Positions 1-64,000 of a stretch of 64,000 bases of DNA are shown here, one piece after another. The DNA is taken from positions 186,001 through 250,000 of the forward strand of contig NZ_AAYB01000001.1 of NCBI RefSeq assembly GCF_000169435.1, read 5' to 3'. The notes beneath the pieces were generated by a model, which did not search any database, was not told the DNA's origin, and saw only the letters and a list, made by a program, of their open reading frames with translations. Origin of the DNA: Roseobacter sp. CCS2. GTDB taxonomy: Bacteria > Pseudomonadota > Alphaproteobacteria > Rhodobacterales > Rhodobacteraceae. The first letter of the stretch is position 1. The number at the start of each line of letters is the position of its first letter. Position numbers and translations under genes: made by a program.

Positions 1-981
1 TCGCAACGCGACAGGTGCTGGATGCACGGCGTTGACGATACTATCCTCTGGCGCCGATACCTCAAAAGGCGCTAATGATGCGGCATTATTGGGAATTTCG
101 GGGGCCACAGCGCATTTCAGCGCATAGCAAGCGTAGGCCTTGGTATAGACCAGCGGCACGTTGATACCCTTTTTATCAAGGCCAGATGTGCCAGTGAAAT
201 CGCAATGCATCCGGTCCTTTTCGATGCTCAGTTTCACCTTCAGATCAATCGGCGTCGCAAACCCGTCGATGCGCATGGCACCCGTCGCGGTCTCGCGCGG
301 CAATGCGGCAATCCGCTCTAACGTCGCGCGGCGCGAATTCTCGAGGATGAAATCGCCAATACCTTCCAGATCGGTGAGGTTGAATTCATCCATCATCTCG
401 ACCAGACGCCGATGTCCGATCTCATTGCAGGTGGCCAGCGCATAGATATCACCCACCAGTTGATCAGGCTCGCGCACATTGCCCCGCACGATGCGGATCA
501 GGGTGTCATCGACTGTCCCGCGATCCACGAATTTCATGATCGGGATGTACAGGCCTTCTTCGTAAACGCTCGCCGCATCGGCACCAAAGCCGCGCCCGCC
601 GATATCGACGACATGGGCCGTACAGGCAAAAAAGCCAACGTGGTGGCCTTTGTGGAAAGATGGGCTGACGACGGTAATATCGTGCAGATGTCCTGTGCCT
701 TCCCACGGGTCGTTGGTGATATAAACGTCACCTTCGTTAATGTTCTCACGCCCGATGCGGCGGATGAAATGCGCCACGGCGTCTGCCATCGCGTTGACGT
801 GGCCGGGGGTGCCAGTGACAGCTTGGGCCAGCATCAGACCTTTGGCGTTGTACACGCCCGCCGAAAGATCACCCGCTTCGCGCACAGAGGTTGAAAAAGC
901 CGTGCGCACCAGCGCCTGCGCCTGTTCTTCCACGACCGAGATCAGGCGGTTCCACATGACTTGATAGGCAACGTTGCTCAT
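1..981 (-). CDS. hyuB: Hydantoinase B/oxoprolinase family protein (HyuB), C-terminus beyond window
   Basis: The leftward frame from the ATG at 981 stays open to base 1, giving the first 327 residues of a protein that usually has 550-600. It starts MSNVAYQVMWNRLISVVEEQ and contains the family signatures SVREAGDLSAGVYNAKG and ITNDPWEGTGHLHD. The family forms the second subunit of ATP-dependent hydantoinases, 5-oxoprolinases and acetophenone-carboxylase-like enzymes, with HyuA as partner. Its start codon overlaps the hyuA stop as ATGA, so the two are translationally coupled. The substrate cannot be read from sequence. The start is well supported; the missing end is an edge effect, not a truncation. 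Confidence 0.9.
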   Translation of the reverse strand, partial: MSNVAYQVMWNRLISVVEEQAQALVRTAFSTSVREAGDLSAGVYNAKGLMLAQAVTGTPGHVNAMADAVAHFIRRIGRENINEGDVYITNDPWEGTGHLHDITVVSPSFHKGHHVGFFACTAHVVDIGGRGFGADAASVYEEGLYIPIMKFVDRGTVDDTLIRIVRGNVREPDQLVGDIYALATCNEIGHRRLVEMMDEFNLTDLEGIGDFILENSRRATLERIAALPRETATGAMRIDGFATPIDLKVKLSIEKDRMHCDFTGTSGLDKKGINVPLVYTKAYACYALKCAVAPEIPNNAASLAPFEVSAPEDSIVNAVHPAPVALR

Positions 982-3056
982 GTCCGTTTCTCCGTGATGT
1001 CGATGGTGCCATCGGGCCGCGCGATGGCGGTACGGCTGTTGGGGATGACGATTGTGGTTTCATCCTCGGTGATCAACGCGGGGCCTGCCACCGTATCGCC
1101 GGGGTTCAGTGTGTCGCGTAAAACCACCGCGGCATCACTGGCGGCACCTTGGACCGGATCAAAAAGTGCGCGTGTACAATCGACAGCACCTGACTGACCT
1201 TTTGGCGTTTCATCCAAACTGTCGGCTTTCGCAGCCTGTGTCGTCGCATTCACGGCCCAGACGGTGATTTCGATATCCATGCCCGCGACGGTGCGCCCAA
1301 AGAGGGTTGTATAGTCTGCCTCAAACAGCGCTTGGAAGGTCGCAGCGTCTGGGTTTGCCGCTTGTTTCGCGCTCAAAGCGATGGGGATTTCCCAGCCTTG
1401 GCCCGTGTAGCGCATGTAGACTTTGTATTCGGCGCTGATCGACGCTTTGGCGTCGCAGGTGCGGACAAAACCCGTGGCTTCTGTTTCCAACTCGCGCAGC
1501 AGGGTCTGCACTGTGTCAGGCGCAAAGTGCGACAGTTTCATGTATACACTGCGGGTCGCTTCAAAGCTGAACGGCGCGCGCAGGAACCCAATCGCAGAGC
1601 CGACGCCAGCACCGGTTGGCACCAGCAACCGGTCCACCCCCAGCTTTTCACACAACCGACCGGCATGGAGCGGGGCCGCACCGCCAAAAGCGATCATCGT
1701 ATAATCAGCAAGGTCTTCGCCATTCTCAACCGCATGGACGCGGGCGGCGTTTGCCATGTTTTCATCAACAACTTCGGCCAGACCAAAGGCGGCTGTTTGC
1801 GCATCCATATCCAAAGGTTCGCCCAATGCAGTCAGCGCTTGCGCGGATGCATCACTGTGCAGTTTCATCGACCCGCCTGCGAAGTTGTCAGGGTCCAGTT
1901 TACCTAAGATCAGGTCCGCGTCCGTGACCGCCGGGCGTTCGCCGCCCCGCCCATAACAAGCCGGCCCCGGCTCTGACCCCGCACTTTCCGGCCCCACACG
2001 GATTTGGCGCATCGCATCAACATGGGCAAGGCTGCCGCCCCCGGCCCCAATTTCGACCATATCAATCACCGGGATCGAAATTGGCATGCCGGACCCCTTT
2101 TTAAAGCGATAGGTCCGCGCCACCTCAAACACCCGCGCGGTTTTGGGGGTCTGGTTCTTGATCAGGCAAATCTTGGCCGTCGTGCCGCCCATATCAAAAG
2201 ACAGCACCTTGTTCAGGCCATAACGTGCCGCGATATTGGCAGCAAAAACAGCACCACCCGCAGGACCGGATTCTACCAAACGCACAGGAAAGTCCGCCGC
2301 GCTCTCTAAGCTGATGATGCCCCCGCCAGAGTGCATCAGAAAGATCGGACAAGCCGCGCCTTCATCAGCCAGACGGCCCTTAAGACGGCCCAAATACGAT
2401 TTCATCAAAGGTTTGATATAGGCGTTCGCGACGGTCGTATTAAACCGCTCATACTCGCGCATTTGCGGCGAGACTTCGGAAGACAGCGAAATCATCACAC
2501 CCGGTAATTTGTCAGCGAAAACATCACGGATCATCTGTTCGTGGCGGTCGTTCAGATAGGCGTGGATCAGGCCAATCGCGATGCTCTCAAACCCGTAGGG
2601 TGCCATCGCATCGGCTAACGCCTCAATCTCAGTCCGCTCCAGCGGGATCAACACATGGCCTTGCGCATCCATACGCTCTTTCAGCGTAAATCGGTGCTGG
2701 CGTGGCAAAAGCGGCTCTGGCAGTTGCAGGTTCAGGTCATATTGCTCAAACCGGCTTTCTGTGCGCATTTCGATGACATCGCGAAAACCCATCGTGGTGA
2801 TCAGCGCAGTCTTGGCCCCACGCCGTTCGATCAATGCGTTGGTTGCCAGCGTGGTGCCATGAATGATCTGTTCGATCTGCGCAGGACTGATCCCGGCCTT
2901 GGTGCAGACCTGATGCATCCCGTCGATGATCGCGTTTTCGGGGGCGGCGTAGGTTGTCAGAACTTTCGTCGAGAACTGGCGCTTGCCCACTTCAAGGACC
3001 ACATCCGTGAACGTGCCGCCAATATCAACACCCAAGCGCGTCTGGTCTTGCATCAT
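978..3056 (-). CDS. hyuA: Hydantoinase A/oxoprolinase family protein (HyuA)
   Basis: This is a full-length ATP-dependent subunit of about 692 residues. The N-terminus RLGVDIGGTFTDVVLEVG is the phosphate-1 loop of the actin-like (ASKHA) fold, and VESGPAGGAVFA, DMGGTTAKICLI and VEIGAGGGSLAHVD follow in the usual order. It would use ATP to activate a cyclic amide or imide (5-oxoproline, hydantoin or related) for opening with HyuB in the cytoplasm. I chose the ATG at 3056, placed five bases after an AAGG; a GTG at 3062 is also in frame. It lies downstream of a LysR gene on the same strand and overlaps hyuB by four bases. Substrate specificity is unknown. Confidence 0.92.
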   Translation of the reverse strand: MMQDQTRLGVDIGGTFTDVVLEVGKRQFSTKVLTTYAAPENAIIDGMHQVCTKAGISPAQIEQIIHGTTLATNALIERRGAKTALITTMGFRDVIEMRTESRFEQYDLNLQLPEPLLPRQHRFTLKERMDAQGHVLIPLERTEIEALADAMAPYGFESIAIGLIHAYLNDRHEQMIRDVFADKLPGVMISLSSEVSPQMREYERFNTTVANAYIKPLMKSYLGRLKGRLADEGAACPIFLMHSGGGIISLESAADFPVRLVESGPAGGAVFAANIAARYGLNKVLSFDMGGTTAKICLIKNQTPKTARVFEVARTYRFKKGSGMPISIPVIDMVEIGAGGGSLAHVDAMRQIRVGPESAGSEPGPACYGRGGERPAVTDADLILGKLDPDNFAGGSMKLHSDASAQALTALGEPLDMDAQTAAFGLAEVVDENMANAARVHAVENGEDLADYTMIAFGGAAPLHAGRLCEKLGVDRLLVPTGAGVGSAIGFLRAPFSFEATRSVYMKLSHFAPDTVQTLLRELETEATGFVRTCDAKASISAEYKVYMRYTGQGWEIPIALSAKQAANPDAATFQALFEADYTTLFGRTVAGMDIEITVWAVNATTQAAKADSLDETPKGQSGAVDCTRALFDPVQGAASDAAVVLRDTLNPGDTVAGPALITEDETTIVIPNSRTAIARPDGTIDITEKRT

Positions 3057-3126
3057 TGCCACCTTTTGATTTCGGATAAACCGTAACGCAGCGATTTGAT
3101 CACTTCCAATTTTTTAAAGTAATAGA

Positions 3127-3149
3127 AAGGATCAGATTTATTGATCCTT
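3127..3149 (-). terminator. Hairpin at the end of the LysR gene
   Basis: AAGGATCA (3127-3134) and TGATCCTT (3142-3149) form an 8-bp perfect stem with a 7-nt loop that covers the stop codon of the LysR gene. Read leftwards, it is followed by a T-rich stretch. It could terminate the regulator transcript before hyuA, but it could also be only a weak attenuator. Confidence 0.45.
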
Positions 3150-4022
3150 CGTAATCTTCACCGCGACCTCTGCCGCCTCTGCCACGATACGAGGCGCACG
3201 CTCTGCATCATAGCGGGCAAAGAAATATAGCGGCTTTGGCACCCAATCATAGTGAAGCTGCATCAATACCCCCGACGCCAAATCTTGTTTCACCATCGCA
3301 AGCGGCAAGGCCGCAACGCCCATACCATCAATCGTCATGGTCTGGCAGGCGGCCAGATTTGTCGACGGCACCAAACAGGGTGCAAGATCACGGCGTGGTC
3401 CGAAATGTGCCGCGATTTCCTCAAAAAGCCGTGTGTCGCGGGCATGGGTCAGGATTGGTTGCGCAGCCAGCGTTTCTATCGTTTGTGATACTGGCAAGCC
3501 CAAGTCAGGTGACGCGACCCACACCAGCATATACGCCCCAATTTCAAGCTGCCCTGTCGCAAGGCGGCTGAAGGGTTCGTTTTGCAGCGCAAGATCAAGG
3601 GTTCGTTCAGCAAGGCCTTTTTCAAGCTGGACCGAAAAATCGACGGTCAATTCAACCGATAGCCGAGGATAGACCTCTTTCAAGCGCCGCAGATAAGCGC
3701 GCAACCACGTGTGCACAATCATCTCGGTCACACCCAAACGCAGCGTACCTTCAATCAATGCTTTCTGATCAGCAGCGGCAATCAGCGCATCCGTGGCATC
3801 CAACACGCGGCGGGCATGGGCAAGCAGGTCCTGGCCCTTGCCTGTTAATCGCACTGATCCTGCATCACGTGTCATCAGGGTCGTGCCCAGCGCCTGTTCC
3901 AGTCCCGCAATCCGGGCCGAGATATTCGGCTGCGTGGTATTCAAACGCTCTGCGGCACGGCGAAAGCTTTGCAAGTCAGCGACCCAGACGAAAGCTTCGA
4001 GTTGTTTGAGGTTCAGCCGCAT
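3138..4022 (-). CDS. LysR-family transcriptional regulator
   Basis: The 294-residue protein has the N-terminal winged helix-turn-helix of LysR regulators (LNLKQLEAFVWVADLQSFRR then AAERLNTTQPNISARIAGLE, residues about 3-45), followed by a substrate-binding domain of usual length. It lies just upstream of hyuA-hyuB in the same direction, separated by 81 bases with a hairpin, and is the obvious candidate regulator of those genes. LysR regulators are more often divergent from their targets, so this link is an inference. The ATG at 4022 gives the normal LysR N-terminus. Confidence 0.9.
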   Translation of the reverse strand: MRLNLKQLEAFVWVADLQSFRRAAERLNTTQPNISARIAGLEQALGTTLMTRDAGSVRLTGKGQDLLAHARRVLDATDALIAAADQKALIEGTLRLGVTEMIVHTWLRAYLRRLKEVYPRLSVELTVDFSVQLEKGLAERTLDLALQNEPFSRLATGQLEIGAYMLVWVASPDLGLPVSQTIETLAAQPILTHARDTRLFEEIAAHFGPRRDLAPCLVPSTNLAACQTMTIDGMGVAALPLAMVKQDLASGVLMQLHYDWVPKPLYFFARYDAERAPRIVAEAAEVAVKITKDQ

Positions 4023-4106
4023 AGTGGTCTTTCACATCAGATATCTGGGACATGAATATGATCAATCCAGCCAAAGGAACAGCATCGGATAGCGTCAAAA
4101 TATAAA

Positions 4107-4168
4107 AGTACGACATCGCACTTGATTATAATTCGACATCGTACTATGTAGTGCGATATCGAATTATA
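4107..4168. promoter_or_regulatory. Three repeated operator-like palindromes upstream of the flavoprotein-marR pair
   Basis: Three copies of a palindromic core occur in 51 bases: CGACATCG at 4111-4118 and 4134-4141, and CGATATCG at 4154-4161. The last two lie in a long inverted repeat: the reverse complement of 4128-4146 (TAGTACGATGTCGAATTAT) matches 4149-4167 (TAGTGCGATATCGAATTAT) at 17 of 19 positions. The last copy ends 19 bases before the ATG at 4181, so a bound repressor would cover the promoter and the start region. The encoded MarR protein is the likely ligand, which would make this an autoregulatory operator. Confidence 0.65.
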
Positions 4169-4180
4169 TGGAGATGACAA

Positions 4181-5320
4181 ATGAACAGACGCAAGTTTCT
4201 TGCCCTCTCGGGCGGCGGTATTATTGTTGCAGCGACAGCCACTGTTGGCACAATCGCAAGCCGCACACCAACAGCAGCGCTGGCACCGTGGGATCAGGCC
4301 GGTGTGATTTATGAAGAACCGCGCAAACGCGCGCTATCCTACGCGATCCTTGCACCCAATCCGCACAATCGGCAGCCTTGGATGGTTGATTTATCGACAC
4401 CAGACACCGTCATACTGCAAGTTGACCAAGACCGGATGCTCCCCCACACCGACCCGTTCAACCGGCAAATTACCATTGGCTTGGGATGCTTTCTGGAACT
4501 GATGGTGATGGCCGCCGCCGAAGACGGCTATGCGGTTGATCTTGACCTCTTTCCCGAAGGATCAGACCTGACTGCGCTTGATGGGCGCCCCGTGGCTGTC
4601 GCCACTTTCCGGCAGGATGACACACTGGGCAAGGACCGGCTGTTTCGTCATGTGATGTCGCGCCGATCAAACAAAGAACCGTTCGATCTGTCACGTACCG
4701 TTGATCCAGCATTGATTGGCACAATCGGCGCGGCGGCTGTGCATGGCAGTCGTATTGATGGTGATACGTCGGATCAGAGCATTGCAGAACTGCGTCTGTT
4801 GACATCAGAGGCACTGAATATCGAAATCGACACACCACGTACGTTTAAGGAAAGCGTCGATCTGTTCCGGATCGGCAAGGCCGAGGTTGAAGCAAACCCC
4901 GACGGGATCGACTTTTCCGGCCCCATGTTTGAAACGCTGGGTGCCTTTGGTTTGATGACACGCGAAGGTACGCTTGACACATCTTCCACGATGTTTGCGC
5001 AAGGCAAAGTGGCCGTGTTGGAAAACACCGAAACCGCGATGGGGCATCTGTGGCAAGTCACACAAGGCAATACACGTACAGATCAGATCAATGCAGGGCG
5101 CGATTGGGTGCGGCTGAACCTTGCAGCCACTGCCGCAGGGCTTAGCATGCAGCCCCTTAGTCAGGCTTTGCAAGAATACCCCGAGATGGCAGACCATTAT
5201 ACGCGCATTCACCAGATGCTTGCGCGCGCGGGCGAGACAGTGCAAATGCTTTGCAGGCTAGGCTATGGTATCGACGTCGGACGCAGCCCGCGCTGGCCTT
5301 TGGATGCCAAATTGATTTGA
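4181..5320 (+). CDS. Tat-exported Acg-family FMN-binding oxidoreductase (nitroreductase-like)
   Basis: The 379-residue protein starts with a twin-arginine signal (MNRRKFLALSGGG, then a hydrophobic stretch and alanine-rich region to about residue 34), so it is probably exported folded with its flavin. The mature part resembles the Acg-type double nitroreductase fold: APNPHNRQPW (58-67) fits the flavin phosphate loop, and SRRSNKEPFD lies in the middle of the chain. Members of this family bind FMN, but their substrates are poorly known. A GGAG precedes the ATG by seven bases. A MarR gene follows after seven bases, and three operator-like repeats sit upstream, suggesting induction by a small, possibly electrophilic or aromatic, molecule. 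Confidence 0.75.
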   Translation: MNRRKFLALSGGGIIVAATATVGTIASRTPTAALAPWDQAGVIYEEPRKRALSYAILAPNPHNRQPWMVDLSTPDTVILQVDQDRMLPHTDPFNRQITIGLGCFLELMVMAAAEDGYAVDLDLFPEGSDLTALDGRPVAVATFRQDDTLGKDRLFRHVMSRRSNKEPFDLSRTVDPALIGTIGAAAVHGSRIDGDTSDQSIAELRLLTSEALNIEIDTPRTFKESVDLFRIGKAEVEANPDGIDFSGPMFETLGAFGLMTREGTLDTSSTMFAQGKVAVLENTETAMGHLWQVTQGNTRTDQINAGRDWVRLNLAATAAGLSMQPLSQALQEYPEMADHYTRIHQMLARAGETVQMLCRLGYGIDVGRSPRWPLDAKLI

Positions 5321-5327
5321 GACCGCG

Positions 5328-5774
5328 ATGAACGACGACCACAAAGCACTGTTTCAATTCTTCAATGAGGTGGGGATTATCAACCAGCTCAGCAGTGCTG
5401 TGTTCCAGTCACGCTTGCCAGAAGGCTTGCACATCTCTCACTTTTCGGTGCTCAACCACCTTGTGCGGCTTGGTGATGGCAAGACCCCCCTTGCCATTGC
5501 CAATGCATTTCAGGTGCCCAAGACAACGATGACACATACGCTTGCAATGCTGGAAAAGCGCGCCCTGATCCGTATGGCACCCCATGACACCGATGGACGC
5601 AGCAAGGTGGTGTTTCTGACCGATGCCGGGCGTCAGATGCAATCTGCGGCTATTGCCGCAATGGCGGATCCTTTGCAAAAAATAGCGGATGACCTTGGAC
5701 CATCCGCCGTCACTGCGCTGCTGCCTGCGTTGGAACAAATCCGATCATATCTGGATGACAATCGCGGGCTTTGA
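5328..5774 (+). CDS. MarR-family transcriptional regulator
   Basis: The 148-residue protein has the MarR winged helix: HFSVLNHLVRLGDGKTPLAI, then NAFQVPKTTMTHTLAMLEKR as the recognition region, and the beta-wing IRMAPHDTDGRSKVVFLTDAG with the conserved D-x-R. MarR proteins are dimeric repressors released by small ligands. It is cotranscribed with the upstream flavoprotein (seven-base gap) and probably binds the repeats at 4107-4168. It converges on dnaE2 with eight bases between stop codons. Confidence 0.92.
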   Translation: MNDDHKALFQFFNEVGIINQLSSAVFQSRLPEGLHISHFSVLNHLVRLGDGKTPLAIANAFQVPKTTMTHTLAMLEKRALIRMAPHDTDGRSKVVFLTDAGRQMQSAAIAAMADPLQKIADDLGPSAVTALLPALEQIRSYLDDNRGL

Positions 5775-5782
5775 TGCCGCCA

Positions 5783-8700
5783 CTAATGAAAATCGCGCGA
5801 TTTGGGTATGACGCGTACATTACGCGGATGTTGCCCGCGCGGATCATGCGGGATGGATTTTGCAATCTCATCTGCATGGGCCAAGGGTGGGTCCAGTTGG
5901 TCATGTGACAACCGCTCCAACGCATCACTGCGGTCCGTCAGATGATGGGCCACGACGTGGATCACATCTTCGCTGCGCTGCACCATGCCGCGCACGTCAA
6001 TGATACGGGCGCGCATGATCACTTTGCGAAACGCCTCCATCACTTTGGGCCAGACGACCAGATTGGCGACACCTCTTTCATCCTCGACTGTGATGAAACA
6101 GACACCTTTGGCGCTGCCAGGGCGTTGGCGGATCAGGACGATGCCCGCGAGTTTAATTTGCTGACCGTTGCGTAGCTGATCCAGCATGCGGGTTGGTGTA
6201 TAGCCTTGCTTATCCATACTTTTGCGCAGGAATGACATCGGGTGTGCCTTGAGTGACAACCGCGTGGTCTCATAATCGGCCACCACATGTTCGCAGATGG
6301 GCATCTGTGGCAAATCAAACCGCACTTCTGCACCTTCATCCTTGTTTTCAGAAAACAATGGCAAGTCAGGTGCATCGCGCAGCGCACGCGCATCCCAAAG
6401 CGCTTGTCTGCGGTCCAGCGTCATGGATCGCACCCCATCAGCCGACGCCAGCTTACGTATGGTGCCTGCATCCAGACGTGCACGGGTTTTCAAATCGGTG
6501 AGGCTGTCAAAAGGCTGCTGGCGCGCATCCACAATACGCTGTGCCATGTCTTCCCGCACCCCATCAATTTGGCGCAGGCCAAGGCGCACAGCGAACTGAC
6601 CAGGCGCAATCGGTTCCAGCGTGTTGTCCCAATCGCTGTAATTAACGTCTGGCGCGCGCACGATTTTACCATGTTCGCGGGCATCGCGCACGATCTGGGC
6701 AGGGGCATAAAACCCCATCGGTTGGGAATTCAGCAAGGCCGCACAAAATACATCCGGGTAGTGGCATTTAATCCAGCTTGAGACATAGACCAGATGCGCA
6801 AAACTAGCGGCGTGGCTTTCGGGGAAGCCATAGTCACCGAAGCCCTTAATCTGGTTGAAACAACGAGTGGCGAATTCAGGATCATACCCGCGCCGGATCA
6901 TGCGGCCGACCATCTTTTCCTCCAACGCGCCAATCGTACCGCGTGACCGAAATGTGGCCATCGCTTTGCGCAATTGATTGGCCTCATCAGGGGAAAACTC
7001 TGCAGCAACCATCGCAATTTTCATGGCCTGCTCTTGGAAGATCGGCACGCCTTTGGTGCGCTTGAGGACTTTGCGCAACTCATCCGGGTCATGGTCAGGC
7101 CCGGGCGAAGGATACTCTTCAGGCTCCTGTCCGTTACGCCTGCGCAAATACGGATGCACCATGTCTCCCTGAATTGGACCCGGGCGGACAATGGCAACCT
7201 GAATGACCAGGTCATAAAACTCACGGGGTTTGAGGCGCGGCAGCATATTCATCTGCGCCCGGCTTTCGACCTGAAACACCCCAAGGCTGTCGCCCTTGCA
7301 CAGCATATCATAGGTGGGTTTATCACCCTCTTCGATACTCGCGAGCGTCAGCTTTTCCCCATAATGCGCTTCGATCAGGTCGAACGCCTTGCGGATGCAG
7401 GTCAGCATCCCAAGTGCGAGCACATCGACCTTCAGTATGCGCAACTCGTCAATATCGTCCTTGTCCCATTCGATAAAACTGCGCTCTGGCATGGCACCGT
7501 TGCCGATCGGCACGGTTTCCAGCAGCGGCTTTTCGGTCAGGATGAAACCGCCCACGTGCTGACCCAAATGGCGTGGCATCCCAATCATCTGATCGGCCAG
7601 TTTAATCGTGCGCGCCATCAGCGGGTCTTTGAGATCAATCCCAGCCTCTGCCGCTTCTTTTGCACCGACCTCGCGACCCCATGACCCCCAGATCGTTTTG
7701 GAGAGTGCCGTCGTGATATCCTCGGACAATCCCATGACCTTACCCACCTCGCGCACAGCCATGCGCGGGCGATAATGGATCACTGTAGCACAAAGGGCCG
7801 CGCGGTCGCGCCCATATTTATCGTAAATATGCTGGATGACTTCCTCGCGCCGCTCATGTTCGAAATCGACATCTATATCCGGTGGCTCTTTGCGTTCCTC
7901 GCTGATAAAACGCTCAAACAACAGGTCGTTTGTATCGGGGTCCACGGCAGTTATGCCCAGCACATAACACACGGCAGAGTTTGCAGCCGACCCTCGCCCT
8001 TGGCACAGGATGGGCGGCTTACATTCATAGCGGGCGAAGTTCACAACTTGTTGGATTGTCAAAAAATACTGAGCAATATCCAGCTTCGCGATCAGCGCCA
8101 GTTCTTTGCGCAGTGTCGCCTTTAAGCTGCCTGGCACACCGTTTGGATAACGCCACGCAGCGCCTTTCCACGTCAGATCTTCAAGATATTCTTGCGGTGT
8201 TGCGCCATCAGGTACAGTTTCCTTAGGGTACTCATACGCCAATTCAGTGAGCTTGAATGTGCAGGCATCCGCGACCTCACGCGTGGCGGTGATCGCATGA
8301 GGCCATTCCGCGAAAAGCCTTACCATCTGCGCAGGTGATTTCAGGTGTCGTTCAGCATTGGCATCCAGCAGAAAACCTGCTTTCTGAATCGTCTTTTTAT
8401 ACAGAATGCAAGTCATCACGTCCTGCAATGGCCGTCTATCAGGTACATGATAATGCACATCATTGGTTGCCAGAATGGACATACCATTCGCGCTTGCCAG
8501 CGCATCCAATTGATTGATCCGCGCCCGATCATCACCGCGATAAAGATAGCTGGCTGCGATATGTTTCAGCGTAGGCAATGCGCGTTTTAGGCGGCTGAGT
8601 CCTGCGCTGAAATGATCCAGATCCACCCCCGGCAGGGCAATCAATTGCACGCCAGCGCTGTATTTAGCCAAATCATCTAACGTCATGTCACACACGCCCT

Positions 8701-9088
8701 TGGCCTGCCATGCACCATCAACATCATGCATCTTGCCTTTGGAAAGCAGCTTTGTCAGCCGCCCATAAGCCGACCGATCACGGGGATAGGCAAGGAATTC
8801 TTCGCCTGTAATCAATTGCAAACGGCACCCAATAACCGGTGTGATCTGTGCCCTTAAGGCTTCTGCATGCAGCCGTACGACCCCCGCCATCGTGTTTAAA
8901 TCCGCGCAGCCCAGTTTGTCATACCCCACCGCGTTGGCGGTCGTGGCAAGGTCCACTGCATCCGACGCCCCACGCAGGAATGAAAAACAGGTGGTGACCC
9001 CAAGTTCAACAAATGCCGCAGGTGTGTTGGGCGTAAACCCATCATCCTCAATCGTGCGCCTTGGGCGTTGGTTGTCCATCTCAGGCAT
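5783..9088 (-). CDS. dnaE2: Error-prone DNA polymerase DnaE2 (ImuC)
   Basis: This is the catalytic subunit of the SOS-inducible translesion synthesis complex, 1101 residues as usual. Residues 27-40 (VELGVTTCFSFLRG) are the start of the PHP domain; the histidine common at this point in replicative DnaE is absent, as expected for a PHP domain without proofreading. GRGSAANSAVCY (364-375) and PDIDVDFEHERREE (403-416) carry the C-family palm motifs with the two catalytic aspartates. The C-terminus ends HPRNVRVIPKSRDFH, typical of DnaE2. Its start overlaps the imuB stop as ATGA, so it is the last gene of the imuA-imuB-dnaE2 operon, controlled by the LexA box at 11227. It would extend past lesions with ImuB tethering it to the clamp. 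Confidence 0.96.
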   Translation of the reverse strand: MPEMDNQRPRRTIEDDGFTPNTPAAFVELGVTTCFSFLRGASDAVDLATTANAVGYDKLGCADLNTMAGVVRLHAEALRAQITPVIGCRLQLITGEEFLAYPRDRSAYGRLTKLLSKGKMHDVDGAWQAKGVCDMTLDDLAKYSAGVQLIALPGVDLDHFSAGLSRLKRALPTLKHIAASYLYRGDDRARINQLDALASANGMSILATNDVHYHVPDRRPLQDVMTCILYKKTIQKAGFLLDANAERHLKSPAQMVRLFAEWPHAITATREVADACTFKLTELAYEYPKETVPDGATPQEYLEDLTWKGAAWRYPNGVPGSLKATLRKELALIAKLDIAQYFLTIQQVVNFARYECKPPILCQGRGSAANSAVCYVLGITAVDPDTNDLLFERFISEERKEPPDIDVDFEHERREEVIQHIYDKYGRDRAALCATVIHYRPRMAVREVGKVMGLSEDITTALSKTIWGSWGREVGAKEAAEAGIDLKDPLMARTIKLADQMIGMPRHLGQHVGGFILTEKPLLETVPIGNGAMPERSFIEWDKDDIDELRILKVDVLALGMLTCIRKAFDLIEAHYGEKLTLASIEEGDKPTYDMLCKGDSLGVFQVESRAQMNMLPRLKPREFYDLVIQVAIVRPGPIQGDMVHPYLRRRNGQEPEEYPSPGPDHDPDELRKVLKRTKGVPIFQEQAMKIAMVAAEFSPDEANQLRKAMATFRSRGTIGALEEKMVGRMIRRGYDPEFATRCFNQIKGFGDYGFPESHAASFAHLVYVSSWIKCHYPDVFCAALLNSQPMGFYAPAQIVRDAREHGKIVRAPDVNYSDWDNTLEPIAPGQFAVRLGLRQIDGVREDMAQRIVDARQQPFDSLTDLKTRARLDAGTIRKLASADGVRSMTLDRRQALWDARALRDAPDLPLFSENKDEGAEVRFDLPQMPICEHVVADYETTRLSLKAHPMSFLRKSMDKQGYTPTRMLDQLRNGQQIKLAGIVLIRQRPGSAKGVCFITVEDERGVANLVVWPKVMEAFRKVIMRARIIDVRGMVQRSEDVIHVVAHHLTDRSDALERLSHDQLDPPLAHADEIAKSIPHDPRGQHPRNVRVIPKSRDFH

Positions 9089-10620
9089 CAGACAAACATT
9101 CCATGCACAAACCAGCGCGGATCGCCACCACGCCCATCCTCATGCAGCCCTTCACGGTAAAGCCACAACCGCCGCCCGACCTGATCCTCGACCTTGAAAT
9201 AATCGCGCAGTCGCGTGCCGGGGCGATCCTTCCACCATTCCGGTGCAATGCGTTCCGGCCCAGCATAGCGGGCCACCCGATGGGTCTGCCTTCGCCAGAC
9301 GAATTGTGCAGGTGGACCTTCAGGCACGGCAAAAAGCACACGCACTTCTTCGGGATGATCAAGCAACCGCAGCGGACGTTCTTTGGTCAGCGGTGCCCCT
9401 TTATTGGGATACTCCGCCAACGCTGCAATCTGCGTCTCGGCCCGTTCGGGCAAATGGCTTTGATGTAAAACAGGGCGGGTCACCGCATGCGGACCAAATT
9501 TAGCACTCAGCCTGTCGATCAACTTGGTCAGGTGTAGATCATTATCTGATCCGCCATCCAGACGGGTCTGCTTGTCCTGCATGTCTTCGACAGTACCAGC
9601 GGCAAGGGTGATCAGATCAAAACCAAAGCCGGGGTTGATCCGTTCCACCTTATCGCGAAACAGGCTATGCAAATGCGCTGGATCATGAGTCGAGGCAGAG
9701 GTCGCCACATCAATATGGCTCACATCGCCATCGGTTTTATAGACGGTCAGATGCAGGCGACGGCAGCCCTGCCCTGCTTCCTTAAGTTGCTCACAAAGGT
9801 CTTCGCAGAGATCCGGCAAGTAAGGGGTCGGGTCAAAGATCGGTTCCGCCAGACGTGCCTGTACGCGGATCACCGGCTTGACGTCGACGCTTGAGACAGG
9901 CTCGGCCAGCTTGCCCGTCACCTGATCCAACCGCATCAGCGGATTGGCGTGCAACTCTGCCTTCACAAAGCGACGTGTCAGCGACAGACGGGGAACATCC
10001 ATGACGGCGCCAATCGTTTTCAGCCCTAAACGGCGCAGTAAAAGCACCGTCGGGTCATCCAACCGCAATCCTGTCACAGGCAGAGGTCCCAGCTTAAAAT
10101 ACGCCTCGTCCGGTTCACATACAGACCGCACCGGACCGTAGCGTGCCAAAGCCCAAGCCGCTCCCCAAGTGGGCGCCACCGCCAGCCGCGCGGTCAAACC
10201 CAATAAGGATAGCTGCGTTTCCATCTCAACCAACATCTCAGCTTCACCGCCCCACAGGTGATCAGCCCCGGTGGTATCCAAAATCAACCCATTATTGGCA
10301 TCACGCACGGTCCAAGGGCACCAGCGTCGCGCCCAAAGAACCAACCGGTCAAGGGCCGCGTGATCGCCCGCTTCATCTGCGTATGCGACCTGCAATTCAG
10401 GACAGATCGCGCGCATATCGACCACGCGCGATCCCGGCTGAATGCCCTCAATCCGGGCAATCCGATTGGCAGCATGAATAACTGGCCCATGCTGCCCCTC
10501 GCGGGCCAGCACCATAGGCACATCATCCAGTGGCGCGCTCCCACACCGCTCCATCACGCGGCTCCACCGCTCGATCGCCATTTGAGGCAACGAGATGGAC
10601 ACGATCCGCCGCCCCGTCAT
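9088..10620 (-). CDS. imuB: ImuB, catalytically dead Y-family polymerase-like protein
   Basis: ImuB links DnaE2 and ImuA to the replication clamp during SOS mutagenesis. The protein of about 510 residues starts MTGRRIVSISLPQMAIERW: the position where active Y-family polymerases have an acidic metal ligand (D-x-D) reads SISLP, which is the ImuB hallmark of inactivity. A Y-family palm/fingers region follows (LAVAPTWGAAWALARYG) and a long C-terminal tail. The frame is open further upstream to 10761, but the ATG at 10618-10620 gives the family N-terminus. It overlaps the 3' end of imuA by 98 bases and the start of dnaE2 by ATGA, so translation of the three is tightly coupled. Confidence 0.92.
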   Translation of the reverse strand: MTGRRIVSISLPQMAIERWSRVMERCGSAPLDDVPMVLAREGQHGPVIHAANRIARIEGIQPGSRVVDMRAICPELQVAYADEAGDHAALDRLVLWARRWCPWTVRDANNGLILDTTGADHLWGGEAEMLVEMETQLSLLGLTARLAVAPTWGAAWALARYGPVRSVCEPDEAYFKLGPLPVTGLRLDDPTVLLLRRLGLKTIGAVMDVPRLSLTRRFVKAELHANPLMRLDQVTGKLAEPVSSVDVKPVIRVQARLAEPIFDPTPYLPDLCEDLCEQLKEAGQGCRRLHLTVYKTDGDVSHIDVATSASTHDPAHLHSLFRDKVERINPGFGFDLITLAAGTVEDMQDKQTRLDGGSDNDLHLTKLIDRLSAKFGPHAVTRPVLHQSHLPERAETQIAALAEYPNKGAPLTKERPLRLLDHPEEVRVLFAVPEGPPAQFVWRRQTHRVARYAGPERIAPEWWKDRPGTRLRDYFKVEDQVGRRLWLYREGLHEDGRGGDPRWFVHGMFV

Positions 10621-11200
10621 AGGTCGCCACCCATTGCCCAGGCTTGGACCGGCGCGAACGGAACAGATCGAGCGACCAGCGCGGCGCACCCGGTGCTTGC
10701 GGGTCGTATGGATGTGGGGTGGATGGCAGACTGGCGATACGCCACCGATCGCGCGCGGCACTCAGATCGGGGCTGGCCGCACGGCGAATCAGCCAACACG
10801 AGACATCCGCCGCCTCTGCTCGCATGGCCAACCGCTTGGTTGCGGTGAAATCCAAGCTGGGCGGATCGCCCCATACCTCGCCAATTACAGCGCCCAGCGC
10901 ATGACAGCGCAACCCATCCTCCATCGCCCAAAGCACATCTGCGGCGCGGGATAGATCGACCATGATAATTGGGCGGTCGGCAGGCATACCGGCCAAGGCG
11001 GGGCGCCCTGCCTCTTTGCGCGACAACCGGTCTTGCGCCCACAGGATTGGGGCATTGGTGGGGGGCAGCTGTGACAGCGCAAAACCCACAGCACTTGCAT
11101 CTGTCGGTGGACTTAAAAACGCCTCCGATAAGGTGTGCGGCATCGTGACAGGCTGTTTTCCCTGCCCAGTTAAAGTTTTGAATACACGCAGCGACCCCAT
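10523..11200 (-). CDS. imuA: ImuA-like (RecA/SulA-related) SOS mutagenesis protein
   Basis: The protein of about 225 residues is a divergent RecA-fold relative. It has the Rhodobacterales ImuA pattern SEAFLSPPTDASAVGFALSQ, then PILWAQDRLSRKEAGRPAL, and a C-terminal DRWRIASLPSTPHPYDPQAP segment. ImuA works with ImuB and DnaE2 in mutagenic lesion bypass. It is the first gene after the LexA box at 11227-11241. The start is uncertain: GTG 11209, ATG 11200 and ATG 11143 are all in frame and none has a strong ribosome site; I use 11200. The last 98 bases overlap imuB in a different frame. Confidence 0.82.
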   Translation of the reverse strand: MGSLRVFKTLTGQGKQPVTMPHTLSEAFLSPPTDASAVGFALSQLPPTNAPILWAQDRLSRKEAGRPALAGMPADRPIIMVDLSRAADVLWAMEDGLRCHALGAVIGEVWGDPPSLDFTATKRLAMRAEAADVSCWLIRRAASPDLSAARDRWRIASLPSTPHPYDPQAPGAPRWSLDLFRSRRSKPGQWVATYDGAADRVHLVASNGDRAVEPRDGAVWERATG

Positions 11201-11226
11201 ACACGACACACCGAATCCGTCTTAAT

Positions 11227-11241
11227 GTTCATCTTTTGTTC
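11227..11241 (-). promoter_or_regulatory. LexA-binding SOS box upstream of imuA
   Basis: GTTCATCTTTTGTTC matches the alphaproteobacterial LexA operator GTTC-N7-GTTC exactly (read on the minus strand as GAAC-N7-GAAC). It lies 26 bases upstream of the ATG at 11200, where it would block transcription of imuA-imuB-dnaE2 until DNA damage triggers LexA cleavage. Confidence 0.85.
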
Positions 11242-11375
11242 TAATCCAAATTTCCAATTTCCACAATCTTCAGGACGCAATAAAACAAGGCCAGACACAG
11301 ACATGGCATGCAAAGCGATAAACAAGACAGTTTTCCACTTGTGATTATAAGAAAATTCCTGCTAGACGCGTCAGC

Positions 11376-11465
11376 GGAGACGTGGCCGAGTGGTCGAAGG
11401 CGCTCCCCTGCTAAGGGAGTAACGGGGAAACTCGTTCGAGGGTTCGAATCCCTTCGTCTCCGCCA
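11376..11465 (+). tRNA. tRNA-Ser (GCT)
   Basis: The 90-base gene folds as a class II tRNA. The acceptor strands GGAGACG (11376-11382) and CGTCTCC (11455-11461) pair perfectly, with discriminator G and an encoded CCA. The anticodon loop in CCCCTGCTAAGGGA carries GCT. There is a long variable arm, and the T-loop region is GGGTTCGAATCCC. Its 3' end is the integration site of the island that follows: the last 17 bases plus one T are repeated at 19557-19574. Confidence 0.97.
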
Positions 11466-11466
11466 T
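11449..11466 (+). repeat. attL-type direct repeat (3' end of tRNA-Ser)
   Basis: TCCCTTCGTCTCCGCCAT occurs here as the tRNA 3' end and again, identically and in the same orientation, at 19557-19574. Such a repeat flanking a region that starts with an integrase gene is the standard trace of site-specific integration into a tRNA. Confidence 0.88.
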
Positions 11467-11528
11467 TAGGCCCCTAACCTGTTGTTATAAAACGATATCC
11501 GTTTTTGGGAAGGCCGAATTCCTGCCTC

Positions 11529-11550
11529 TGGGTCAATTCACTGGTACAGT
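11529..11550 (+). repeat. Inner repeat near left end of island
   Basis: This 22-base stretch beginning TGGGTCA and ending CTGGTACAGT matches 19463-19484 at 18 of 22 positions, in direct orientation. The copies lie 62 bases inside the left att repeat and 72 bases inside the right one. The near-symmetric placement suggests arm-type binding sites for the integrase, though function is inferred. This copy also abuts the integrase start, so binding could repress the gene. Confidence 0.5.
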
Positions 11551-11560
11551 GAGGGCAAGG

Positions 11561-13294
11561 ATGGCCACAACAACACGCCTCGTCACACGCGGCAGAACCT
11601 TCTATTTTCGCTCGGCGGTTCCCAAAGACCTGCGCAGCTTTGCGGGCCGAAGCGAGGTTAAGATTTCATTAAGAACATCCGTGCAATTAATTGCAAATAC
11701 GAGAAGTCGCGTGTTCAGCAACCACGTGGACATCGTGATTGCAAAGGCACGACGGATGGCAAAAGCCCAGAACACAGACGTGGATAACGCCGTACGCGGC
11801 TACTTCCGTGATGCGTTAGATTGGGGACAGGAATTCGCTGACATCTTCGCACCGGACCCCGAGGTGGATATTGACGACAGCATTGAACACATTGAAACGC
11901 GTCTTGCCCTCCTCCGTCGTAGACTTGCGGCACGGGACTTCCCACAAGACATCCAGAGCCGCGCAGACGCCATAGTGGGGGGAATACCCCAAAACCACCT
12001 TAAGAGCCGCTACGGGGCGACCCAGCGCGCCCAAGCAGGGCTTCTAAGGGCCGATATCGAGGCAGATCGCCTGCTGCTTGCCAAATTGGAAGGCGATTAC
12101 AGCCAGACCGAAATCGCGGACCCCCTATTTAATCAGATAGCACAGACGACCGACGAACCAGCCGTACACAGCAGCACCCATTTAACCACAGGTCTACCGG
12201 ACACCCCTATGCTGGGTGAACTGGCAACAAAGTATGAACAGGTTCTGCAAGACCAGAAATTAAAACAGAAAACCCTAGGGGACTTGAGACTGTCTTTCGA
12301 ATTGGCGCGTGCCGTCATCACCTTCGACAAACCCGCAAGCCTACTAGATCTGAATGACATGAAGGCTTTGCGAGACCTTATCGGGCATATGCCTGCGCAT
12401 CACTTGAAAAAGGCCGAGACACGCGACCTAGACCCGCTTGCAGCTGTGGAAGCAGGCAAAGACTTTCCGAAGCTTGGCTATGAGACCCAGAAGAAACGGT
12501 TCGACTTCTTCAAACGGTTCGCCGCTTGGATGGTGGCCGAGGAATACCTGACCAAGGTGCCGGGCAGTGAGTTGAAACTGCTCACCAAGAAGCCACCCAA
12601 AGGCAAACCAAAACGCCTGCCATATGAACCGGATCAGCTATCAATCATATTCCAGACCCCCATCTACACCGGAAGAAAAAATATCGTGAAAGCGGGCACG
12701 CCGGGTGAGTTGCGTATCAAGGATGGCAGATATTGGGTTCCCCTGATTGCCTTATATGCAGGCCTCCGGGCAGGTGAAATCATCCAGTTGCTGCATGATG
12801 ATATCAGACAGGACAGCGGCATCTGGTACTTCGATATTTCCAAATTCGAAAAAGACGACGAGGAACAGATCAAAAACCTTAAGACCGGGTCCAGCTACAG
12901 ACGGGTGCCCATCCATTCTGCCCTTCTCGACCTCGGTTTCCTTGAGTTTGTGGCTTTGCGAAAATCTGGCCGTCTTTTCAATGAGCTACCACGCGGCAGC
13001 GATGGAACCTACAGTCAGCCATGGTCGAAGTTTTGGTACAACCTTGGGAACCGCTGGAATTTCCGTACCACGCTGCATGTGTTTCATTCGTTCCGGCATA
13101 ACTTCGTGGATGCCCTGCACGAGGCTAATGTCACAGACGCAGTGGCAATGCAGCTTTGCGGGCATACCAATGACGATGCACATTGGGGGTATGGGAAGGG
13201 AGCTTCCATCGCGCGACTGAAGGAAGAGATTGAGAAGGTCGAATATGCGGGCTTGAATTTGGGTCATGCAACCGGTCCGGGGTGGAAATGGTGA
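11561..13294 (+). CDS. int: Tyrosine-type site-specific integrase with DUF6538-like N-terminus
   Basis: This is probably the integrase that placed the island in tRNA-Ser. The 577-residue protein has an N-terminal RLVTRGRTFYFRSAVPKDLR segment like DUF6538 integrases of alphaproteobacteria, a core-binding region, and a C-terminal catalytic domain. In the catalytic domain, R about 403 is in LYAGLRAGEI, H-x-x-R is in HSFRHNF (509-515), LCGHTNDD follows, and the likely nucleophile Y about 544 is in HWGYGKG. I start at ATG 11561, six bases after a GAGG; a GTG at 11549 is in frame. It begins 95 bases after the tRNA. It overlaps the next gene by seven bases. Confidence 0.9.
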   Translation: MATTTRLVTRGRTFYFRSAVPKDLRSFAGRSEVKISLRTSVQLIANTRSRVFSNHVDIVIAKARRMAKAQNTDVDNAVRGYFRDALDWGQEFADIFAPDPEVDIDDSIEHIETRLALLRRRLAARDFPQDIQSRADAIVGGIPQNHLKSRYGATQRAQAGLLRADIEADRLLLAKLEGDYSQTEIADPLFNQIAQTTDEPAVHSSTHLTTGLPDTPMLGELATKYEQVLQDQKLKQKTLGDLRLSFELARAVITFDKPASLLDLNDMKALRDLIGHMPAHHLKKAETRDLDPLAAVEAGKDFPKLGYETQKKRFDFFKRFAAWMVAEEYLTKVPGSELKLLTKKPPKGKPKRLPYEPDQLSIIFQTPIYTGRKNIVKAGTPGELRIKDGRYWVPLIALYAGLRAGEIIQLLHDDIRQDSGIWYFDISKFEKDDEEQIKNLKTGSSYRRVPIHSALLDLGFLEFVALRKSGRLFNELPRGSDGTYSQPWSKFWYNLGNRWNFRTTLHVFHSFRHNFVDALHEANVTDAVAMQLCGHTNDDAHWGYGKGASIARLKEEIEKVEYAGLNLGHATGPGWKW

Positions 13295-13884
13295 CGGAAA
13301 CAACAAGCAAGAAATCGTTCCTACATTCACCGAAAGCCAAAGCAGAAGCGCTTAAAGCATTGAAGACGGGGACAACATCAGCAAAGTCAGCAAAAATACC
13401 CCCAGGAAAATCTGAGACCGTTGCAAAGGAACTCTCAAAAGCTGAACAAAAAAACGCACTTTGGGAGCGCCCAAATCTAAATGCGATGTGCCGCAGACTG
13501 GCAGGCGGCGACATGATGGCTGGCCTATTCCTTTTTCATATCCTGTACGTGTGGCGAAACAGAATGATAAAGCTAGATCGCCACGGAAAGAAATGGTTGG
13601 CTCACAGTCGCGAAACTTGGGCAAATGCTTCAGGATTAACGAAGAGCGAGTTTAACAAAACCGCTCTGCCAAGACTTCGAAAGCACTGTTCGGAATTTTT
13701 AGTGATCAAAGCAATGGGAAACGGCCCTGCAAAACGGCTTTGGGTTCACGTCGATGAAGGGGCGCTAAATATGATCAAGGGCAGCAATAACACCATCCCG
13801 TGGGAGCTGTTTTATAAGGCATTAGAAGGGATAGGCCCCGGCAACGAAAAAGTACCCACTAATGCATACAAAAAGGATAAGTAG
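13288..13884 (+). CDS. Small basic protein of unknown function, possible winged-helix DNA-binding protein
   Basis: The protein of about 198 residues has a lysine- and serine-rich N-terminal 50 residues (KAKAEALKALKTGTTSAKSA) and a C-terminal half that looks like a winged helix: SRETWANASGLTKSEFNKTA, then LPRLRKHCSEFLVIK and a strand-rich wing. Plasmid and satellite replication or excision factors often look like this, but I do not recognise a named family. Its ATG lies inside the last codons of the integrase gene, so the two are co-translated, suggesting a role in excision, replication or control of the island. Confidence 0.7.
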   Translation: MVTETTSKKSFLHSPKAKAEALKALKTGTTSAKSAKIPPGKSETVAKELSKAEQKNALWERPNLNAMCRRLAGGDMMAGLFLFHILYVWRNRMIKLDRHGKKWLAHSRETWANASGLTKSEFNKTALPRLRKHCSEFLVIKAMGNGPAKRLWVHVDEGALNMIKGSNNTIPWELFYKALEGIGPGNEKVPTNAYKKDK

Positions 13885-14410
13885 ACGCCGCCTAAGCTGG
13901 TCGAATCCTTGAATTGACAACTATTATTAATCGTTCCGGAACAGCTACAATTAAGTACTATAAGTACTTAAGAGAACGGAAATATAGAGAAATGCAACTT
14001 ATTAATAAATAAGGCTTCAATTTCGCTGCGCTCATTTTCAGCAAGCGTTTACTTTATGCGATCGTAAAATGATCCCGTAACTAGCCAGTCAAGCAATACT
14101 GGACAAACCTGAGACAAAAATCTGGGACAAATTGATCTCGGAGACATGAAATGGAATTTTTGAAATCGACGCTTTGCCCAAGCAGGCAAGGCGTGTGCGC
14201 GAATATCAAAAGTGGGAAGATGAGGGGGGTCTGAAAACTGCAAATTCACCACAAGACATAGCGATTTACCCTACAGGTCGTGATTTGCAATTAACTGCAC
14301 CAGACATTTACTGGTTCAAACCGCCGATTTCCCTTCACCTGTCGGTGCCATAGGGTATTCTATAGAAGGTCAGACGTTTCCGACCCCCTCCAGATCAAGG
14401 AGGATCGGAC
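13885..14410. other. Intergenic region inside the island, AT-rich with inverted repeats
   Basis: No convincing gene was found in these 526 bases. They contain a perfect inverted repeat with 9-bp arms, TTAAGTACT (13951-13959) and AGTACTTAA (13963-13971), three bases apart, and the palindrome GTTCCGGAAC (13933-13942). A strong ribosome site AAGGAGG lies just before the next start at 14411. The region may hold the promoter and operator of the 14411-16476 pair, or an origin-like or excision site; this is inference. Confidence 0.4.
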
Positions 14411-15511
14411 ATGAAAGACCAAACCAAACTCACCAGATTTCTGACAACTGCCGCAGCTGAGATAGCGACGCGGGATGGGGGGACCCGAATACCCCCGTTC
14501 GGCAGTACACAGTGGGTAGCCAGTTCATTGCTACAGAAGGCCATCCGCAGAAATAACCTTGCAGTTGCGCGGCAGGCCGGAAGGTTTTTGCTGGAGGTGA
14601 AAAGGGAACACCTCTTTCGCAGGCTCAATGCCATCGCAGCCGAGGATGTCGGCCTTGCAGATATTCACGCGTTGGGGATCACAGCCGCCTGCCTTGCCAG
14701 CGCAAAGATACGTCGCGATCTGGGCGGCGACGCCGTTGTCACTGATTACCTGATCTGCCGCATGGTTGACGCCCGCAAGTCCCGCGCAGCCGATGACCTG
14801 TTGATGGCTGTGGAACGCTGGCCTAACCTCGCGCAGGATCGCATCCGCTTCGCTGCGATGACCGACGCGCAACTGCGCCACATCGTACTTGGTTGCCCGT
14901 CTCTCGACCGGAAGGCCTTGGCGCTTTGGCAGTTGGTTGGGACAAAACGATGTCCCAGCGATCACCTGCCCACCAGAACCGGCAACCCCGACCAAGCCTT
15001 TAAGGCGTTAGCTGACCTTGGGGTGGCCCCAACCCTTCTCGCCATCGCCCAGCAGAACTCTACCAAAACCGCCAACATGCTGGCCCCGTTTGTCGCACTT
15101 TTGTCACTGGAAAACGGTATCGTCGCAACCGGGGTCTGTGATGATCCAACCCCGGTTGAAACCCGCATCAACGGGGTCCCCTCTTGGGCCTTCGATATGT
15201 ACACCCGACCGGGACGCGCGGCGCTGCGACAGTTGTTGGTACGCAATGCAGGCATGGCAGCTTGGGCCAATTCCTACCTGCCGATGACAAACCAGGTTCA
15301 GGTTGCAGGCGAGTTGCTGTTCCGACTGGAAGGCCAGTGCCTGCACCGCAGAGCGGTCGGTCCGCTGAGTACATCGTTGCGCACCCGTTGGGAAACGAAA
15401 TGCGCTGACTTGTCAGCCGAGGCGCTAACCGCTGGCATGAATGCCTTACAACGCGCCATGCCCGACCTGAATGCAATCAGGGCCGAGGTTATTGCGGGAG
15501 GCACAGTATGA
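14411..15511 (+). CDS. Protein with RarA/MgsA C-terminal-like helical region, no AAA+ domain
   Basis: The 366-residue protein has an early segment, WVASSLLQKAIRRNNLAVAR through LLEVKREHLFRRLNAIAAED and VGLAD, that resembles the helical C-terminal domain of RarA/MgsA (there typically ALYWLARML then IARRLVRIASEDIGLADP). The ATPase part of RarA is absent. RarA acts at stalled forks with SSB and clamp-loader-like partners. The rest of the chain is unfamiliar. It is preceded by AAGGAGG with ideal spacing and overlaps the following recombinase by ATGA, so it probably acts with that recombinase as an accessory factor. The similarity is at pattern level only. Confidence 0.68.
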   Translation: MKDQTKLTRFLTTAAAEIATRDGGTRIPPFGSTQWVASSLLQKAIRRNNLAVARQAGRFLLEVKREHLFRRLNAIAAEDVGLADIHALGITAACLASAKIRRDLGGDAVVTDYLICRMVDARKSRAADDLLMAVERWPNLAQDRIRFAAMTDAQLRHIVLGCPSLDRKALALWQLVGTKRCPSDHLPTRTGNPDQAFKALADLGVAPTLLAIAQQNSTKTANMLAPFVALLSLENGIVATGVCDDPTPVETRINGVPSWAFDMYTRPGRAALRQLLVRNAGMAAWANSYLPMTNQVQVAGELLFRLEGQCLHRRAVGPLSTSLRTRWETKCADLSAEALTAGMNALQRAMPDLNAIRAEVIAGGTV

Positions 15512-16476
15512 AAGATTTGTCTCTAACCCGGGATAATATTTTCTTATCCCGCCCTACAAATTCCACGTTTAGCGCTGCTTTGACCAGTAGCGAAGCCGTC
15601 GAACACTTCATCCGTGAAAGCCTGTCAGAAAACACCCGAAAGGCCTATCGGTCTGACTTGGCCCACTTCACGGCTTGGGGCGGACAACTCCCCGCCTCGC
15701 CCGACATGGTCGCGATGTATCTTGCAGACCAAGCCGACACACTGGCCCCCGCCAGCCTTGCGCGGCGTATCGCAACCCTCAGCAAAGTTCACGCTGCAAA
15801 CGGCTGGGATAACCCGTGCTGCGCAGAAGTGGTCCGCGCGACGCTGCGGGGCATCAAGCGGGTGAAAGGCACAGCACAGGATCAGGCAAAACCATTGCTG
15901 CGAGAAGACTTGTTCTTGGTACTCGATGCCTTGGGCAATGGCATCCGTACCAAACGGGATCGCGCCTTGCTACTGATCGGTTGGGGCGGTGGTTTCCGTT
16001 CATCCGAACTGACCGGATTGCAGGTGTCTGATATTGAGGACGCGCGGGAAGGCATAATCCTTCACCTGCGCCGCTCAAAGACCGACCAGACCGGAGAAGG
16101 CCGCAAGGTTGGCATACCCCTCGGACGCACCCGACATTGCCCTGTAGCGGCGCTGACAGCGTGGCTGGCAGCAACCAACCGACCCGTCGGGAAGATATTC
16201 CTGCCAGTAGATCGCCACGGCAACCTGCGCGGGGATCAACTACGCCCCGACGCGGTATCGACTATTCTGCGTGATCGGCTCACAGACGCTGGAATTGTTT
16301 CAGAGGGATACAGCGGTCACAGCCTTCGCGCGGGGCTGGCAACCAGTGCGATCAAGGCGGGTGTGCCGACATACAAGGTGCGTGCACAGACAGGGCATGC
16401 GTCCGACGCCATGCTGGGGCGGTATGTGCGGGATGCGGGGTTGTTCGAGGGGAATGCAGCGGGGGCGATGTTGTAA
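15508..16476 (+). CDS. Tyrosine recombinase, XerC/XerD-like
   Basis: The 322-residue protein has a SAM-like core-binding domain (ENTRKAYRSDLAHFTAWGGQ, residues 41-60) and a full catalytic domain. Catalytic residues in order are R164 (GGFRSSELTG), K191 (RRSKTDQTG), H271-x-x-R274 (HSLRAG), H297 (QTGHAS) and Y306 (LGRYVRD), so it should be active. It is the second recombinase of the island and is smaller than the one next to the tRNA. It is coupled to the upstream RarA-C-like gene by ATGA overlap. It could resolve multimers, promote excision, or act at another site. Confidence 0.92.
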   Translation: MKDLSLTRDNIFLSRPTNSTFSAALTSSEAVEHFIRESLSENTRKAYRSDLAHFTAWGGQLPASPDMVAMYLADQADTLAPASLARRIATLSKVHAANGWDNPCCAEVVRATLRGIKRVKGTAQDQAKPLLREDLFLVLDALGNGIRTKRDRALLLIGWGGGFRSSELTGLQVSDIEDAREGIILHLRRSKTDQTGEGRKVGIPLGRTRHCPVAALTAWLAATNRPVGKIFLPVDRHGNLRGDQLRPDAVSTILRDRLTDAGIVSEGYSGHSLRAGLATSAIKAGVPTYKVRAQTGHASDAMLGRYVRDAGLFEGNAAGAML

Positions 16477-16569
16477 AAAACTCTTTTAAGATCAGTAACT
16501 TAACATGACTATGCAACAGTTGAATTGCGGCAGTGAGATCAGTCGACCTCATGTGAAGTGATGTCTACG

Positions 16570-17565
16570 CTAAGCCGCAATCGAAACTGGATAAGATACA
16601 AATTCCTGAAGATGCTCATCATATTTTAGATCAAACACTTCGAGCTGCAGCTGCTTGGTATCACTTTGCGAAAGTGTGCAAATGTGCAGGAAATGCTTAT
16701 CCGAGGAGTCAATTGCTGACACGCTACCTGCGCAGTAGATGTGAGGATGTGTTCCCACTTGGCGTTTACGCAGATGAGTATGCCCACAAAAAATGTGGTT
16801 CACTCGTAATTTCTTAGCGAGATTAGTTACTTTCTCCCTTTCCTCAAGAACCAGTGATGTTGATACACCGTCCGCTGGGGAGAAATGCAGCGCCCAAACA
16901 ACAGGCATATCAGGGTTGTCTCGTTGCCATTGTCTGGTCTGGTAGTCGAGTTCAGCAAGGACTATGTCGTCGACAGCACCGCGGCCAAGGCGTCTCAAGT
17001 ATGCAAGTTCCCTACCAGCACTAAAGCAAAAGTCGGCTGAGATAACGCCGATAGCTAGATCATCATTCCGTACCGTGTCACTGCAGACACCTTTGCTTGG
17101 CTTGTAGACAGAGCCAAAGTAGCGGTCGAAGGCATCGCCTCCAGGGGTAGCTTTGTCATCTTGGTATCGATCATGGTTTCCCGGCACAATATGCATTGGG
17201 ATGCCTAGTCCTCCTAGTCGAGGTTCCAAAGCGGCATTAAGATGTTGCTTGGTTCTGCCATCCAGAAATACCTGTGCAGCAACTTCAAGATCTTGATCCA
17301 TGCCCGTGGTAGCGAGATCGCCCAGCACCACCAGACGGTCAAGTTCATTTGAAAACTCTTCTAAAAAATTGGCCGCGGCCAATAGCGGTACATCATCATA
17401 ACTAGCGGGTTTTAGAAACGAAAAATGATGAGCTACGTCTTCATCCATATTGGATCCGAACACATCTAGATTCCGCCACAGCTTGCGTTCCAGAAGAGAC
17501 ATAACATTTCGCCTGCGTGCCTGCATGCACAGATGGGGATCTGCGATTAGAGCAATTTGGATCAT
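16570..17565 (-). CDS. Calcineurin-like metallophosphoesterase
   Basis: All metal-binding motifs of a class III phosphodiesterase are present: D9-x-H11 (ALIADPHL), GD83LATTG, GN130H131DRY, H227 (ALHFSP) and GH262TH264. The 331-residue enzyme should therefore hydrolyse a phosphoester, possibly a cyclic nucleotide or nucleic-acid end, in the cytoplasm; no signal peptide is seen. It is the last gene of a leftward three-gene operon, eight bases after the 303-residue gene. Its genomic-island setting suggests a defence or regulatory role, which is inference. It converges on the second recombinase. Confidence 0.88.
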   Translation of the reverse strand: MIQIALIADPHLCMQARRRNVMSLLERKLWRNLDVFGSNMDEDVAHHFSFLKPASYDDVPLLAAANFLEEFSNELDRLVVLGDLATTGMDQDLEVAAQVFLDGRTKQHLNAALEPRLGGLGIPMHIVPGNHDRYQDDKATPGGDAFDRYFGSVYKPSKGVCSDTVRNDDLAIGVISADFCFSAGRELAYLRRLGRGAVDDIVLAELDYQTRQWQRDNPDMPVVWALHFSPADGVSTSLVLEEREKVTNLAKKLRVNHIFCGHTHLRKRQVGTHPHIYCAGSVSAIDSSDKHFLHICTLSQSDTKQLQLEVFDLKYDEHLQEFVSYPVSIAA

Positions 17566-17573
17566 AGCCTGCT

Positions 17574-18485
17574 TTACGCCTTCAGAACGGTAGACAATTT
17601 CCTAGAGCGCCTTTTGTGAAGTATCAACACGAGCTCATTTGCATCATCAATAGCTAGATTGCCCCAACGGCCCTTGAAGGCTGATCCGTCCGTAGACTGC
17701 GTGTATAATAGCTCTCTGAATGCCCTAAGAAATACAACTGCTTGTTCAGGTGGCAGCATTAAATGATCCACGATTAGGCTGGATATACTGGGGAGAAATT
17801 GTCTCCCAAACGTAATGCGGTACCTGCCGCCGTCGTAAGATTTTCGAATAGCAAAGTTGGATACGACCTTGCGCAACTGACGCGTCAATTCATTTACATA
17901 TCGAATGTCTCTCTGCGCTTCGGATAGCTCAACTGTGCCCAAACCAGCTTCCAGGCGGACTGCATTCAACCCATCAATCCATGCTTCGAGCAAGTCTGAA
18001 GAAACCAAAAACGTGCCAACTGCTCCTTCGACGCCATCGTCTGGCTCATCATTAATCGGCGAGGTGACCGTTACGTTGGCAGGGTGACGTGAAGATTCTT
18101 CACCGTCTACCAATGTCTCATGAAACACGTCACGAACTTTGAAAATCCTTTTTGGAGGAGAGGAAACCACAACTCGGGCTTCTCCAGCCATGACACTTAC
18201 ATACTGCGCCCACGCCTTCTCTACCGATTCAATTTCCGGAGTTGCATCCATGAGCCGATGCACCCCCCTTGCCCTTAACGTTGGCAACAACAATTGCTGG
18301 ACCCGGTGGCGTGATGCGGGGTGGGGAACCTTTTGAACCGCGAGCTTTGCCACCTCTCGTGCATAATGCTCTGACGGGGAATTATGTTGAGACTGATCAA
18401 GACCGGTATCTATGTCTACGCTATGTTCGAAAACGTTCTCACGAGCGACCATGGCAGGATGAAAATCTTCAAAGTTAAGCATCAT
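17574..18485 (-). CDS. Unrecognised protein, middle gene of the island operon
   Basis: I do not recognise this 303-residue protein. It is soluble, with a helical N-terminal half (SEHYAREVAKLAVQKVPHPA), a strand-rich centre (ARVVVSSPPKRIFKVRDVF) and a C-terminal half resembling a small sensor or adaptor domain (YRITFGRQFLPSISSLIVDH ending in a basic HKRRSRKL tail). Its start overlaps the stop of the upstream gene and its stop is eight bases from the phosphoesterase, so the three products probably form one complex or pathway. No catalytic motif is evident. Confidence 0.8.
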   Translation of the reverse strand: MMLNFEDFHPAMVARENVFEHSVDIDTGLDQSQHNSPSEHYAREVAKLAVQKVPHPASRHRVQQLLLPTLRARGVHRLMDATPEIESVEKAWAQYVSVMAGEARVVVSSPPKRIFKVRDVFHETLVDGEESSRHPANVTVTSPINDEPDDGVEGAVGTFLVSSDLLEAWIDGLNAVRLEAGLGTVELSEAQRDIRYVNELTRQLRKVVSNFAIRKSYDGGRYRITFGRQFLPSISSLIVDHLMLPPEQAVVFLRAFRELLYTQSTDGSAFKGRWGNLAIDDANELVLILHKRRSRKLSTVLKA

Positions 18486-19107
18486 TTCGACTCAATATCT
18501 CAAGTTTTTCCCTAATATCGTCGACCGCTTCCTGTAGCCTATCAAGTGTCCTCTCATCTAGCTGCAGTATAAACTCGCGTTCATCTGGCTTCGATGAGCT
18601 TGTCTGAATTCCCAACTGTATAATAGGTACTGCAGCACCTAAGTTGCCAGTCAACTGACCATCGGCATCCCGCTCAAAGTCACTTCTCAGGTCAACAAAA
18701 TTTGCCAACCCCGTCACGTTTGGCAACAACCCATCACGCAACCGCGTCATCTTTGCGGCGTTTTCCTGAACTTGACGGTGCTTAAGTAAAAGTTCCAATT
18801 TTCCTGCAACGCGCTCTACTTCTACCTCGCCGCCATGTTCTTTCACGAACGAGACCAGGGTCTCTCGAAGCTCTGCTTTCGGGATATCAGCGGTCTGGGA
18901 GAACAAGAACGACAAGAATGAAAAGAAGTAACGTAGCTCAGCCTCTGTGATCTGGGCAAACTCAGCCAATCTGCGCAAGTCTTCATCACTTGGTTCTGTA
19001 GACGTTGGTTTCTGAATAACTGTGTTGAGCTGTTCATAAGTCTCATCGCTGAAGCTTGACGCTGTAGCCAAAATCACCTCAAGCGTCGGTGGCATAATGC
19101 CTTGCAT
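18475..19107 (-). CDS. Protein with COMM-domain-like C-terminus
   Basis: This is the first gene of the leftward operon. The N-terminal two-thirds is helical (SFSDETYEQLNTVIQ; AELRYFFSFLSFLF). The C-terminal 85 residues read FVDLRSDFERD, then VPIIQLGIQTSS, then REFILQLDERTLDRLQEAVD, a strand-strand-strand-helix pattern that resembles the eukaryotic COMM domain (in COMMD1, WRVDLKSQS, PVAIMELEL, FLCLEFDEVKVKQVLKKL). This is my pattern match, not a database result. I prefer ATG 19107, preceded by GGAGG 11 bases upstream, over a TTG at 19140. It overlaps the 303-residue gene by 11 bases. Confidence 0.75.
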   Translation of the reverse strand: MQGIMPPTLEVILATASSFSDETYEQLNTVIQKPTSTEPSDEDLRRLAEFAQITEAELRYFFSFLSFLFSQTADIPKAELRETLVSFVKEHGGEVEVERVAGKLELLLKHRQVQENAAKMTRLRDGLLPNVTGLANFVDLRSDFERDADGQLTGNLGAAVPIIQLGIQTSSSKPDEREFILQLDERTLDRLQEAVDDIREKLEILSRNDA

Positions 19108-19140
19108 GCTAACCACATCCTCCACGTTACTCAGCAGCAA

Positions 19141-19556
19141 ATCAGCCTACGCGTTCACACGGGCAGGCTGACTTTAAAGCGTGTGTATAGCAATAGTCTT
19201 TATAAAATGGCAACATTACCTTATTTTTATGGTCTTTATGAGGTATTTTCTCCACACGAGCCTGAAATTTACCTGTCGCCGTAGAATCACCGAACGTACC
19301 GCTAAATCGCGACACAATTTCTGACATCGCAAAATCAAATAGACTTGGTCGCCAAGCGCTGTCCAACTGAAGAATCCTGAAGCAAAACCAACCCTAGCCT
19401 ACGCAACAGCATCGCAATACGCACGGAATTTGTCAGGAAAATTTAGGTGGTTACTCTTCCCTTGGGTCAGTCATCTGGTACAGTCACACCAACAACCTAG
19501 GGAAAGGCTCCTGTTAACCCACTGACATCGTTAAAACTCAGGTTCGTCGTAGGAAT
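19141..19556. other. Right end of the island, non-coding
   Basis: No supportable gene was found. The region holds the promoter of the leftward operon, the second copy of the inner repeat (19463-19484) and the approach to the right att repeat. Bases 19534-19556 loosely resemble the corresponding part of the tRNA-Ser T arm (AAACTC and GGTTCG are shared), as if extended homology to the target once existed. Confidence 0.5.
19463..19484 (+). repeat. Inner repeat near right end of island
   Basis: This is the partner of 11529-11550. It shares TGGGTCA at its start and CTGGTACAGT at its end (18 of 22 positions) in the same orientation, 72 bases from the right att repeat. It is possibly an integrase arm site. 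Confidence 0.5.
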
Positions 19557-19574
19557 TCCCTTCGTCTCCGCCAT
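19557..19574 (+). repeat. attR-type direct repeat
   Basis: TCCCTTCGTCTCCGCCAT is identical to the 3' end of tRNA-Ser at 11449-11466. It marks the right boundary of the island; the exopolysaccharide locus begins 36 bases later. Confidence 0.88.
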
Positions 19575-19609
19575 ATCCACCTATTGGCATCAAAACATAA
19601 ACCGCCTCA

Positions 19610-20620
19610 TTAAGTATCGTAATACTGACGATACCAGCGCACGAAGCTTGCAACGCCGTCTTGGACAGATGTTTTTGGCGCATAGCCTGTCAACTTGTGC
19701 AATAGATCAGCATTTGCCCAAGTGGCTGGCACGTCACCCGCTTGCATTGGCATATAGTTCCGTATCGCGGGTTTTCCGATTGCAGCTTCGATGGCTGCGA
19801 TGAAATCGGTCAGTTGGACCATGTCGTTGTTCCCGATGTTGACGACACGAAACGGTGCAACAGGCGACAGGCTATCACCATCGTCAACTTTACCATCAGC
19901 GGGCCGCGCGGGTACGGCGTCGATCAACAGCCTGATCGCATGCACGAGGTCTTCAACATAAGTGAAATCCCGCTTCATGTCGCCGTTGTTATAAACGTCG
20001 ATGGGATCACCAGCGAGTGTCGCCTTTGTAAATTTGAAGAGCGCCATATCAGGCCGCCCCCAGGGGCCGTAAACCGTGAAAAAACGAAACATTGTCACCG
20101 GCAAATCAAAAAGATGGGCATAGCTGTGAGCCATGCTTTCCATAGATTTCTTGGTGGCCGCATAGAACGACATCTGGTGATCGGCGCGGTCCGTTTCAGT
20201 GTAGGGCATATCTTCGTTTGCGCCGTAAGCAGACGATGTCGATGCCAGCAGCATATGTTCTGGCGCGAAGGCGCGTGCCGCCTCCAGCAATTCAAACGTG
20301 CCCACGATATTGCTTTCCAGGTAAGCCCTTGGGTTTTCGATTGAATATCGGACACCCGCCTGTCCGGCGAGGTGGATCACGACGTTTGGTTTTTCCTCTT
20401 TGAACAGTGACATCAAAAGACCCGGATCTTCGACCATCCCATGGATGGAGCGATAATCATCATAAGCCATCAGCCCTGCTTCACGCCGTTCTTTGAGGCT
20501 GACGTCGTAGTAATCTGACAAGCAATCAAGCCCGATGACCCGCCAGCCTTCTTCAAGCAAAGTGCGGCACACGAAAGATCCAATAAAACCGGCAGCCCCG
20601 GTTACAAGTGCAGTACGCAT
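19610..20620 (-). CDS. UDP-glucuronate 4-epimerase-like NAD-dependent epimerase
   Basis: The 336-residue short-chain dehydrogenase-type epimerase has the NAD loop VTGAAGFIGSFV at the N-terminus, HLAGQAGVRYSIENP, and catalytic S/Y-x-x-x-K (STSSAYG, then FYAATKKSMESMA). RFFTVYGPWGRPDMALFKFT is characteristic of the UDP-glucuronate 4-epimerase group, giving UDP-galacturonate. It is 12 bases downstream of the UDP-glucose dehydrogenase gene on the same strand, so the pair converts UDP-glucose to UDP-glucuronate and then UDP-galacturonate for the polysaccharide made by the neighbouring locus. Confidence 0.9.
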   Translation of the reverse strand: MRTALVTGAAGFIGSFVCRTLLEEGWRVIGLDCLSDYYDVSLKERREAGLMAYDDYRSIHGMVEDPGLLMSLFKEEKPNVVIHLAGQAGVRYSIENPRAYLESNIVGTFELLEAARAFAPEHMLLASTSSAYGANEDMPYTETDRADHQMSFYAATKKSMESMAHSYAHLFDLPVTMFRFFTVYGPWGRPDMALFKFTKATLAGDPIDVYNNGDMKRDFTYVEDLVHAIRLLIDAVPARPADGKVDDGDSLSPVAPFRVVNIGNNDMVQLTDFIAAIEAAIGKPAIRNYMPMQAGDVPATWANADLLHKLTGYAPKTSVQDGVASFVRWYRQYYDT

Positions 20621-20632
20621 CAGTGGATATCC

Positions 20633-21799
20633 TTAGTCAGCGCCAAACAGGTCGCGGGTGAAAATCTTGTCTTGGACGTCGTCCAATTCATCGGTGGCGC
20701 GGTTGGTCACAATCAGGTCTGCCTCTTGCTTGAAGGCGTCGAGGTCACGCACCACGCGCGAACCAAAGAATGTGTCTTCTTCCATCACAGGTTCGTACAC
20801 AATCACCTCAAGCCCTTTGGCCTTGACCCGTTTCATGATGCCTTGAATTGAGGATTGCCGAAAGTTGTCACTACCGGCCTTCATCACCAACCGGTAAATA
20901 CCGATAACTTTGGGCTGGGCCGCAATAATCCGGTCAGATAGGAAATCCTTGCGCGTGCGGTTCGCATCCACAACAGCACGGATCAGGTTTTGTGGCACTT
21001 CAGAATAGTTGGCCAACAGTTGCTTGGTGTCCTTTGGCAGGCAATAGCCCCCATAACCGAAGGACGGGTTGTTATAGTGGGACCCAATCCGCGGATCGAG
21101 CCCGATCCCTTCAATGATCTGCCGGGAATTCATGTTGCCGGCCATCGCATAACTGTCGAGTTCATTGAAAAAGGCGACCCGCATCGCAAGATAGGTGTTT
21201 GCAAACAGCTTGATCGCCTCAGCCTCATCAGGATCGGTGAACAAAACAGGCGGCGCGTCAGATATCGCACCCTGAACCAACAGGTTTGCGAAGGTTTCGG
21301 CACGCGGCCCACGATCGCCAACAATGATACGCGATGGGTGCAGGTTGTCATAAAGTGCCTGTCCCTCGCGCAGGAACTCTGGCGAAAACATGATCCGGTC
21401 GGTGCCAGTCTCTGCGCGCAAGCGCGAGATGAAGCCGACTGGAATTGTGGATTTCACGACCACCACAATAGATGGGTTCGCCGCGAGTATAGCTTTCGCC
21501 ACCGTCTCAACCGAGGAGGTATCGAAGTAGTGTTCAACTGGGTCATAGTCGGTAGGCGTGGCAACAATTGCATAGTCCGCGTCGACCACAGCATCAGCCA
21601 GATCGGTCGTGGCGACCAGATCAAGGTCTTTGGTTGCCAGATATTCTTCCAGCTCGGTGTCTTCGATGGGGCTTTCGCGCCTGTTCACCATGGCAACCCG
21701 TTCATCCGACAGATCGACCGCAACGACTGTGTTGTTTTGCGCCAGCAGCACGGCGTTTGACAGGCCAACGTACCCAAGCCCGATAACAATAATCTTCAC
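20633..21799 (-). CDS. ugd: UDP-glucose 6-dehydrogenase
   Basis: The enzyme oxidises UDP-glucose to UDP-glucuronate with two NAD molecules. The 388-residue protein has the NAD loop [19 protein letters not shown] at residues 3-21, [18 protein letters not shown], and the catalytic cysteine in [15 protein letters not shown]. Length and C-terminal domain match the short Ugd class. It precedes the epimerase gene in a two-gene operon, and the phosphoglucomutase at 38.7 kb would supply the glucose-1-phosphate branch. Confidence 0.94.
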
Positions 21800-21984
21800 A
21801 CTGAATTCCTATTCTGAATACTTACTTAAATCTGCGCGATGCATATCCTAATAGTGGCGGGTCAGACCAGACAAGTTTGTATATCACTACGCTTTAGAGC
21901 AGGCCCGCATCACTTAGATGCCATGTCTTTCGCTCAAACATATCGAAGGACACGACGCTGATCTGCTGGGCCAGCCGCTTACGT

Positions 21985-22566
21985 CTACCACCGACACAGA
22001 TCGCGCAACGATCTGGCCGCCGGTTCGATATCTTGGATTGAGAAACTCGCGTTCAATGTGCGCCCTGTGAATGATGTGGCGCTGACAAGCAAACGCTCAC
22101 TTCCAAACAGCCCGACGATCAGTGGAATAGCCTCTGCGCCGACGTAAAGCCCCAAGGCGTCGTTTTCCTCTGACGCGACCAAACGCAACAAGACAGGTGC
22201 TGCATCGTCAAGTTTATAGACCAGCGTGCCGAAGTCGCCGACGTCAGACATGAAATTCTGGCCAAAACGAACTTCGAACTGGGTCGTGTTTTCGATACAT
22301 GACAGAATAAGTTCGGCTGGCTCCTCTAACCCGAACATGCCGGGCAGCGTTTGAAACGACTGTGAAGACATCAAAAGCGCGTTTTGACTGCCGACTGGTG
22401 GAACCAATTCCTGTATCTGCCAAGGGCCAACTTCCTCTCTGCGTTCGATGCAGCGGACGCCCACGGTTTCAGCACTGCAATCGGGCAGTGCATCGCTTGC
22501 CATCGCGGGAAAAGTGGCAAAGCTTAGGCAAAACGCCCACAAATTCATTAAAAATAAAGCTCTCAT
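21985..22566 (-). CDS. Secreted VasI-like protein of unknown role
   Basis: The 193-residue protein has a signal peptide (MRALFLMNLWAFCLSFATFP with AMASD as cleavage region). The mature part follows the pattern of the VasI/TagN-type family: ELILSCIENTTQFEVRFGQ, a YKLDD strand, AEAIPLIVGLFGSERLLV and a final LRDLCRW. In other bacteria such proteins are linked to type VI secretion, but no such genes are near, so a periplasmic role of unknown nature is all that can be said. GGAGG lies nine bases upstream of the ATG. It stands alone between ugd and the sugar transferase. Confidence 0.75.
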   Translation of the reverse strand: MRALFLMNLWAFCLSFATFPAMASDALPDCSAETVGVRCIERREEVGPWQIQELVPPVGSQNALLMSSQSFQTLPGMFGLEEPAELILSCIENTTQFEVRFGQNFMSDVGDFGTLVYKLDDAAPVLLRLVASEENDALGLYVGAEAIPLIVGLFGSERLLVSATSFTGRTLNASFSIQDIEPAARSLRDLCRW

Positions 22567-22969
22567 AAAAATCGGCCTCCGTCAGTCACTGGAGTCCACG
22601 GACACGCCATATCCGCGACATCAATAATAATAAACAAGTGGCCTGAACTTGACCAGAAACCTGCGGAAATCAAGCACTTTCATAACTGAACTGGCGAATC
22701 AGACAGGTCAGCATCTGTATTATTGTCATCGGCAGATAATCGCCGCCGATTCGCCGCTGCATCATTCACACTTTGCCTATTTCGACGGCAAAATGTCTGA
22801 AATGTGGCAAAAAATGTGAAGATTTGGTACGGTTTGCCCTGTACCCCGCTATATCTGGGCTGTACAATTAAGCAGGTTGTCGCCAATCAGTAACTTAACG
22901 TAAAGTAGCGTTGTAGTTCCGGATTTATATTACAGGCGCTACCGATTATTTTTTAGTTAAGAGGTTGCC
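22567..22969. other. Divergent regulatory region
   Basis: These 403 bases lie between the leftward VasI-like gene and the rightward sugar transferase. No supportable gene was found. The region should hold both promoters; the ribosome site AAGAGG for the sugar transferase is at its right end. I saw no clear operator. Confidence 0.5.
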
Positions 22970-23722
22970 ATGAAGAACTCTAAACATTTGTTGGGACTGC
23001 CGGGAATTTCCACCGGTGTTTCGTCCGACTTTCAGACTATTTCTGGATTGCAGGGCTTTGACGTCAACGCGTTGAAGCGTGGACAGCGTGATCGCCTGCC
23101 AATGCCGCGTCAGGATTTGGCTTATTTGGTTTCCAACCGGATTTATGACCTTGTGGTCGCGACTATCGCTTTCATTTTGCTGTTGCCGCTTCTTCTTGCT
23201 GTTGCATTGACCATTAAGTTGACCAGCAAAGGCCCGGTGTTTTTCCGCCAGCAACGTTACGGTCTGAACGGTGAAACCTTCTTGATCTACAAATTTCGCA
23301 CGATGTCCGTGGACAGCTGCGATGTGACCGGCGTGCAGCAGACAGTTAGAAATGACCCCAGAGTAACGGCAATCGGTCGCTTTCTGCGCCGCACCAACTT
23401 TGATGAACTGCCGCAAATCCTGAACATCCTGAAGGGTGAAATGTCTATTGTTGGCCCACGCCCACACGTACCGGGTATGCTGGCCAATGGTGAACTATAT
23501 GAGACTTTTGATCCGCGTTACATGTTGCGCCATGTGGTCAAGCCTGGGCTGACGGGTCTTGCGCAGGTCAAGGGTTTTCGCGGTGAAACCACCAATGCGC
23601 AATCTGCGCGGATGCGGTTAGAGTATGATCTGCGGTATATCCGGCGCCAGTCGATCCCGCTTGATATCTTGATCACAGCACAAACATTCTGGAAAGAACT
23701 GTTCCGCAGTTCAGGCTATTAG
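22970..23722 (+). CDS. Initiating sugar-1-phosphate transferase (bacterial sugar transferase family)
   Basis: This protein would start polysaccharide assembly by moving a sugar phosphate from a nucleotide sugar to undecaprenyl phosphate in the inner membrane. The 250-residue protein is the short form: one N-terminal membrane helix ([20 protein letters not shown]) and the catalytic domain with [40 protein letters not shown] and [13 protein letters not shown]. These are the standard motifs of the ExoY/WbaP C-terminal family. An AAGAGG ribosome site precedes the ATG. It opens the rightward part of the exopolysaccharide locus. Confidence 0.94.
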
Positions 23723-23732
23723 GCCGACAGCA

Positions 23733-23764
23733 TAGCGGCGTTCGCGATTTTCGCAGCGCCGCTA
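23733..23764. terminator. Strong hairpin after the sugar transferase gene
   Basis: TAGCGGCG (23733-23740) pairs with CGCCGCTA (23757-23764), and an inner GCGA/TCGC pair extends the stem. It starts 11 bases after the stop codon of the sugar transferase. No T-run follows, so it may be a transcript-stabilising or Rho-assisted element rather than a classical terminator. Confidence 0.5.
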
Positions 23765-23959
23765 GATAAAGAGTTTGAACAGGAGATAGATTGTGCCGCA
23801 ACTTACGGCTGCGGATCCCCAGATCACGAGATTTTTCAACACTAACGTGTCGACATTATCATCCCAGTCCTTGTCGCGATGAAGCCCATGGTCGATATTG
23901 CGCGAACCAAGACTAGCTGCCGTGCTTTCTGCTTGTGGTAAGTTACGATCTTTATACAT
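23762..23959 (-). CDS. Possible small membrane protein (65 residues)
   Basis: This short leftward frame begins MYKDRNLPQAESTAASLG and ends with one hydrophobic helix (LVIWGSAAVSCGTIYLLFKL), the layout of a small tail-anchored protein. Its stop codon lies in the hairpin at 23733-23764. The ribosome site is weak and no family is recognised, so it may be spurious. Confidence 0.35.
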   Translation of the reverse strand: MYKDRNLPQAESTAASLGSRNIDHGLHRDKDWDDNVDTLVLKNLVIWGSAAVSCGTIYLLFKLFI

Positions 23960-24418
23960 GTTCGCGGTCCGAATGGCCCCCTTTTGTACACGTTGGGTAA
24001 CTATTTCACTGACGACTTCGCTTCGTAACTGTTTATGTCACTCGTACTAACAAAACGTTAATCTACTTATAGTGGCAAACCGGTGTGCCGACAATGTGAC
24101 CGAAGTGAGGCAAAAGCGACTTTCAGAGCTTGGAAAAACATGCCAAGAATATCAGTAATTTAGCGGCTCAAAAATAAGCAATCCCCCGCCGATAATAGCT
24201 GAGACGCCACCCGAATTGACCTTAACCACCTTACCGCGGCCACAAAGTACAGACGAAAGGCATGACAGATCGTATACACGGACCAAAGCATCTACCCCAC
24301 ACTATCAGCCTTGATCAGGACTGAAGCGCGCGGTCTCTCATCCGTGCAGATCAGGGCGAATGCTGACTTGCGGTCCGGCCCAATTGTTCCAGACGAGTGA
24401 CCTGAAAGAAGACGTCGA
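23960..24418. other. Intergenic region before a glycosyltransferase
   Basis: No supportable gene lies in these 459 bases. They are AT-richer than the flanks and should contain the promoter for 24419 onward. I saw no recognisable operator, terminator or RNA gene. Confidence 0.45.
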
Positions 24419-25546
24419 ATGAAAGTTTGCATCATCGGATTGCGCGGCCTGCCAAATATTGCTGGCGGGATCGAGACTCACTGCGAAAACCTGTTTGAAA
24501 ACCTTGCCCGCGACCGGTCTGATCTGGACATCATGGTTTATGGCCGCACGCCTTATATCGGCAAAGCACCTTACATGACCGATGCGGGCATCAAAGTGAT
24601 CCCTGTGTTTGCCGCACAGAACAAATACTTAGAGACGATTACAAACACCTTCGTTGCAATCCTTCATGCCCGGTTCCGCAGCAAGGCAGACTGCATCCAC
24701 ATTCACGCCATTGGGCCGGGACTGCTCGCGCCGTTTGCGCGGTTGCTGGGTGTGCCTGTGGTTTTGACCCATCATGGGGATGATTTTCGCCGGGCCAAAT
24801 GGAACAGGTTTGCCAGCGCCGTGCTGCGTTTTGGCGAACGACTGGGTATCAAAAGCGCGACACAGACTATTGCCGTCTCGCCCACTTTGGCGGAACGCTT
24901 GCGCAGCGACTATCCAGACCGGGCGGATCGCATCCATTATATCCCGAATGGCGCTGATCATATTGTTGCACGCAGCAAAGGCGCCGACGGTACCACCGTG
25001 TTGGACCGGTTCAATCTGAAACAAGGGGCTTATTTTGTCACTGTTGGCCGCCTTGTGCCTGAAAAAGGCTTTGCGGATCTGATCCGTGCACACAAGATGG
25101 CAAACGCCACGACGCCTTTGGTGATTGTGGGCGGGCACAGCAACTCTGATCACGATCATGAACTGTCTGCACTTGCCCATGACAGCGTCACGATGACCGG
25201 CAGCCTGCCACAAGCAGAGGTTGCACAGCTTTTGGCAAACGCGCGTCTTTTCGTCCTGCCGTCCCATCACGAGGGGCTACCGATTGCAGCACTTGAAGCA
25301 TGGGCCATGGGTGCGCCCTTGTTACTGAGTGATATTCAACCCAACCGCGACCTTGGTCTGCCACAGGACCATTATTTTCCGGTCGGCAATTTGGACAGTC
25401 TGGCAGAAAAGCTTGGCGATGATGCACCACGCATTCCCGCCCTGCCCCTCGCGCCTGCGTTCAACTGGTCGTTAATTGCCACCGAAACAGGCCAAGTCTA
25501 TGATCTATTCCACAATGAACCCAGTTCCTTACAAACCCAAGGCTGA
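24419..25546 (+). CDS. Glycosyltransferase family 4, DUF1972-type
   Basis: The 375-residue enzyme starts MKVCIIGLRGLPNIAGGIET, the glycine-rich N-terminus of the DUF1972 glycosyltransferases. It has a GT-B C-terminal domain with YFVTVGRLVPEKGFADLI and a donor-binding LPSHHEGLPIAALEAWAMG (E-x7-E). It would add a sugar, often a deoxyhexose in this group, to the lipid-linked repeat unit at the inner membrane. The beta-helix protein gene begins five bases after its stop. The donor cannot be predicted. Confidence 0.9.
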   Translation: MKVCIIGLRGLPNIAGGIETHCENLFENLARDRSDLDIMVYGRTPYIGKAPYMTDAGIKVIPVFAAQNKYLETITNTFVAILHARFRSKADCIHIHAIGPGLLAPFARLLGVPVVLTHHGDDFRRAKWNRFASAVLRFGERLGIKSATQTIAVSPTLAERLRSDYPDRADRIHYIPNGADHIVARSKGADGTTVLDRFNLKQGAYFVTVGRLVPEKGFADLIRAHKMANATTPLVIVGGHSNSDHDHELSALAHDSVTMTGSLPQAEVAQLLANARLFVLPSHHEGLPIAALEAWAMGAPLLLSDIQPNRDLGLPQDHYFPVGNLDSLAEKLGDDAPRIPALPLAPAFNWSLIATETGQVYDLFHNEPSSLQTQG

Positions 25547-25550
25547 TCGG

Positions 25551-26921
25551 ATGCACCAATCCCGCCTTCGCCCGTCGCGACGCCACATGCTTTTGGGGTT
25601 TCTTGCCTCTGTGGCGCTTCCTCCGGCATGGGGTGTGGCACAGACCCAACCGCTGAACACGGCTTTGCATTTCCTGCCCGCCGGCACCGGAACGCAAGAT
25701 GGCAGCAATTGGGAAAACGCAGCATCGCTGGATCAGGTCACGCAGTTTGTCGATAAGGCAAAGCCGGGTCAGACCATCTTTTGCGGTGTCGACACAAACA
25801 CCATGCCAGTTGAATGGTCCGGACCACAGATCATTTGGAACTTGGGCGGATCACCGGCGGCACCGGCCGCCATCAACTTTGGCGCGCTGAGTAACGCAAG
25901 GCAATTTGTGTTACCGACTAACTCGGACGCACCCGCGCTTTTTCAGATGGTGGGTAACGAAACCGGACCTAACGAAAGGCCAGACGTTGGCGGCGATCCG
26001 CATGTCGTTCTGGGGCGTCAAAGCTCTCACTTGCGTATTTCAGGGCCTGTCTTTGATCGTGCCGGTGGCGATGGATTTTTTAATCTCGATGCGCGCGGCA
26101 CACTGAAAGACCTGCGCTTTTCCAATATCCACGCCCGCAATGTGGGTCGTGTGATTGAGACCGAGGAAAATACAGCCATCGAAGGGCTGACGGTCAGCGA
26201 CTGTACCGCACTTGGTATGATCCGGGGGTTTGCACGGTTCCGCGACTTATCCGACGCGGAGTTTCGTAATCTTGATCTGGATGCCGACTTTGTTGACGGC
26301 GGCGGCGGCATGGTATGCCAGATCATCAGTGTCAGCAAAGGGCGCGGGTTGAACTTTGATAACATCCGTCTTGCCAAAGCCGTGAACATGCTTGCCGCCC
26401 AAGAGCGCGGATCAACTTATATTCAAGGCGACGGTTTGGTTCTTGAAGAAGACACAGCCGATGTGCGGATTGAAAATTGCCACGCGTCCGACATGGGTGA
26501 CGGCGGGTTCGATGTGAAAACCGAAAACGTCTATATGGCCAACTGTACGACGATCCGGTGCAAACTTGGCATCCGTATCTGGAGCCACCACCCCGATAAC
26601 CTGCTTGAAAACTGCAGCATGACAGAGCCCGTCAGGCGCCCCAATAACGATGGATCATGCCTTTGGGTCGCGGGAAATGTCACTTTGCGCGACTGTAACA
26701 TGGTCGCTGTGGATGAAATGTCGCCGATCCGTTTTGGCGAGGGACGAAACAAATCAAGGGACGGTACGGTCAAGATACAAGGTGGCTCGATTACGCATAA
26801 AGAAGATGTCAGATTGGCAACCGGTTCAAGGGGTACGGTCGAGCTTGAAAATGTGCTGGTCAACGGCGTTGAAACCAGTGGCCGATATCGCTGGAATGGC
26901 TGGTGGATGCGTAGCCTTTAG
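25551..26921 (+). CDS. Exported right-handed beta-helix protein
   Basis: The 456-residue protein begins MHQSRLRPSRRHMLLGFLAS, a Tat-like signal with paired arginines and a hydrophobic stretch ending near ALPPAWGVAQ. The rest is built of repeated short strands with asparagine/cysteine turns (NIHARNVGRVIETEENTAIE, LTVSDCTALG, VYMANCTTIRCKLGIRI), as in pectate-lyase-like helices. In polysaccharide loci these are often lyases, epimerases or hydrolases acting on the polymer in the periplasm. I chose ATG 25551, five bases after the glycosyltransferase stop; an upstream frame to 25476 would overlap that gene and lacks sense. Confidence 0.82.
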   Translation: MHQSRLRPSRRHMLLGFLASVALPPAWGVAQTQPLNTALHFLPAGTGTQDGSNWENAASLDQVTQFVDKAKPGQTIFCGVDTNTMPVEWSGPQIIWNLGGSPAAPAAINFGALSNARQFVLPTNSDAPALFQMVGNETGPNERPDVGGDPHVVLGRQSSHLRISGPVFDRAGGDGFFNLDARGTLKDLRFSNIHARNVGRVIETEENTAIEGLTVSDCTALGMIRGFARFRDLSDAEFRNLDLDADFVDGGGGMVCQIISVSKGRGLNFDNIRLAKAVNMLAAQERGSTYIQGDGLVLEEDTADVRIENCHASDMGDGGFDVKTENVYMANCTTIRCKLGIRIWSHHPDNLLENCSMTEPVRRPNNDGSCLWVAGNVTLRDCNMVAVDEMSPIRFGEGRNKSRDGTVKIQGGSITHKEDVRLATGSRGTVELENVLVNGVETSGRYRWNGWWMRSL

Positions 26922-26927
26922 ACCGTT

Positions 26928-27548
26928 CTAGACATCACTCCAATTATCCGGGTCATAGTTGAACTGTTTGAAATCTTCCGCATAGAATTCCCGGATTTGG
27001 CCTGCCGCATCATCACTGATCGCAGTCACTGTTTTCTTTGATGGGTTCTTATGTGGCAAGGCGGCTGCAAACGCGATCCCTGTCATCGCAGCAAGCCGTT
27101 GCTGAAGCGGCTCTAATCCGTCCTCCAGCCGAAACACCTCTGTTTTCTCGATTGGGAACATGTGTTGGGGGCGCAGGTGATTGGAAAAAATGTAGGGGTC
27201 TTTCTCGTATCGCGCAAAGCTTTTGCGCAACCACGACTCAAAGCTTGGTTTTGGCAACAGCTTGTTTTTCAATCGTGGGCGTGTGATGCGATAGTTGTAT
27301 TCGCTCAAGGTGCGCGAAAACGGGTTCCGCGTGACACAAAAGCTGTAGTCAAAAAACGCGGGTGCAAACAACGCATCAAGCAGCTCTTTGTGGAAATGCT
27401 GCGGTACCAGCGGCAGCATATCGCGCCGGTCCTTCATATAAAGACTTTCGGGCGCATGTTCTGACATCCACGATTTGATCGATGTGCCGCCCGCCTTGGG
27501 AATATGAATAAAAAGGATCAGTTCTTTGCCAAAACGATAAGCGGGCAT
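26928..27548 (-). CDS. Sulfotransferase (sulfotransferase family 2-like)
   Basis: The protein of about 206 residues has the 5'-phosphosulfate loop HIPKAGGTSIKSW near the N-terminus and the 3'-phosphate motif CVTRNPFSRTLSEYNYR, the two PAPS-binding signatures of Golgi-type carbohydrate sulfotransferases. The C-terminal AEDFKQFNYDPDN is also typical. ATG 27548 is preceded by AGGAG with six-base spacing, so the longer frame to 27617 is rejected. It is transcribed against the beta-helix gene, six bases apart. It probably sulfates the exopolysaccharide or its lipid-linked precursor. Confidence 0.88.
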   Translation of the reverse strand: MPAYRFGKELILFIHIPKAGGTSIKSWMSEHAPESLYMKDRRDMLPLVPQHFHKELLDALFAPAFFDYSFCVTRNPFSRTLSEYNYRITRPRLKNKLLPKPSFESWLRKSFARYEKDPYIFSNHLRPQHMFPIEKTEVFRLEDGLEPLQQRLAAMTGIAFAAALPHKNPSKKTVTAISDDAAGQIREFYAEDFKQFNYDPDNWSDV

Positions 27549-27727
27549 ACCATACTCCTGCCAACCCTGACGGGCCGTTCCAATACCACTTACTAGATGC
27601 CAGAAAACCGTGGCCAACGTAACGTATTTATTAATTTTTTATGAATTTTTTGTAACAATCTTGATGACATCCCCGTCGTCTCGTGGCATTTTGCGTTCAT
27701 TGTAATTGTTATGTTGGATAATTTGTT

Positions 27728-28564
27728 TTGAAACCCGATTATATTTTCATTGGACCACATAAAAGCGGCACGACCTGGATCGACAACTATCTGCGTCACA
27801 GGGGCGATGTCTGCCTGCCAGAGGCAACAAAAGAGACGTTCTTTTTTGACAAACAGTATCACAAAGGGTGGGACTGGTACGCCTCTCTTTATGGAAAGCG
27901 CACGCCTGAACACAAAATCTGTGTCGAAGTGGCCCCGTCGCTGCTGGACAAACCAGAGGCGGCGCAGCGCGTTGCAGAAGATTTACCAAATGTGAAAGTC
28001 ATTGGCACCTTACGCAACCCGATTGACCGAGCCATCGCGCATTACTTTCACTACCTCAAAGGTGGTGAACCTGACTGGGGCTTTCGCAAAATGGCGGAAA
28101 ACCACCCGGCCATGGTCAGTAACGGATTGTACTACAAAAACCTGAATATGTGGGTCGAACTGCTGGGCCGAGATCAAGTCAGGCTGCTGAATTATCACGA
28201 TCTGAACACCAGTCCGGATGGCTATGTTCGCAAAATCTGCGACGTGCTGGACCTGCCCTATATGGCCGCAGAAGATGAGGTTCTTTATGCCCGCATTAAC
28301 GAAGACGGCGATCCGCGTTTCCGCCTGCTTGCAAAAGCAGCGCGTCGCGGTGCGCGGTCATTGCGGTCGCAAGGCATGCATTGGCTGGTGAACGCGGTAC
28401 GTCAACCAGCGGTGCGCAAGATCGTGTATGGCAAACGCCCTGACGAAACCAAACGTGAACGCCTACGCCACGAAGCGCGTGAGTTTTATCAAGAGTTCTT
28501 TGATGACTTCTCGCATCTGGATGCGGACTTCATGTTTGATACAACGACCTGGCGCACGCAGTAG
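27728..28564 (+). CDS. Sulfotransferase (heparan-type N-deacetylase/sulfotransferase-like family)
   Basis: The 278-residue protein starts KPDYIFIGPHKSGTTWIDNY, which contains the PAPS 5'-phosphate loop HKSGTTW. TLRNPIDRAIAHYFHYLKGG supplies the 3'-phosphate arginine and serine-like positions. TKETFFFDKQYHKGWDWY is shared with the paralogue at 37843. The start codon is TTG at 27728: no in-frame ATG gives the conserved N-terminus, and the ATG at 27711 is in another frame. It transfers sulfate to a sugar hydroxyl or amine, presumably of the locus polymer. A hairpin terminator follows. Confidence 0.9.
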   Translation: MKPDYIFIGPHKSGTTWIDNYLRHRGDVCLPEATKETFFFDKQYHKGWDWYASLYGKRTPEHKICVEVAPSLLDKPEAAQRVAEDLPNVKVIGTLRNPIDRAIAHYFHYLKGGEPDWGFRKMAENHPAMVSNGLYYKNLNMWVELLGRDQVRLLNYHDLNTSPDGYVRKICDVLDLPYMAAEDEVLYARINEDGDPRFRLLAKAARRGARSLRSQGMHWLVNAVRQPAVRKIVYGKRPDETKRERLRHEAREFYQEFFDDFSHLDADFMFDTTTWRTQ

Positions 28565-28591
28565 AGCGCCCATCAGATTGATCGTTTTCAG

Positions 28592-28610
28592 GGGCCGCAT
28601 CATGCGGCCC
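28592..28610. terminator. Bidirectional terminator between sulfotransferase and flippase genes
   Basis: GGGCCGCA (28592-28599) and TGCGGCCC (28603-28610) form a perfect GC-rich stem with a three-base loop. On the plus strand TTATTGTAT follows. It lies between two convergent stop codons (28564 and 28619), where a shared terminator is expected. Confidence 0.75.
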
Positions 28611-28618
28611 TTATTGTA

Positions 28619-30154
28619 TCAACTGGATTGCCCACGCCGCTTAAAAAGGCGTTTCAGAACCTGTTCTGAAAGCACCTCACCCTCTTCGCCAAAAACCGCC
28701 GGGGCCATAAAGAACAACAGCGCGTAAGTTGCCACAAAGCCCGCAACAAGCACAAACAACAGCAACGCACCTTCAACGCCAAAAGACAAAAGACCTGCTT
28801 TTGCGCCAAACAGCGCCAGCGCCATTATGGCGCCAAGGGCAGTGTATCGTACCATCCGGCGCAAGCTGGCACCTGTGCCCAGCCCGATAAACCGGTGCAC
28901 CAAACCCAACCCCATAAGATGGCAAATAACAGTCGCCACAGATACGCCAGCAGCAACCCCCCAAAGCCCGTAAGGTTGCCCGACATAAGCACCAGCGACT
29001 ACCATCGCGGCATAGCTCCATTGCCAAAAGGCCGCGATATAGACCCGTCCTGCAGCCCGCAGGATTGCGCCAACGAACTGATAAGCCGTGCGAAAGAACA
29101 AAACACTGACAAGTATTTGGAACGGCAGAATTGCAGGGCCCCATTGCGGACCCATTAAAACAAGTATGACCTCTGGTGCCGCGACAACAAGCAAGGCCGT
29201 TAACGGGATTTGGGTCATGGCGACCAAAGACAGCGCACGGTTCAGCGCACGTTGAAGCCGCGGTTTGTCATCCTGTATCGACGCCAATGTCGGGAATAAA
29301 ACCCTGTCCCCCATTTTTCCAACCAGTTGCGCACCCTGGCGCAGCAACAGATACGCGCGCGAATAATAACCCAGCGCCTCGGGGCCAAGCCAGCGACCGA
29401 TGATGAAATAGTCACCATTCTGCGCGAGGTAATTTCCGATCTGCGTCAGCGTAATACCAAAGCCAAACTCGATCATTGATGTAAACGTTGACCACCGGAA
29501 CCCGAACGCAAGGTCTTTGCGCACCGAAAAAAGGTAAAAGCCGGTTACCAAGGTCTGCTGAACAAGCTGCCCTAAAATCAAGGCCCAGGGCCCAAAGCCA
29601 AGTATCGACAGCGTGATCGCCACAGCCGCATAGCCAAAAATATAACTGAACAAGCGCATCAAGGCGATTTCGCGAAACCGCATCGACCGCTCCATCAGGG
29701 CCTCGCTGACCAGACCGGCCCCTTTGATGATGAAAAGCAACGAAAACACCTGAATAAACGGCGTCAATTCAGGCATCCGGTACAACCGCGAGATCGGTTC
29801 AGAAAGCCCATAGACAAGGCCCGCCATCAGGACACCCATGATCAGGGTCGTCACCATTCCCGTCGCAATATGATCCCGGGTCAAGGTTTTGGCCTGCACA
29901 ATAGAGGGTGCGACGCCGATCCGGCCCACAACCTCTGCAAAGGCAACAACGGTTAGGGCGGCACCAACAAGACCAAATTCAGCCGGCATCAACAGGCGGG
30001 CAAGAACCAGTAGCACAATAATTTTGAGGATGGATTCAGCACCGCCACCGGCAAACATCCACAAAAAATGCCCCATGGTGCTGCCGGTCAGTGGCTTGGC
30101 TTTGCCTGCGCTTGACTTTGACGGGTCGGACGGTTTGTCGTCAGAACCGGTCAT
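28619..30154 (-). CDS. Polysaccharide flippase (Wzx/MOP superfamily)
   Basis: The protein of about 511 residues has roughly 12-14 hydrophobic segments and the MOP-family pattern of WzxC/ExoT-like exporters: MFAGGGAESILKIIVLLVLA, LLMPAEFGLVGAALTVVAF, EALGYYSRAYLLLRQGAQLV, and DRVLFPTLASIQDDKPRL. It would turn the lipid-linked repeat unit across the inner membrane. ATG 30154 follows GAGG by seven bases and is preferred over ATG 30169. The gene is transcribed opposite to the glycosyltransferase run that begins at 30385. Confidence 0.92.
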   Translation of the reverse strand: MTGSDDKPSDPSKSSAGKAKPLTGSTMGHFLWMFAGGGAESILKIIVLLVLARLLMPAEFGLVGAALTVVAFAEVVGRIGVAPSIVQAKTLTRDHIATGMVTTLIMGVLMAGLVYGLSEPISRLYRMPELTPFIQVFSLLFIIKGAGLVSEALMERSMRFREIALMRLFSYIFGYAAVAITLSILGFGPWALILGQLVQQTLVTGFYLFSVRKDLAFGFRWSTFTSMIEFGFGITLTQIGNYLAQNGDYFIIGRWLGPEALGYYSRAYLLLRQGAQLVGKMGDRVLFPTLASIQDDKPRLQRALNRALSLVAMTQIPLTALLVVAAPEVILVLMGPQWGPAILPFQILVSVLFFRTAYQFVGAILRAAGRVYIAAFWQWSYAAMVVAGAYVGQPYGLWGVAAGVSVATVICHLMGLGLVHRFIGLGTGASLRRMVRYTALGAIMALALFGAKAGLLSFGVEGALLLFVLVAGFVATYALLFFMAPAVFGEEGEVLSEQVLKRLFKRRGQSS

Positions 30155-30384
30155 GTCTGTGCCTCGCATGGGATCAGCTTAAAAAATGTGCAAAATGAAA
30201 ATATCATGGGACGATCAGCAACAGTACGCTCAGAAAAGATGATTGAAAACAAAAGCAATTTTAGAACAGTTGCGTCTGCCGCCGGGAAGAGTCAATACTA
30301 ACGTACACGAAGCTGTTTTACGTGCAATTTTTTGAAGAAGCCGACACCGCAGTTGGTTTGAAGAGTTTTTGTTAGGTCGCCATT

Positions 30385-31521
30385 ATGACACCAGCGGATT
30401 TGCTGTCTCCAGATGATGTCGTGCATTTCTATCTGCCGTCCTTTGCGGGCGGTGGCGCTGAAAGGTTCTTTATACGGATCGCCAATCAGATCGCCTCTGG
30501 CGGACGGCCCGTCAACTTTATCGTCAATCATGAAACCGGGCCGTTGCGCGATTTACTGTCAGACGCAGTGAATGTGCAGGTTCTGGGCGTGGCAAAGGCA
30601 TCGCTGGCAGTACCGCGGCTGGTCACTTACATAAAAAAGCACAAACCAAAGGTGCTGATTTCGGCGCTGACCCGCACCAATCTTGCCGCACTTCTTAGCG
30701 CGCGCATTGCAAAGGTCGGCACTCGCGTGATTGTTTGCGAACGCAACCAGTACAGCGCCCTGTTGCGCGAGCTTGATCCAGTGCGGCAATCGGTGATGAC
30801 ATGGTTTGTGCGGCGGCTTTATCCCACAGCGCATGCTGTGATCGGCAACACCGCCGAAGTGACGCAGGATATCGCGCGGGTTGCCCGCCTTAAGCCGCAA
30901 CAGACCGGGATTATCTACAATGCCGCCCCCGACGCCAACCAGATTGAGGCGGCACGCGCGGTCAGTGTGGTTCACCCTTGGCTGGCGGATGACGCACCAG
31001 TGGCCGTGGCCATTGGCAGACTTATGCCTCAAAAAGATTATCCTACCATGCTTGGCGCGGTGGCCCAGGCGACACAACCTTTGCGTTTGCTTGTGCTTGG
31101 CGAAGGACCAGAGCAGGAAAAGCTTGAACAAACGGCGCGTGATCTTGGCATCGCTGACCGTGTGGCATTTCTGGGCTTTCAGATGGACCGTTTCGCTTAT
31201 CTGGTGGGGGCCGATGTTTTTCTGCTCAGCTCGCGCACCGAAGGTTTTCCCAACGCTTTGATTGAAGCCGTCGCAGCAGGCATTCCCGCCGTGTCCACCG
31301 ATTGCGCAGGTGGCGGCGCGCGCGAAATTATGGGGCGGGAATTTCCAGATCGTATCGTTCCTGTCGCTGACACACAGGCAATGGCGGCTGCCATTGATCA
31401 GGTCCTCGCAACCCGACAAACGGCAGCAGCCACCCAAGACCGCCAGCGCATTGCGAATATCGCGGCGCGTTACCAAATCAGCGAAATTGCTGATGCTTTT
31501 CTGGCAAAGGCCGCAACATGA
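30385..31521 (+). CDS. Glycosyltransferase family 4
   Basis: The 378-residue GT-B enzyme has an N-terminal FYLPSFAGGGAERFFIRIAN acceptor-domain loop and a donor domain with VAIGRLMPQKDYPTML and LSSRTEGFPNALIEAVAAG, the E-x7-E nucleotide-sugar motif. It resembles the GT at 32804 and probably adds a sugar to the lipid-linked unit. It is the first gene of the tightly packed run glycosyltransferase-ligase-glycosyltransferase, and overlaps the next gene by ATGA. Confidence 0.92.
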   Translation: MTPADLLSPDDVVHFYLPSFAGGGAERFFIRIANQIASGGRPVNFIVNHETGPLRDLLSDAVNVQVLGVAKASLAVPRLVTYIKKHKPKVLISALTRTNLAALLSARIAKVGTRVIVCERNQYSALLRELDPVRQSVMTWFVRRLYPTAHAVIGNTAEVTQDIARVARLKPQQTGIIYNAAPDANQIEAARAVSVVHPWLADDAPVAVAIGRLMPQKDYPTMLGAVAQATQPLRLLVLGEGPEQEKLEQTARDLGIADRVAFLGFQMDRFAYLVGADVFLLSSRTEGFPNALIEAVAAGIPAVSTDCAGGGAREIMGREFPDRIVPVADTQAMAAAIDQVLATRQTAAATQDRQRIANIAARYQISEIADAFLAKAAT

Positions 31522-32807
31522 GAACGGTTTTCCGCATATTGGAGTTTGCAATCGCACTCTTTGGATTGTTCTTCATGACCGGGTCTTTGACCACGTATCT
31601 GACACCACAGGATGCCGAAACAGCGCCGTTGGTGCAGCTGATTGGCGCGTCCCTAGGTGTCTTTGCGATACTCGTATTGGTCAGCAACCGTGGTGCCGTC
31701 TCACGGATACTCGCCGAATATTGGCTCGCCCTCCTGCCTGTCGGCTTTGCGATTGTGTCGCTTGCCTGGTCAGAAGACCTGGCATTGACACTGCGGCGCG
31801 CTGGCGGGTTAAGTTTGACCACAGCCTTTGCATTCTGGTTGGCACTTCGGTTCAATCCGGCCGAAATTTTTCGTCTGGTGGTGCTGACAGCCGTAACAGT
31901 CATACTCGCCAATTACCTCTATATCCTGCAAGAGCCATCCCGCGGCATTCACCAATCCTATGATCTTGTTGGCGCGCAGCATGCGGGCTCTTGGCGGGGG
32001 CTGTTCGGTCACAAAAATGACTTTGGACGGGTGATTGCGTTTGTTGCGTCAATTCTGTTGGTGGGTTTTGCACTAGGCAAAGGTCAAAAATACTTGCGCT
32101 GGTTGGCCATGCCGCTCGCCGGGCTTGTGGTTTTGCTTATCATCAAGACCAGTTCGTCTCAGGCGGTGCTTTTGGGTGCCGCAGTGCCTGTCATCATGGC
32201 AGTGTTTCTAGGCATGCGGTCTATGTCAGCACCGGCGCGATCACTGGTTTTGATTATTGCCTTGCCATTCGCGGTGATTGGGCTGCTTTCAGCACAGCTG
32301 CTTTTTGAATACCTTCTGGGTCTTCTGGGGCGCGACGCCACACTGACCGGACGCACAATCATTTGGGAAGGTGTGTTCATCGCCCTTGGCGGCAATGTAG
32401 TTGCGGGCGGCGGATACGGTGCCGGATGGCAGGTCGTGGGCCCGCAACTGACGGCGTTGACCGGGTTTGAGGTTGGGCATGCGCATAACGGCTTTCTGGA
32501 TCTTGCCGTCGATATTGGTGTTGTCGGTCTTGGCATGACCTTGGTCTTTATGATGTGGCTGGGCAGCTTTGCGTTCAGCAATCTGATGCGCGGCCATAAT
32601 CCAGAACTGTCAGCGATTGCGCTGACGGTCGTTGTTTTTTCGTTGATCGGCAACGTCGCAGGTTCATTCCTGCTACAACACAACAGCATCTTCTGGGTGC
32701 TGGCCGTCGCCACATTCGCCAAGCTCAAAGAAAGAGAACGGGCCGCCAAAGGTGCCATGGACCGCGACGATACGGATTACGCTACAGCGTTCTTGCGTCC
32801 ATCATGA
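31518..32807 (+). CDS. O-antigen ligase/polymerase family protein (Wzy or WaaL-like)
   Basis: The 429-residue integral membrane protein has about ten hydrophobic helices. The signature lies near the C-terminal third: GHAHNGFLDLAVDIGVVGLG, the conserved H-x-H-N-G of the Wzy_C/ligase family, after a large periplasmic loop with LLGRDATLTGRTIIWEG. It would polymerise flipped repeat units or ligate the chain. Inside an exopolysaccharide locus with Wza and a co-polymerase, a Wzy polymerase role is more likely. It overlaps both neighbours by four bases. Confidence 0.9.
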   Translation: MRTVFRILEFAIALFGLFFMTGSLTTYLTPQDAETAPLVQLIGASLGVFAILVLVSNRGAVSRILAEYWLALLPVGFAIVSLAWSEDLALTLRRAGGLSLTTAFAFWLALRFNPAEIFRLVVLTAVTVILANYLYILQEPSRGIHQSYDLVGAQHAGSWRGLFGHKNDFGRVIAFVASILLVGFALGKGQKYLRWLAMPLAGLVVLLIIKTSSSQAVLLGAAVPVIMAVFLGMRSMSAPARSLVLIIALPFAVIGLLSAQLLFEYLLGLLGRDATLTGRTIIWEGVFIALGGNVVAGGGYGAGWQVVGPQLTALTGFEVGHAHNGFLDLAVDIGVVGLGMTLVFMMWLGSFAFSNLMRGHNPELSAIALTVVVFSLIGNVAGSFLLQHNSIFWVLAVATFAKLKERERAAKGAMDRDDTDYATAFLRPS

Positions 32808-33991
32808 CTATGACACCGCAACTTTCCGCCAATATTAGGCCTGATGACACGCTAGCCCTAGGCCAACGGATCAGCTTTCTGATCAACTCAATGGAGGGTG
32901 GCGGCGCTGAACGCGCAATGGCAAATCTGCTCTCTCATCTACAAAGCGCGCTGGCTGAACAAACCGTTGAGCTTATTTTGCTTGATGATTTACCCCGAAA
33001 ACAGGATCTGCCTGAAAACCTGCGTATCGTGACACTTGATGGGCGCGGGAAAATGGGGCGAAGCCTGTCAGAGCTGCGCCGATATTGGACATCACCTGAC
33101 AACCGACCGGACGTCTGTGTCAGTTATCTCGCGCGCGCGAATGTCGTGAATGTCTGGTTGGCCCGGCGCTTTGGCCACCGCGCGTTGATTAGCGAACGGG
33201 TTCACACGTCCAGCCATCTGGCTGGCGCGCGCGCTGCACCTCTTCTTAAATTCATCACGCGCAGAACCTATCCAAGGGCTGATCATGTGATTGCCGTAAG
33301 CGGCGGTGTGTCCGAGGATCTATCCGAAAACTACGGCGTTTCACCGGATATAATATCGGTCATTGGAAACCCGATCGACAGTGATCGGTTGCAAGCATTG
33401 GCCGCAGAACCACCTGCCCTGTCACTGCCAAATGACTATTTTCTTGGCGTGGGCCGCCTTGTGGCCAATAAGAACTTTGCACTGACGCTGGATGCACTTG
33501 CCACCGTGCCTAACGCGCCTTCGCTGGTCATTCTGGGTCATGGCCCGGAAGAAGGCGCATTGCGGGCGCAGGCAGAACGGCTGGGGATTACCGCGCGCGT
33601 GATCTTTGCCGGGTTCATCGAAAACCCCTATCCGGTCATGGCGAAAGCGCGCGCGCTCGTCTCAGCCTCGCGGGCAGAAGGTTTTCCCAATACGCTCATC
33701 GAAGCAATGACACTTGGCTGTCCCGTGATCGCAACAGATTGCCCATCCGGCCCGGCGGAAGTACTTGAAATGACGGCAGAAAAAGGGCCGCCATGGCCGG
33801 CCTCAGCGCATGGTTTGCTGGTGGCAATGGAGGATGACACGGCACTGGCGTCGGCGATCAAAACACTTTGTGATGATACCGCACAGCAGGATTATGCTGC
33901 CCGCGCCGCCAAAAGAGCGGCCGATTTCGGGCATGACGCGGTCATAGCAGCATACATGAACCTTTTATCGCGGTATGCAGCCCATGATTGA
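32804..33991 (+). CDS. Glycosyltransferase family 4
   Basis: The 395-residue enzyme has FLINSMEGGGAERAMANLLS at the N-terminus (GT-B acceptor side) and YFLGVGRLVANKNFALTL plus SASRAEGFPNTLIEAMTLG (E-x7-E donor motif) in the C-terminal half. It is a paralogue of the protein at 30385. It is translationally coupled to the ligase gene. Its end overlaps only the unused upstream part of the Wza frame. Confidence 0.92.
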   Translation: MTMTPQLSANIRPDDTLALGQRISFLINSMEGGGAERAMANLLSHLQSALAEQTVELILLDDLPRKQDLPENLRIVTLDGRGKMGRSLSELRRYWTSPDNRPDVCVSYLARANVVNVWLARRFGHRALISERVHTSSHLAGARAAPLLKFITRRTYPRADHVIAVSGGVSEDLSENYGVSPDIISVIGNPIDSDRLQALAAEPPALSLPNDYFLGVGRLVANKNFALTLDALATVPNAPSLVILGHGPEEGALRAQAERLGITARVIFAGFIENPYPVMAKARALVSASRAEGFPNTLIEAMTLGCPVIATDCPSGPAEVLEMTAEKGPPWPASAHGLLVAMEDDTALASAIKTLCDDTAQQDYAARAAKRAADFGHDAVIAAYMNLLSRYAAHD

Positions 33992-34112
33992 AAATGCCGC
34001 CATCGCGCGTTTCCTCATTATAATGCGGGGCGAATCATGCAATAATGTAATGGTAAGACCCGCTAAGCTCCGATTTATTAAGGACAACTTAGTTCGTTCA
34101 GGAATTGTACAA

Positions 34113-35321
34113 ATGAAATTTGGTTTTAGTTATCCATGGGCGCTGTCCATCTTGCTATCGGCTTTTGTCTGGCTTGGCGCACCTGCTTCGGCACAAGACA
34201 ATTACCCAATCGGGCCGGGCGATGTGCTTGAAATATCCTTCTTGTCTAACCCCACTTTTGATCGCCGCGTGCAGGTCGGGATCGACGGCAGCGTTTTTCT
34301 ACCGCTGATTGGCGAACTGAATGTCCGCGACCAAAGCATCAACAACCTGCGCGAGCGTGTCGCCGATTTGATGGCTGGCTCGGTCTTTCGTGAACGCGAA
34401 GGCAGCGAATTTGTCTTGGTGTCCGTCGACTCTGATGAGGTCATTCTGGAAGTCGCTGAATACCGTCCCATTTTTGTTGATGGTGCCGTTAATTCACCCG
34501 GTCAGCAGTCGTTTTTGGTTGGCATGACCGCACGCCAGGCGATTGCAGGCGCACGTGGTTTGGTCAATGAGATGCAGGTCACACCCAGCCAGTCAGAGGT
34601 GCGCAACCACCCTCGTGTTCTGATGGCTGATCTTGTCGGCGTCTTGGCCGAAATGGCAGTTTACGAGGCCATTCTGAACAATACAGGCGAAATTGATTTC
34701 ACCGAGATTGAGCGCCTGAATGCGCCCGAACAACTGATCAACAACGCCATCGGGTTGGCCCGCAGCCAGCTTGCGACCTCAAGTGACATTCTGACAGAAG
34801 AGCTTTCTTTTTTGGACACCAGCGTGCTGGAAGCAGAGGCACGGATCATTTCTGCCTTGCGCCATGAAGAATCCGTCACCGGCATCGTCGAAACCGAAGA
34901 GGCCGAGGTCACGCGTATCGAAGGTCTTGTCGCGCGCAGGCTGGCATCAAGCGAACTGCTGACCCAAACCCGCCGCCTGTACCTGCAAGCCATTGATCGG
35001 CTGGGCAATGTGCAGGCAGACCGGCTCGAGGCCGAGGCTGATCGCCGCCAGCTGGTGCTTGAACGCAATCAGGCGGTCCGCGAACGTGCGCTTGAAATAC
35101 AAGCACGTTTGCAAGAATTGTCGCAGCAGGCATCACAATTGCGGGTGCGAATTGAATTAACCTCGGTTGGGCCGGTGACCTTGGATGGCAACGAAACCGC
35201 CACTGTTGCACCGCGCATTGTGATTTTCCGGCAAATTGCCGGACAGGCCCAGGAAATTGATGCCCAACCTGAAACGCCACTCATCCCTGGGGATGTCGTG
35301 AACGTCAGCTTGCGCAACTGA
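34113..35321 (+). CDS. Polysaccharide export protein, Wza-like, non-lipoprotein
   Basis: The protein of about 402 residues starts with a signal peptide (MKFGFSYPWALSILLSAFVW, cleavage near APASAQ) and then the polysaccharide export domain: NYPIGPGDVLEISFLSNPTF, followed by the SLBB-like VFVDGAVNSPGQQ-type strand region. A long coiled coil rich in E, A and R fills the C-terminal half. There is no lipobox cysteine, unlike E. coli Wza. ATG 34113 follows AGGAA by eight bases; the frame open from 33975 would add 46 unlikely residues. It should form the outer-membrane or periplasmic channel together with the co-polymerase encoded next. Confidence 0.88.
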   Translation: MKFGFSYPWALSILLSAFVWLGAPASAQDNYPIGPGDVLEISFLSNPTFDRRVQVGIDGSVFLPLIGELNVRDQSINNLRERVADLMAGSVFREREGSEFVLVSVDSDEVILEVAEYRPIFVDGAVNSPGQQSFLVGMTARQAIAGARGLVNEMQVTPSQSEVRNHPRVLMADLVGVLAEMAVYEAILNNTGEIDFTEIERLNAPEQLINNAIGLARSQLATSSDILTEELSFLDTSVLEAEARIISALRHEESVTGIVETEEAEVTRIEGLVARRLASSELLTQTRRLYLQAIDRLGNVQADRLEAEADRRQLVLERNQAVRERALEIQARLQELSQQASQLRVRIELTSVGPVTLDGNETATVAPRIVIFRQIAGQAQEIDAQPETPLIPGDVVNVSLRN

Positions 35322-35453
35322 AAGCAAACCAAAGGTCAGCAGCGGCGCCAATTTGAATGGCGCAAGCTGACCATAGTAACGAGTTAGATTAGATCGGTCG
35401 GTCCGCTGCGGCACAGAGCCCAAGACATTTGACCGACTTAAAGGAGAAGCCCG

Positions 35454-37814
35454 ATGGACGAAAAAAGCGCTGTACTCCCGCGCACTGGTCGGCGGTTGAC
35501 GATACCGCCCCGGCTGAATTTCGAACCTGTCTCGGCGGGCAGCCAAAGTGCGCCAACGCCATTGTTCGATTTCAAATCGGTCTGGCGCCTGTTCCGACGC
35601 CGCATCATTCTGATCTTGCTTGTGACAGCGCTTTGTACCGGCGCCACGGTCTTTCTGCATAGTCTGATCCCGAACGCCTACACTTCAAACACCCGCATTC
35701 TATTGGATGAGCAAAGCGTAAACCCCTTTGACGGCAATGAAGTCTTTGCCGAAATCGGCTTGTCGAACCCGGCTGTCGAAAGCCAAATGTTGGTCATGCG
35801 GTCCCCCTTTTTGCTGGCACAAGTGGTCGAACGTCTGGATCTTAGCAACGATGTAGAATTCATGTCGGCCCCAACGACACCAATGCGCGACAGGTTGATC
35901 GCGCTACGCAATGACGTTTTTCCCGGCTCAGTGAACACCTATGAAAAAACCGAACCCGAACGGTTTCAGCATGCGGTCGAAACGCTTCGGTCCAATCTTG
36001 ATGTCAGCCGAAATGCCCGCACATTGGTTATTCAATTAAAGTTCACATCGACATCGCCGCAACTGGCGTCTGATGTTGTGAATGCGGTCGCCCAAACCTA
36101 CGTCGAAAGTCGGCTTGGTGTCCGGCAGGATACCGCGCTACGGGCCGCCGAATGGTTCGATGAACGTATCGCAGAACTCAACCTGCGGGCCATTGAAGTT
36201 GAACAGGAAATGCAGCGCCTCAGCAATGGTGAGACGGCAGCATTGGCCGCATCCCAGTCTACTGCGGGCTTGCAAACGGCGCGTCAGGCCTTGCAGGACG
36301 CGATGTCCAACAGGGCCGAGATTCAGACCGATGTACTGCGCTTGCGCACGATCATCTCTAACGGGCGTGGACTGCGAAGCATTCCACCCAACCTGATGGA
36401 TGATGAAATGCGCGCCCTTGCCGCACAAGCTGAAACCTTGCGCGATCAGGTTGCACGGATCACTGATGAAACGCCCGATGACACGGCGCAAATTGCAGCA
36501 CTCACATCCGAGATAGATGCGCTTGAAGCTGCGGGAGATGCGCTTTTGAACGCTATGCTGGCTGACGCGGAAGAGCGGATTACCACCGCAGAAGCAGCAG
36601 AATTCGAAGCGCAAACAGCCTTTGCCTCTGCCCGCGATGCTGGCGGCGTCAATATCACTGACAGTATCGAAGTTGAGTTGCGTTCGCTGGAAGGCGAAGC
36701 ACGCGTTTACCGTCAGCTTTATGAAAGCTATCTCGAAAGCTATTTGCGGACAGTGCAGCAGCAAAGCTTCCCATCAACTGAAGCCACGATCATTCAAACT
36801 GCCGTGGACCCCGACAATCCTGACGGCCCCGGATTGGCCCGGTTGCTGGTCCTTGGGGTGTTGGTTGGCCTGACGCTTGGGGCGGCTGGCGCTTTTGTGA
36901 TTGAAGCCTCAGACGGGCGGCTGCGCACCGCCGGGCAATTGTCACGGGCGGCGCGTGCGCCTTTCCTTGGCGCGCTGCCAGAACGATGGGACGACCTGTC
37001 AGAAGCTGCGGCGCGTGCCGATCAATCAAAAATCCCTGTGATCCAGGTGGTCAAACGCGTACGCGAAACCCGCCAGGAAACAATTTCATTGCCTGAAAAC
37101 CTCGTCTCACTGATCCGCAAGGAACCACAGATGTACGCGGCTATCAGCCATCCTTTGTCCGCCTACTCTGAAACGATCCGTCGCGTGAATGTAGAGGCTG
37201 ACAACCTGCATGCGCTGATCGAACGGGACCACGGACCGGCGACCAAAATCATCGGTTTCATCTCTGATCAGAAAAGCAAAGGGCGCAGCGTAGCAGCTGT
37301 CAACTATGCCGAAATGCTGGCCGTTGGTGGCGGATTGACAGTGCTTGTTGATCTTGACTGGACCGGCTTGTACCTGACCGAAAGCATCGCCCCGGCGGCG
37401 CAGTGGGGGGCGGCTGAACTTGCCATGCGCAACTCTGCGACCCGGTCTGAAAAGGCGTTCTGGTATGATGAACGGACGTCGATGTATTTCCTGCCAAACC
37501 GCTCTGTCGCCAAAGGGGCCGCTCTTGATCCTCAGGCGTTTGATCAGACAAAGCTGAAAGAACTGATCTCGGCGCTGTCGATGAAGTTCGAGAATATCGT
37601 GCTGGATTTGTCGCCGATGGCAATTTCATCTGATCCGGCGGCCATGTCAGATATTGTATCCGGTTTCGTCGCCGTCGCAGATTGGGGTCAGACCCGCTCT
37701 ACGTCGCTATCGACAGAACTGCGCCGCGCCGCCATTCAGCCGCCCAAACTTTTGGGCACTGTGATGAACGGCGTGTCGATGAAGAAACTGGCGGATTATG
37801 AAGCCGCAGGCTGA
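35454..37814 (+). CDS. Polysaccharide co-polymerase: Wzz domain fused to a degenerate BY-kinase domain
   Basis: This is a 786-residue chain-length regulator of the ExoP/Wzc type. A cytoplasmic N-terminus leads to a first helix (IILILLVTALCTGATVFLHS, about 50-70), a long periplasmic coiled coil and a second helix (LLVLGVLVGLTLGAAGAFVI), then a cytoplasmic BY-kinase-like domain. The kinase Walker A, normally G-x-G-K-S/T, reads SDQKSKGRSVAAVN, with the lysine replaced by arginine. The Walker A' region is LTVLVDLDWTG and Walker B is IVLDLSPMA. There is no C-terminal tyrosine cluster (the end is KKLADYEAAG). It probably binds Wza and Wzy but may not phosphorylate itself. Confidence 0.88.
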   Translation: MDEKSAVLPRTGRRLTIPPRLNFEPVSAGSQSAPTPLFDFKSVWRLFRRRIILILLVTALCTGATVFLHSLIPNAYTSNTRILLDEQSVNPFDGNEVFAEIGLSNPAVESQMLVMRSPFLLAQVVERLDLSNDVEFMSAPTTPMRDRLIALRNDVFPGSVNTYEKTEPERFQHAVETLRSNLDVSRNARTLVIQLKFTSTSPQLASDVVNAVAQTYVESRLGVRQDTALRAAEWFDERIAELNLRAIEVEQEMQRLSNGETAALAASQSTAGLQTARQALQDAMSNRAEIQTDVLRLRTIISNGRGLRSIPPNLMDDEMRALAAQAETLRDQVARITDETPDDTAQIAALTSEIDALEAAGDALLNAMLADAEERITTAEAAEFEAQTAFASARDAGGVNITDSIEVELRSLEGEARVYRQLYESYLESYLRTVQQQSFPSTEATIIQTAVDPDNPDGPGLARLLVLGVLVGLTLGAAGAFVIEASDGRLRTAGQLSRAARAPFLGALPERWDDLSEAAARADQSKIPVIQVVKRVRETRQETISLPENLVSLIRKEPQMYAAISHPLSAYSETIRRVNVEADNLHALIERDHGPATKIIGFISDQKSKGRSVAAVNYAEMLAVGGGLTVLVDLDWTGLYLTESIAPAAQWGAAELAMRNSATRSEKAFWYDERTSMYFLPNRSVAKGAALDPQAFDQTKLKELISALSMKFENIVLDLSPMAISSDPAAMSDIVSGFVAVADWGQTRSTSLSTELRRAAIQPPKLLGTVMNGVSMKKLADYEAAG

Positions 37815-37842
37815 CGACCAATCACGATAAAGGACCACATCC

Positions 37843-38682
37843 ATGGCTATTCATGATCCTTTCGTTTTGTTTGTTGGACCGACAAAATCGGGCACGACCT
37901 GGATACAGGCCTACCTTGAAGCGCGCGGTGACATCGCGCTGCCTGAAGGCATGAAAGAAACGTTCTTCTTCGACAAGGTCTACGAAAAGGGCTTTGACTG
38001 GTACGCGGGCCTGTTTCCGCCCGCAACCGACACCCGCATCAGAGCAGAGGTTGCGCCATCATTGTTTCACAAACCTGTTGTTTCTGAACGGGTCGCAAAA
38101 CATCTGCCCAACGCACGGATTATCTGTACCGTGCGTGACCCCCATGATCGCGCCGTGTCGCATTACTTTCACTATCGCATGCGGGGTGCGCCCAAAATGT
38201 CATTGCGCGAAATGGCCGACACCTACACCGATGTTATAGAAGCAGGCCTTTTTTCACGCCATGTCGCCCGATGGGAAGACACCTTTGGCCCTGATCGGGT
38301 GCATCTGATGTCCTATCAACTGCTCAGAGATGACCCTGATGCATTCTGTCGTCAGCTTTGCGACGCATTACAAATCGACTTCAAACCACCGCAAAGCGCA
38401 TTGATCAACAGCAAGGTAAACGCCGCCAAAGTGCCGCGCAGCTTGCTTGCCGCGCGCGTTGTGCAATCGGTGACGACGTTTTTCCGCAGACGCAATGCCA
38501 GTATGCTCAAGTCCATGTTGAAACGTTTGCCGATCAAGCGATGGGTGTATTCTGGCGGCGCTGACCTTACGGAAGAACGCCAAAGTATCAAGAAACAGTC
38601 TGCATCGCTTTCAGATGTATTATCGGACGATTGGAACGCCTTTACCAAAAGGGCAGATTTTCCCGCACGGCAAACCGACTGA
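37843..38682 (+). CDS. Sulfotransferase, paralogue of the 27728 gene
   Basis: The 279-residue protein starts FVLFVGPTKSGTTWIQAYLE (PAPS 5'-phosphate loop TKSGTTW), then KETFFFDKVYEKGFDWYAGL and ICTVRDPHDRAVSHYFHYRM, which includes the 3'-phosphate R and S. The two proteins share these blocks closely enough to be duplicates, but this one ends in a different basic C-terminal segment. It follows the co-polymerase gene by 28 bases on the same strand, so it belongs to the exopolysaccharide operon and likely acts at a different position of the sugar chain. Confidence 0.92.
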   Translation: MAIHDPFVLFVGPTKSGTTWIQAYLEARGDIALPEGMKETFFFDKVYEKGFDWYAGLFPPATDTRIRAEVAPSLFHKPVVSERVAKHLPNARIICTVRDPHDRAVSHYFHYRMRGAPKMSLREMADTYTDVIEAGLFSRHVARWEDTFGPDRVHLMSYQLLRDDPDAFCRQLCDALQIDFKPPQSALINSKVNAAKVPRSLLAARVVQSVTTFFRRRNASMLKSMLKRLPIKRWVYSGGADLTEERQSIKKQSASLSDVLSDDWNAFTKRADFPARQTD

Positions 38683-38730
38683 AAAACGGCGACGCCTTTC
38701 TGTTACAGGGTTCAGAGGTCGCATGTTCAC

Positions 38731-40362
38731 TCAGGTTATCACATCTGGCGCCGTTCGGCCTGTGATTGCCGCAAGGTCAGACAGGCCCAATACAGCGTCG
38801 TGCACATTGGCCAGCACCTTTTGCGGGTCTTCTGACAGACGGTCATGGCGCGTTTCCAACTGTTCCAGATAAAGCCGGATCGTCGCCCCTTGTGTGCCCG
38901 TGCCCGAAAGACGGAACACGGCCCGTGCGCCACCCTCAAAAACAATCCGTATGCCTTGGCCATCAGACCGAGACCGATCAACCGGATCGACATAAGAAAA
39001 CTCATCAGCCATTTGCACCTGCTGTTCACCAATCATCGCGCCTGCCAACATGGGTAATTTTGACCGCAAGCCGTCAATCACAGCATTTGCTTTTTCGCTA
39101 TCGACAGCTTCATAGTCAAATCGCGCATAATAGCACCGACCATGTGCCGCCCAAAGATCTGCCATCAACGCGGAAACGGATTTTTGCGTTTCCGCCAGGA
39201 TATTCAGCCATAGCAAAACCGCCCAAAGCCCGTCTTTCTCGCGCACATGATCGGATCCGGTACCGGCGCTTTCCTCGCCGCATAATGTGACCTTGCCTGC
39301 ATCCAGCAGGTTGCCAAAAAACTTCCACCCTGTTGGCGTCTCAAAACATCCGATCCCAAGGCTTTCGGCCACCCGGTCAACGGCCCGTGATGTTGGCATT
39401 GAGCGCGCAACACCCGCAAGCCCATCGCGATAGCCAGGTGCCAAATGTGCATGTGCCGTCAACAGCGCAAGGCTGTCAGAAGGGGTGACATAGGCACCGC
39501 GCCCAACGATCATATTGCGGTCGCCGTCGCCATCCGATGCCGCCCCAAAATCAGGCGCATCGGGGGCATACATCTTGTTCATCAACATCTTGGCCCAGGT
39601 GGGGTTGGGGTCTGGATGTCCCTTGCCGAAATCAGGGCTGGGTGTGCCATTGATGACCGTGCCTTTTGGCGCGCCAAGCATGTCTTCAAGAATAGCGTGG
39701 GCATAGGGACCCGTGACTGCATGCATGGCGTCAAAACACATTGTGAAGCCGCCCGCGAACAGCGCGCCGATCTTATCAAAGTCGACGATTGTTTGCATCA
39801 GCGCGGCATAGTCCGACACTGGATCAACGATTTCGACAGCCATTTCGCCAAGGGTCTGATGCCCGATAGTCGCCAGATCAACATCATCTGCTGCGCATAT
39901 TTTATAGTGTTTGATAGCCTTGGTACGTTCGAAAATCGCGTCTGTGACAGCTTCGGGCGCTGGTCCACCATTGGGGCCATTGTATTTCAAGCCAAAGTCC
40001 GCGTCAGGGCCACCGGGATTATGGCTGGCAGACAGGATCAGCCCGCCATCCGCTTGTTTCAGGCGAATAAGGTGCGATGCCGCTGGCGTCGATAACAACC
40101 CGCCCTGCCCCACAATGCATTTGGCCGCGCCATTGGCCGCTGCCATCCGCAGAATGATCTGGATCGCCGTATCATTGAAAAAACGGCCATCGCCGCCCAA
40201 GACCAACGTCTTGCCAGTCACACCGCCAATGCCGTCAAATGTTGACTGAACATAGTTCTCAAGAAAGTTGGGCTCTTGAAAAACAGCTGTCTTTTTACGA
40301 AGACCACTGGTCCCCGGTTTTTGGCCTGCGATGGGCGTCGTCTGCACGGTCTGCGTCAGCAT
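38731..40362 (-). CDS. pgm: Phosphoglucomutase (alpha-D-glucose-specific)
   Basis: The 543-residue enzyme interconverts glucose-6-phosphate and glucose-1-phosphate. The phosphoserine loop is LILSASHNPGGPDADFGLKY, the metal loop is SDGDGDRNMIVG, and the sugar loop CGEESAGTGSDHVREKDGLW and C-terminal RLSGTGTQGATIRLY are all intact. The N-terminus TTPIAGQKPGTSGLRKKTAV is typical of the eukaryote-like Pgm group. It lies at the right end of the polysaccharide locus and supplies the precursor of UDP-glucose. Confidence 0.96.
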   Translation of the reverse strand: MLTQTVQTTPIAGQKPGTSGLRKKTAVFQEPNFLENYVQSTFDGIGGVTGKTLVLGGDGRFFNDTAIQIILRMAAANGAAKCIVGQGGLLSTPAASHLIRLKQADGGLILSASHNPGGPDADFGLKYNGPNGGPAPEAVTDAIFERTKAIKHYKICAADDVDLATIGHQTLGEMAVEIVDPVSDYAALMQTIVDFDKIGALFAGGFTMCFDAMHAVTGPYAHAILEDMLGAPKGTVINGTPSPDFGKGHPDPNPTWAKMLMNKMYAPDAPDFGAASDGDGDRNMIVGRGAYVTPSDSLALLTAHAHLAPGYRDGLAGVARSMPTSRAVDRVAESLGIGCFETPTGWKFFGNLLDAGKVTLCGEESAGTGSDHVREKDGLWAVLLWLNILAETQKSVSALMADLWAAHGRCYYARFDYEAVDSEKANAVIDGLRSKLPMLAGAMIGEQQVQMADEFSYVDPVDRSRSDGQGIRIVFEGGARAVFRLSGTGTQGATIRLYLEQLETRHDRLSEDPQKVLANVHDAVLGLSDLAAITGRTAPDVIT

Positions 40363-40471
40363 TAAGTGTCCTCTCTACTGCCGTCATCTTCAATCAAATG
40401 CATCATGACATGCCAGACCTTATCGTCATTTCGGCGGATGAAAGCAGAAAGAGGCCGAAATCGCCCAGACC

Positions 40472-40813
40472 TTACGCGTAAGCCGCGTCTACGATGAATT
40501 CCACCTTCAATTCAGGCCGCGCCAGTTTCGCTTCGCCACAAGCACGCGCTGGGGCATGACCCGCGGGAACCCAAGCGTTCCAAACTTCGTTCAAACCGGC
40601 AAAATCCTGCATATCTGCCAGCCAAATTGTGACCCGCAACATATTCTCGCGCGATGATCCGGCCTGTTCCAGTAGCGCATCAATCTTGTCCAGACAGATG
40701 CGCACCTGTTCTTGGATCGTATCCCCTTCCGCAACCTGCCCGGTCAAATAGGCCACACCGTTATGCTTGACGATCTTCGAAGACCTCTTGCCGGTTTCAA
40801 TACGTTCAATCAT
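40472..40813 (-). CDS. RidA-family enamine/imine deaminase
   Basis: The 113-residue protein is a YjgF/YER057c/UK114-fold trimer subunit: [40 protein letters not shown] and [18 protein letters not shown] are in the expected order, and the substrate-binding arginine is expected in LRVTIW. RidA proteins deaminate reactive enamines formed by PLP enzymes. Its place next to the dehydrogenase and dipeptidase cluster suggests a role in amino acid breakdown. It is transcribed away from the aldehyde dehydrogenase at 41037. Confidence 0.92.
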
Positions 40814-41036
40814 GGGACGATCCTTTCAATTCTTGCGGGCGGTCAAGCCACCGTTCTGTCGTAAGTGTCATGGGCTTTTCGCAACAGGAAAGGCAAGTGT
40901 TTTCAGGTTTTCGTCTTGAAACAGGCCTGTCATGTCGCTGGCGCAATGCAAAACCCGATCCCTTTATTTTATGAGTGCCTCCAAGATAGCAATCGGATAC
41001 TCAGGCGTCACGTAATACACATTCAAGGATACGATT

Positions 41037-42488
41037 ATGTCAGAACTGCACCAAAACTATATCGCAGGTGAGTGGGTTTCAGGCGCGTCCGAAATCGAAA
41101 ACCGCAACCCTTCTGATTTGACTGACATGATCGGCATGTTTGCCCAAGCAAGCGCGGATCAGCTGGATGCAACATTGGATCAAGCACACCAAGCGCAGGC
41201 TGAATGGGCGGCCTATGGGATAGAGCGCAAGCAAGCTGTGCTGATGGCCATCGGTAATGAATTGATGTCACGCGCCGAAGAACTGGGCACATTGCTCAGC
41301 CGCGAAGAGGGCAAGCCTTTGGCCGAAGGCAAAGGCGAGGTCTATCGCGCCGGCCAGTTTTTCACCTATTACGCCGCCGAATGCCTGCGTCAGTTGGGCG
41401 AAAATGCGGATTCAGTCCGCGATGGGGTCGAGATTGATGTGCGCCGCGAGCCGGTTGGCGTTGTGGCGGTGATCTCACCCTGGAACTTTCCTATGGCAAC
41501 GGCCTCTTGGAAAATCGCCCCTGCCCTTTGCTATGGCAACGCTGTGGTCTGGAAACCGGCGAATATCACCCCCGCCTCAGCCGTGGCCCTGACCGAGATT
41601 ATTGCGCGGCAGGACATTCCCAAAGGTCTGTTCAGCCTTGTGATGGGATCAGGCCGCGACATTGGCCAGCGCTTAGTGGAAAGCCCGAAGGTGAACGCGA
41701 TTTCCTTTACCGGGTCTGTGCCTGTGGGCAAAGGCATTGCGGCGGCTGCGATCCAGAACCTGACCAAGGTACAGATGGAAATGGGGTCAAAGAACGCGTT
41801 GGCCGTGATGGATGATGCGGACATTGATCTGGCGGTGACTTTGGCATTGGGCGGTGCCTTTGGCGGCACCGGGCAGAAGTGCACGGCCTCATCACGGTTG
41901 ATCGTGCACGCAGCAGTCCATGACGCGTTCGTCGAAAAGCTGGTAGCAGGAACCAAAGAGATGAAGGTCGGTCATGCGTTAGAAGCAGGCACCCAAATGG
42001 GGCCGGTGGTCAGCGAACAGCAGTTGAACGAAAACCTTGCCTATGCCGATTTGGGTAAATCCGAGGGGGCTGAATTGGCTTGTGGAGGGGCGCGGTTAGA
42101 GATGCCACATGACGGCTACTACATGTCCCCCGGTGTGTTCATCAATTCCACCAATACGATGCGGATTAATCGCGAAGAAATGTTTGCCCCGCTCACATCT
42201 GTCATCAAAGTGGACAGCTATGACGAAGCATTAGCCACCGTCAACGATACCAACTTTGGCCTGACCTCTGGCATCGTTACGACCAGCCTTGCGCGTGCGA
42301 CGCACTTCCGGCGCAATGCGCGGACCGGTGTGGTGACGGTCAACTTGCCAACCGCTGGTACGGATTATCACGTACCATTCGGTGGGCGCGGCGACAGTTC
42401 CTACGGTCCGCGCGAGCAGGGTAAGGCCGCGGCAGAGTTTTATACCACCGTCAAGACCGCCTATATCAGTGCCGGAAAGCCGCTCTGA
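41037..42488 (+). CDS. NAD(P)-dependent aldehyde dehydrogenase (2-oxoglutarate/succinate semialdehyde type)
   Basis: The 483-residue enzyme has the family landmarks: ISPWNFPMATASWKIAPALC (asparagine of the oxyanion hole), SFTGSVPVGKGIA, EMGSKNALAVMDDADI (general base Glu) and the catalytic Cys in GGTGQKCTASSRLIV. The sequence is closest in feel to alpha-ketoglutarate semialdehyde dehydrogenases of the aldehyde dehydrogenase superfamily, seen in hydroxyproline and sugar-acid pathways; the substrate is an inference. It overlaps the dipeptidase start (TGATG), so the two are cotranslated. Confidence 0.88.
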   Translation: MSELHQNYIAGEWVSGASEIENRNPSDLTDMIGMFAQASADQLDATLDQAHQAQAEWAAYGIERKQAVLMAIGNELMSRAEELGTLLSREEGKPLAEGKGEVYRAGQFFTYYAAECLRQLGENADSVRDGVEIDVRREPVGVVAVISPWNFPMATASWKIAPALCYGNAVVWKPANITPASAVALTEIIARQDIPKGLFSLVMGSGRDIGQRLVESPKVNAISFTGSVPVGKGIAAAAIQNLTKVQMEMGSKNALAVMDDADIDLAVTLALGGAFGGTGQKCTASSRLIVHAAVHDAFVEKLVAGTKEMKVGHALEAGTQMGPVVSEQQLNENLAYADLGKSEGAELACGGARLEMPHDGYYMSPGVFINSTNTMRINREEMFAPLTSVIKVDSYDEALATVNDTNFGLTSGIVTTSLARATHFRRNARTGVVTVNLPTAGTDYHVPFGGRGDSSYGPREQGKAAAEFYTTVKTAYISAGKPL

Positions 42489-43462
42489 TGCCGCGCATCG
42501 ACAATCTGCAATATGCCAACTGGTCGGAAAAGATTTTCCGCCAGATGCGCGAAGGTGGTGTCGATGCGGTGCATGTCACCATCGCCTATCACGAGAATTT
42601 TCGCGAAACGGTACTGAATTTCGAACAATGGAACCGCTGGTTTGAGCAGTACTCTGATCTAATCATGAAAGGGCAGTGGGCGGCGGATGTGAACCGCGCG
42701 CAGGACACCGGGCGCACGGCGATCTTCTTTGGCTTTCAGAACCCCAGCCCGATTGAGGATGATATCGGGTTGGTCGAGATCGTGCATACGCTGGGTGCGC
42801 GCTTCATGCAGCTGACCTACAACAACCAGTCGTTGCTGGCGACGGGCTGTTACGAGGCCGAGGACACAGGCATCACCCGCATGGGCCGCCAAGTGATCAA
42901 GGAAATGAACCGCGTAGGACTGGTGGTAGATATGAGCCATTCAGCGGATCGGTCCACCATTGAGGCCGCGGACATTTCCGAGCGCCCCATCGCGATCACC
43001 CATGCTAACCCCTACGCGTGGTCCCCTGCCCTACGTAATAAGAAAGACGATGTCATCCGCGCTGTCACGCAGAACGGCGGAATGATGGGGTTCTCGGTTT
43101 ATCCGCACCACCTGAAGGACAAATCCGACTGCACGCTTGAGAGCTTTTGCGAGATGATCGCGCGGACGGCAGAGAGGTTCGGCGCAGAGCATCTGGGGAT
43201 CGGCAGCGACCTATGTCAGGACCAACCCGACAGCATCGTCGAGTGGATGCGCGTTGGGCGTTGGAGCAAAGAGATCGACTATGGTGAAGGCTCTGCCACA
43301 GCCCCCGGTTTTCCACCAATGCCAAGCTGGTTTCAGGACAGCCGCGACTTTGGGAATATTGAGGCTGGATTGAAGACCACTGGTTTCTCAGATGACGAAG
43401 TTGCGGGGATCATGGGCGACAATTGGCACCGGTTTTACGGCGAAAACTTCACCCCTCAGTGA
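42488..43462 (+). CDS. Atypical membrane-dipeptidase (peptidase M19) family protein
   Basis: The 324-residue protein has the M19 TIM-barrel pattern: NLQYANWSEKIFRQMREGGV, HTLGARFMQLTYNNQSLLAT, VGLVVDMSHSADRSTIEAAD, ITHANPYAWSPALRNKKDD, and HLGIGSDLCQD followed by GIMGDNWHRFYGENF. Two metal-ligand positions look altered. The N-terminal H-x-D of canonical dipeptidases is missing (RIDNLQYANW), and the bridging Glu region reads FFGFQNPSPIED. Active sites with SH and THAN remain. It may be a mono-metal enzyme with a new substrate. It is coupled to the upstream aldehyde dehydrogenase. Confidence 0.82.
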   Translation: MPRIDNLQYANWSEKIFRQMREGGVDAVHVTIAYHENFRETVLNFEQWNRWFEQYSDLIMKGQWAADVNRAQDTGRTAIFFGFQNPSPIEDDIGLVEIVHTLGARFMQLTYNNQSLLATGCYEAEDTGITRMGRQVIKEMNRVGLVVDMSHSADRSTIEAADISERPIAITHANPYAWSPALRNKKDDVIRAVTQNGGMMGFSVYPHHLKDKSDCTLESFCEMIARTAERFGAEHLGIGSDLCQDQPDSIVEWMRVGRWSKEIDYGEGSATAPGFPPMPSWFQDSRDFGNIEAGLKTTGFSDDEVAGIMGDNWHRFYGENFTPQ

Positions 43463-44910
43463 TGCAGCGCGGCGACTGTTTTGAGGACAGAGAACCCATA
43501 AAGCGCCTCGAACCCCTTTTCGCGCCCATGCCCTGACAAGCCTGTGCCGCCAAAGGGCAGTTCCACACCACCGCCTGCGCCGTAGTTGTTGATAAACACC
43601 TGCCCTGCGCGCAATGCGCGTGCCATACGCATTTGTCGCGCGCCATTCTCAGACCAGCACGACGCAACCAATCCAAAGTCAGTACCATTCGCAATAGTAA
43701 CCGCTTCGGCTTCATCGGCGAATGGGATGATTACTTGTACCGGCCCAAAGATTTCATCTTGGGCGAGCGTATGATCAGGGGCGACATCAGCAAAAAGGGT
43801 CGGCGCGACATAGGCGCCACCAATTGATGCATCGTCGATGATCTGCCCCCGCGCAGCGATGCTCAGATCGCGACCCTTGGCAAGGAAGCCTTCCACAATT
43901 TCCTTCTGCCGCAGCGACACCAAAGGCCCCACATCCAGATCAGACAGCGCAGGGCCGCATTGCAGGGATTGATAGCGGTCGATCATCGCATCAACGATCT
44001 GATCATAGACGCCCCGCTGCACAAGAATGCGCGATGAAGCCGAGCAGGTTTGCCCGGCATTCTGGATGCCCGCGTTAACAAGAAACGGTAGGGCCGCATC
44101 AATATCAGCATCATTAAAAACCACCTGCGGGGATTTCCCGCCCAGTTCCAGCGTCACAGGCACGACATTTGCACCCGCCGATTGCTGGATCAGTTTGCCA
44201 ACCCCGACCGACCCGGTGAATGAAATGTGATGCACGCCTTTATGGGCCGACAAGGCAGCCCCCGCCTCGGCCCCCAATCCCGGTACGACGTTCAAAGCGC
44301 CATCCGGCAAACCGGCCTTGCGCGCAATCTCAACGAAAGCCAAGGCGGTCAGACAAGCCTCTTCCGCGGGTTTCAGCACGCAGGCATTGCCCATCGCCAA
44401 AGCCGCCCCGACAGAACGTCCGATGATTTGCATGGGGTAATTCCAGGGGATGATGTGCCCGGTCACGCCATGCGGTTCGCGTAAAGTGTAGACGGTGTAG
44501 CCATCCAGATAGGGAATAGTTTCGCCATGCACCTTGTCGGCAGCACCGCCATAGAACTCCATATAGCGGGCCAATGCGAGCACATCCGCGCGCGCTTGTT
44601 TCAGCGGCTTGCCCACGTCCATCGCTTCAAGCTTAGCCAGCTCATCAACATGCGCAAGAACGGCGCGCCCGATCTTGGCCAGCATGCGCCCACGTTCTGC
44701 CGCTGTCGCCTTCCCCCATTCGCCAGATAGCGCAGTTTCAGCCGCCTTAATTGCCGTATCGATATCGTCGGCCTGCCCCCGCGCAATATCGCAAAGGGTA
44801 CTGCCATCGGACGGGTTGATCAGCGGCAGCGTATCCCCTGAAAGCGGCGCGACCCAAGCCCCTGCAATAAAGCAGTTGCTTGGGTCGATATTCAGCGGTT
44901 TGATCGACAT
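43456..44910 (-). CDS. NAD(P)-dependent aldehyde dehydrogenase
   Basis: This second aldehyde dehydrogenase of the cluster is 484 residues long from ATG 44910 (the frame continues upstream but over the TRAP gene). Motifs are IIPWNYPMQIIGRSVGAALA, SFTGSVGVGKLIQQS, ELGGKSPQVVFNDADI and NAGQTCSASSRILV with the catalytic Cys. It is the last gene of the leftward TRAP operon, its start overlapping the DctM stop as ATGA. It probably acts on an aldehyde produced from the imported compound. It ends seven bases inside the dipeptidase 3' end, in convergent orientation. Confidence 0.92.
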   Translation of the reverse strand: MSIKPLNIDPSNCFIAGAWVAPLSGDTLPLINPSDGSTLCDIARGQADDIDTAIKAAETALSGEWGKATAAERGRMLAKIGRAVLAHVDELAKLEAMDVGKPLKQARADVLALARYMEFYGGAADKVHGETIPYLDGYTVYTLREPHGVTGHIIPWNYPMQIIGRSVGAALAMGNACVLKPAEEACLTALAFVEIARKAGLPDGALNVVPGLGAEAGAALSAHKGVHHISFTGSVGVGKLIQQSAGANVVPVTLELGGKSPQVVFNDADIDAALPFLVNAGIQNAGQTCSASSRILVQRGVYDQIVDAMIDRYQSLQCGPALSDLDVGPLVSLRQKEIVEGFLAKGRDLSIAARGQIIDDASIGGAYVAPTLFADVAPDHTLAQDEIFGPVQVIIPFADEAEAVTIANGTDFGLVASCWSENGARQMRMARALRAGQVFINNYGAGGGVELPFGGTGLSGHGREKGFEALYGFSVLKTVAALHH

Positions 44911-46358
44911 CAGTTGCCGTAGGCCACCGAGGGCAGCCATGTGACCAGCCAAGGGAACTCGAACACAATGAACAGACCCAGAAGCTGCAACAACACAAAG
45001 GGAATAACGCCTTTGTAGATATCGCCAATAGTCACTCCCGGCGGGCAGACACCTTTGAGGTAGAACAGCGCAAAGCCCACGGGCGGCGTCAGGAACGAGG
45101 TCTGCAAGGTCACCGCCACCAGAATGGCGAACCAAGTGATCACAGGTGCGGCCACCTGCCCAAAATCAGGAATATCCCCTTCAATCCCCAGCCCCTGAAT
45201 GATCGGCAACATCAAAGGCATGATGATTATCGTGATCTCGATCCAATCCAGCAGGAAGCCCAGCAGGAAGACGATAAACAAGATGAACAGGATGATCGCA
45301 TAAGGGTCTTCAAAGACCGACAGGACCAGCCCTTCAATAATCTCATCCCCGCCATAGCGCCGCAGGATGAAAGCAAAGAAATTCGCGGCAAGAAAGATAC
45401 CGACGATATAGCCAGATGTGTTCAGCGTGGACCTGCTAACCTCGCGCAGAACCTTCATGTTCAGGCGTCCGTTGAACAGCGCCAGCATCGTCGCACCAAG
45501 CGCGCCAAGGCCGGATGCTTCGGTCGGCGTGGCGATGCCGGCAAAGATGGAACCCAGCACCAACAAAATCAGGATCATTGGTGGGATAACGGCCAGCAGC
45601 ACCTCTTTGACAACGGGCCAACCAACCTCTTCAGTCTTTTCCGGCACAGGCATCGCATCTGGTTTGATCAGGCCGTAGATAACGATGAAGGTGATATAAA
45701 GCGCACCAAGGATCAGACCGGGGAAAAGCGCGCCCATGAACAGATCACCAAGGCTGATCGCCAATTGGTCGGACATAATCACCAGCATGATCGACGGCGG
45801 GATCAGAATACCCAATGTACCGGCAGAGGCGATCGTGCCTGTCGCAATCGGTTTCGAATAGTTCTGCTGCATCATGGCGGGCAGCGCCATCACACCAAGC
45901 AGGGTCACGGATGCACCGATCACGCCGGTTGAGGCGGCCAAAATGATCCCGATCAACAGCACTGTCAGCGACAGACCGCCCCGCAAGCTGCCAAACAGCT
46001 TTTGCATCGACCGCATCATGCGTTGCGCCACACCGGATTGGTCCAGCATGAGACCCATGAAGATAAACATCGGCAAGGCGACCAGAACCGGGTTTTTAAC
46101 CGTGCTACCGAAAATACGCCCCGAAAGCGCACCAAGGCGCTGGTAGTCGATGCCGGTGCGATCAAACTCGATGATATCGCGAAAATAGCTGCGATAAGGA
46201 TCGAGGAAGACCTCAGCGATCACCACGAAGACAAGGCTGACGCCCACCAGTGCCATCGCCACCGGGATGCCGCGGAACAGCATCCAGATGAACGTCAGGA
46301 ACATGACGATGACGGCGATTTCATTCAGGGTCAGGAATTGTCCAATAAATGACAGCAT
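44910..46358 (-). CDS. dctM: TRAP transporter large permease (DctM family)
   Basis: The 482-residue integral membrane protein carries about 12 hydrophobic segments and DctM landmarks: VALPMFIFMGLMLDQSGVAQ, LLIGIILAASTGVIGASVTL, SAGTLGILIPPSIMLVIMS and TSFLTPPVGFALFYLKGVCP. It is the sodium-driven transport channel of a tripartite TRAP system. It sits three bases after dctQ and is coupled to the aldehyde dehydrogenase. Its length fits the longer TakM-like class that pairs with 2-oxoacid binding proteins. Confidence 0.95.
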   Translation of the reverse strand: MLSFIGQFLTLNEIAVIVMFLTFIWMLFRGIPVAMALVGVSLVFVVIAEVFLDPYRSYFRDIIEFDRTGIDYQRLGALSGRIFGSTVKNPVLVALPMFIFMGLMLDQSGVAQRMMRSMQKLFGSLRGGLSLTVLLIGIILAASTGVIGASVTLLGVMALPAMMQQNYSKPIATGTIASAGTLGILIPPSIMLVIMSDQLAISLGDLFMGALFPGLILGALYITFIVIYGLIKPDAMPVPEKTEEVGWPVVKEVLLAVIPPMILILLVLGSIFAGIATPTEASGLGALGATMLALFNGRLNMKVLREVSRSTLNTSGYIVGIFLAANFFAFILRRYGGDEIIEGLVLSVFEDPYAIILFILFIVFLLGFLLDWIEITIIIMPLMLPIIQGLGIEGDIPDFGQVAAPVITWFAILVAVTLQTSFLTPPVGFALFYLKGVCPPGVTIGDIYKGVIPFVLLQLLGLFIVFEFPWLVTWLPSVAYGN

Positions 46359-46361
46359 GAA

Positions 46362-47165
46362 TTAAGCCCCCGACTTACGTGAGCTATCCATGGCGCGCAG
46401 CACAAAGATAAGGATCGGTGTGATGATCAAAGCGGCGATCACGGTATAGGTGATTTCGTAGTTGCCGAACTCTAATTCGCCAAAGGCCGGACCGCGTGCG
46501 ATGTCACGGCTGCTGGTGCCTTCTTCGGCAAGCACTGACATGACGCCGTAGAGACCGTAATAGATGGCAAGGTTGATCAGCAAGAATGTCGCAGGGAAAG
46601 CACCCCACATTTGACGCCACAGCTTTGGCGGGTGAAAGCGCGCAATATTGCGAACAACCGCCGACCAGCATGCGATGCCGATAAAGATGAATGACAGGTT
46701 CATGAATACTTTCAGTATCCACAGGTTATGCAAACCGTTGGGACTGTCTGAACCTTCGTTGGCCCGCACAGAACTGAGGGCGTAATCATAGGTGACATCC
46801 CACGAAAGGATAATGAAAGGCAGGAAAAGCCAGCCTATCGCAAAAATATTGATCCGGGTCTTCTTTTCGCGGGGAAACCCATCGTACAGGATATCAACCC
46901 GGACATGACTGTCAGTAGTGACAGCATAGCCAACACCCATCAAAACTGCAGCACCATAAAGCCACCACTGCAGATCATCGAGCCAGGCCTGGTTCATGCC
47001 AGCATTGCGCAAGATCACCTGTGCGGTGATGGCCAGCATCAGGATCGGAAACAGCCAGGCCGCGATGTTGGACAGCTGCACCACAAAGCGATCGCCGCGA
47101 TTATGCTCTTCACGTCCCACTTCGCCGGGGTCTGATACTGCGACAAGTTCTTCTGGTGATTCCAT
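46362..47165 (-). CDS. dctQ: TRAP transporter small permease (DctQ family)
   Basis: The 267-residue protein has four main hydrophobic helices (LSNIAAWLFPILMLAITAQV, QWWLYGAAVLMGVGYAVTTD and two more pairs towards the C-terminus) with an extra loop, as in the TakQ-like subgroup, which is longer than the usual 160-200 residues. It sits between dctP and dctM. A hairpin separates it from dctP. Confidence 0.9.
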   Translation of the reverse strand: MESPEELVAVSDPGEVGREEHNRGDRFVVQLSNIAAWLFPILMLAITAQVILRNAGMNQAWLDDLQWWLYGAAVLMGVGYAVTTDSHVRVDILYDGFPREKKTRINIFAIGWLFLPFIILSWDVTYDYALSSVRANEGSDSPNGLHNLWILKVFMNLSFIFIGIACWSAVVRNIARFHPPKLWRQMWGAFPATFLLINLAIYYGLYGVMSVLAEEGTSSRDIARGPAFGELEFGNYEITYTVIAALIITPILIFVLRAMDSSRKSGA

Positions 47166-47197
47166 GACAGGTGGGTCCTTTGCGCTGGCGTGCAGTC

Positions 47198-47226
47198 AAA
47201 GGGGCGGACACGTGGGCCGCCCCTTT
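47198..47226 (-). terminator. Hairpin between dctP and dctQ
   Basis: AAAGGGGCGG (47198-47207) and CCGCCCCTTT (47217-47226) form a perfect 10-bp stem with a nine-base loop. Read leftwards it comes after the dctP stop and before dctQ. Such elements are common between the binding-protein gene and the permease genes, allowing more binding protein than permease to be made by partial termination or mRNA stabilisation. Confidence 0.7.
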
Positions 47227-47250
47227 GCATATCGTCACATCAATTCAGGA

Positions 47251-48297
47251 TCAGTTCCGTGGACGTGGCAGATAGATGTTGTTCACCCAGGTTTTGTAAC
47301 CTGCTCGATACTCCTGCAGGTCATCCCAGACCAGTTTGAAGTATTCATCCTCGGCGGCCAGTTCTGCGGCAACTTCGTTCCATGTTGCCTCAAACGTATC
47401 CAGCATCTCGTCCGGCCACTGGCGGATCGTCACGCCGTTTTCTTCGACGTTGGCGATCATAGCGGCATAGTTCTTGGCTTCACCTTCCGCATAGTTGGTG
47501 GTGATGTTGGCCAGGCAAGCGACCTCAATCTGGTTCTGTGCAAACTCATCCAGATCATCCCAGCGGTCCTTGTTGATCAACAACTCAAACAATGTTGCAG
47601 GCTGGTGCCAGCCGGGGAAGTAATTGTTGGATGCGATGTTGTAGAAACCCAGACGCTGGTCAATTAACGGCATGGAAAACTCTGTCGCATCAATCGCACC
47701 ACGCTCAAGTGCGGGGAAAATGTCACCCGCAGCAAGCAAGGATGTCGATACGCCCAAACGCTGCATCACTTCGGCACCCAGACCAAAGAAGCGCATGTTC
47801 AAACCTTCAAGATCGGCCACGCTTTCAATCGGTTCTTTGAACCAACCGGATGTTTCAGGCGCGATAATACCGCAAGGCATGACCTTCACGTTATAGCCAT
47901 TCTCATCATACATACGCTGGAACAGCTCTGCACCGTCATCATACAGCATCCAGCCCAGGAATTCGCCGGCCTCTGGGCCAAACGGCACAGCAGCAAACAG
48001 CGACGCGGCAGTGATTTTACCCTGCCAATAACCAGACGTGGTATAGGCCGCATCAACTGAACCGTTTGATACAGCATCCAGCGCCTCAAGCGTTGGAACC
48101 AATTCGCCGGGATCAAAGTGTTCAAACTCGACCTCTGTCGAAATACTGTTGATCTTGTCAACAAAGTCGACACCCGCAGTGCCAAGGATCGGTAGGTTGC
48201 GCGAAAACCCAGACGTCATCTCAAGCACTTCTTGGGCTTGTGCCGCCCCACCTGTGGTCATTGCTGCCACAAGACCCATTGCCATTACTTTTTTCAT
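47251..48297 (-). CDS. dctP: TRAP transporter solute-binding protein, TakP-like
   Basis: The 348-residue periplasmic protein has a signal peptide (MKKVMAMGLVAAMTTGGAAQ with AQAQ cleavage) and a DctP fold. The blocks MRFFGLGAEVMQRLGV, LLAAGDIFPALERGAIDATE and LGFYNIASNNYFPGWHQPA match the TakP-type proteins that bind pyruvate and other 2-oxoacids, including the arginine in MRF. The substrate is probably a 2-oxo- or hydroxy-carboxylate, but this needs binding data. It is the first gene of the operon dctP-dctQ-dctM-aldehyde dehydrogenase. Confidence 0.9.
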   Translation of the reverse strand: MKKVMAMGLVAAMTTGGAAQAQEVLEMTSGFSRNLPILGTAGVDFVDKINSISTEVEFEHFDPGELVPTLEALDAVSNGSVDAAYTTSGYWQGKITAASLFAAVPFGPEAGEFLGWMLYDDGAELFQRMYDENGYNVKVMPCGIIAPETSGWFKEPIESVADLEGLNMRFFGLGAEVMQRLGVSTSLLAAGDIFPALERGAIDATEFSMPLIDQRLGFYNIASNNYFPGWHQPATLFELLINKDRWDDLDEFAQNQIEVACLANITTNYAEGEAKNYAAMIANVEENGVTIRQWPDEMLDTFEATWNEVAAELAAEDEYFKLVWDDLQEYRAGYKTWVNNIYLPRPRN

Positions 48298-48664
48298 CGT
48301 GTTCCTCCCAGAATGTCGCCGCCTAACTTTGCAGGCGGCATGTTGGTCAAAGTTACCAAAAGACGGGGTGTGACCAGCAAACCGTCTTTGTTTTGCTTCG
48401 GGGCAGTTGCCCGAACCTATGCGGCGGTGTGATGTGTCTCCTTGATCTCAGTCAAGGTTCCCAAACAATCCATGGCAGTGCCTCCCAACACCGCACGGAC
48501 CTTTGCGTTCTGACCATCATCCCCGCCACAATATGAACCATCACTATTGACGACTTTTTTCGTTCTGTAAGCAAGATTTCCATAAATTTGGTTCAGAAAA
48601 ACTTATTGACTATTAAGAAAATCAGAATGATTGATGGATTAAGACAAGAATCGCGAGACAGCCC
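48298..48664. promoter_or_regulatory. Divergent promoter region with FNR-like site
   Basis: These 367 bases separate leftward dctP and the rightward LysR gene and hold both promoters. CCTTGA (48440-48445) and TCAAGG (48452-48457) are inverted repeats. The core TTGATCTCAGTCAA (48442-48455) matches the FNR-family consensus TTGAT-N4-ATCAA in all but one base. No gene is supported in this stretch. Confidence 0.5.
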
Positions 48665-49567
48665 ATGTCGGACATCAACCTAAAGCTGTTGCAATCATTT
48701 CTCCTTGTCGCTCAGCATGGTAGCTTCCGCCGTGCGGCCGAAACGGCAAGGCGCTCGACCGCCGCGATCAGTATGCAAATCAAGGAATTGGAAGATCAGG
48801 TCGGCATGCGGCTGTTTGTGCGGCAACCCAAAAAGGTCACCCTGACCCCGAATGGCCACCTCCTTTATGAAAAAACTGCCCGCGCGATGCGTGATATTGA
48901 CGATGGATTTCAGTCCCTGTCCGATATTGCCACGTTGCGGCAGTCCGCCGTTACAATCGCCTGCGCGCCAACTCTGGCCCCGAAACGCGTTGGCGGTGTA
49001 CTGACCACTTTTCGGCGTCGTTTCCCCGACAGCAGTGTCCGCCTTATTGAGGCGCCCCCGGCCACTGCACTTGAAATTCTTGAACGGCAGGTGGCCGAAT
49101 TCTATGTCGGGCCGTCCGTGTCGAACCTTAAAACCTTTACCTTCGAAAAACTGACGGACGAACCATTGCGAGCGTGCATTCCACCGGAATTTGACCGTGG
49201 CCAACGTGCAATCAGTTTCGAGGACCTCAAGGAGGTGCCGATCATTCTGCTTGATCGCTCAACCGCCATTCGCACATTGATTGACGATATTCTGCACCGC
49301 AAAAACCTGTCGTTGAATGTGGCTTACGAACTGCAAAACGCATTCACCGCCCTCAGCTTTGCGTCTGCGGGGCTAGGCGTTGCAATGTTGCCTTCGATTG
49401 CCATCGAGATGGCGGAATTTGACGGCTTTCGCGTCGTACCTTTTCGAGAGCCCGAGGCGGCGCGTTCGGTCGGTATTATTGCGGAAAAAGGGTATGTGCA
49501 GCACAACTATTCAGAACAGTTGATGCGTTTGATACGCGCAGCCTTTGTGGCGCCAGCTGACATATGA
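48665..49567 (+). CDS. LysR-family transcriptional regulator
   Basis: The 300-residue protein has the LysR helix-turn-helix (NLKLLQSFLLVAQHGSFRRA then TARRSTAAISMQIKELEDQV) and a substrate-binding domain with ELQNAFTALSFASAGLGVAM. It is divergent from the TRAP-aldehyde dehydrogenase operon, the classical arrangement for a regulator of the adjacent genes, so it probably senses the imported compound. The ATG at 48665 is the natural LysR start. It ends 26 bases before the tRNA-Leu fragment. Confidence 0.92.
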   Translation: MSDINLKLLQSFLLVAQHGSFRRAAETARRSTAAISMQIKELEDQVGMRLFVRQPKKVTLTPNGHLLYEKTARAMRDIDDGFQSLSDIATLRQSAVTIACAPTLAPKRVGGVLTTFRRRFPDSSVRLIEAPPATALEILERQVAEFYVGPSVSNLKTFTFEKLTDEPLRACIPPEFDRGQRAISFEDLKEVPIILLDRSTAIRTLIDDILHRKNLSLNVAYELQNAFTALSFASAGLGVAMLPSIAIEMAEFDGFRVVPFREPEAARSVGIIAEKGYVQHNYSEQLMRLIRAAFVAPADI

Positions 49568-49592
49568 CGCCTGTAAACTGATCAGGTTGCGA

Positions 49593-49649
49593 TGGTGCCC
49601 GCGGCCGGACTCGAACCGGCACGGCCTTACGGCCAAGAGATTTTAAGTC
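49593..49649 (-). pseudogene. 3' part of a split tRNA-Leu(TAA) gene
   Basis: Read leftwards from 49649, the sequence is anticodon arm GACTTAAAATCTCT, long variable arm, T arm GCCGGTTCGAGTCCGGC, acceptor strand CGCGGGC, discriminator A and CCA. The 5' half is missing here: beyond 49649 the sequence is unrelated to a tRNA. The missing part is found at 52243-52282, where GCCCGCG is the exact complement of this acceptor strand. Confidence 0.92.
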
Positions 49650-49709
49650 ATTGAATAATAGACATATTACCACCTAATAGCACCTAATCAGGGTAGGTAC
49701 GTGTCAGTG

Positions 49710-49861
49710 ATGATCGGCAGGACCGATGAGGTGTCGCTGCGCAACGCCAGAGAGCGTTCGGCAGAGCTCAGACCTCTGCACTGACCGAAATCATGCTGAC
49801 CACGTCCGGCGGCGACATCCAGACCATCCAGCGCAAGCACAAGGATGACTTCATTGGCTAG
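49710..49861 (+). pseudogene. Decayed integrase N-terminal remnant
   Basis: From ATG 49710 the frame reads MIGRTDEVSLRNARERSAEL and stops at 49784. This matches the N-terminal pattern of P4-type integrases (IGxxPxVSLxxARExAxxLR). A second open stretch in another frame (EIMLTTSGGDIQTIQRKHKD) follows to 49861. Position next to the tRNA 3' fragment is where the integrase of a tRNA-inserted element is expected. The match is short. Confidence 0.45.
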
Positions 49862-49902
49862 GCTGTACCCTCACCTAAAGGACAACTTCCCCAAAAGTTC
49901 CT

Positions 49903-51375
49903 CTACAGGGCATTCTGCAAATCAAGCAAAACAATTATAGCCAACAGTAGGTAATTTAGAACCCGATGAATAGTATATGCGAACGCGACCAATCCTAGTA
50001 CTTGGATGGTAACGCGAGTTGGAGATAGTTGACTAAGTCGCGTCACAGCCAAGGGCTGCACAGCTCCAGTCACGGCACGAATTCTTGATAGAACAAAACC
50101 GAATACTAGGAAGACGTAGTCGGGGCCAACGACACTGCCGGTATCGGTCAAGCTAAGTGAACCAAAGCGAATGATCGACGCCGGTCGATCAAAGAAGCAA
50201 TAGAACTCACCTGCGGCGTTTGCGAAACGGAAAAGCAAAGGCAAGGAAAAGTAACTGTTGAACAGATCACAGACTGCCACTACCGCAATATAGATGAAGA
50301 CGGCAAACACCACACGCCAAGCCGTGAAATGGAGACCAAGCACAAATAACATAGCAGCTATTAGGGTGCCATTTATCAAGCGAAAATTACTCCAGAACTC
50401 TATCCGCGGCCCGTCGACTTGTTCTATGAGAGCATCAGAGATCAGCCAACTTCTCTTCGAACTTTCGAAAGAAAGCTCGGGCTTCTGCATCAAATCGGAT
50501 GCCTCTGCGATTTCATCTTCGGTGTTTTGGGTGGAGAAAGCGCTACCTACTCCAACCGTATATTCCGCCCGAAACCCAACCTGCGATAGACAAACTACGA
50601 CTGCCAAGACACATAAGGCAACATTCTGGTTTTTTCCGTTGAGGATTTTGCGTTGAGTCCACTGGCGGTAGATAACACCCAATGCGGTCGATGCGATGGC
50701 AAGCACAAAGAAGTCTGGAGCTGAGTATGTCAAAACAAGAAATGTCTGGAACCAGTAGTCTGGAATTCCGACACCCCTTAAAACTAAAGATTTCGACAGA
50801 TATGAGAACAGGAATAGCGCTGCTAGCGACATTAAAAAATGTCGCCTAGATGCATTTGACGCGCCAATAATGAAGGAGATGAGAACAACGAGCATTCTTG
50901 GGTCAAATGCAAATCCATTCACTGTCCAGTCAAAGATTTGTCGTTCATTAATAAATCGAAGGACTTGGAATTGCCCTTCAACAAAGAAAAATATTCCCAC
51001 AAATAGAAAACTGAGCAGGCCCAAACCGATTGAATGGCGCGAGAGGAGTTCCTTCCGGAACTGTTGGCTGTAGCTCATTTTATGAACAATCAGGTTTGCA
51101 AAAAACAGACCAGTTGGCCCAAACTCTAGTGATACCCTGACGCCGGCTTCGGTAGCTTGGCTGATGTCCAGGCCAACAAGCAACGGAAGCGTCCCCACAA
51201 TGATGTGCTTGCTATATTGAGACCCAAAACTGATTCCGCAGAAGATGGAGATGATTGGGATCAAATACTTTAGAGATAAATGGATGCCACCCGGATCGAT
51301 CGGTACATCAACTGATACTGAGATCGCCCACAGGAGTAAGACGAAGGTAAAGTCGGTCTTAGGGTATCTAGACAT
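49903..51375 (-). CDS. Polytopic membrane protein of unknown function
   Basis: The protein of about 490 residues has ten or so hydrophobic segments (for example FTFVLLLWAISVSVDVPIDP, IGLGLLSFLFVGIFFFVEGQ, LVAFAYTIHRVLNYLLLAII) separated by short loops, with one longer hydrophilic loop containing TQNTEDEIAEASDLMQKPEL. I do not recognise the family; an exporter or polymerase-like membrane enzyme is possible. Codon use is more AT-rich than the flanking genes, consistent with transfer. ATG 51375 (MSRYPKTDF) is chosen over an in-frame TTG at 51432; neither has a clear ribosome site. Confidence 0.75.
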   Translation of the reverse strand: MSRYPKTDFTFVLLLWAISVSVDVPIDPGGIHLSLKYLIPIISIFCGISFGSQYSKHIIVGTLPLLVGLDISQATEAGVRVSLEFGPTGLFFANLIVHKMSYSQQFRKELLSRHSIGLGLLSFLFVGIFFFVEGQFQVLRFINERQIFDWTVNGFAFDPRMLVVLISFIIGASNASRRHFLMSLAALFLFSYLSKSLVLRGVGIPDYWFQTFLVLTYSAPDFFVLAIASTALGVIYRQWTQRKILNGKNQNVALCVLAVVVCLSQVGFRAEYTVGVGSAFSTQNTEDEIAEASDLMQKPELSFESSKRSWLISDALIEQVDGPRIEFWSNFRLINGTLIAAMLFVLGLHFTAWRVVFAVFIYIAVVAVCDLFNSYFSLPLLFRFANAAGEFYCFFDRPASIIRFGSLSLTDTGSVVGPDYVFLVFGFVLSRIRAVTGAVQPLAVTRLSQLSPTRVTIQVLGLVAFAYTIHRVLNYLLLAIIVLLDLQNAL

Positions 51376-51671
51376 ATGACCCGACGACCGGTCATAGATT
51401 TTGAAGGTGTCAGAAATGCTCGGAAATTTCAAATTCTTAACTCAAGTTTATCAATAACACTCAACAACAACTTGACGCAGAACCCGCTGAAAAATGATCG
51501 CGCCAAAATGGCATTCGTCACCTTCGTCGCATTGTACGCGCTCGGTCAAGAGTCTTTTGCCTTCGCATAAGGCACATCGAACGTTCAGTTTCCTCACAAG
51601 TGCTATTTGCTGGTCTACAGGATCGCATGTTTCTTCGCACGATGCGCGAGAGAAAAGAAACGGAGAATACC

Positions 51672-52034
51672 ATGTTTGAAGCTGCAAGAGACCTTGTCCT
51701 GAAAGACCGCGGGAAGGCCCGCAAGGCACTCGCCGACGAGATCAAGCGGAACGAGAAGGACGAACTGGACGCTGAACTGGATCAGCTTGAGCAAGAGGCA
51801 AAAGCGGAACTCGTTGCCGAGGAGGCCGATGCCGCACGCGCGCAGCGCGCTGCCGATGCCAGACTTGCACTGGAGGCAGTGGCGGCAAAGCAGCGTTCCG
51901 CTGCGATGTCCTTTGATGCCGCCATCAAGGCTGCAAACGACGCCTTTGACATGTTGGAAGAACTTCACGGCGAGGTCGCGACGCTAAGCAAACTCGAGGA
52001 TATTGAACTAACCTCACGGGCGATACCTTCCTAA
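51672..52034 (+). CDS. Small coiled-coil protein, phage-like
   Basis: The 120-residue protein from ATG 51672 is preceded by GGAG with about eight-base spacing. It is almost entirely charged helix rich in A, E, D and K (DELDAELDQLEQEAKAELVA, EEADAARAQRAADARLALEA), typical of a coiled coil, with no signal or membrane segment. No family is recognised. It is read opposite to the membrane protein gene and towards the internal tRNA-Leu. The longer frame from 51600 lacks a ribosome site. Confidence 0.65.
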   Translation: MFEAARDLVLKDRGKARKALADEIKRNEKDELDAELDQLEQEAKAELVAEEADAARAQRAADARLALEAVAAKQRSAAMSFDAAIKAANDAFDMLEELHGEVATLSKLEDIELTSRAIPS

Positions 52035-52059
52035 GGAACTGACTTAATAGAAGGTTTAT

Positions 52060-52145
52060 TGGTGCGGGCGGGGGGACTTGAACCCCCACGGGCATTTGCC
52101 CAACAGATTTTAAGTCTGGCGTGTCTACCATTCCACCACGCCCGC
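52060..52145 (-). tRNA. tRNA-Leu (TAA), intact copy inside the element
   Basis: Read leftwards from 52145, the 86-base gene has acceptor GCGGGCG pairing perfectly with CGCCCGC, D arm TGGTGGAATGGTAGACAC, anticodon loop CTTAAAA (anticodon TAA), variable arm GGGC-AAAT-GCCC, T stem GGGGG/CCCCC, and encoded CCA. The anticodon stem has one C-U mismatch at 27-43. It differs from the split copy in acceptor, variable and T arms, so it is not a duplicate of it. It is probably the only functional TAA-reading copy in this window. Confidence 0.95.
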
Positions 52146-52242
52146 AGTCTTCAATTTTCACCATCGGGCCTATTTTGGGCCTGAAAGTCGTCTCTTAGTC
52201 GCAACGCCTTGTTTCGTATGCATAATGCTGCAAAGACACAAG

Positions 52243-52282
52243 GATTTTAAGTCTCCAGTGTCTACCATTCCACCACGCGGGC
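52243..52282 (-). pseudogene. 5' part of the split tRNA-Leu(TAA) gene
   Basis: Read leftwards from 52282, the sequence is acceptor strand GCCCGCG, D arm TGGTGGAATGGTAGACAC, and anticodon arm TGGAGACTTAAAATC, then it departs from tRNA sequence at 52242. Joined to 49649-49593 through GACTTAAAATC it gives a complete tRNA-Leu(TAA) with perfect acceptor pairing and a paired anticodon stem (GGAGA/TCTCT with one G-U). Confidence 0.9.
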
Positions 52283-52327
52283 ACGTTGCTATTCCTAAGC
52301 GCACCTGCGCGGGTGGGCAAGCGGTGA

Positions 52328-52867
52328 TCAGAGGTCAGTGCCAACAGGTTCGGTTAAAAGTGACCGTTCTTGCAGCCAAGGGTTCATTTCAACCGCCTGG
52401 CGCAACACAATCTGCGCTTCATCATTGCGCCCCAGCCCCATGAGGGTCAGCGCTTTGCCCGACAAAGCCGCAATGTGGTTCGGCACGATTTCAAGCGTGC
52501 GGTCAAGATCGACAAGCGCGGCGTCAAAGTTACTGCTCAGATAATTGGCAAAGGCACGTTGGTTATAGCCTTCAGCATAGTTGGGGCAGTACTCTACCAA
52601 CCGATCAAGCACATGGCGCGCGCCCAAAAAATCGTAACTTGCCCGGCGCGACATGCCTTCATCCAGCATCGCCTGCGCAATCTCATCCGGTGCGTCGGTC
52701 CACATTTCCCACAATTCCTGCGTCAGCACGCGCGCATCACCTGCGCCGCGCGCCTGGCTAAGCTCAACAACAATTTCAGCGATCCGTTGGCTGTTATCTT
52801 TGACAGGCGGGCAGGTTTCGGCAAACACCGGTGCGGCGACAACGCAAAGAGGTATAATCCATTTCAT
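52328..52867 (-). CDS. Exported TPR-type protein of unknown function
   Basis: The protein of about 179 residues has a short signal peptide (MKWIIPLCVVAAPVFAE) and then helical hairpins of the tetratricopeptide type: LDRLVEYCPNYAEGYNQRAF, ANYLSSNFDAALVDLDRTLE, IVPNHIAALSGKALTLMGLG. Such small periplasmic TPR proteins act as scaffolds, but the partner is unknown. ATG 52867 is used because it gives the best signal peptide; ATG 52894 adds nine residues. It ends 46 bases from the tRNA-Leu 5' fragment and is probably not part of the element. Confidence 0.8.
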   Translation of the reverse strand: MKWIIPLCVVAAPVFAETCPPVKDNSQRIAEIVVELSQARGAGDARVLTQELWEMWTDAPDEIAQAMLDEGMSRRASYDFLGARHVLDRLVEYCPNYAEGYNQRAFANYLSSNFDAALVDLDRTLEIVPNHIAALSGKALTLMGLGRNDEAQIVLRQAVEMNPWLQERSLLTEPVGTDL

Positions 52868-52903
52868 ACCTAAATATTTGCGGCGCGGGTTCATTGGGTC
52901 AAG

Positions 52904-53395
52904 TCAACTGCCCGTGCCTGGTGCGACGGGTGAAATACCTTCTTCCTTCACGGCCTGCATCGCAACATAGGTCGACGTATTCGCAACATGCGGCAAGGTC
53001 GAAATTTTCTCAGCCAAAACAGCGCGATACCCGGTCATCCCGGCGGTCCGGACTTTCAGCAAATAGTCAAAGGCCCCTGCGATCAAATGACACTGCTCAA
53101 TCTCCGGCACACGCAGCACCGCATCGTTAAATGCCGCCAAAGCACTTTCACGCGTGTCAGACAGTTTGACCTCGACAAAAGCCACATGATCCCGGCCCAG
53201 TCTGATCGGATCATAAAGCGCGCGATAACCGCGAATGACCCCCTGATCCTCTAATCGCTTCAGACGTGCCTGCGTCGGTGACTTTGACAACCCGATGCGC
53301 CGGGCCAATTCTGTCACGCTGATCCGCCCTTCAACAGTCAGGATATCAAGAATCTTGCGGTCAAACGTATCCAGATCAGAAAGCGTTTCGGCCAT
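52904..53395 (-). CDS. putR: Lrp/AsnC-family regulator, probable PutR
   Basis: The 163-residue protein has the Lrp helix-turn-helix (FDRKILDILTVEGRISVTEL, ARRIGLSKSPTQARLKRLED) and a RAM domain (HLIAGAFDYLLKVRTAGMTG) that binds amino acids. It is divergent from putA, and in alphaproteobacteria such PutR proteins activate putA in response to proline. The symbol rests on this position and the family; no binding evidence is available. A palindrome lies in the intergenic region. Confidence 0.88.
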   Translation of the reverse strand: MAETLSDLDTFDRKILDILTVEGRISVTELARRIGLSKSPTQARLKRLEDQGVIRGYRALYDPIRLGRDHVAFVEVKLSDTRESALAAFNDAVLRVPEIEQCHLIAGAFDYLLKVRTAGMTGYRAVLAEKISTLPHVANTSTYVAMQAVKEEGISPVAPGTGS

Positions 53396-53464
53396 GAATT
53401 ACCGCCCCAATAAGTCATTTCGACCGCCTAGATGACAGAATGCGGGCAGAATGGCTATCTCTTT

Positions 53465-53476
53465 TACGATATCGTA
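53465..53476. promoter_or_regulatory. Perfect palindrome upstream of putA
   Basis: TACGATATCGTA is a 12-bp perfect palindrome, 25 bases before the putA start at 53502 and 69 bases from the regulator start. It is a candidate site for the divergent Lrp-type regulator. Confidence 0.45.
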
Positions 53477-53501
53477 GGCTATCATATTGGAGTATACGGC
53501 C

Positions 53502-56500
53502 ATGCCCCGCGATCACAGCTCAGATTTACGTCACCAGATTGACCGGTCCATGTACATGGACGAAGCCACCACAGTAGCGGCCTTAGTCGACGCCGCCAAG
53601 CTGACAGATGCAGATCGCGCCCGTATTTCAGAACGTGCCGCTGATCTTGTGACCCAGATCCGTAATAGCGCTGATCCCGGTCTGATGGAGGTATTCCTGG
53701 CCGAATATGGCCTGTCCACTGACGAAGGCATCGCGCTGATGTGTTTGGCCGAGGCGCTGTTGCGCGTGCCTGACGCCGAAACCATGGATGAACTGATCGA
53801 GGATAAGATCGCACCCTCTGATTGGGGCAAACACCTTGGGCATTCAGCCTCATCTCTGGTCAATGCCTCCACTTGGGCGCTGATGCTGACTGGCCGCGTG
53901 CTGGACGATGAACAGCCCGGTCTGACCCGCCACCTGCGCAGTGCTGTCAAACGCCTTGGCGAACCGGTGATCCGCACTGCCGTCGCGCGGGCGATGCGCG
54001 AAATGGGCCGTCAATTTGTGCTGGGCGAAGATATCGGCAAAGCCATGAAGCGGGCCGAGGGTATGCAGGCCAAGGGCTTTACCTACAGCTACGACATGCT
54101 GGGCGAGGCAGCGCGTACCGATGCCGACGCCAAGGGCTATCACCTTGCCTATTCTCGCGCGATCAGCGCAATTGCGGAACACTGCACACATAGCAGTGTT
54201 GCTGAAAACCCCGGCATCTCGGTCAAGCTTTCAGCCTTGCATCCGCGCTATGAGGTCGCGCAAGAGGTGCGCGTGATGGAAGAACTGGTGCCGCGTGTCC
54301 GCGCGCTGGCGCTGCTCGCCAAATCAGCGGGTATGGGGTTCAACATTGATGCAGAAGAGGCCGACCGGCTGTCGCTGTCACTTGATGTGATCGGCGCTGT
54401 GTTGTCCGAACCGGCGCTGGCCGGATGGGATGGCTTTGGCATTGTGGTGCAAGCCTATGGCCAACGCGCCCCGTTGGTCATTGATTGCCTGCATGACATG
54501 GCAGTCCGACTAGATCGCAAGATCATGGTCCGCCTTGTGAAAGGTGCGTATTGGGACGCCGAAATCAAACGCACGCAAGTCGAAGGTATCGACGGCTTTC
54601 CGGTGTTCACAGCCAAGCAACACACCGATATCAGCTACATCAGCAACGCCCGCAAGCTGTTGGGCATGACAGATCGGATCTATCCACAGTTCGCCACGCA
54701 TAATGCCCACACCGTCGCTGCCGTGCTGGATATTGCCGAACAGATGGGTTGCGGGGTGGATGATTTCGAATTCCAACGCCTGCACGGCATGGGCGAGACG
54801 CTGCATACCATTGTGCTGCAAGCGCAAAAGACGCGTTGCCGGATTTACGCCCCCGTCGGCGCGCACGAAGATTTACTGGCCTATCTGGTGCGCAGGTTGT
54901 TGGAAAACGGCGCAAATTCCAGCTTTGTGAACCAGATTGTCGATGAAGATGTCCCACCGCAGGTCGTTGCCGCCTGCCCGTTTGACGCCATCGGCCAAGG
55001 CCCGGTTCTGCAAACCGGTCCAGACCTGTTCCAGCCAGAGCGCGTAAACTCGCGCGGATGGGATCTGACACATGCGCCAACGCTTGCAACCATAGCCGAG
55101 GGGCGCGCGCCCTATCAAAAGGCGTCTTTCGTAGGTCACCCGCTTACGTCCGAAAATCATACCTATCCGCGCAAGACGTTGCAGGACGCGCGTGCCGTTA
55201 CAAACCCCGCGATCCCGGGCGACACGGTTGGCGCGGTCCAGAACGCGTCTCAGCAAGACATCGCGGCGGCACTCGATACCGCGATCCCTTGGGCAGCCGA
55301 TGTCAAAACACGCGCTGCCGCCCTTGATGCCGCCGCAGACGCTTATGAGGCCCACGCGGACGAACTCTTTGCAATTCTGACCCGCGAAGCAGGCAAGGGC
55401 TTGCCCGATGCCGTCGCAGAATTGCGTGAGGCTGTGGACTTTCTGCGCTACTACGCAGCCCAGGCAAAAGCCGACCAGACTGCGCGCGGCATATGGACCT
55501 GCATCAGCCCCTGGAATTTTCCGCTGGCGATCTTTACCGGACAGATCGCAGCCGCACTGGCTGCGGGAAACGCTGTCCTTGCCAAACCAGCCGAGCAGAC
55601 ACCGCTGATCGCCACCCGCGCCGTTGCACTTTTACATAAGGCCGGTGTACCGACGCGCGCCCTGCAATTGCTGCCCGGTGGCGGTAATGTTGGTGCGGCC
55701 CTTACCGCTGATCCCTGCATCAATGGGGTGGCCTTTACCGGATCGACGGCCACAGCACTCAAAATCCGCAGCAACATGGCCGCGCATTGTGCACCCGGCA
55801 CACCGCTGATCGCCGAAACCGGCGGTTTGAACGCGATGATCGTGGACAGTACCGCCCTGCCCGAACATGCCGTGCGCGATATCGTCAATGGTGCCTTCAG
55901 GTCCGCCGGACAACGGTGCTCTGCCCTGCGCTGCCTGTATGTGCAGGAAGACATCGCGGATAATCTGCTGACCATGCTCAAAGGCGCCATGGACGAGATG
56001 CATGTTGGCGACCCGTGGCATCTGTCCACGGACGTGGGACCGGTGATTGACGCCGCCGCGCATCAGGGTATCGCCGATCATATCGAAACCGCCAAGACAG
56101 AAGGCCGCATCATTCACCAGATCGCTGCACCTTCTGCGGGTCATTTCATTCCCCCCACTGCCATCCGGGTGGCCGGGATTGACGAGATGACAAAGGAAAT
56201 CTTCGGACCGGTTCTGCATGTGGCGACATTCAAGGCCGCGGCATTGGACGACGTGATCGAGACCATCAATGCGACGGGATATGGCCTGACCTTCGGGTTG
56301 CACACCCGCATCGACGACCGCGTGCAAACGATTGTCGAAAAGGTGCAGGCGGGCAATATCTATGTCAATCGTGACCAGATTGGTGCGGTCGTCGGCAGCC
56401 AGCCCTTTGGTGGTGAAGGCTTGTCGGGGACTGGTCCAAAGGCCGGGGGGCCATACTATTTGCCACGCTTCACCGCGCAATCCGCACCCATAACCGATGG

Positions 56501-56975
56501 CTTCTGGGCCGGTGCGGCGGATATCAGATCAATCAAGACCCGCATGGCACAGGCTGACAAACCGGCGCCAGCGACACCCACGGACCTACCCGGCCCAACC
56601 GGAGAATCAAACCGTCACAGCACGCACCCACGCGGTGCTATTTTATGCATGGGTCCCGGGGCGAAAGCGGCGCAGGATCAGACGGGTATGGTCAAGGCAC
56701 TTGGTGGAATCGCTGTCAGCACCGAAGGCGATTTAACACCTGGTGATCTGACCGACATCGCCGCACTTGGCGGCGTCATCTGGTGGGGCGATGAAAAGAC
56801 CGGTCGTGCCATCGAACAGGCGTTGAGCGAACGCAAAGGGCCAATCACCGCGCTGATAACCGGTATGCCGGATGCCGCCCATGTGCTGCATGAACGCCAC
56901 GTCTGCATCGATACCACAGCGGCAGGCGGAAACGCCGCACTCTTGGCAGAGGTGGCAGGCCCAGCTTTGACTTGA
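53502..56975 (+). CDS. putA: Bifunctional proline dehydrogenase/L-glutamate gamma-semialdehyde dehydrogenase
   Basis: The protein of about 1157 residues oxidises proline to glutamate in two linked steps. The N-terminal part holds the FAD-dependent proline dehydrogenase barrel (YSYDMLGEAARTDADAKGYH, RLVKGAYWDAEIKRTQVEG, FATHNAHTVAAVLDIAEQM, QRLHGMGETLH). The second half holds the NAD-dependent dehydrogenase with ISPWNFPLAIFTGQIAAALA, AETGGLNAMIVDSTA and catalytic Cys in GQRCSALRCLYV. There is no N-terminal ribbon-helix-helix, so it is not its own repressor, and control falls to the Lrp regulator. ATG 53502 follows GGAG by nine bases; the TTG at 53487 is rejected. Confidence 0.95.
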   Translation: MPRDHSSDLRHQIDRSMYMDEATTVAALVDAAKLTDADRARISERAADLVTQIRNSADPGLMEVFLAEYGLSTDEGIALMCLAEALLRVPDAETMDELIEDKIAPSDWGKHLGHSASSLVNASTWALMLTGRVLDDEQPGLTRHLRSAVKRLGEPVIRTAVARAMREMGRQFVLGEDIGKAMKRAEGMQAKGFTYSYDMLGEAARTDADAKGYHLAYSRAISAIAEHCTHSSVAENPGISVKLSALHPRYEVAQEVRVMEELVPRVRALALLAKSAGMGFNIDAEEADRLSLSLDVIGAVLSEPALAGWDGFGIVVQAYGQRAPLVIDCLHDMAVRLDRKIMVRLVKGAYWDAEIKRTQVEGIDGFPVFTAKQHTDISYISNARKLLGMTDRIYPQFATHNAHTVAAVLDIAEQMGCGVDDFEFQRLHGMGETLHTIVLQAQKTRCRIYAPVGAHEDLLAYLVRRLLENGANSSFVNQIVDEDVPPQVVAACPFDAIGQGPVLQTGPDLFQPERVNSRGWDLTHAPTLATIAEGRAPYQKASFVGHPLTSENHTYPRKTLQDARAVTNPAIPGDTVGAVQNASQQDIAAALDTAIPWAADVKTRAAALDAAADAYEAHADELFAILTREAGKGLPDAVAELREAVDFLRYYAAQAKADQTARGIWTCISPWNFPLAIFTGQIAAALAAGNAVLAKPAEQTPLIATRAVALLHKAGVPTRALQLLPGGGNVGAALTADPCINGVAFTGSTATALKIRSNMAAHCAPGTPLIAETGGLNAMIVDSTALPEHAVRDIVNGAFRSAGQRCSALRCLYVQEDIADNLLTMLKGAMDEMHVGDPWHLSTDVGPVIDAAAHQGIADHIETAKTEGRIIHQIAAPSAGHFIPPTAIRVAGIDEMTKEIFGPVLHVATFKAAALDDVIETINATGYGLTFGLHTRIDDRVQTIVEKVQAGNIYVNRDQIGAVVGSQPFGGEGLSGTGPKAGGPYYLPRFTAQSAPITDGFWAGAADIRSIKTRMAQADKPAPATPTDLPGPTGESNRHSTHPRGAILCMGPGAKAAQDQTGMVKALGGIAVSTEGDLTPGDLTDIAALGGVIWWGDEKTGRAIEQALSERKGPITALITGMPDAAHVLHERHVCIDTTAAGGNAALLAEVAGPALT

Positions 56976-57006
56976 CCCTTGGATCCGGTTCGGGGACGGT
57001 CGCGCC

Positions 57007-57741
57007 ATGTTTCCGATCCGCGACCACAACCCGTCTGAACGCACGCCTTATGTGACCCTAAGTTTGATCGCCATCAATGTGGTGATCTTTCTTATCGGTC
57101 TGGCGTTGTTTCAGGATCAGCGGGCGCTCTCGCAGCTGTACTACGATTACGCGTTGCTGCCTGTGCGCCTGTCGAACGGTGAAAATTACAGCGCATTGGT
57201 GACATCAATCTTCCTGCATGGCGGTTTTATGCACCTTGCAGGCAATATGCTGTTTTTGTGGATATTCGGCGACAACTTGGAAGATAAGATGGGGCACATC
57301 CCTTTCCTGATCTTCTATCTGGCCTGCGGGGTTGGCGCATCACTGGCGCAATTCGCGTTTGATCCCATGTCACAAATCCCAACCGTCGGCGCGTCAGGTG
57401 CAATCGCGGGCGTGATGGGGGGGTATCTGTTGCTGTTTCCCAAAGCGCGCGTTGATATTTTTATCTTCTTCATCGTGTTCTTCCGCATCTTCCCGATCCC
57501 AGCATGGATCATGCTGGGCCTTTGGTTCGCGCTTCAGCTTTTCAACGGGATCAGCATCGACACATCTGGCGGCGGCGTGGCGTACTGGGCGCATGCGGGT
57601 GGGTTCGTGATCGGGCTGATCCTGGCCCTGCCCCTTTGGTTCAAACTGGGGGCTGGGTTGTTCTGGCGACAGACAGACGGGCATCCGCCGCACCCAGAGG
57701 CGACTTACGGGCGCAGCAGCATTCCAACGGTCCGGCGTTAG
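57007..57741 (+). CDS. Rhomboid-family intramembrane serine protease
   Basis: The 244-residue protein has six membrane helices of the bacterial rhomboid core. The nucleophile serine is in TVGASGAIAGVMGGYLLLFP (G-A-S-G), the histidine of the dyad is in GVAYWAHAGGFVIGLILALP, and the L1 loop SIFLHGGFMHLAGNMLFLWI with ...HLAGN is intact. It would cleave membrane proteins within or next to the bilayer; substrates are unknown. It begins 31 bases after putA and overlaps the inositol monophosphatase 3' end by four bases. Confidence 0.93.
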   Translation: MFPIRDHNPSERTPYVTLSLIAINVVIFLIGLALFQDQRALSQLYYDYALLPVRLSNGENYSALVTSIFLHGGFMHLAGNMLFLWIFGDNLEDKMGHIPFLIFYLACGVGASLAQFAFDPMSQIPTVGASGAIAGVMGGYLLLFPKARVDIFIFFIVFFRIFPIPAWIMLGLWFALQLFNGISIDTSGGGVAYWAHAGGFVIGLILALPLWFKLGAGLFWRQTDGHPPHPEATYGRSSIPTVRR

Positions 57742-58526
57742 GACTGGCGGATCACCTTGGCGAAGGTTTCAAAAATCGGTTCGTTCGCGCAGATCAAATG
57801 ACCATCCGCAAGGATATCACCATCGGGGCGCAGCGGCTCGATAATGCCGCCTGCCTCGCGCAGGATCACAATGCCCGCTGCAATGTCCCATGCATGGAGG
57901 TTGCGTTCCCAAAATCCGTCGTAACGGCCTGCCGCCACATAAGCGAGATCAAGCGACGCAGCACCAAACCGGCGCACACCAGCACAGGCGGGCAACAGGC
58001 GGGCCAGGTCCTGAATCGTTTCCGGCAAATCAGCACGGCCAGCAAACGGCAACCCGGTCGCAAACAGACTTTCGATCAAACGGTGACGCCCCGAAACACG
58101 CATCCGGCTTTCGTTCATCCATGCACCAGAGCCTTTTTCAGCATAGAACATTTCATCCTTCACGGGATCATAGATGACGCCAGCAACGATCTGGCCTTTA
58201 TGTTCTAGCGCGATGGACACAGCCCAATGTGGCAAACCGTGCAAAAAATTCGTAGTCCCGTCCAACGGATCAACGATCCAGCGGCGGGTTGGATCATCGC
58301 CTTCAACCTCTTTGCCCTCTTCCCCCAGAAAACCATAGGTCGGGCGCGCATACATCAGCTCTTCTTTGATCAGCGCCTCTGCTGTCTTGTCGGCGCGGCT
58401 GACAAAATCACCCGGGCCCTTGGTGCTGACCTGCAAATTCTCGACCTCGCCAAAGTCTTTCAGCAAACCACGCCCAGCCTTGCGGGCGGTTTTCATCATC
58501 ACGTTCAGGTTTGCACTGCCAGCCAT
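57738..58526 (-). CDS. Inositol monophosphatase-family phosphatase
   Basis: The protein of about 262 residues has the magnesium-binding motifs of the family: GFLGEEGKEVEGDD (Glu of site 1), WIVDPLDGTTNFLHGLPHWA and HAWDIAAGIVILREAGG. This group, SuhB-like, dephosphorylates inositol monophosphate and can bind ribosomal RNA complexes. ATG 58526 gives the conserved start MAGSANLNVMMKTARKAGRG, so the upstream frame to 58571 is not used. It shares a divergent region with the GGDEF-EAL gene. Confidence 0.92.
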   Translation of the reverse strand: MAGSANLNVMMKTARKAGRGLLKDFGEVENLQVSTKGPGDFVSRADKTAEALIKEELMYARPTYGFLGEEGKEVEGDDPTRRWIVDPLDGTTNFLHGLPHWAVSIALEHKGQIVAGVIYDPVKDEMFYAEKGSGAWMNESRMRVSGRHRLIESLFATGLPFAGRADLPETIQDLARLLPACAGVRRFGAASLDLAYVAAGRYDGFWERNLHAWDIAAGIVILREAGGIIEPLRPDGDILADGHLICANEPIFETFAKVIRQS

Positions 58527-58687
58527 GTTGCGGGTCCTTGGTTCGGGGTCAAGCGCGGCGTATAGGCCCAAGAGAGGCGCGGAACAAGAGGCAACAGAAC
58601 GTTAACCTTGCAAAGAAATTCTGGCCATTTTTAACCGGTTGTTTGGAGGCTGGGTCCATACCGTCACGCATAGACGTGAAAGATGGC

Positions 58688-60640
58688 ATGCAACAAAAAC
58701 AGATTGATCATTTTCTGCACCAAACACAAATCGCTGGACATATCTCGGGGCGGGATGTGGCCAAACGGGTGGCGTCCGCGCTTTTGATGGTCAGTATCTG
58801 CATTATTGCAGGGTTTGGCCTTCAAGGTGCGATTGCTGGTTTTTTCGTCGTCTTGTTGGAAATCCTTGCCTATCCTCTTAATAAACGCGCATCTCAATTT
58901 GAAAAACGGCTCAGCCTGCAAAGCGCTATCGCGGTGTTTGGGGTGAATTGGGCCGCCATGTTTCCGTTTTTAAGCTTTGCGATCATTTTAGCGCAAAGTG
59001 ATACGCTGCCATTTATCATAATCGCCTATCTGTGGATCTTCGGAATATACGTGCACGTCAGTAACACGTTCGGACTACTGCCAGTCTATAACTGGAGCCA
59101 GATGACCGTCGCATTCGGAACAATATTCTTTATGCTTTGGGGGCTGTCACAAAATCCAGCATTCGAAGGTCGCCAACTTTACTGGCTGCTTACTGCCATT
59201 CTTACCGGCGTCTATATCGTGAACACCTTTGATACGATGAACCTGCAAAAGGACACACACCAAGCCCTTGAACGCGCCCGACAGGAAGCCAACGCAAGAC
59301 TGGTGGATCTTGAACGGCTATCGCGCAGTGACAGTCTGACTGGCCTGATGAACCGCCGCGCCTTTGATGAGGTTGTGCAAAGCATGATGCATCAACACGC
59401 CAACAAACAGGGTGTGACAGTATTTTTGATTGATTTGGACGGGTTCAAACCCATCAACGACAGCTATGGTCACGAGGCAGGTGATGCCGTTCTGCGGGCC
59501 GTTGGAACACGCCTCGAAGCGCTCGCCAACAGGGGCGACCGGGTCGCGCGCGTCGGCGGTGACGAATTCGCAGTGCTGACCGCGAATGTTACATCCGTCA
59601 AACAGGCCCGCGCGCTTGCCACGGAAATCATCGCAAAACTAAGCGAGACTATTCCTTTTGGACAAAAGAAACTGGACGTCGGCGTCAGTGTTGGCATTGC
59701 GCGGCAAGGCCCCGATGCCAGCAACCCGCCAGAACTGCTGTCAGGTGCCGATCAGGCGATGTATCTGGCGAAACAAGATCCTGAAAAACAACTGAATATC
59801 TACGACAAAAGCGCCTTTCCGGTGCGTCCCACCCTAGAAGACCGGCGCATCCTGGTCGAGGCGATGGAAAGCGGACAGATCATTCCGTATTACCAACCCA
59901 AGATCAGTATCGAAACAGGCCAGATTGTTGGATTTGAGGCATTGTCGCGTTGGGAACATCCAACGCGGGGCACCCTATCACCATCCCATTTTCTACCCAT
60001 GATCAATGAGTTGGCGTTACAAGGTACGTTTATGGCGCATACTGCCAAACATGTGATGAAGGATCTGGCGATACTGGTTGAGGATGGATTGGACCCCGGC
60101 CAGGTTTCGATCAATATGTCCGAGGTGGCAATGGCAACACTTATGGGGCGCAAAGAACTGTTCGCCATCATCGACCGCTACCCGGAGTTGCGCCCGCATC
60201 TGACGTTTGAAATTACTGAAGACATCTTTATCGCACGAGCAAGCGATATCATCCGGCGATCAATCCGTCTGTTTCGGCAGGCGGGCGTGCGCATCTCTTT
60301 GGACGATTTCGGAACGGGGTACGCATCACTTCAGCACCTGAAAGAACTCGAATTTGATGAACTCAAACTTGATACCGGCTTTGTAAGGGACTTGGGCATT
60401 GATCCAGCCGCCAAAATCCTGATCGAAGGTTTGGTAACCATCACCAAAGGCCTGCAGGTTGAACTGATCGCCGAAGGTGTCGAAACCGCCCAGCAACGCG
60501 ATATGCTGCGCGACATGGGATGCAAATACGTGCAAGGGTTTTTCTACGGTGCGGCATTGCCGCTTGAAGAGACGCATTTGCGTCTATCGTCGGGTGGGTA
60601 CGCGCAGCGTCGTCCGGCCAGTAATCAATCCGTCGCTTAA
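58688..60640 (+). CDS. Membrane-anchored GGDEF-EAL cyclic-di-GMP protein
   Basis: The protein of about 651 residues has roughly six N-terminal membrane helices (ASALLMVSICIIAGFGLQGA, FPFLSFAIILAQSD, FIIIAYLWIFGIYVHVSNTF), a linker helix, a GGDEF domain (RVGGDEFAVL, complete) and an EAL domain (FEALSRWEH, INMSEVA, ITEDIF, LDDFGTGYASL, KLD, EGVET). Both catalytic sets look intact. The allosteric RxxD before GGDEF is absent (ANRGD). So it may make or degrade the messenger that controls motility and polysaccharide output. ATG 58688 is preferred; the frame open to 58511 overlaps the phosphatase gene. Confidence 0.9.
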   Translation: MQQKQIDHFLHQTQIAGHISGRDVAKRVASALLMVSICIIAGFGLQGAIAGFFVVLLEILAYPLNKRASQFEKRLSLQSAIAVFGVNWAAMFPFLSFAIILAQSDTLPFIIIAYLWIFGIYVHVSNTFGLLPVYNWSQMTVAFGTIFFMLWGLSQNPAFEGRQLYWLLTAILTGVYIVNTFDTMNLQKDTHQALERARQEANARLVDLERLSRSDSLTGLMNRRAFDEVVQSMMHQHANKQGVTVFLIDLDGFKPINDSYGHEAGDAVLRAVGTRLEALANRGDRVARVGGDEFAVLTANVTSVKQARALATEIIAKLSETIPFGQKKLDVGVSVGIARQGPDASNPPELLSGADQAMYLAKQDPEKQLNIYDKSAFPVRPTLEDRRILVEAMESGQIIPYYQPKISIETGQIVGFEALSRWEHPTRGTLSPSHFLPMINELALQGTFMAHTAKHVMKDLAILVEDGLDPGQVSINMSEVAMATLMGRKELFAIIDRYPELRPHLTFEITEDIFIARASDIIRRSIRLFRQAGVRISLDDFGTGYASLQHLKELEFDELKLDTGFVRDLGIDPAAKILIEGLVTITKGLQVELIAEGVETAQQRDMLRDMGCKYVQGFFYGAALPLEETHLRLSSGGYAQRRPASNQSVA

Positions 60641-61545
60641 GGCGTGCGTTGCAGTTTGACGGCTTCTTGCCGCGCCAGCCGGATCAGATGCGCCATATAA
60701 GGACGACTTGTGTCTTCTTGCCGTGTCGCGGCAAACAGCCGGCGTGTGATCCCGTCTTTTGTCAACGGGCGGGTCACGTAATCGGAGTTGTAGCGCACTT
60801 CGTTCACAACCCAATCCGGCAACACGGCAACGCCACGGTTTGACGCCACCAAAAGCAGGATGACAGCCGTCAACTCAACCTGGCGCACCGCGGCGGGTTC
60901 CACTTTGGCGGGCGTCAACAACTGAGAAAAGATATCCAACCGCGCCCGATCAACGGGATACGTGATCAAGGTTTCGCCACGAAAATCTTCTGCTTCGATG
61001 ATATCTTTTTGGGCCAAAGGATGGTTCGCTGCGGCAACAAAGACCGGCTCGTAATCAAAAAGCGGGGTGAAATCGGTCTCTGGCAGGTCTTCGGGATCGG
61101 AAGAGACGACCAAGTCCACCTCTTCCTTACGCAGTGCAGGCAAGGCATCAAACGCCAACCCCGGCCGGATATCGACATCAACCTCGGGCCAGGCTTTGCG
61201 AAACTGTTCCAACACCGGAAATAGCCATTCGAAACAGGCGTGACACTCGATGGCGATATGCAAACGCCCCGCACTGCCCGCAACAAGGCCAGCAAATTCT
61301 GCCTCCAACGCAGCGACCTGCGGCAAAATCCGCTCTGCCGCCGCAAGCATTTTCATCCCCGCAGCAGATAGCTTCAATGGCTTGGAACGGCGAACAAACA
61401 ACTCAACCCCGGCCTGATCCTCGATCCCTTTGATCTGGTGGGACAGGGCCGATTGCGTGATATGCAACTGATCAGCCGCACGGGCCAAGCCCCCGGTATC
61501 ATGGATTGCCTTGATCGTGCGCAGATGTCGAAATTCAATATGCAT
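60637..61545 (-). CDS. metR: LysR-family regulator, MetR-like
   Basis: The 302-residue LysR protein has the helix-turn-helix RHLRTIKAIHDTGGLARAAD then QLHITQSALSHQIKGIEDQA, and a C-terminal sensor domain with IECHACFEWLFPVLEQFRK, the pattern of MetR-type regulators that sense homocysteine. It is divergent from metF, encoding the folate enzyme that supplies methyl groups for methionine, which supports the assignment. It overlaps the GGDEF-EAL 3' end by four bases. Confidence 0.88.
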   Translation of the reverse strand: MHIEFRHLRTIKAIHDTGGLARAADQLHITQSALSHQIKGIEDQAGVELFVRRSKPLKLSAAGMKMLAAAERILPQVAALEAEFAGLVAGSAGRLHIAIECHACFEWLFPVLEQFRKAWPEVDVDIRPGLAFDALPALRKEEVDLVVSSDPEDLPETDFTPLFDYEPVFVAAANHPLAQKDIIEAEDFRGETLITYPVDRARLDIFSQLLTPAKVEPAAVRQVELTAVILLLVASNRGVAVLPDWVVNEVRYNSDYVTRPLTKDGITRRLFAATRQEDTSRPYMAHLIRLARQEAVKLQRTP

Positions 61546-61548
61546 ATG

Positions 61549-61592
61549 TGAGCAGGTTTCATGACCTTAGTGAGGTTTATGAATTTGTCTCA
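61549..61592. promoter_or_regulatory. Two MetR-type half-palindromes between metR and metF
   Basis: TGAGCAGGTTTCA (61549-61561) and TGAATTTGTCTCA (61580-61592) each match the MetR consensus TGAA-N5-TTCA with one mismatch, and are three helical turns apart (31 bases). They lie between the divergent starts at 61545 and 61639, where MetR binding is expected. Confidence 0.5.
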
Positions 61593-61638
61593 ACTTCATA
61601 GCCATGGGACAAGGGCAGCGCAAGCAAGAGGTGCATCC

Positions 61639-62505
61639 ATGACTGTCCCATCGGTTTCATTCGAATTCTTCCCACCCAAATCATTGGAAGGGTCATTTCG
61701 GCTTTGGGATTGCGTCAACACACTTGCGCCGCTTGACCCAACCTTTGTCTCCGTCACCTACGGTGCAGGTGGGACAACACGTCAACTGACGCATGAAGCC
61801 GTGACAACCATTCATAAAACAAGCGGCCTGACTGTCGCCGCCCACCTGACCTGCGTTGATGCCACCAAGGCGGAAACGCTGGACATCGCAAAAGGTTATG
61901 CAGATGCAGGCGTGACGGACATCGTGGCACTGCGGGGCGACGCGCCGAAAAACGTTGAAAAATTTAGCCCGCATCCGCAAGGGTTTGACAGTTCAGTTGC
62001 GTTGATCGAAGGGCTTGCAGCACTTGAAACGTTCAACATTCGCGTCGGCGCATACCCCGAAAAACACCCCGAGGCCGCAGATCAAGCCACTGATATCGCT
62101 TACCTTAAACGCAAATTCGATGCAGGCGCGACCTCTGCCATCACGCAGTTCTTTTTTGAAGCCGACACATTCTTTCGGTTCCGCGACGCCTGCGTGAAAG
62201 CAGGGATCGACGCGCCGATCATTCCCGGTATCTTGCCAATCGAAAACTGGACGGGAACGCAGCGCTTTGCCCAACAATGTGGCACGCATATCCCGCAAGT
62301 CGTGCACGACGCCTTTTCAAATGCAACCCGCGACGGCACCACAGAGCTGTTGGCCACCGCCATCGCGACCGAGTTGTGCGATGACTTGCTGCAAGGCGGT
62401 GTAGAGCATCTGCATTTCTATACGCTCAACCGGCCCGAGCTGACCCGCGATATCTGCCACGCTTTGGGTGTTACGCCGAAAGTGCGGTTGCAAAACGTGG
62501 CATAA
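61639..62505 (+). CDS. metF: 5,10-methylenetetrahydrofolate reductase
   Basis: The 288-residue flavoprotein makes 5-methyltetrahydrofolate for methionine synthesis. It begins MTVPSVSFEFFPPKSLEGSF with the catalytic Glu in the FEFFPPK motif, and has VSVTYGAGGTTRQLTHEAV, AHLTCVDATKAETL, VALRGDAPKN, and FFEADTFFRFRDACVKAGID in the standard order. ATG 61639 follows GAGG by eight bases; the frame from 61561 adds an unlikely segment covering the regulator sites. The gene is divergent from the MetR-like regulator. Confidence 0.95.
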   Translation: MTVPSVSFEFFPPKSLEGSFRLWDCVNTLAPLDPTFVSVTYGAGGTTRQLTHEAVTTIHKTSGLTVAAHLTCVDATKAETLDIAKGYADAGVTDIVALRGDAPKNVEKFSPHPQGFDSSVALIEGLAALETFNIRVGAYPEKHPEAADQATDIAYLKRKFDAGATSAITQFFFEADTFFRFRDACVKAGIDAPIIPGILPIENWTGTQRFAQQCGTHIPQVVHDAFSNATRDGTTELLATAIATELCDDLLQGGVEHLHFYTLNRPELTRDICHALGVTPKVRLQNVA

Positions 62506-62523
62506 CCGGCCAGCTTCGGCCGC

Positions 62524-63009
62524 ATGTTCACAGCCACGTCCCCCGACCAGATGCCTGACCTTGAAACGACGCTTTCGATGTCGGGCCTCGCATTCATGCA
62601 GGCGATGCGCGACGGGCAAATCTCGCGTCCGCCGATTTCGGCCCTCATGAACTATCAGCTTGAGAAAGTAGAAACAGGCGAAATCATTTTCCGCGGCACC
62701 CCAGAATTCCAACACACCAATCCCGCGGGCGGGGTGCATGGCGGTTGGTATGGTACCTTGCTTGATTCCTGCATGTCCTGCGCTGTGATGACTGCCACAC
62801 CCAAAGGGTCTGTTTACACAACGCTCGAATACAAGGTGAATATGGTCGGCGCGATCCCGGTTGGTCGTGAAATTCGCGCCATTGGCACTATCACGCACGC
62901 TGGGCGATCAACCGGTGTGGCACATGGCGAAATACGCGATGCGGAAACGGATAAACTTTATGCCACCGGCTCAGCCACTTGTCTGATTATGAAGCTCCGG
63001 GGCGACTGA
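62524..63009 (+). CDS. PaaI/hotdog-fold thioesterase
   Basis: The 161-residue protein has the hotdog-fold signature FQHTNPAGGVHGGWYGTLLD with HGG, then SCMSCAVMTATPKGSVYTTL and EYKVNMVGAIPVGREIRAIG. It would hydrolyse an acyl-CoA thioester in the cytoplasm. The start is 18 bases after metF and the two may be cotranscribed. Its 3' end overlaps the convergent DUF2235 gene by 39 bases. Confidence 0.92.
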   Translation: MFTATSPDQMPDLETTLSMSGLAFMQAMRDGQISRPPISALMNYQLEKVETGEIIFRGTPEFQHTNPAGGVHGGWYGTLLDSCMSCAVMTATPKGSVYTTLEYKVNMVGAIPVGREIRAIGTITHAGRSTGVAHGEIRDAETDKLYATGSATCLIMKLRGD

Positions 63010-64000
63010 CAACTCCGGCACTTCACCACTGATACTTTCATGCAGCCGTTCTGAGCGGCATTTGCCAACGACACGCTTGCGTCGCGCCAAAAATATTTTC
63101 GCCCAGCCACGCCAATTGCCGATCGATGGTGCATTTACATTCTGGGGAAACCGGCTGTGCCAATAGTCGGGCAAAGGCACACCACAGGCCGACAGCCGTT
63201 CCAGCATCCAGACCAACGGTATATTTGCCAAAGGGCGTGCTTCCGGGTGCTGCCAGACTTGCCCACCGACATCGCCATGATTGCCCCGAAACCAGACCTG
63301 TTCCATATGGCCGTCCCACCCGACTGGGCATTGCCACATGATTGGCGCATAGGCGGCGCGCCTTTCATCAATGGCCAGCGCGTGAAAACCGTTACGGATA
63401 TGGCTGCCAAGCGCATGGTTGTGAAAATCATGCTGCGCCTGCCCCCAGCGCCAGACAATCGGCAGGCGTAACCCCAGTGCTTTGACCGTATCCCAAACCG
63501 CCACCGCCTCAACCTCGGCATTGGGGTGGCAATGATGATCGCGAAATGCTTGTGCGACAGGGCTGCGCGCGCCACTGCGATAATGACGATAGGCTTGACG
63601 GATAACCCTGACGGTCGCGCAATCGGACTTGACCAGACCAACCAAGTCAATCACGCCAGCCAATGACCTGACCGCGTAAGCGCCGCGCGAATACCCGATC
63701 AGGATGATCTTGTCGCCTGCCCGGTACCGTGTCGCGACCACACCATAAGCCCGCTCAATCTGGCGATTGATCCCCCTGCCGGTCATGACATCCCATGTGT
63801 TCGACCAATCACGCCATTGGATGCCCGCCTCGTAATGCACCGTTAGATTGGCTGATCTGCTCACTTCATTGAGCAGCTTGAACGTTAATCCTGCGTTCGT
63901 CTCATAACCCGGTGCAAGCGATGACATCGTCCCATCAAGAATAACGACATGGGTCGCAGGCCCGCGCCCACGTACCCCGCTTTCTTCGGTACGGGCCCGC
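62971..64000 (-). CDS. DUF2235-type alpha/beta hydrolase, 5' end beyond window
   Basis: The leftward frame is open to the right edge, giving at least 342 residues and missing the N-terminus. Its upstream part reads ATHVVILDGTMSSLAPGYET, the conserved start of DUF2235 hydrolases, so the ATG at 63927 is internal. The nucleophile elbow is ILIGYSRGAYAVRSLAG (G-x-S-x-G), and YRAGDK precedes it. Some DUF2235 proteins are phospholipase effectors, but no secretion genes are nearby, so a cytoplasmic or membrane-associated hydrolase is as likely. It overlaps the thioesterase end by 39 bases. Confidence 0.88.
   Translation of the reverse strand, partial: RARTEESGVRGRGPATHVVILDGTMSSLAPGYETNAGLTFKLLNEVSRSANLTVHYEAGIQWRDWSNTWDVMTGRGINRQIERAYGVVATRYRAGDKIILIGYSRGAYAVRSLAGVIDLVGLVKSDCATVRVIRQAYRHYRSGARSPVAQAFRDHHCHPNAEVEAVAVWDTVKALGLRLPIVWRWGQAQHDFHNHALGSHIRNGFHALAIDERRAAYAPIMWQCPVGWDGHMEQVWFRGNHGDVGGQVWQHPEARPLANIPLVWMLERLSACGVPLPDYWHSRFPQNVNAPSIGNWRGWAKIFLARRKRVVGKCRSERLHESISGEVPELSVAPELHNQTSG

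Follow-up and report, generated by a model that had tools for sequence, protein, structure and literature searches.

The principle of tRNA-dependent integration is already known from mycobacteriophages, in which Guerrero-Bustamante and Hatfull demonstrated tRNA-dependent lysogeny in 2024 (mBio; PMC10865867). The part of that paper available to us describes genetic tests of temperate actinobacteriophages whose attB lies in a host tRNA gene, with a tyrosine integrase, a core of ~8–17 bp and a tRNA that is not reconstructed; the tRNA-Lys case concerns a single host gene, and Gaia uses a tRNA-Leu gene, the CAA one. It also cites the Lactobacillus johnsonii prophage Lj965, where the tRNA is likewise unreconstructed and the cognate tRNA lies on the prophage. 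According to the accessible portion of a second source, Sinorhizobium meliloti prophages at tRNA-Leu(UAG) carry a tRNA-Leu(UAG), and the host gene has reportedly been substituted by one resembling those of unrelated species (PMC11476347). Canonical tRNA-gene islands (Islander; PMC4383910, available in part) also combine a tyrosine integrase, a tRNA target and a displaced fragment.

The locus described here shares with tRNA-dependent lysogeny the tyrosine integrase, the tRNA target, the short core and the unreconstructed tRNA. Judged against the available text of PMC10865867, it differs in that the elements are alphaproteobacterial, lack recognised capsid or tail genes and target tRNA-Leu(UAA), and in what we read as serial replacement: fossil halves are stacked, and the substitute persists longer than its element. 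The mycobacteriophage work rests on genetics, whereas ours is inference from sequence without laboratory data. The S. meliloti systems, although also from Alphaproteobacteria, are prophages at another isotype, and serial replacement was not found in the accessible part of PMC11476347; Lj965 is a prophage of another phylum; and canonical islands, as far as that source extends, restore the disrupted gene, which the present element does not. Elements of this type, with neither capsid nor tail genes recognised, were not found in print in a literature search confined to open-licence papers.

Interruption of a native tRNA-Leu(UAA) gene in its anticodon loop

The window (the entire 64,000-nucleotide stretch of DNA analysed) contains two tRNA fragments, each ending in a copy of an 11-bp core, GACTTAAAATC; the two copies are 2,604 bp apart (Table 1). 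Fused at the common 11 bp, the fragments give 86 nt for which ARAGORN predicts the fold of a complete tRNA-Leu(TAA), with a fully paired acceptor stem and with the anticodon-stem pairs outside the core also formed. This joined sequence is identical at 86/86 positions to an intact gene in four of 55 other same-genus genomes (G002, G003, G004 and G047), which lies in the same neighbourhood, between tpr–lrp–putA on one side and lysR–dctP–dctQ on the other. In G004 the tRNA is only ~55 bp from lysR, so this genome provides a close to exact empty site; in the other three, ~0.9–1.3 kb of other DNA separates the two genes. A preliminary description of this DNA had proposed that the distant fragments are halves of one native gene, that joining them at the repeat restores a full tRNA, and that relatives should be searched for an empty site. 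The intact gene in relatives bears out this reading and confirms that the insert interrupted one native tRNA-Leu(UAA) gene at the anticodon loop. Neither junction in the window reconstructs a tRNA, and the restored target of a canonical island is therefore missing. Searched against its own genome (E up to 10), the joined tRNA gave seven matches: the two halves, the element copy and four weak matches at other tRNA sites.

Table 1. Features of the split locus and its flanks, in window coordinates
Feature	Position	Strand	Remarks
LysR-type regulator, host flank	48665..49567	+	
3' half, native tRNA-Leu(UAA) gene	49593..49649	-	sequence reading, joining, own-genome search
attR core GACTTAAAATC	49639..49649	-	
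Element right end	49650..49694	.	direct repeat CACCTAAT-N2-CACCTAAT
Tyrosine integrase remnant	49695..49772	+	residues 54-79, 73% identical to HI0040 integrase
Remnant of D5-like phage/plasmid primase-helicase gene	49769..49860	+	DNA match to G057 and G396 primase ORFs
Cargo ORF el509	49903..51432	-	looks like multi-pass membrane protein (by eye); no family match
Cargo gene el144	51672..52034	+	C-terminus diverges from homologues, probably truncated
Complete substitute tRNA-Leu(UAA), element-borne	52060..52145	-	ARAGORN; Rfam 60.2 bits
Element left end, 97 bp	52146..52242	-	kept in other genomes; promoter-like TTG-N20-TACGAA inside
attL core GACTTAAAATC, anticodon loop	52243..52253	-	
5' half, native tRNA-Leu(UAA) gene (attL side)	52243..52282	-	equals 5' part of intact gene in G002, G003, G004, G047
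Host flank gene called tpr	52328..52894	-	name by eye
Host flank gene, presumably putA	53487..56975	+	used for tree

A decayed insert with a substitute tRNA

The 2.6-kb insert is a decayed remnant of an integrative element. Its left end, which is 86% identical over 100 nt to the left end in G016, is followed by a complete tRNA-Leu(UAA) of different sequence from the native one, already noted in the preliminary description and now found by both ARAGORN and Rfam. A stricter sigma-70 scan found no promoter site, despite the promoter-like motif in the left end. The element-borne tRNA is the sole tRNA-Leu(UAA) among the 38 tRNAs found in its own genome, a possibility that the preliminary description had raised; that list is not exhaustive, as it contains no tRNA-Tyr, and another tRNA-Leu(UAA) could have escaped detection. 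An intron-bearing tRNA-Leu(UAA) was also sought in this genome and none was found. Transcription and charging of the substitute are inferred, as is the host's present need for it.

Homologues of the cargo gene el144 occur in the element of G396 (60%) and in G016 (59%), the latter immediately ahead of a relaxase gene. Near the opposite end, the primase remnant is 87% identical in DNA to primase ORFs of G057 (over 92 nt) and G396 (over 85 nt), both of which contain a D5_N domain. The adjoining integrase fragment aligns over 26 aa and lies at the corresponding position and on the corresponding strand. The right-end repeat could represent integrase arm sites, a role that is only inferred. The earlier view of an element that breaks its target and supplies a substitute thus stands, with the qualification that the insert is not an active addictive element: because it is decayed and only a 26-residue integrase fragment is recognised, the present-day insert is a trapped fossil.

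Complete and partial elements in relatives

G396 contains a complete element of 14.8 kb, with cores 14,759 bp apart. Its order is that of the window: 5' half, left end, full tRNA (86 bp past the 5'-half core), cargo, primase, tyrosine integrase and 3' half. It includes the el144 homologue, a Prim-Pol/D5 primase and an intact 396-aa integrase that adjoins the 3' half. Sulfitobacter sp. HI0040 contains an incomplete element on two contigs, one carrying the 5' half together with the left end and the full tRNA, and a second with the 3' half and integrase. The attachment core, read from the junctions, is 11 bp in the window, 12 bp in G396 and 10 bp in HI0040; as in the window, no junction in G396 or HI0040 rebuilds the tRNA, and both elements have a complete tRNA of the same isotype. 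The integrases by the G396 and HI0040 att sites match PF13356 and PF00589 and are therefore tyrosine integrases with an arm-binding domain; PF00589 falls under its cut-off in the truncated HI0040 protein. Of the other HI0040 proteins, one is terminase-small-like (head and packaging in PHROGs) and one is ParB-like. No capsid or tail families were found among the scanned proteins (Pfam: nine from G396 and six from HI0040; PHROGs: five and three), and no relaxase was recognised among the nine scanned G396 proteins; these scans did not cover every ORF. G016 contains a relaxase, located after its el144 homologue, and a coupling protein within 13.5 kb behind the tRNA, and the far end of this region is unmapped.

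Near relatives of the integrase (E ≤ 1e-70) occur in only 6 of 394 family genomes. No tRNA-Leu core was seen within ~1.5 kb of the integrase in the five genomes other than G396; the one in G113 sits at tRNA-Asn. The left end is found in seven other same-genus genomes (weakly in three, G021, G025 and G053) and in four other genera, each adjoining at least one of the flanking genes putA, lrp, tpr and a rhomboid-like gene.

Repeated replacement of the native gene

Across the genus, 15 of 56 genomes yielded a substitute but no other tRNA-Leu(UAA). A left-over 5' half is clear in six of the 14 scored (the window, G051, G014, G016, G046 and G025) and weak in one (G026); the fifteenth, G053, was left out of the scoring. 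The other seven (G023, G021, G050, G033, G010, G020 and G013) score at native-control level, and the route of replacement in them is accordingly less certain. Native- or element-type 3' halves were sought in G016, G014, G051 and G046 and none was found, so the far end in these four is lost or decayed. Dead 5' halves are stacked in G051, G016 and G194. On the putA tree, the replaced state requires at least seven changes, and the starred branches force five. The same gene has thus been taken over repeatedly in related bacteria, and its broken halves remain as fossils. Neither genomes with only a substitute nor stacked dead 5' halves were found in print among open-licence papers. A group I intron splits tRNA-Leu(UAA) in two genomes, G011 and G032.

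Proposed mechanism and alternative explanations

We consider it very likely that the window holds the remnant of an integrative element whose integrase cut tRNA-Leu(UAA) at a short core and whose own tRNA took over. A tyrosine integrase would recombine the 10–12 bp core ACTTAAAATC of attP with the anticodon loop of the host tRNA-Leu(UAA) gene, leaving a 5' half of that gene at attL and a 3' half at attR. Because the core is only 10–12 bp, the tRNA is rebuilt at neither junction; the lineage would survive because the element brings a complete tRNA-Leu(UAA), which lies directly behind its left end and would take over. The element has since shrunk by decay to 2.6 kb with its tRNA intact. Catalysis of the insertion by this integrase is inferred, as are the essentiality of the substitute and host dependence on it.

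The complete tRNA could instead have been a normal second gene of the host, in which case the split one was redundant when an ordinary element struck it. At least one relative, G006, does have two TAA genes, but the four genomes with the identical intact gene gave one match each at E ≤ 0.001, where an element-type copy would score ~1e-13. The substitute is also tied to a common left end and 5' half across several genera and, in the complete element of G396, is flanked by attL and attR, and no substitute lacking a left end or half was seen in a genome with the intact native gene at this locus (18 of 38 native same-genus loci read), leaving this explanation very improbable. Some archaea join split tRNAs in trans, and the perfect fit of the window halves, together with the promoter-like motif retained upstream of the 5' half, would suit halves still in use. 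In relatives, however, the 5' half decays and entire 3' halves are absent, the substitute makes joining unnecessary, and recent insertion explains the intact halves; we give this possibility almost no credence.

A canonical island with a restored target, its junctions having been misread, would be the usual mode according to the accessible part of PMC4383910, and the related G113 integrase does reconstruct its tRNA-Asn target. No tRNA is restored at either junction in the window, G396 or HI0040, however, where only 10–12 bp are common; as far as sequence can decide, this reading of the window is refuted, and we assign it practically no weight. Harder to set aside is a degraded prophage, that is, plain tRNA-dependent lysogeny by a roseobacter phage, which the integrase, the D5-type primase and the terminase-small-like and ParB-like HI0040 proteins would fit. 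Against it are the absence of capsid and tail families from the scanned G396 and HI0040 proteins (a subset of ORFs, with HI0040 incomplete), the size of the G396 element (just 14.8 kb), the relaxase and coupling protein in G016, and the lack of matches to the att pattern and el144 in viral contigs. We regard a prophage origin as unlikely, though it deserves serious consideration.

If an integrative element did displace the native gene as proposed, later elements would be able to insert in the substitute, since each substitute must keep its anticodon loop and hence the attachment core. The stacked dead 5' halves in relatives indicate that such later landings happened, newcomers having displaced the earlier substitute. 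A broader idea, which we hold tentatively and with slightly less than even confidence, is that elements compete for the only UUA decoder. A newcomer would break the sitting element's tRNA, become indispensable itself and leave the older element free to decay. In the end state, the host would own a foreign tRNA that it has domesticated and that, in some genomes, sits immediately behind a native-type promoter. Perhaps the contest stops only once an intron splits the core, and the gene in G011 and G032 would then be immune.

These observations suggest that tRNA-dependent integration extends beyond phages and can lead to the permanent replacement of a host gene that is essential and supposedly conserved. 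Because stacked halves record the order of events, one can measure how fast elements turn over and what becomes of an essential gene once it is captured. Such exchange would account for tRNA fragments and abrupt tRNA sequence shifts among close relatives, and represents a toxin-free form of host dependence, for which an integrase, a short att site and a single tRNA gene would suffice as a test system.

Related sequences and rejected candidates

A search for integrases near substitute tRNAs by the HxLRH motif flagged two G016 ORFs, of which the tRNA-near one is the conjugation coupling protein; the other (L062:633-1511) rests on the motif only, without a family scan. A partial integrase ORF behind the G093 tRNA was rejected as a family integrase, matching only its own locus and not the HI0040 integrase. 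The label of mobilization gene was dropped for el144, which G396 has without a recognised relaxase; no el144 relatives were found in plasmids or viral contigs. PADLOC matches to an HI0040 SNF2 helicase and DNA methylase are generic, and no defence system is claimed.

With the left end plus tRNA as query against plasmids (9 records) and phages (65 records), the tRNA part alone matched, among the matches listed. The best phage match listed, Rhizobium phage Pasto, encodes an integrase as well as a tRNA-Leu(TAA), yet no left end is recognised in it; the 17.6 kb examined contain a single copy of the core, within that tRNA. The right-end query matched 53 of 394 genomes, with long matches besides the window only in G057 (92 nt) and G396 (85 nt); the remaining matches (≤44 nt) are chance-like. 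The att pattern was not found in viral contigs, and its longer form recovered, among genome contigs, those of HI0040 and G051 only.

A native tRNA-Leu(UAA) gene interrupted by an insert

The insert is bordered by two tRNA halves that share the core GACTTAAAATC. Joined at this core, the halves give an 86-nt tRNA-Leu(TAA) in which every stem is paired. An intact gene identical to the joined sequence (86/86) is present in 4 of the 55 other same-genus genomes (G002, G003, G004 and G047), ~46–48 bp behind tpr–lrp–putA and ahead of lysR–dctP–dctQ, the same genes that border the two halves in the window. A single native gene was therefore cut, as the preliminary description had proposed. The intact tRNA lies ~55 bp from lysR in G004; in the other three genomes the two are separated by 0.9–1.3 kb of extra DNA. 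The claim that the insert carries a complete tRNA-Leu(TAA) of other sequence was also borne out: this substitute shares 79% identity with the native tRNA. That the element destroyed its target and supplied a replacement is likewise supported, with the qualification that the insert is now a fossil.

Coordinates of the tRNA genes and associated features
Feature	Location	Strand	Remarks
5' tRNA half	window 52282–52243	minus	contains GACTTAAAATC; sequence read directly
3' tRNA half	window 49649–49593	minus	contains GACTTAAAATC; sequence read directly
Complete tRNA-Leu(TAA)	window 52060–52145		within the 2,604 bp separating the two cores
el509	window 49903–51432		509-aa ORF
Intron-bearing tRNA-Leu(UAA), G011	L063:2829–3159		group I intron in anticodon loop
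Intron-bearing tRNA-Leu(UAA), G032	G032:C2:3769344–3769673		group I intron in anticodon loop
Region between putA–lrp–tpr and intron tRNA, G032	L143:1–8400		
tRNA-Asn(GTT) and integrase, G113	G113:C1:551974–555412 (L156)		
tRNA-Leu(TAA), Rhizobium phage Pasto	L130:9002–9084		
Second tRNA-Leu(TAA), G006	G006:C17:14146–14231 (L085)		
tRNA-Tyr, G014	L061:17976–18059		

Related elements and attachment sites

A complete related element, with cores 14,759 bp apart, is present in G396, a genome from another genus of the same family. Its order is tpr, 5' half, an 86-bp left end (the DNA between 5' half and substitute), full tRNA-Leu(TAA), cargo, a homologue of the window cargo ORF el144, Prim-Pol and D5 primase, integrase, right end and 3' half. 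The tyrosine integrase is intact (396 aa; PF13356 and PF00589), and the two halves are, by eye, also compatible with one tRNA. The ORF beyond the 3' half is presumably methionyl-tRNA-synthetase-like. For Sulfitobacter sp. HI0040, the left part of the element lies on one contig and the 3' half and integrase on a second. The integrase (69% identical to that of G396 over 274 residues) breaks off at the start of a transposase-like ORF at the contig end, and the first contig also ends in a transposase-like ORF, of IS4/5-type. The window insert retains 26 residues of this integrase (73% identity) and 92 bp of a primase gene (87% identity), and its el144 is 60% identical to the G396 homologue. The integrase and primase remnants keep the strand and order of G396 and are followed by el509, el144, the tRNA and the left end, so the insert reads, from sequence alone, as a heavily deleted, collinear member of this element family. 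The el509 product is membrane-protein-like, without a match in Pfam, PHROGs or PADLOC; its 7 TTA and 13 CTA codons are above every host gene counted.

The sequence common to attL and attR, the core copies in the 5' and 3' halves, is centred on the anticodon and spans 11 bp in the window, 12 bp in G396 and 10 bp in HI0040, too short for tRNA reconstruction. The 105-nt left end of the sister genome G016, used as query, matches 8 of 56 same-genus genomes, including the window (86%), G021 and G025 (72%) and G053 (59 nt only). It matches 7 of 394 family genomes: two of the same genus (window and G014), four of other genera, and G247, whose 21-nt match was excluded from the left-end count. In each of the four other-genus genomes (G205, G093, G319 and G194), a full tRNA-Leu(TAA) was seen together with a 5' half and a left end. 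The motif AACAAGGC(G/A)TT occurs in 12 of 14 aligned tRNA-Leu left ends, with a variant in the G396 left end and the first left end of G051, and also adjoins a tRNA-Asn targeted by a related integrase; we infer that it is an integrase arm site. Both the window and G046 have a promoter-like TTG-N20-TA..A in the left end, and those of G023, G050 and G025 show a looser form. Simple shuffling of the window left end yields the strict form in 2.3% of cases, and a stricter sigma-70 scan found no left-end promoter.

The principle inferred for the window element is tRNA-dependent lysogeny, already known from phages with required phage tRNAs and cores of 8–17 bp (PMC10865867); the cores of the window, G396 and HI0040 elements span 10–12 bp. 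According to two further reports, host tRNA genes are substituted through S. meliloti prophages (PMC11476347), and phiLM21-like prophages do not show this (PMC12429752). Searches of open-licence literature turned up no report of serial replacement, nor any of elements of this sort that lack phage structural genes. In G113, an integrase 63% identical to that of G396 lies beside tRNA-Asn(GTT), and the 3.4-kb stretch contains both the complete tRNA-Asn and a long copy of its 3' half, the canonical reconstructing mode. Both modes thus occur among related integrases, as the 2024 paper describes for phages (PMC10865867). Rhizobium phage Pasto (MT708545; annotated Autographiviridae) encodes a tyrosine integrase alongside a tRNA-Leu(TAA), and is a candidate for tRNA-dependent lysogeny in Alphaproteobacteria.

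Distribution and serial replacement

A native-type gene (93–100% identical to the joined tRNA along its full 86 nt) occurs in 38 of 56 same-genus genomes and adjoins tpr or lrp in all 18 of these loci that were read. Fifteen genomes have only an element-type gene (88–100% to the G016 copy) and two an intron-bearing gene; no tRNA-Leu(UAA) of any of these types was found in G001 (83% complete). G006 has an intact native gene and, beside a tRNA-Met near a contig end, a second tRNA-Leu(TAA). Of the 38 rows in a putA tree, 35 were scored (18 native, one of them from another genus; 15 replaced; 2 intron), omitting G001, HI0040 (G523) and G396. The replaced state requires at least seven changes, five forced by starred branches; this is a quick tree of a single gene near the site, and gain and loss are not distinguished.

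The G016 locus reads, in order: a native 5' half, now decayed; a left end; a 5' half of element type; another left end; and a complete tRNA of element type. In G051, a decayed half whose left end resembles that of G396 is followed by a native-like half with the other left-end type and then by the complete tRNA; G194 has two halves and a full gene, and the single visible half in HI0040 and G319 is already element-type. These arrangements, as read from sequence, indicate that elements inserted into the tRNA of earlier elements, because the substitute holds the same core. Between the window genome and G016 the substitutes differ (88% identity), so these sister genomes were probably hit separately.

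Among 14 replaced genomes scored (G053 excluded), the left-over 5' half is clear in six, weak in one and at native-control level in seven. The G023 substitute, as one example, remains 100% identical to that of G016. A native-type promoter motif lies 41 bp (G010) and 38 bp (G013) ahead of the substitute, and 37–38 bp ahead of the gene in three native genomes; this fits an inferred clean-up deletion between homologous 5' halves.

Likely host dependence on the substitute

The suggestion that the substitute may be the only tRNA of its kind agrees with a genome-wide count: among 38 tRNAs found, all assigned by ARAGORN, the element copy is the one Leu(TAA). Searches of the assembly with the native gene (E up to 10), the element-type gene and the intron-bearing gene gave no other. 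The list is not exhaustive, as it lacks tRNA-Tyr and the assembly is in 11 contigs; either the list is incomplete or the tRNA-Tyr gene falls in an assembly gap. A tRNA-Tyr is present in the relative G014 near its locus. TTA codons occur in 6 of 10 host genes counted (e.g. putA 6, tpr 2), and together with the sole Leu(TAA) found they make host need for the substitute likely, though inferred.

An intron-bearing variant

The tRNA-Leu(TAA) genes of G011 and G032 are of the same kind (94% alike) and were missed by ARAGORN without its intron option. The intron, 244 nt in G011, interrupts the core, separating positions 35 and 36, and scores 45 bits (E 6e-10) as an Rfam group I intron, under the curated cut-off of 50. 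Lacking an uninterrupted core, this gene may resist the integrase, which is speculation. In G011 it stands behind a native 5' half that has changed little, and in G032 ~12.6 kb away from tpr. The ~12 kb between putA–lrp–tpr and the intron tRNA in G032 includes ORFs that by eye resemble type III secretion/flagellar export genes.
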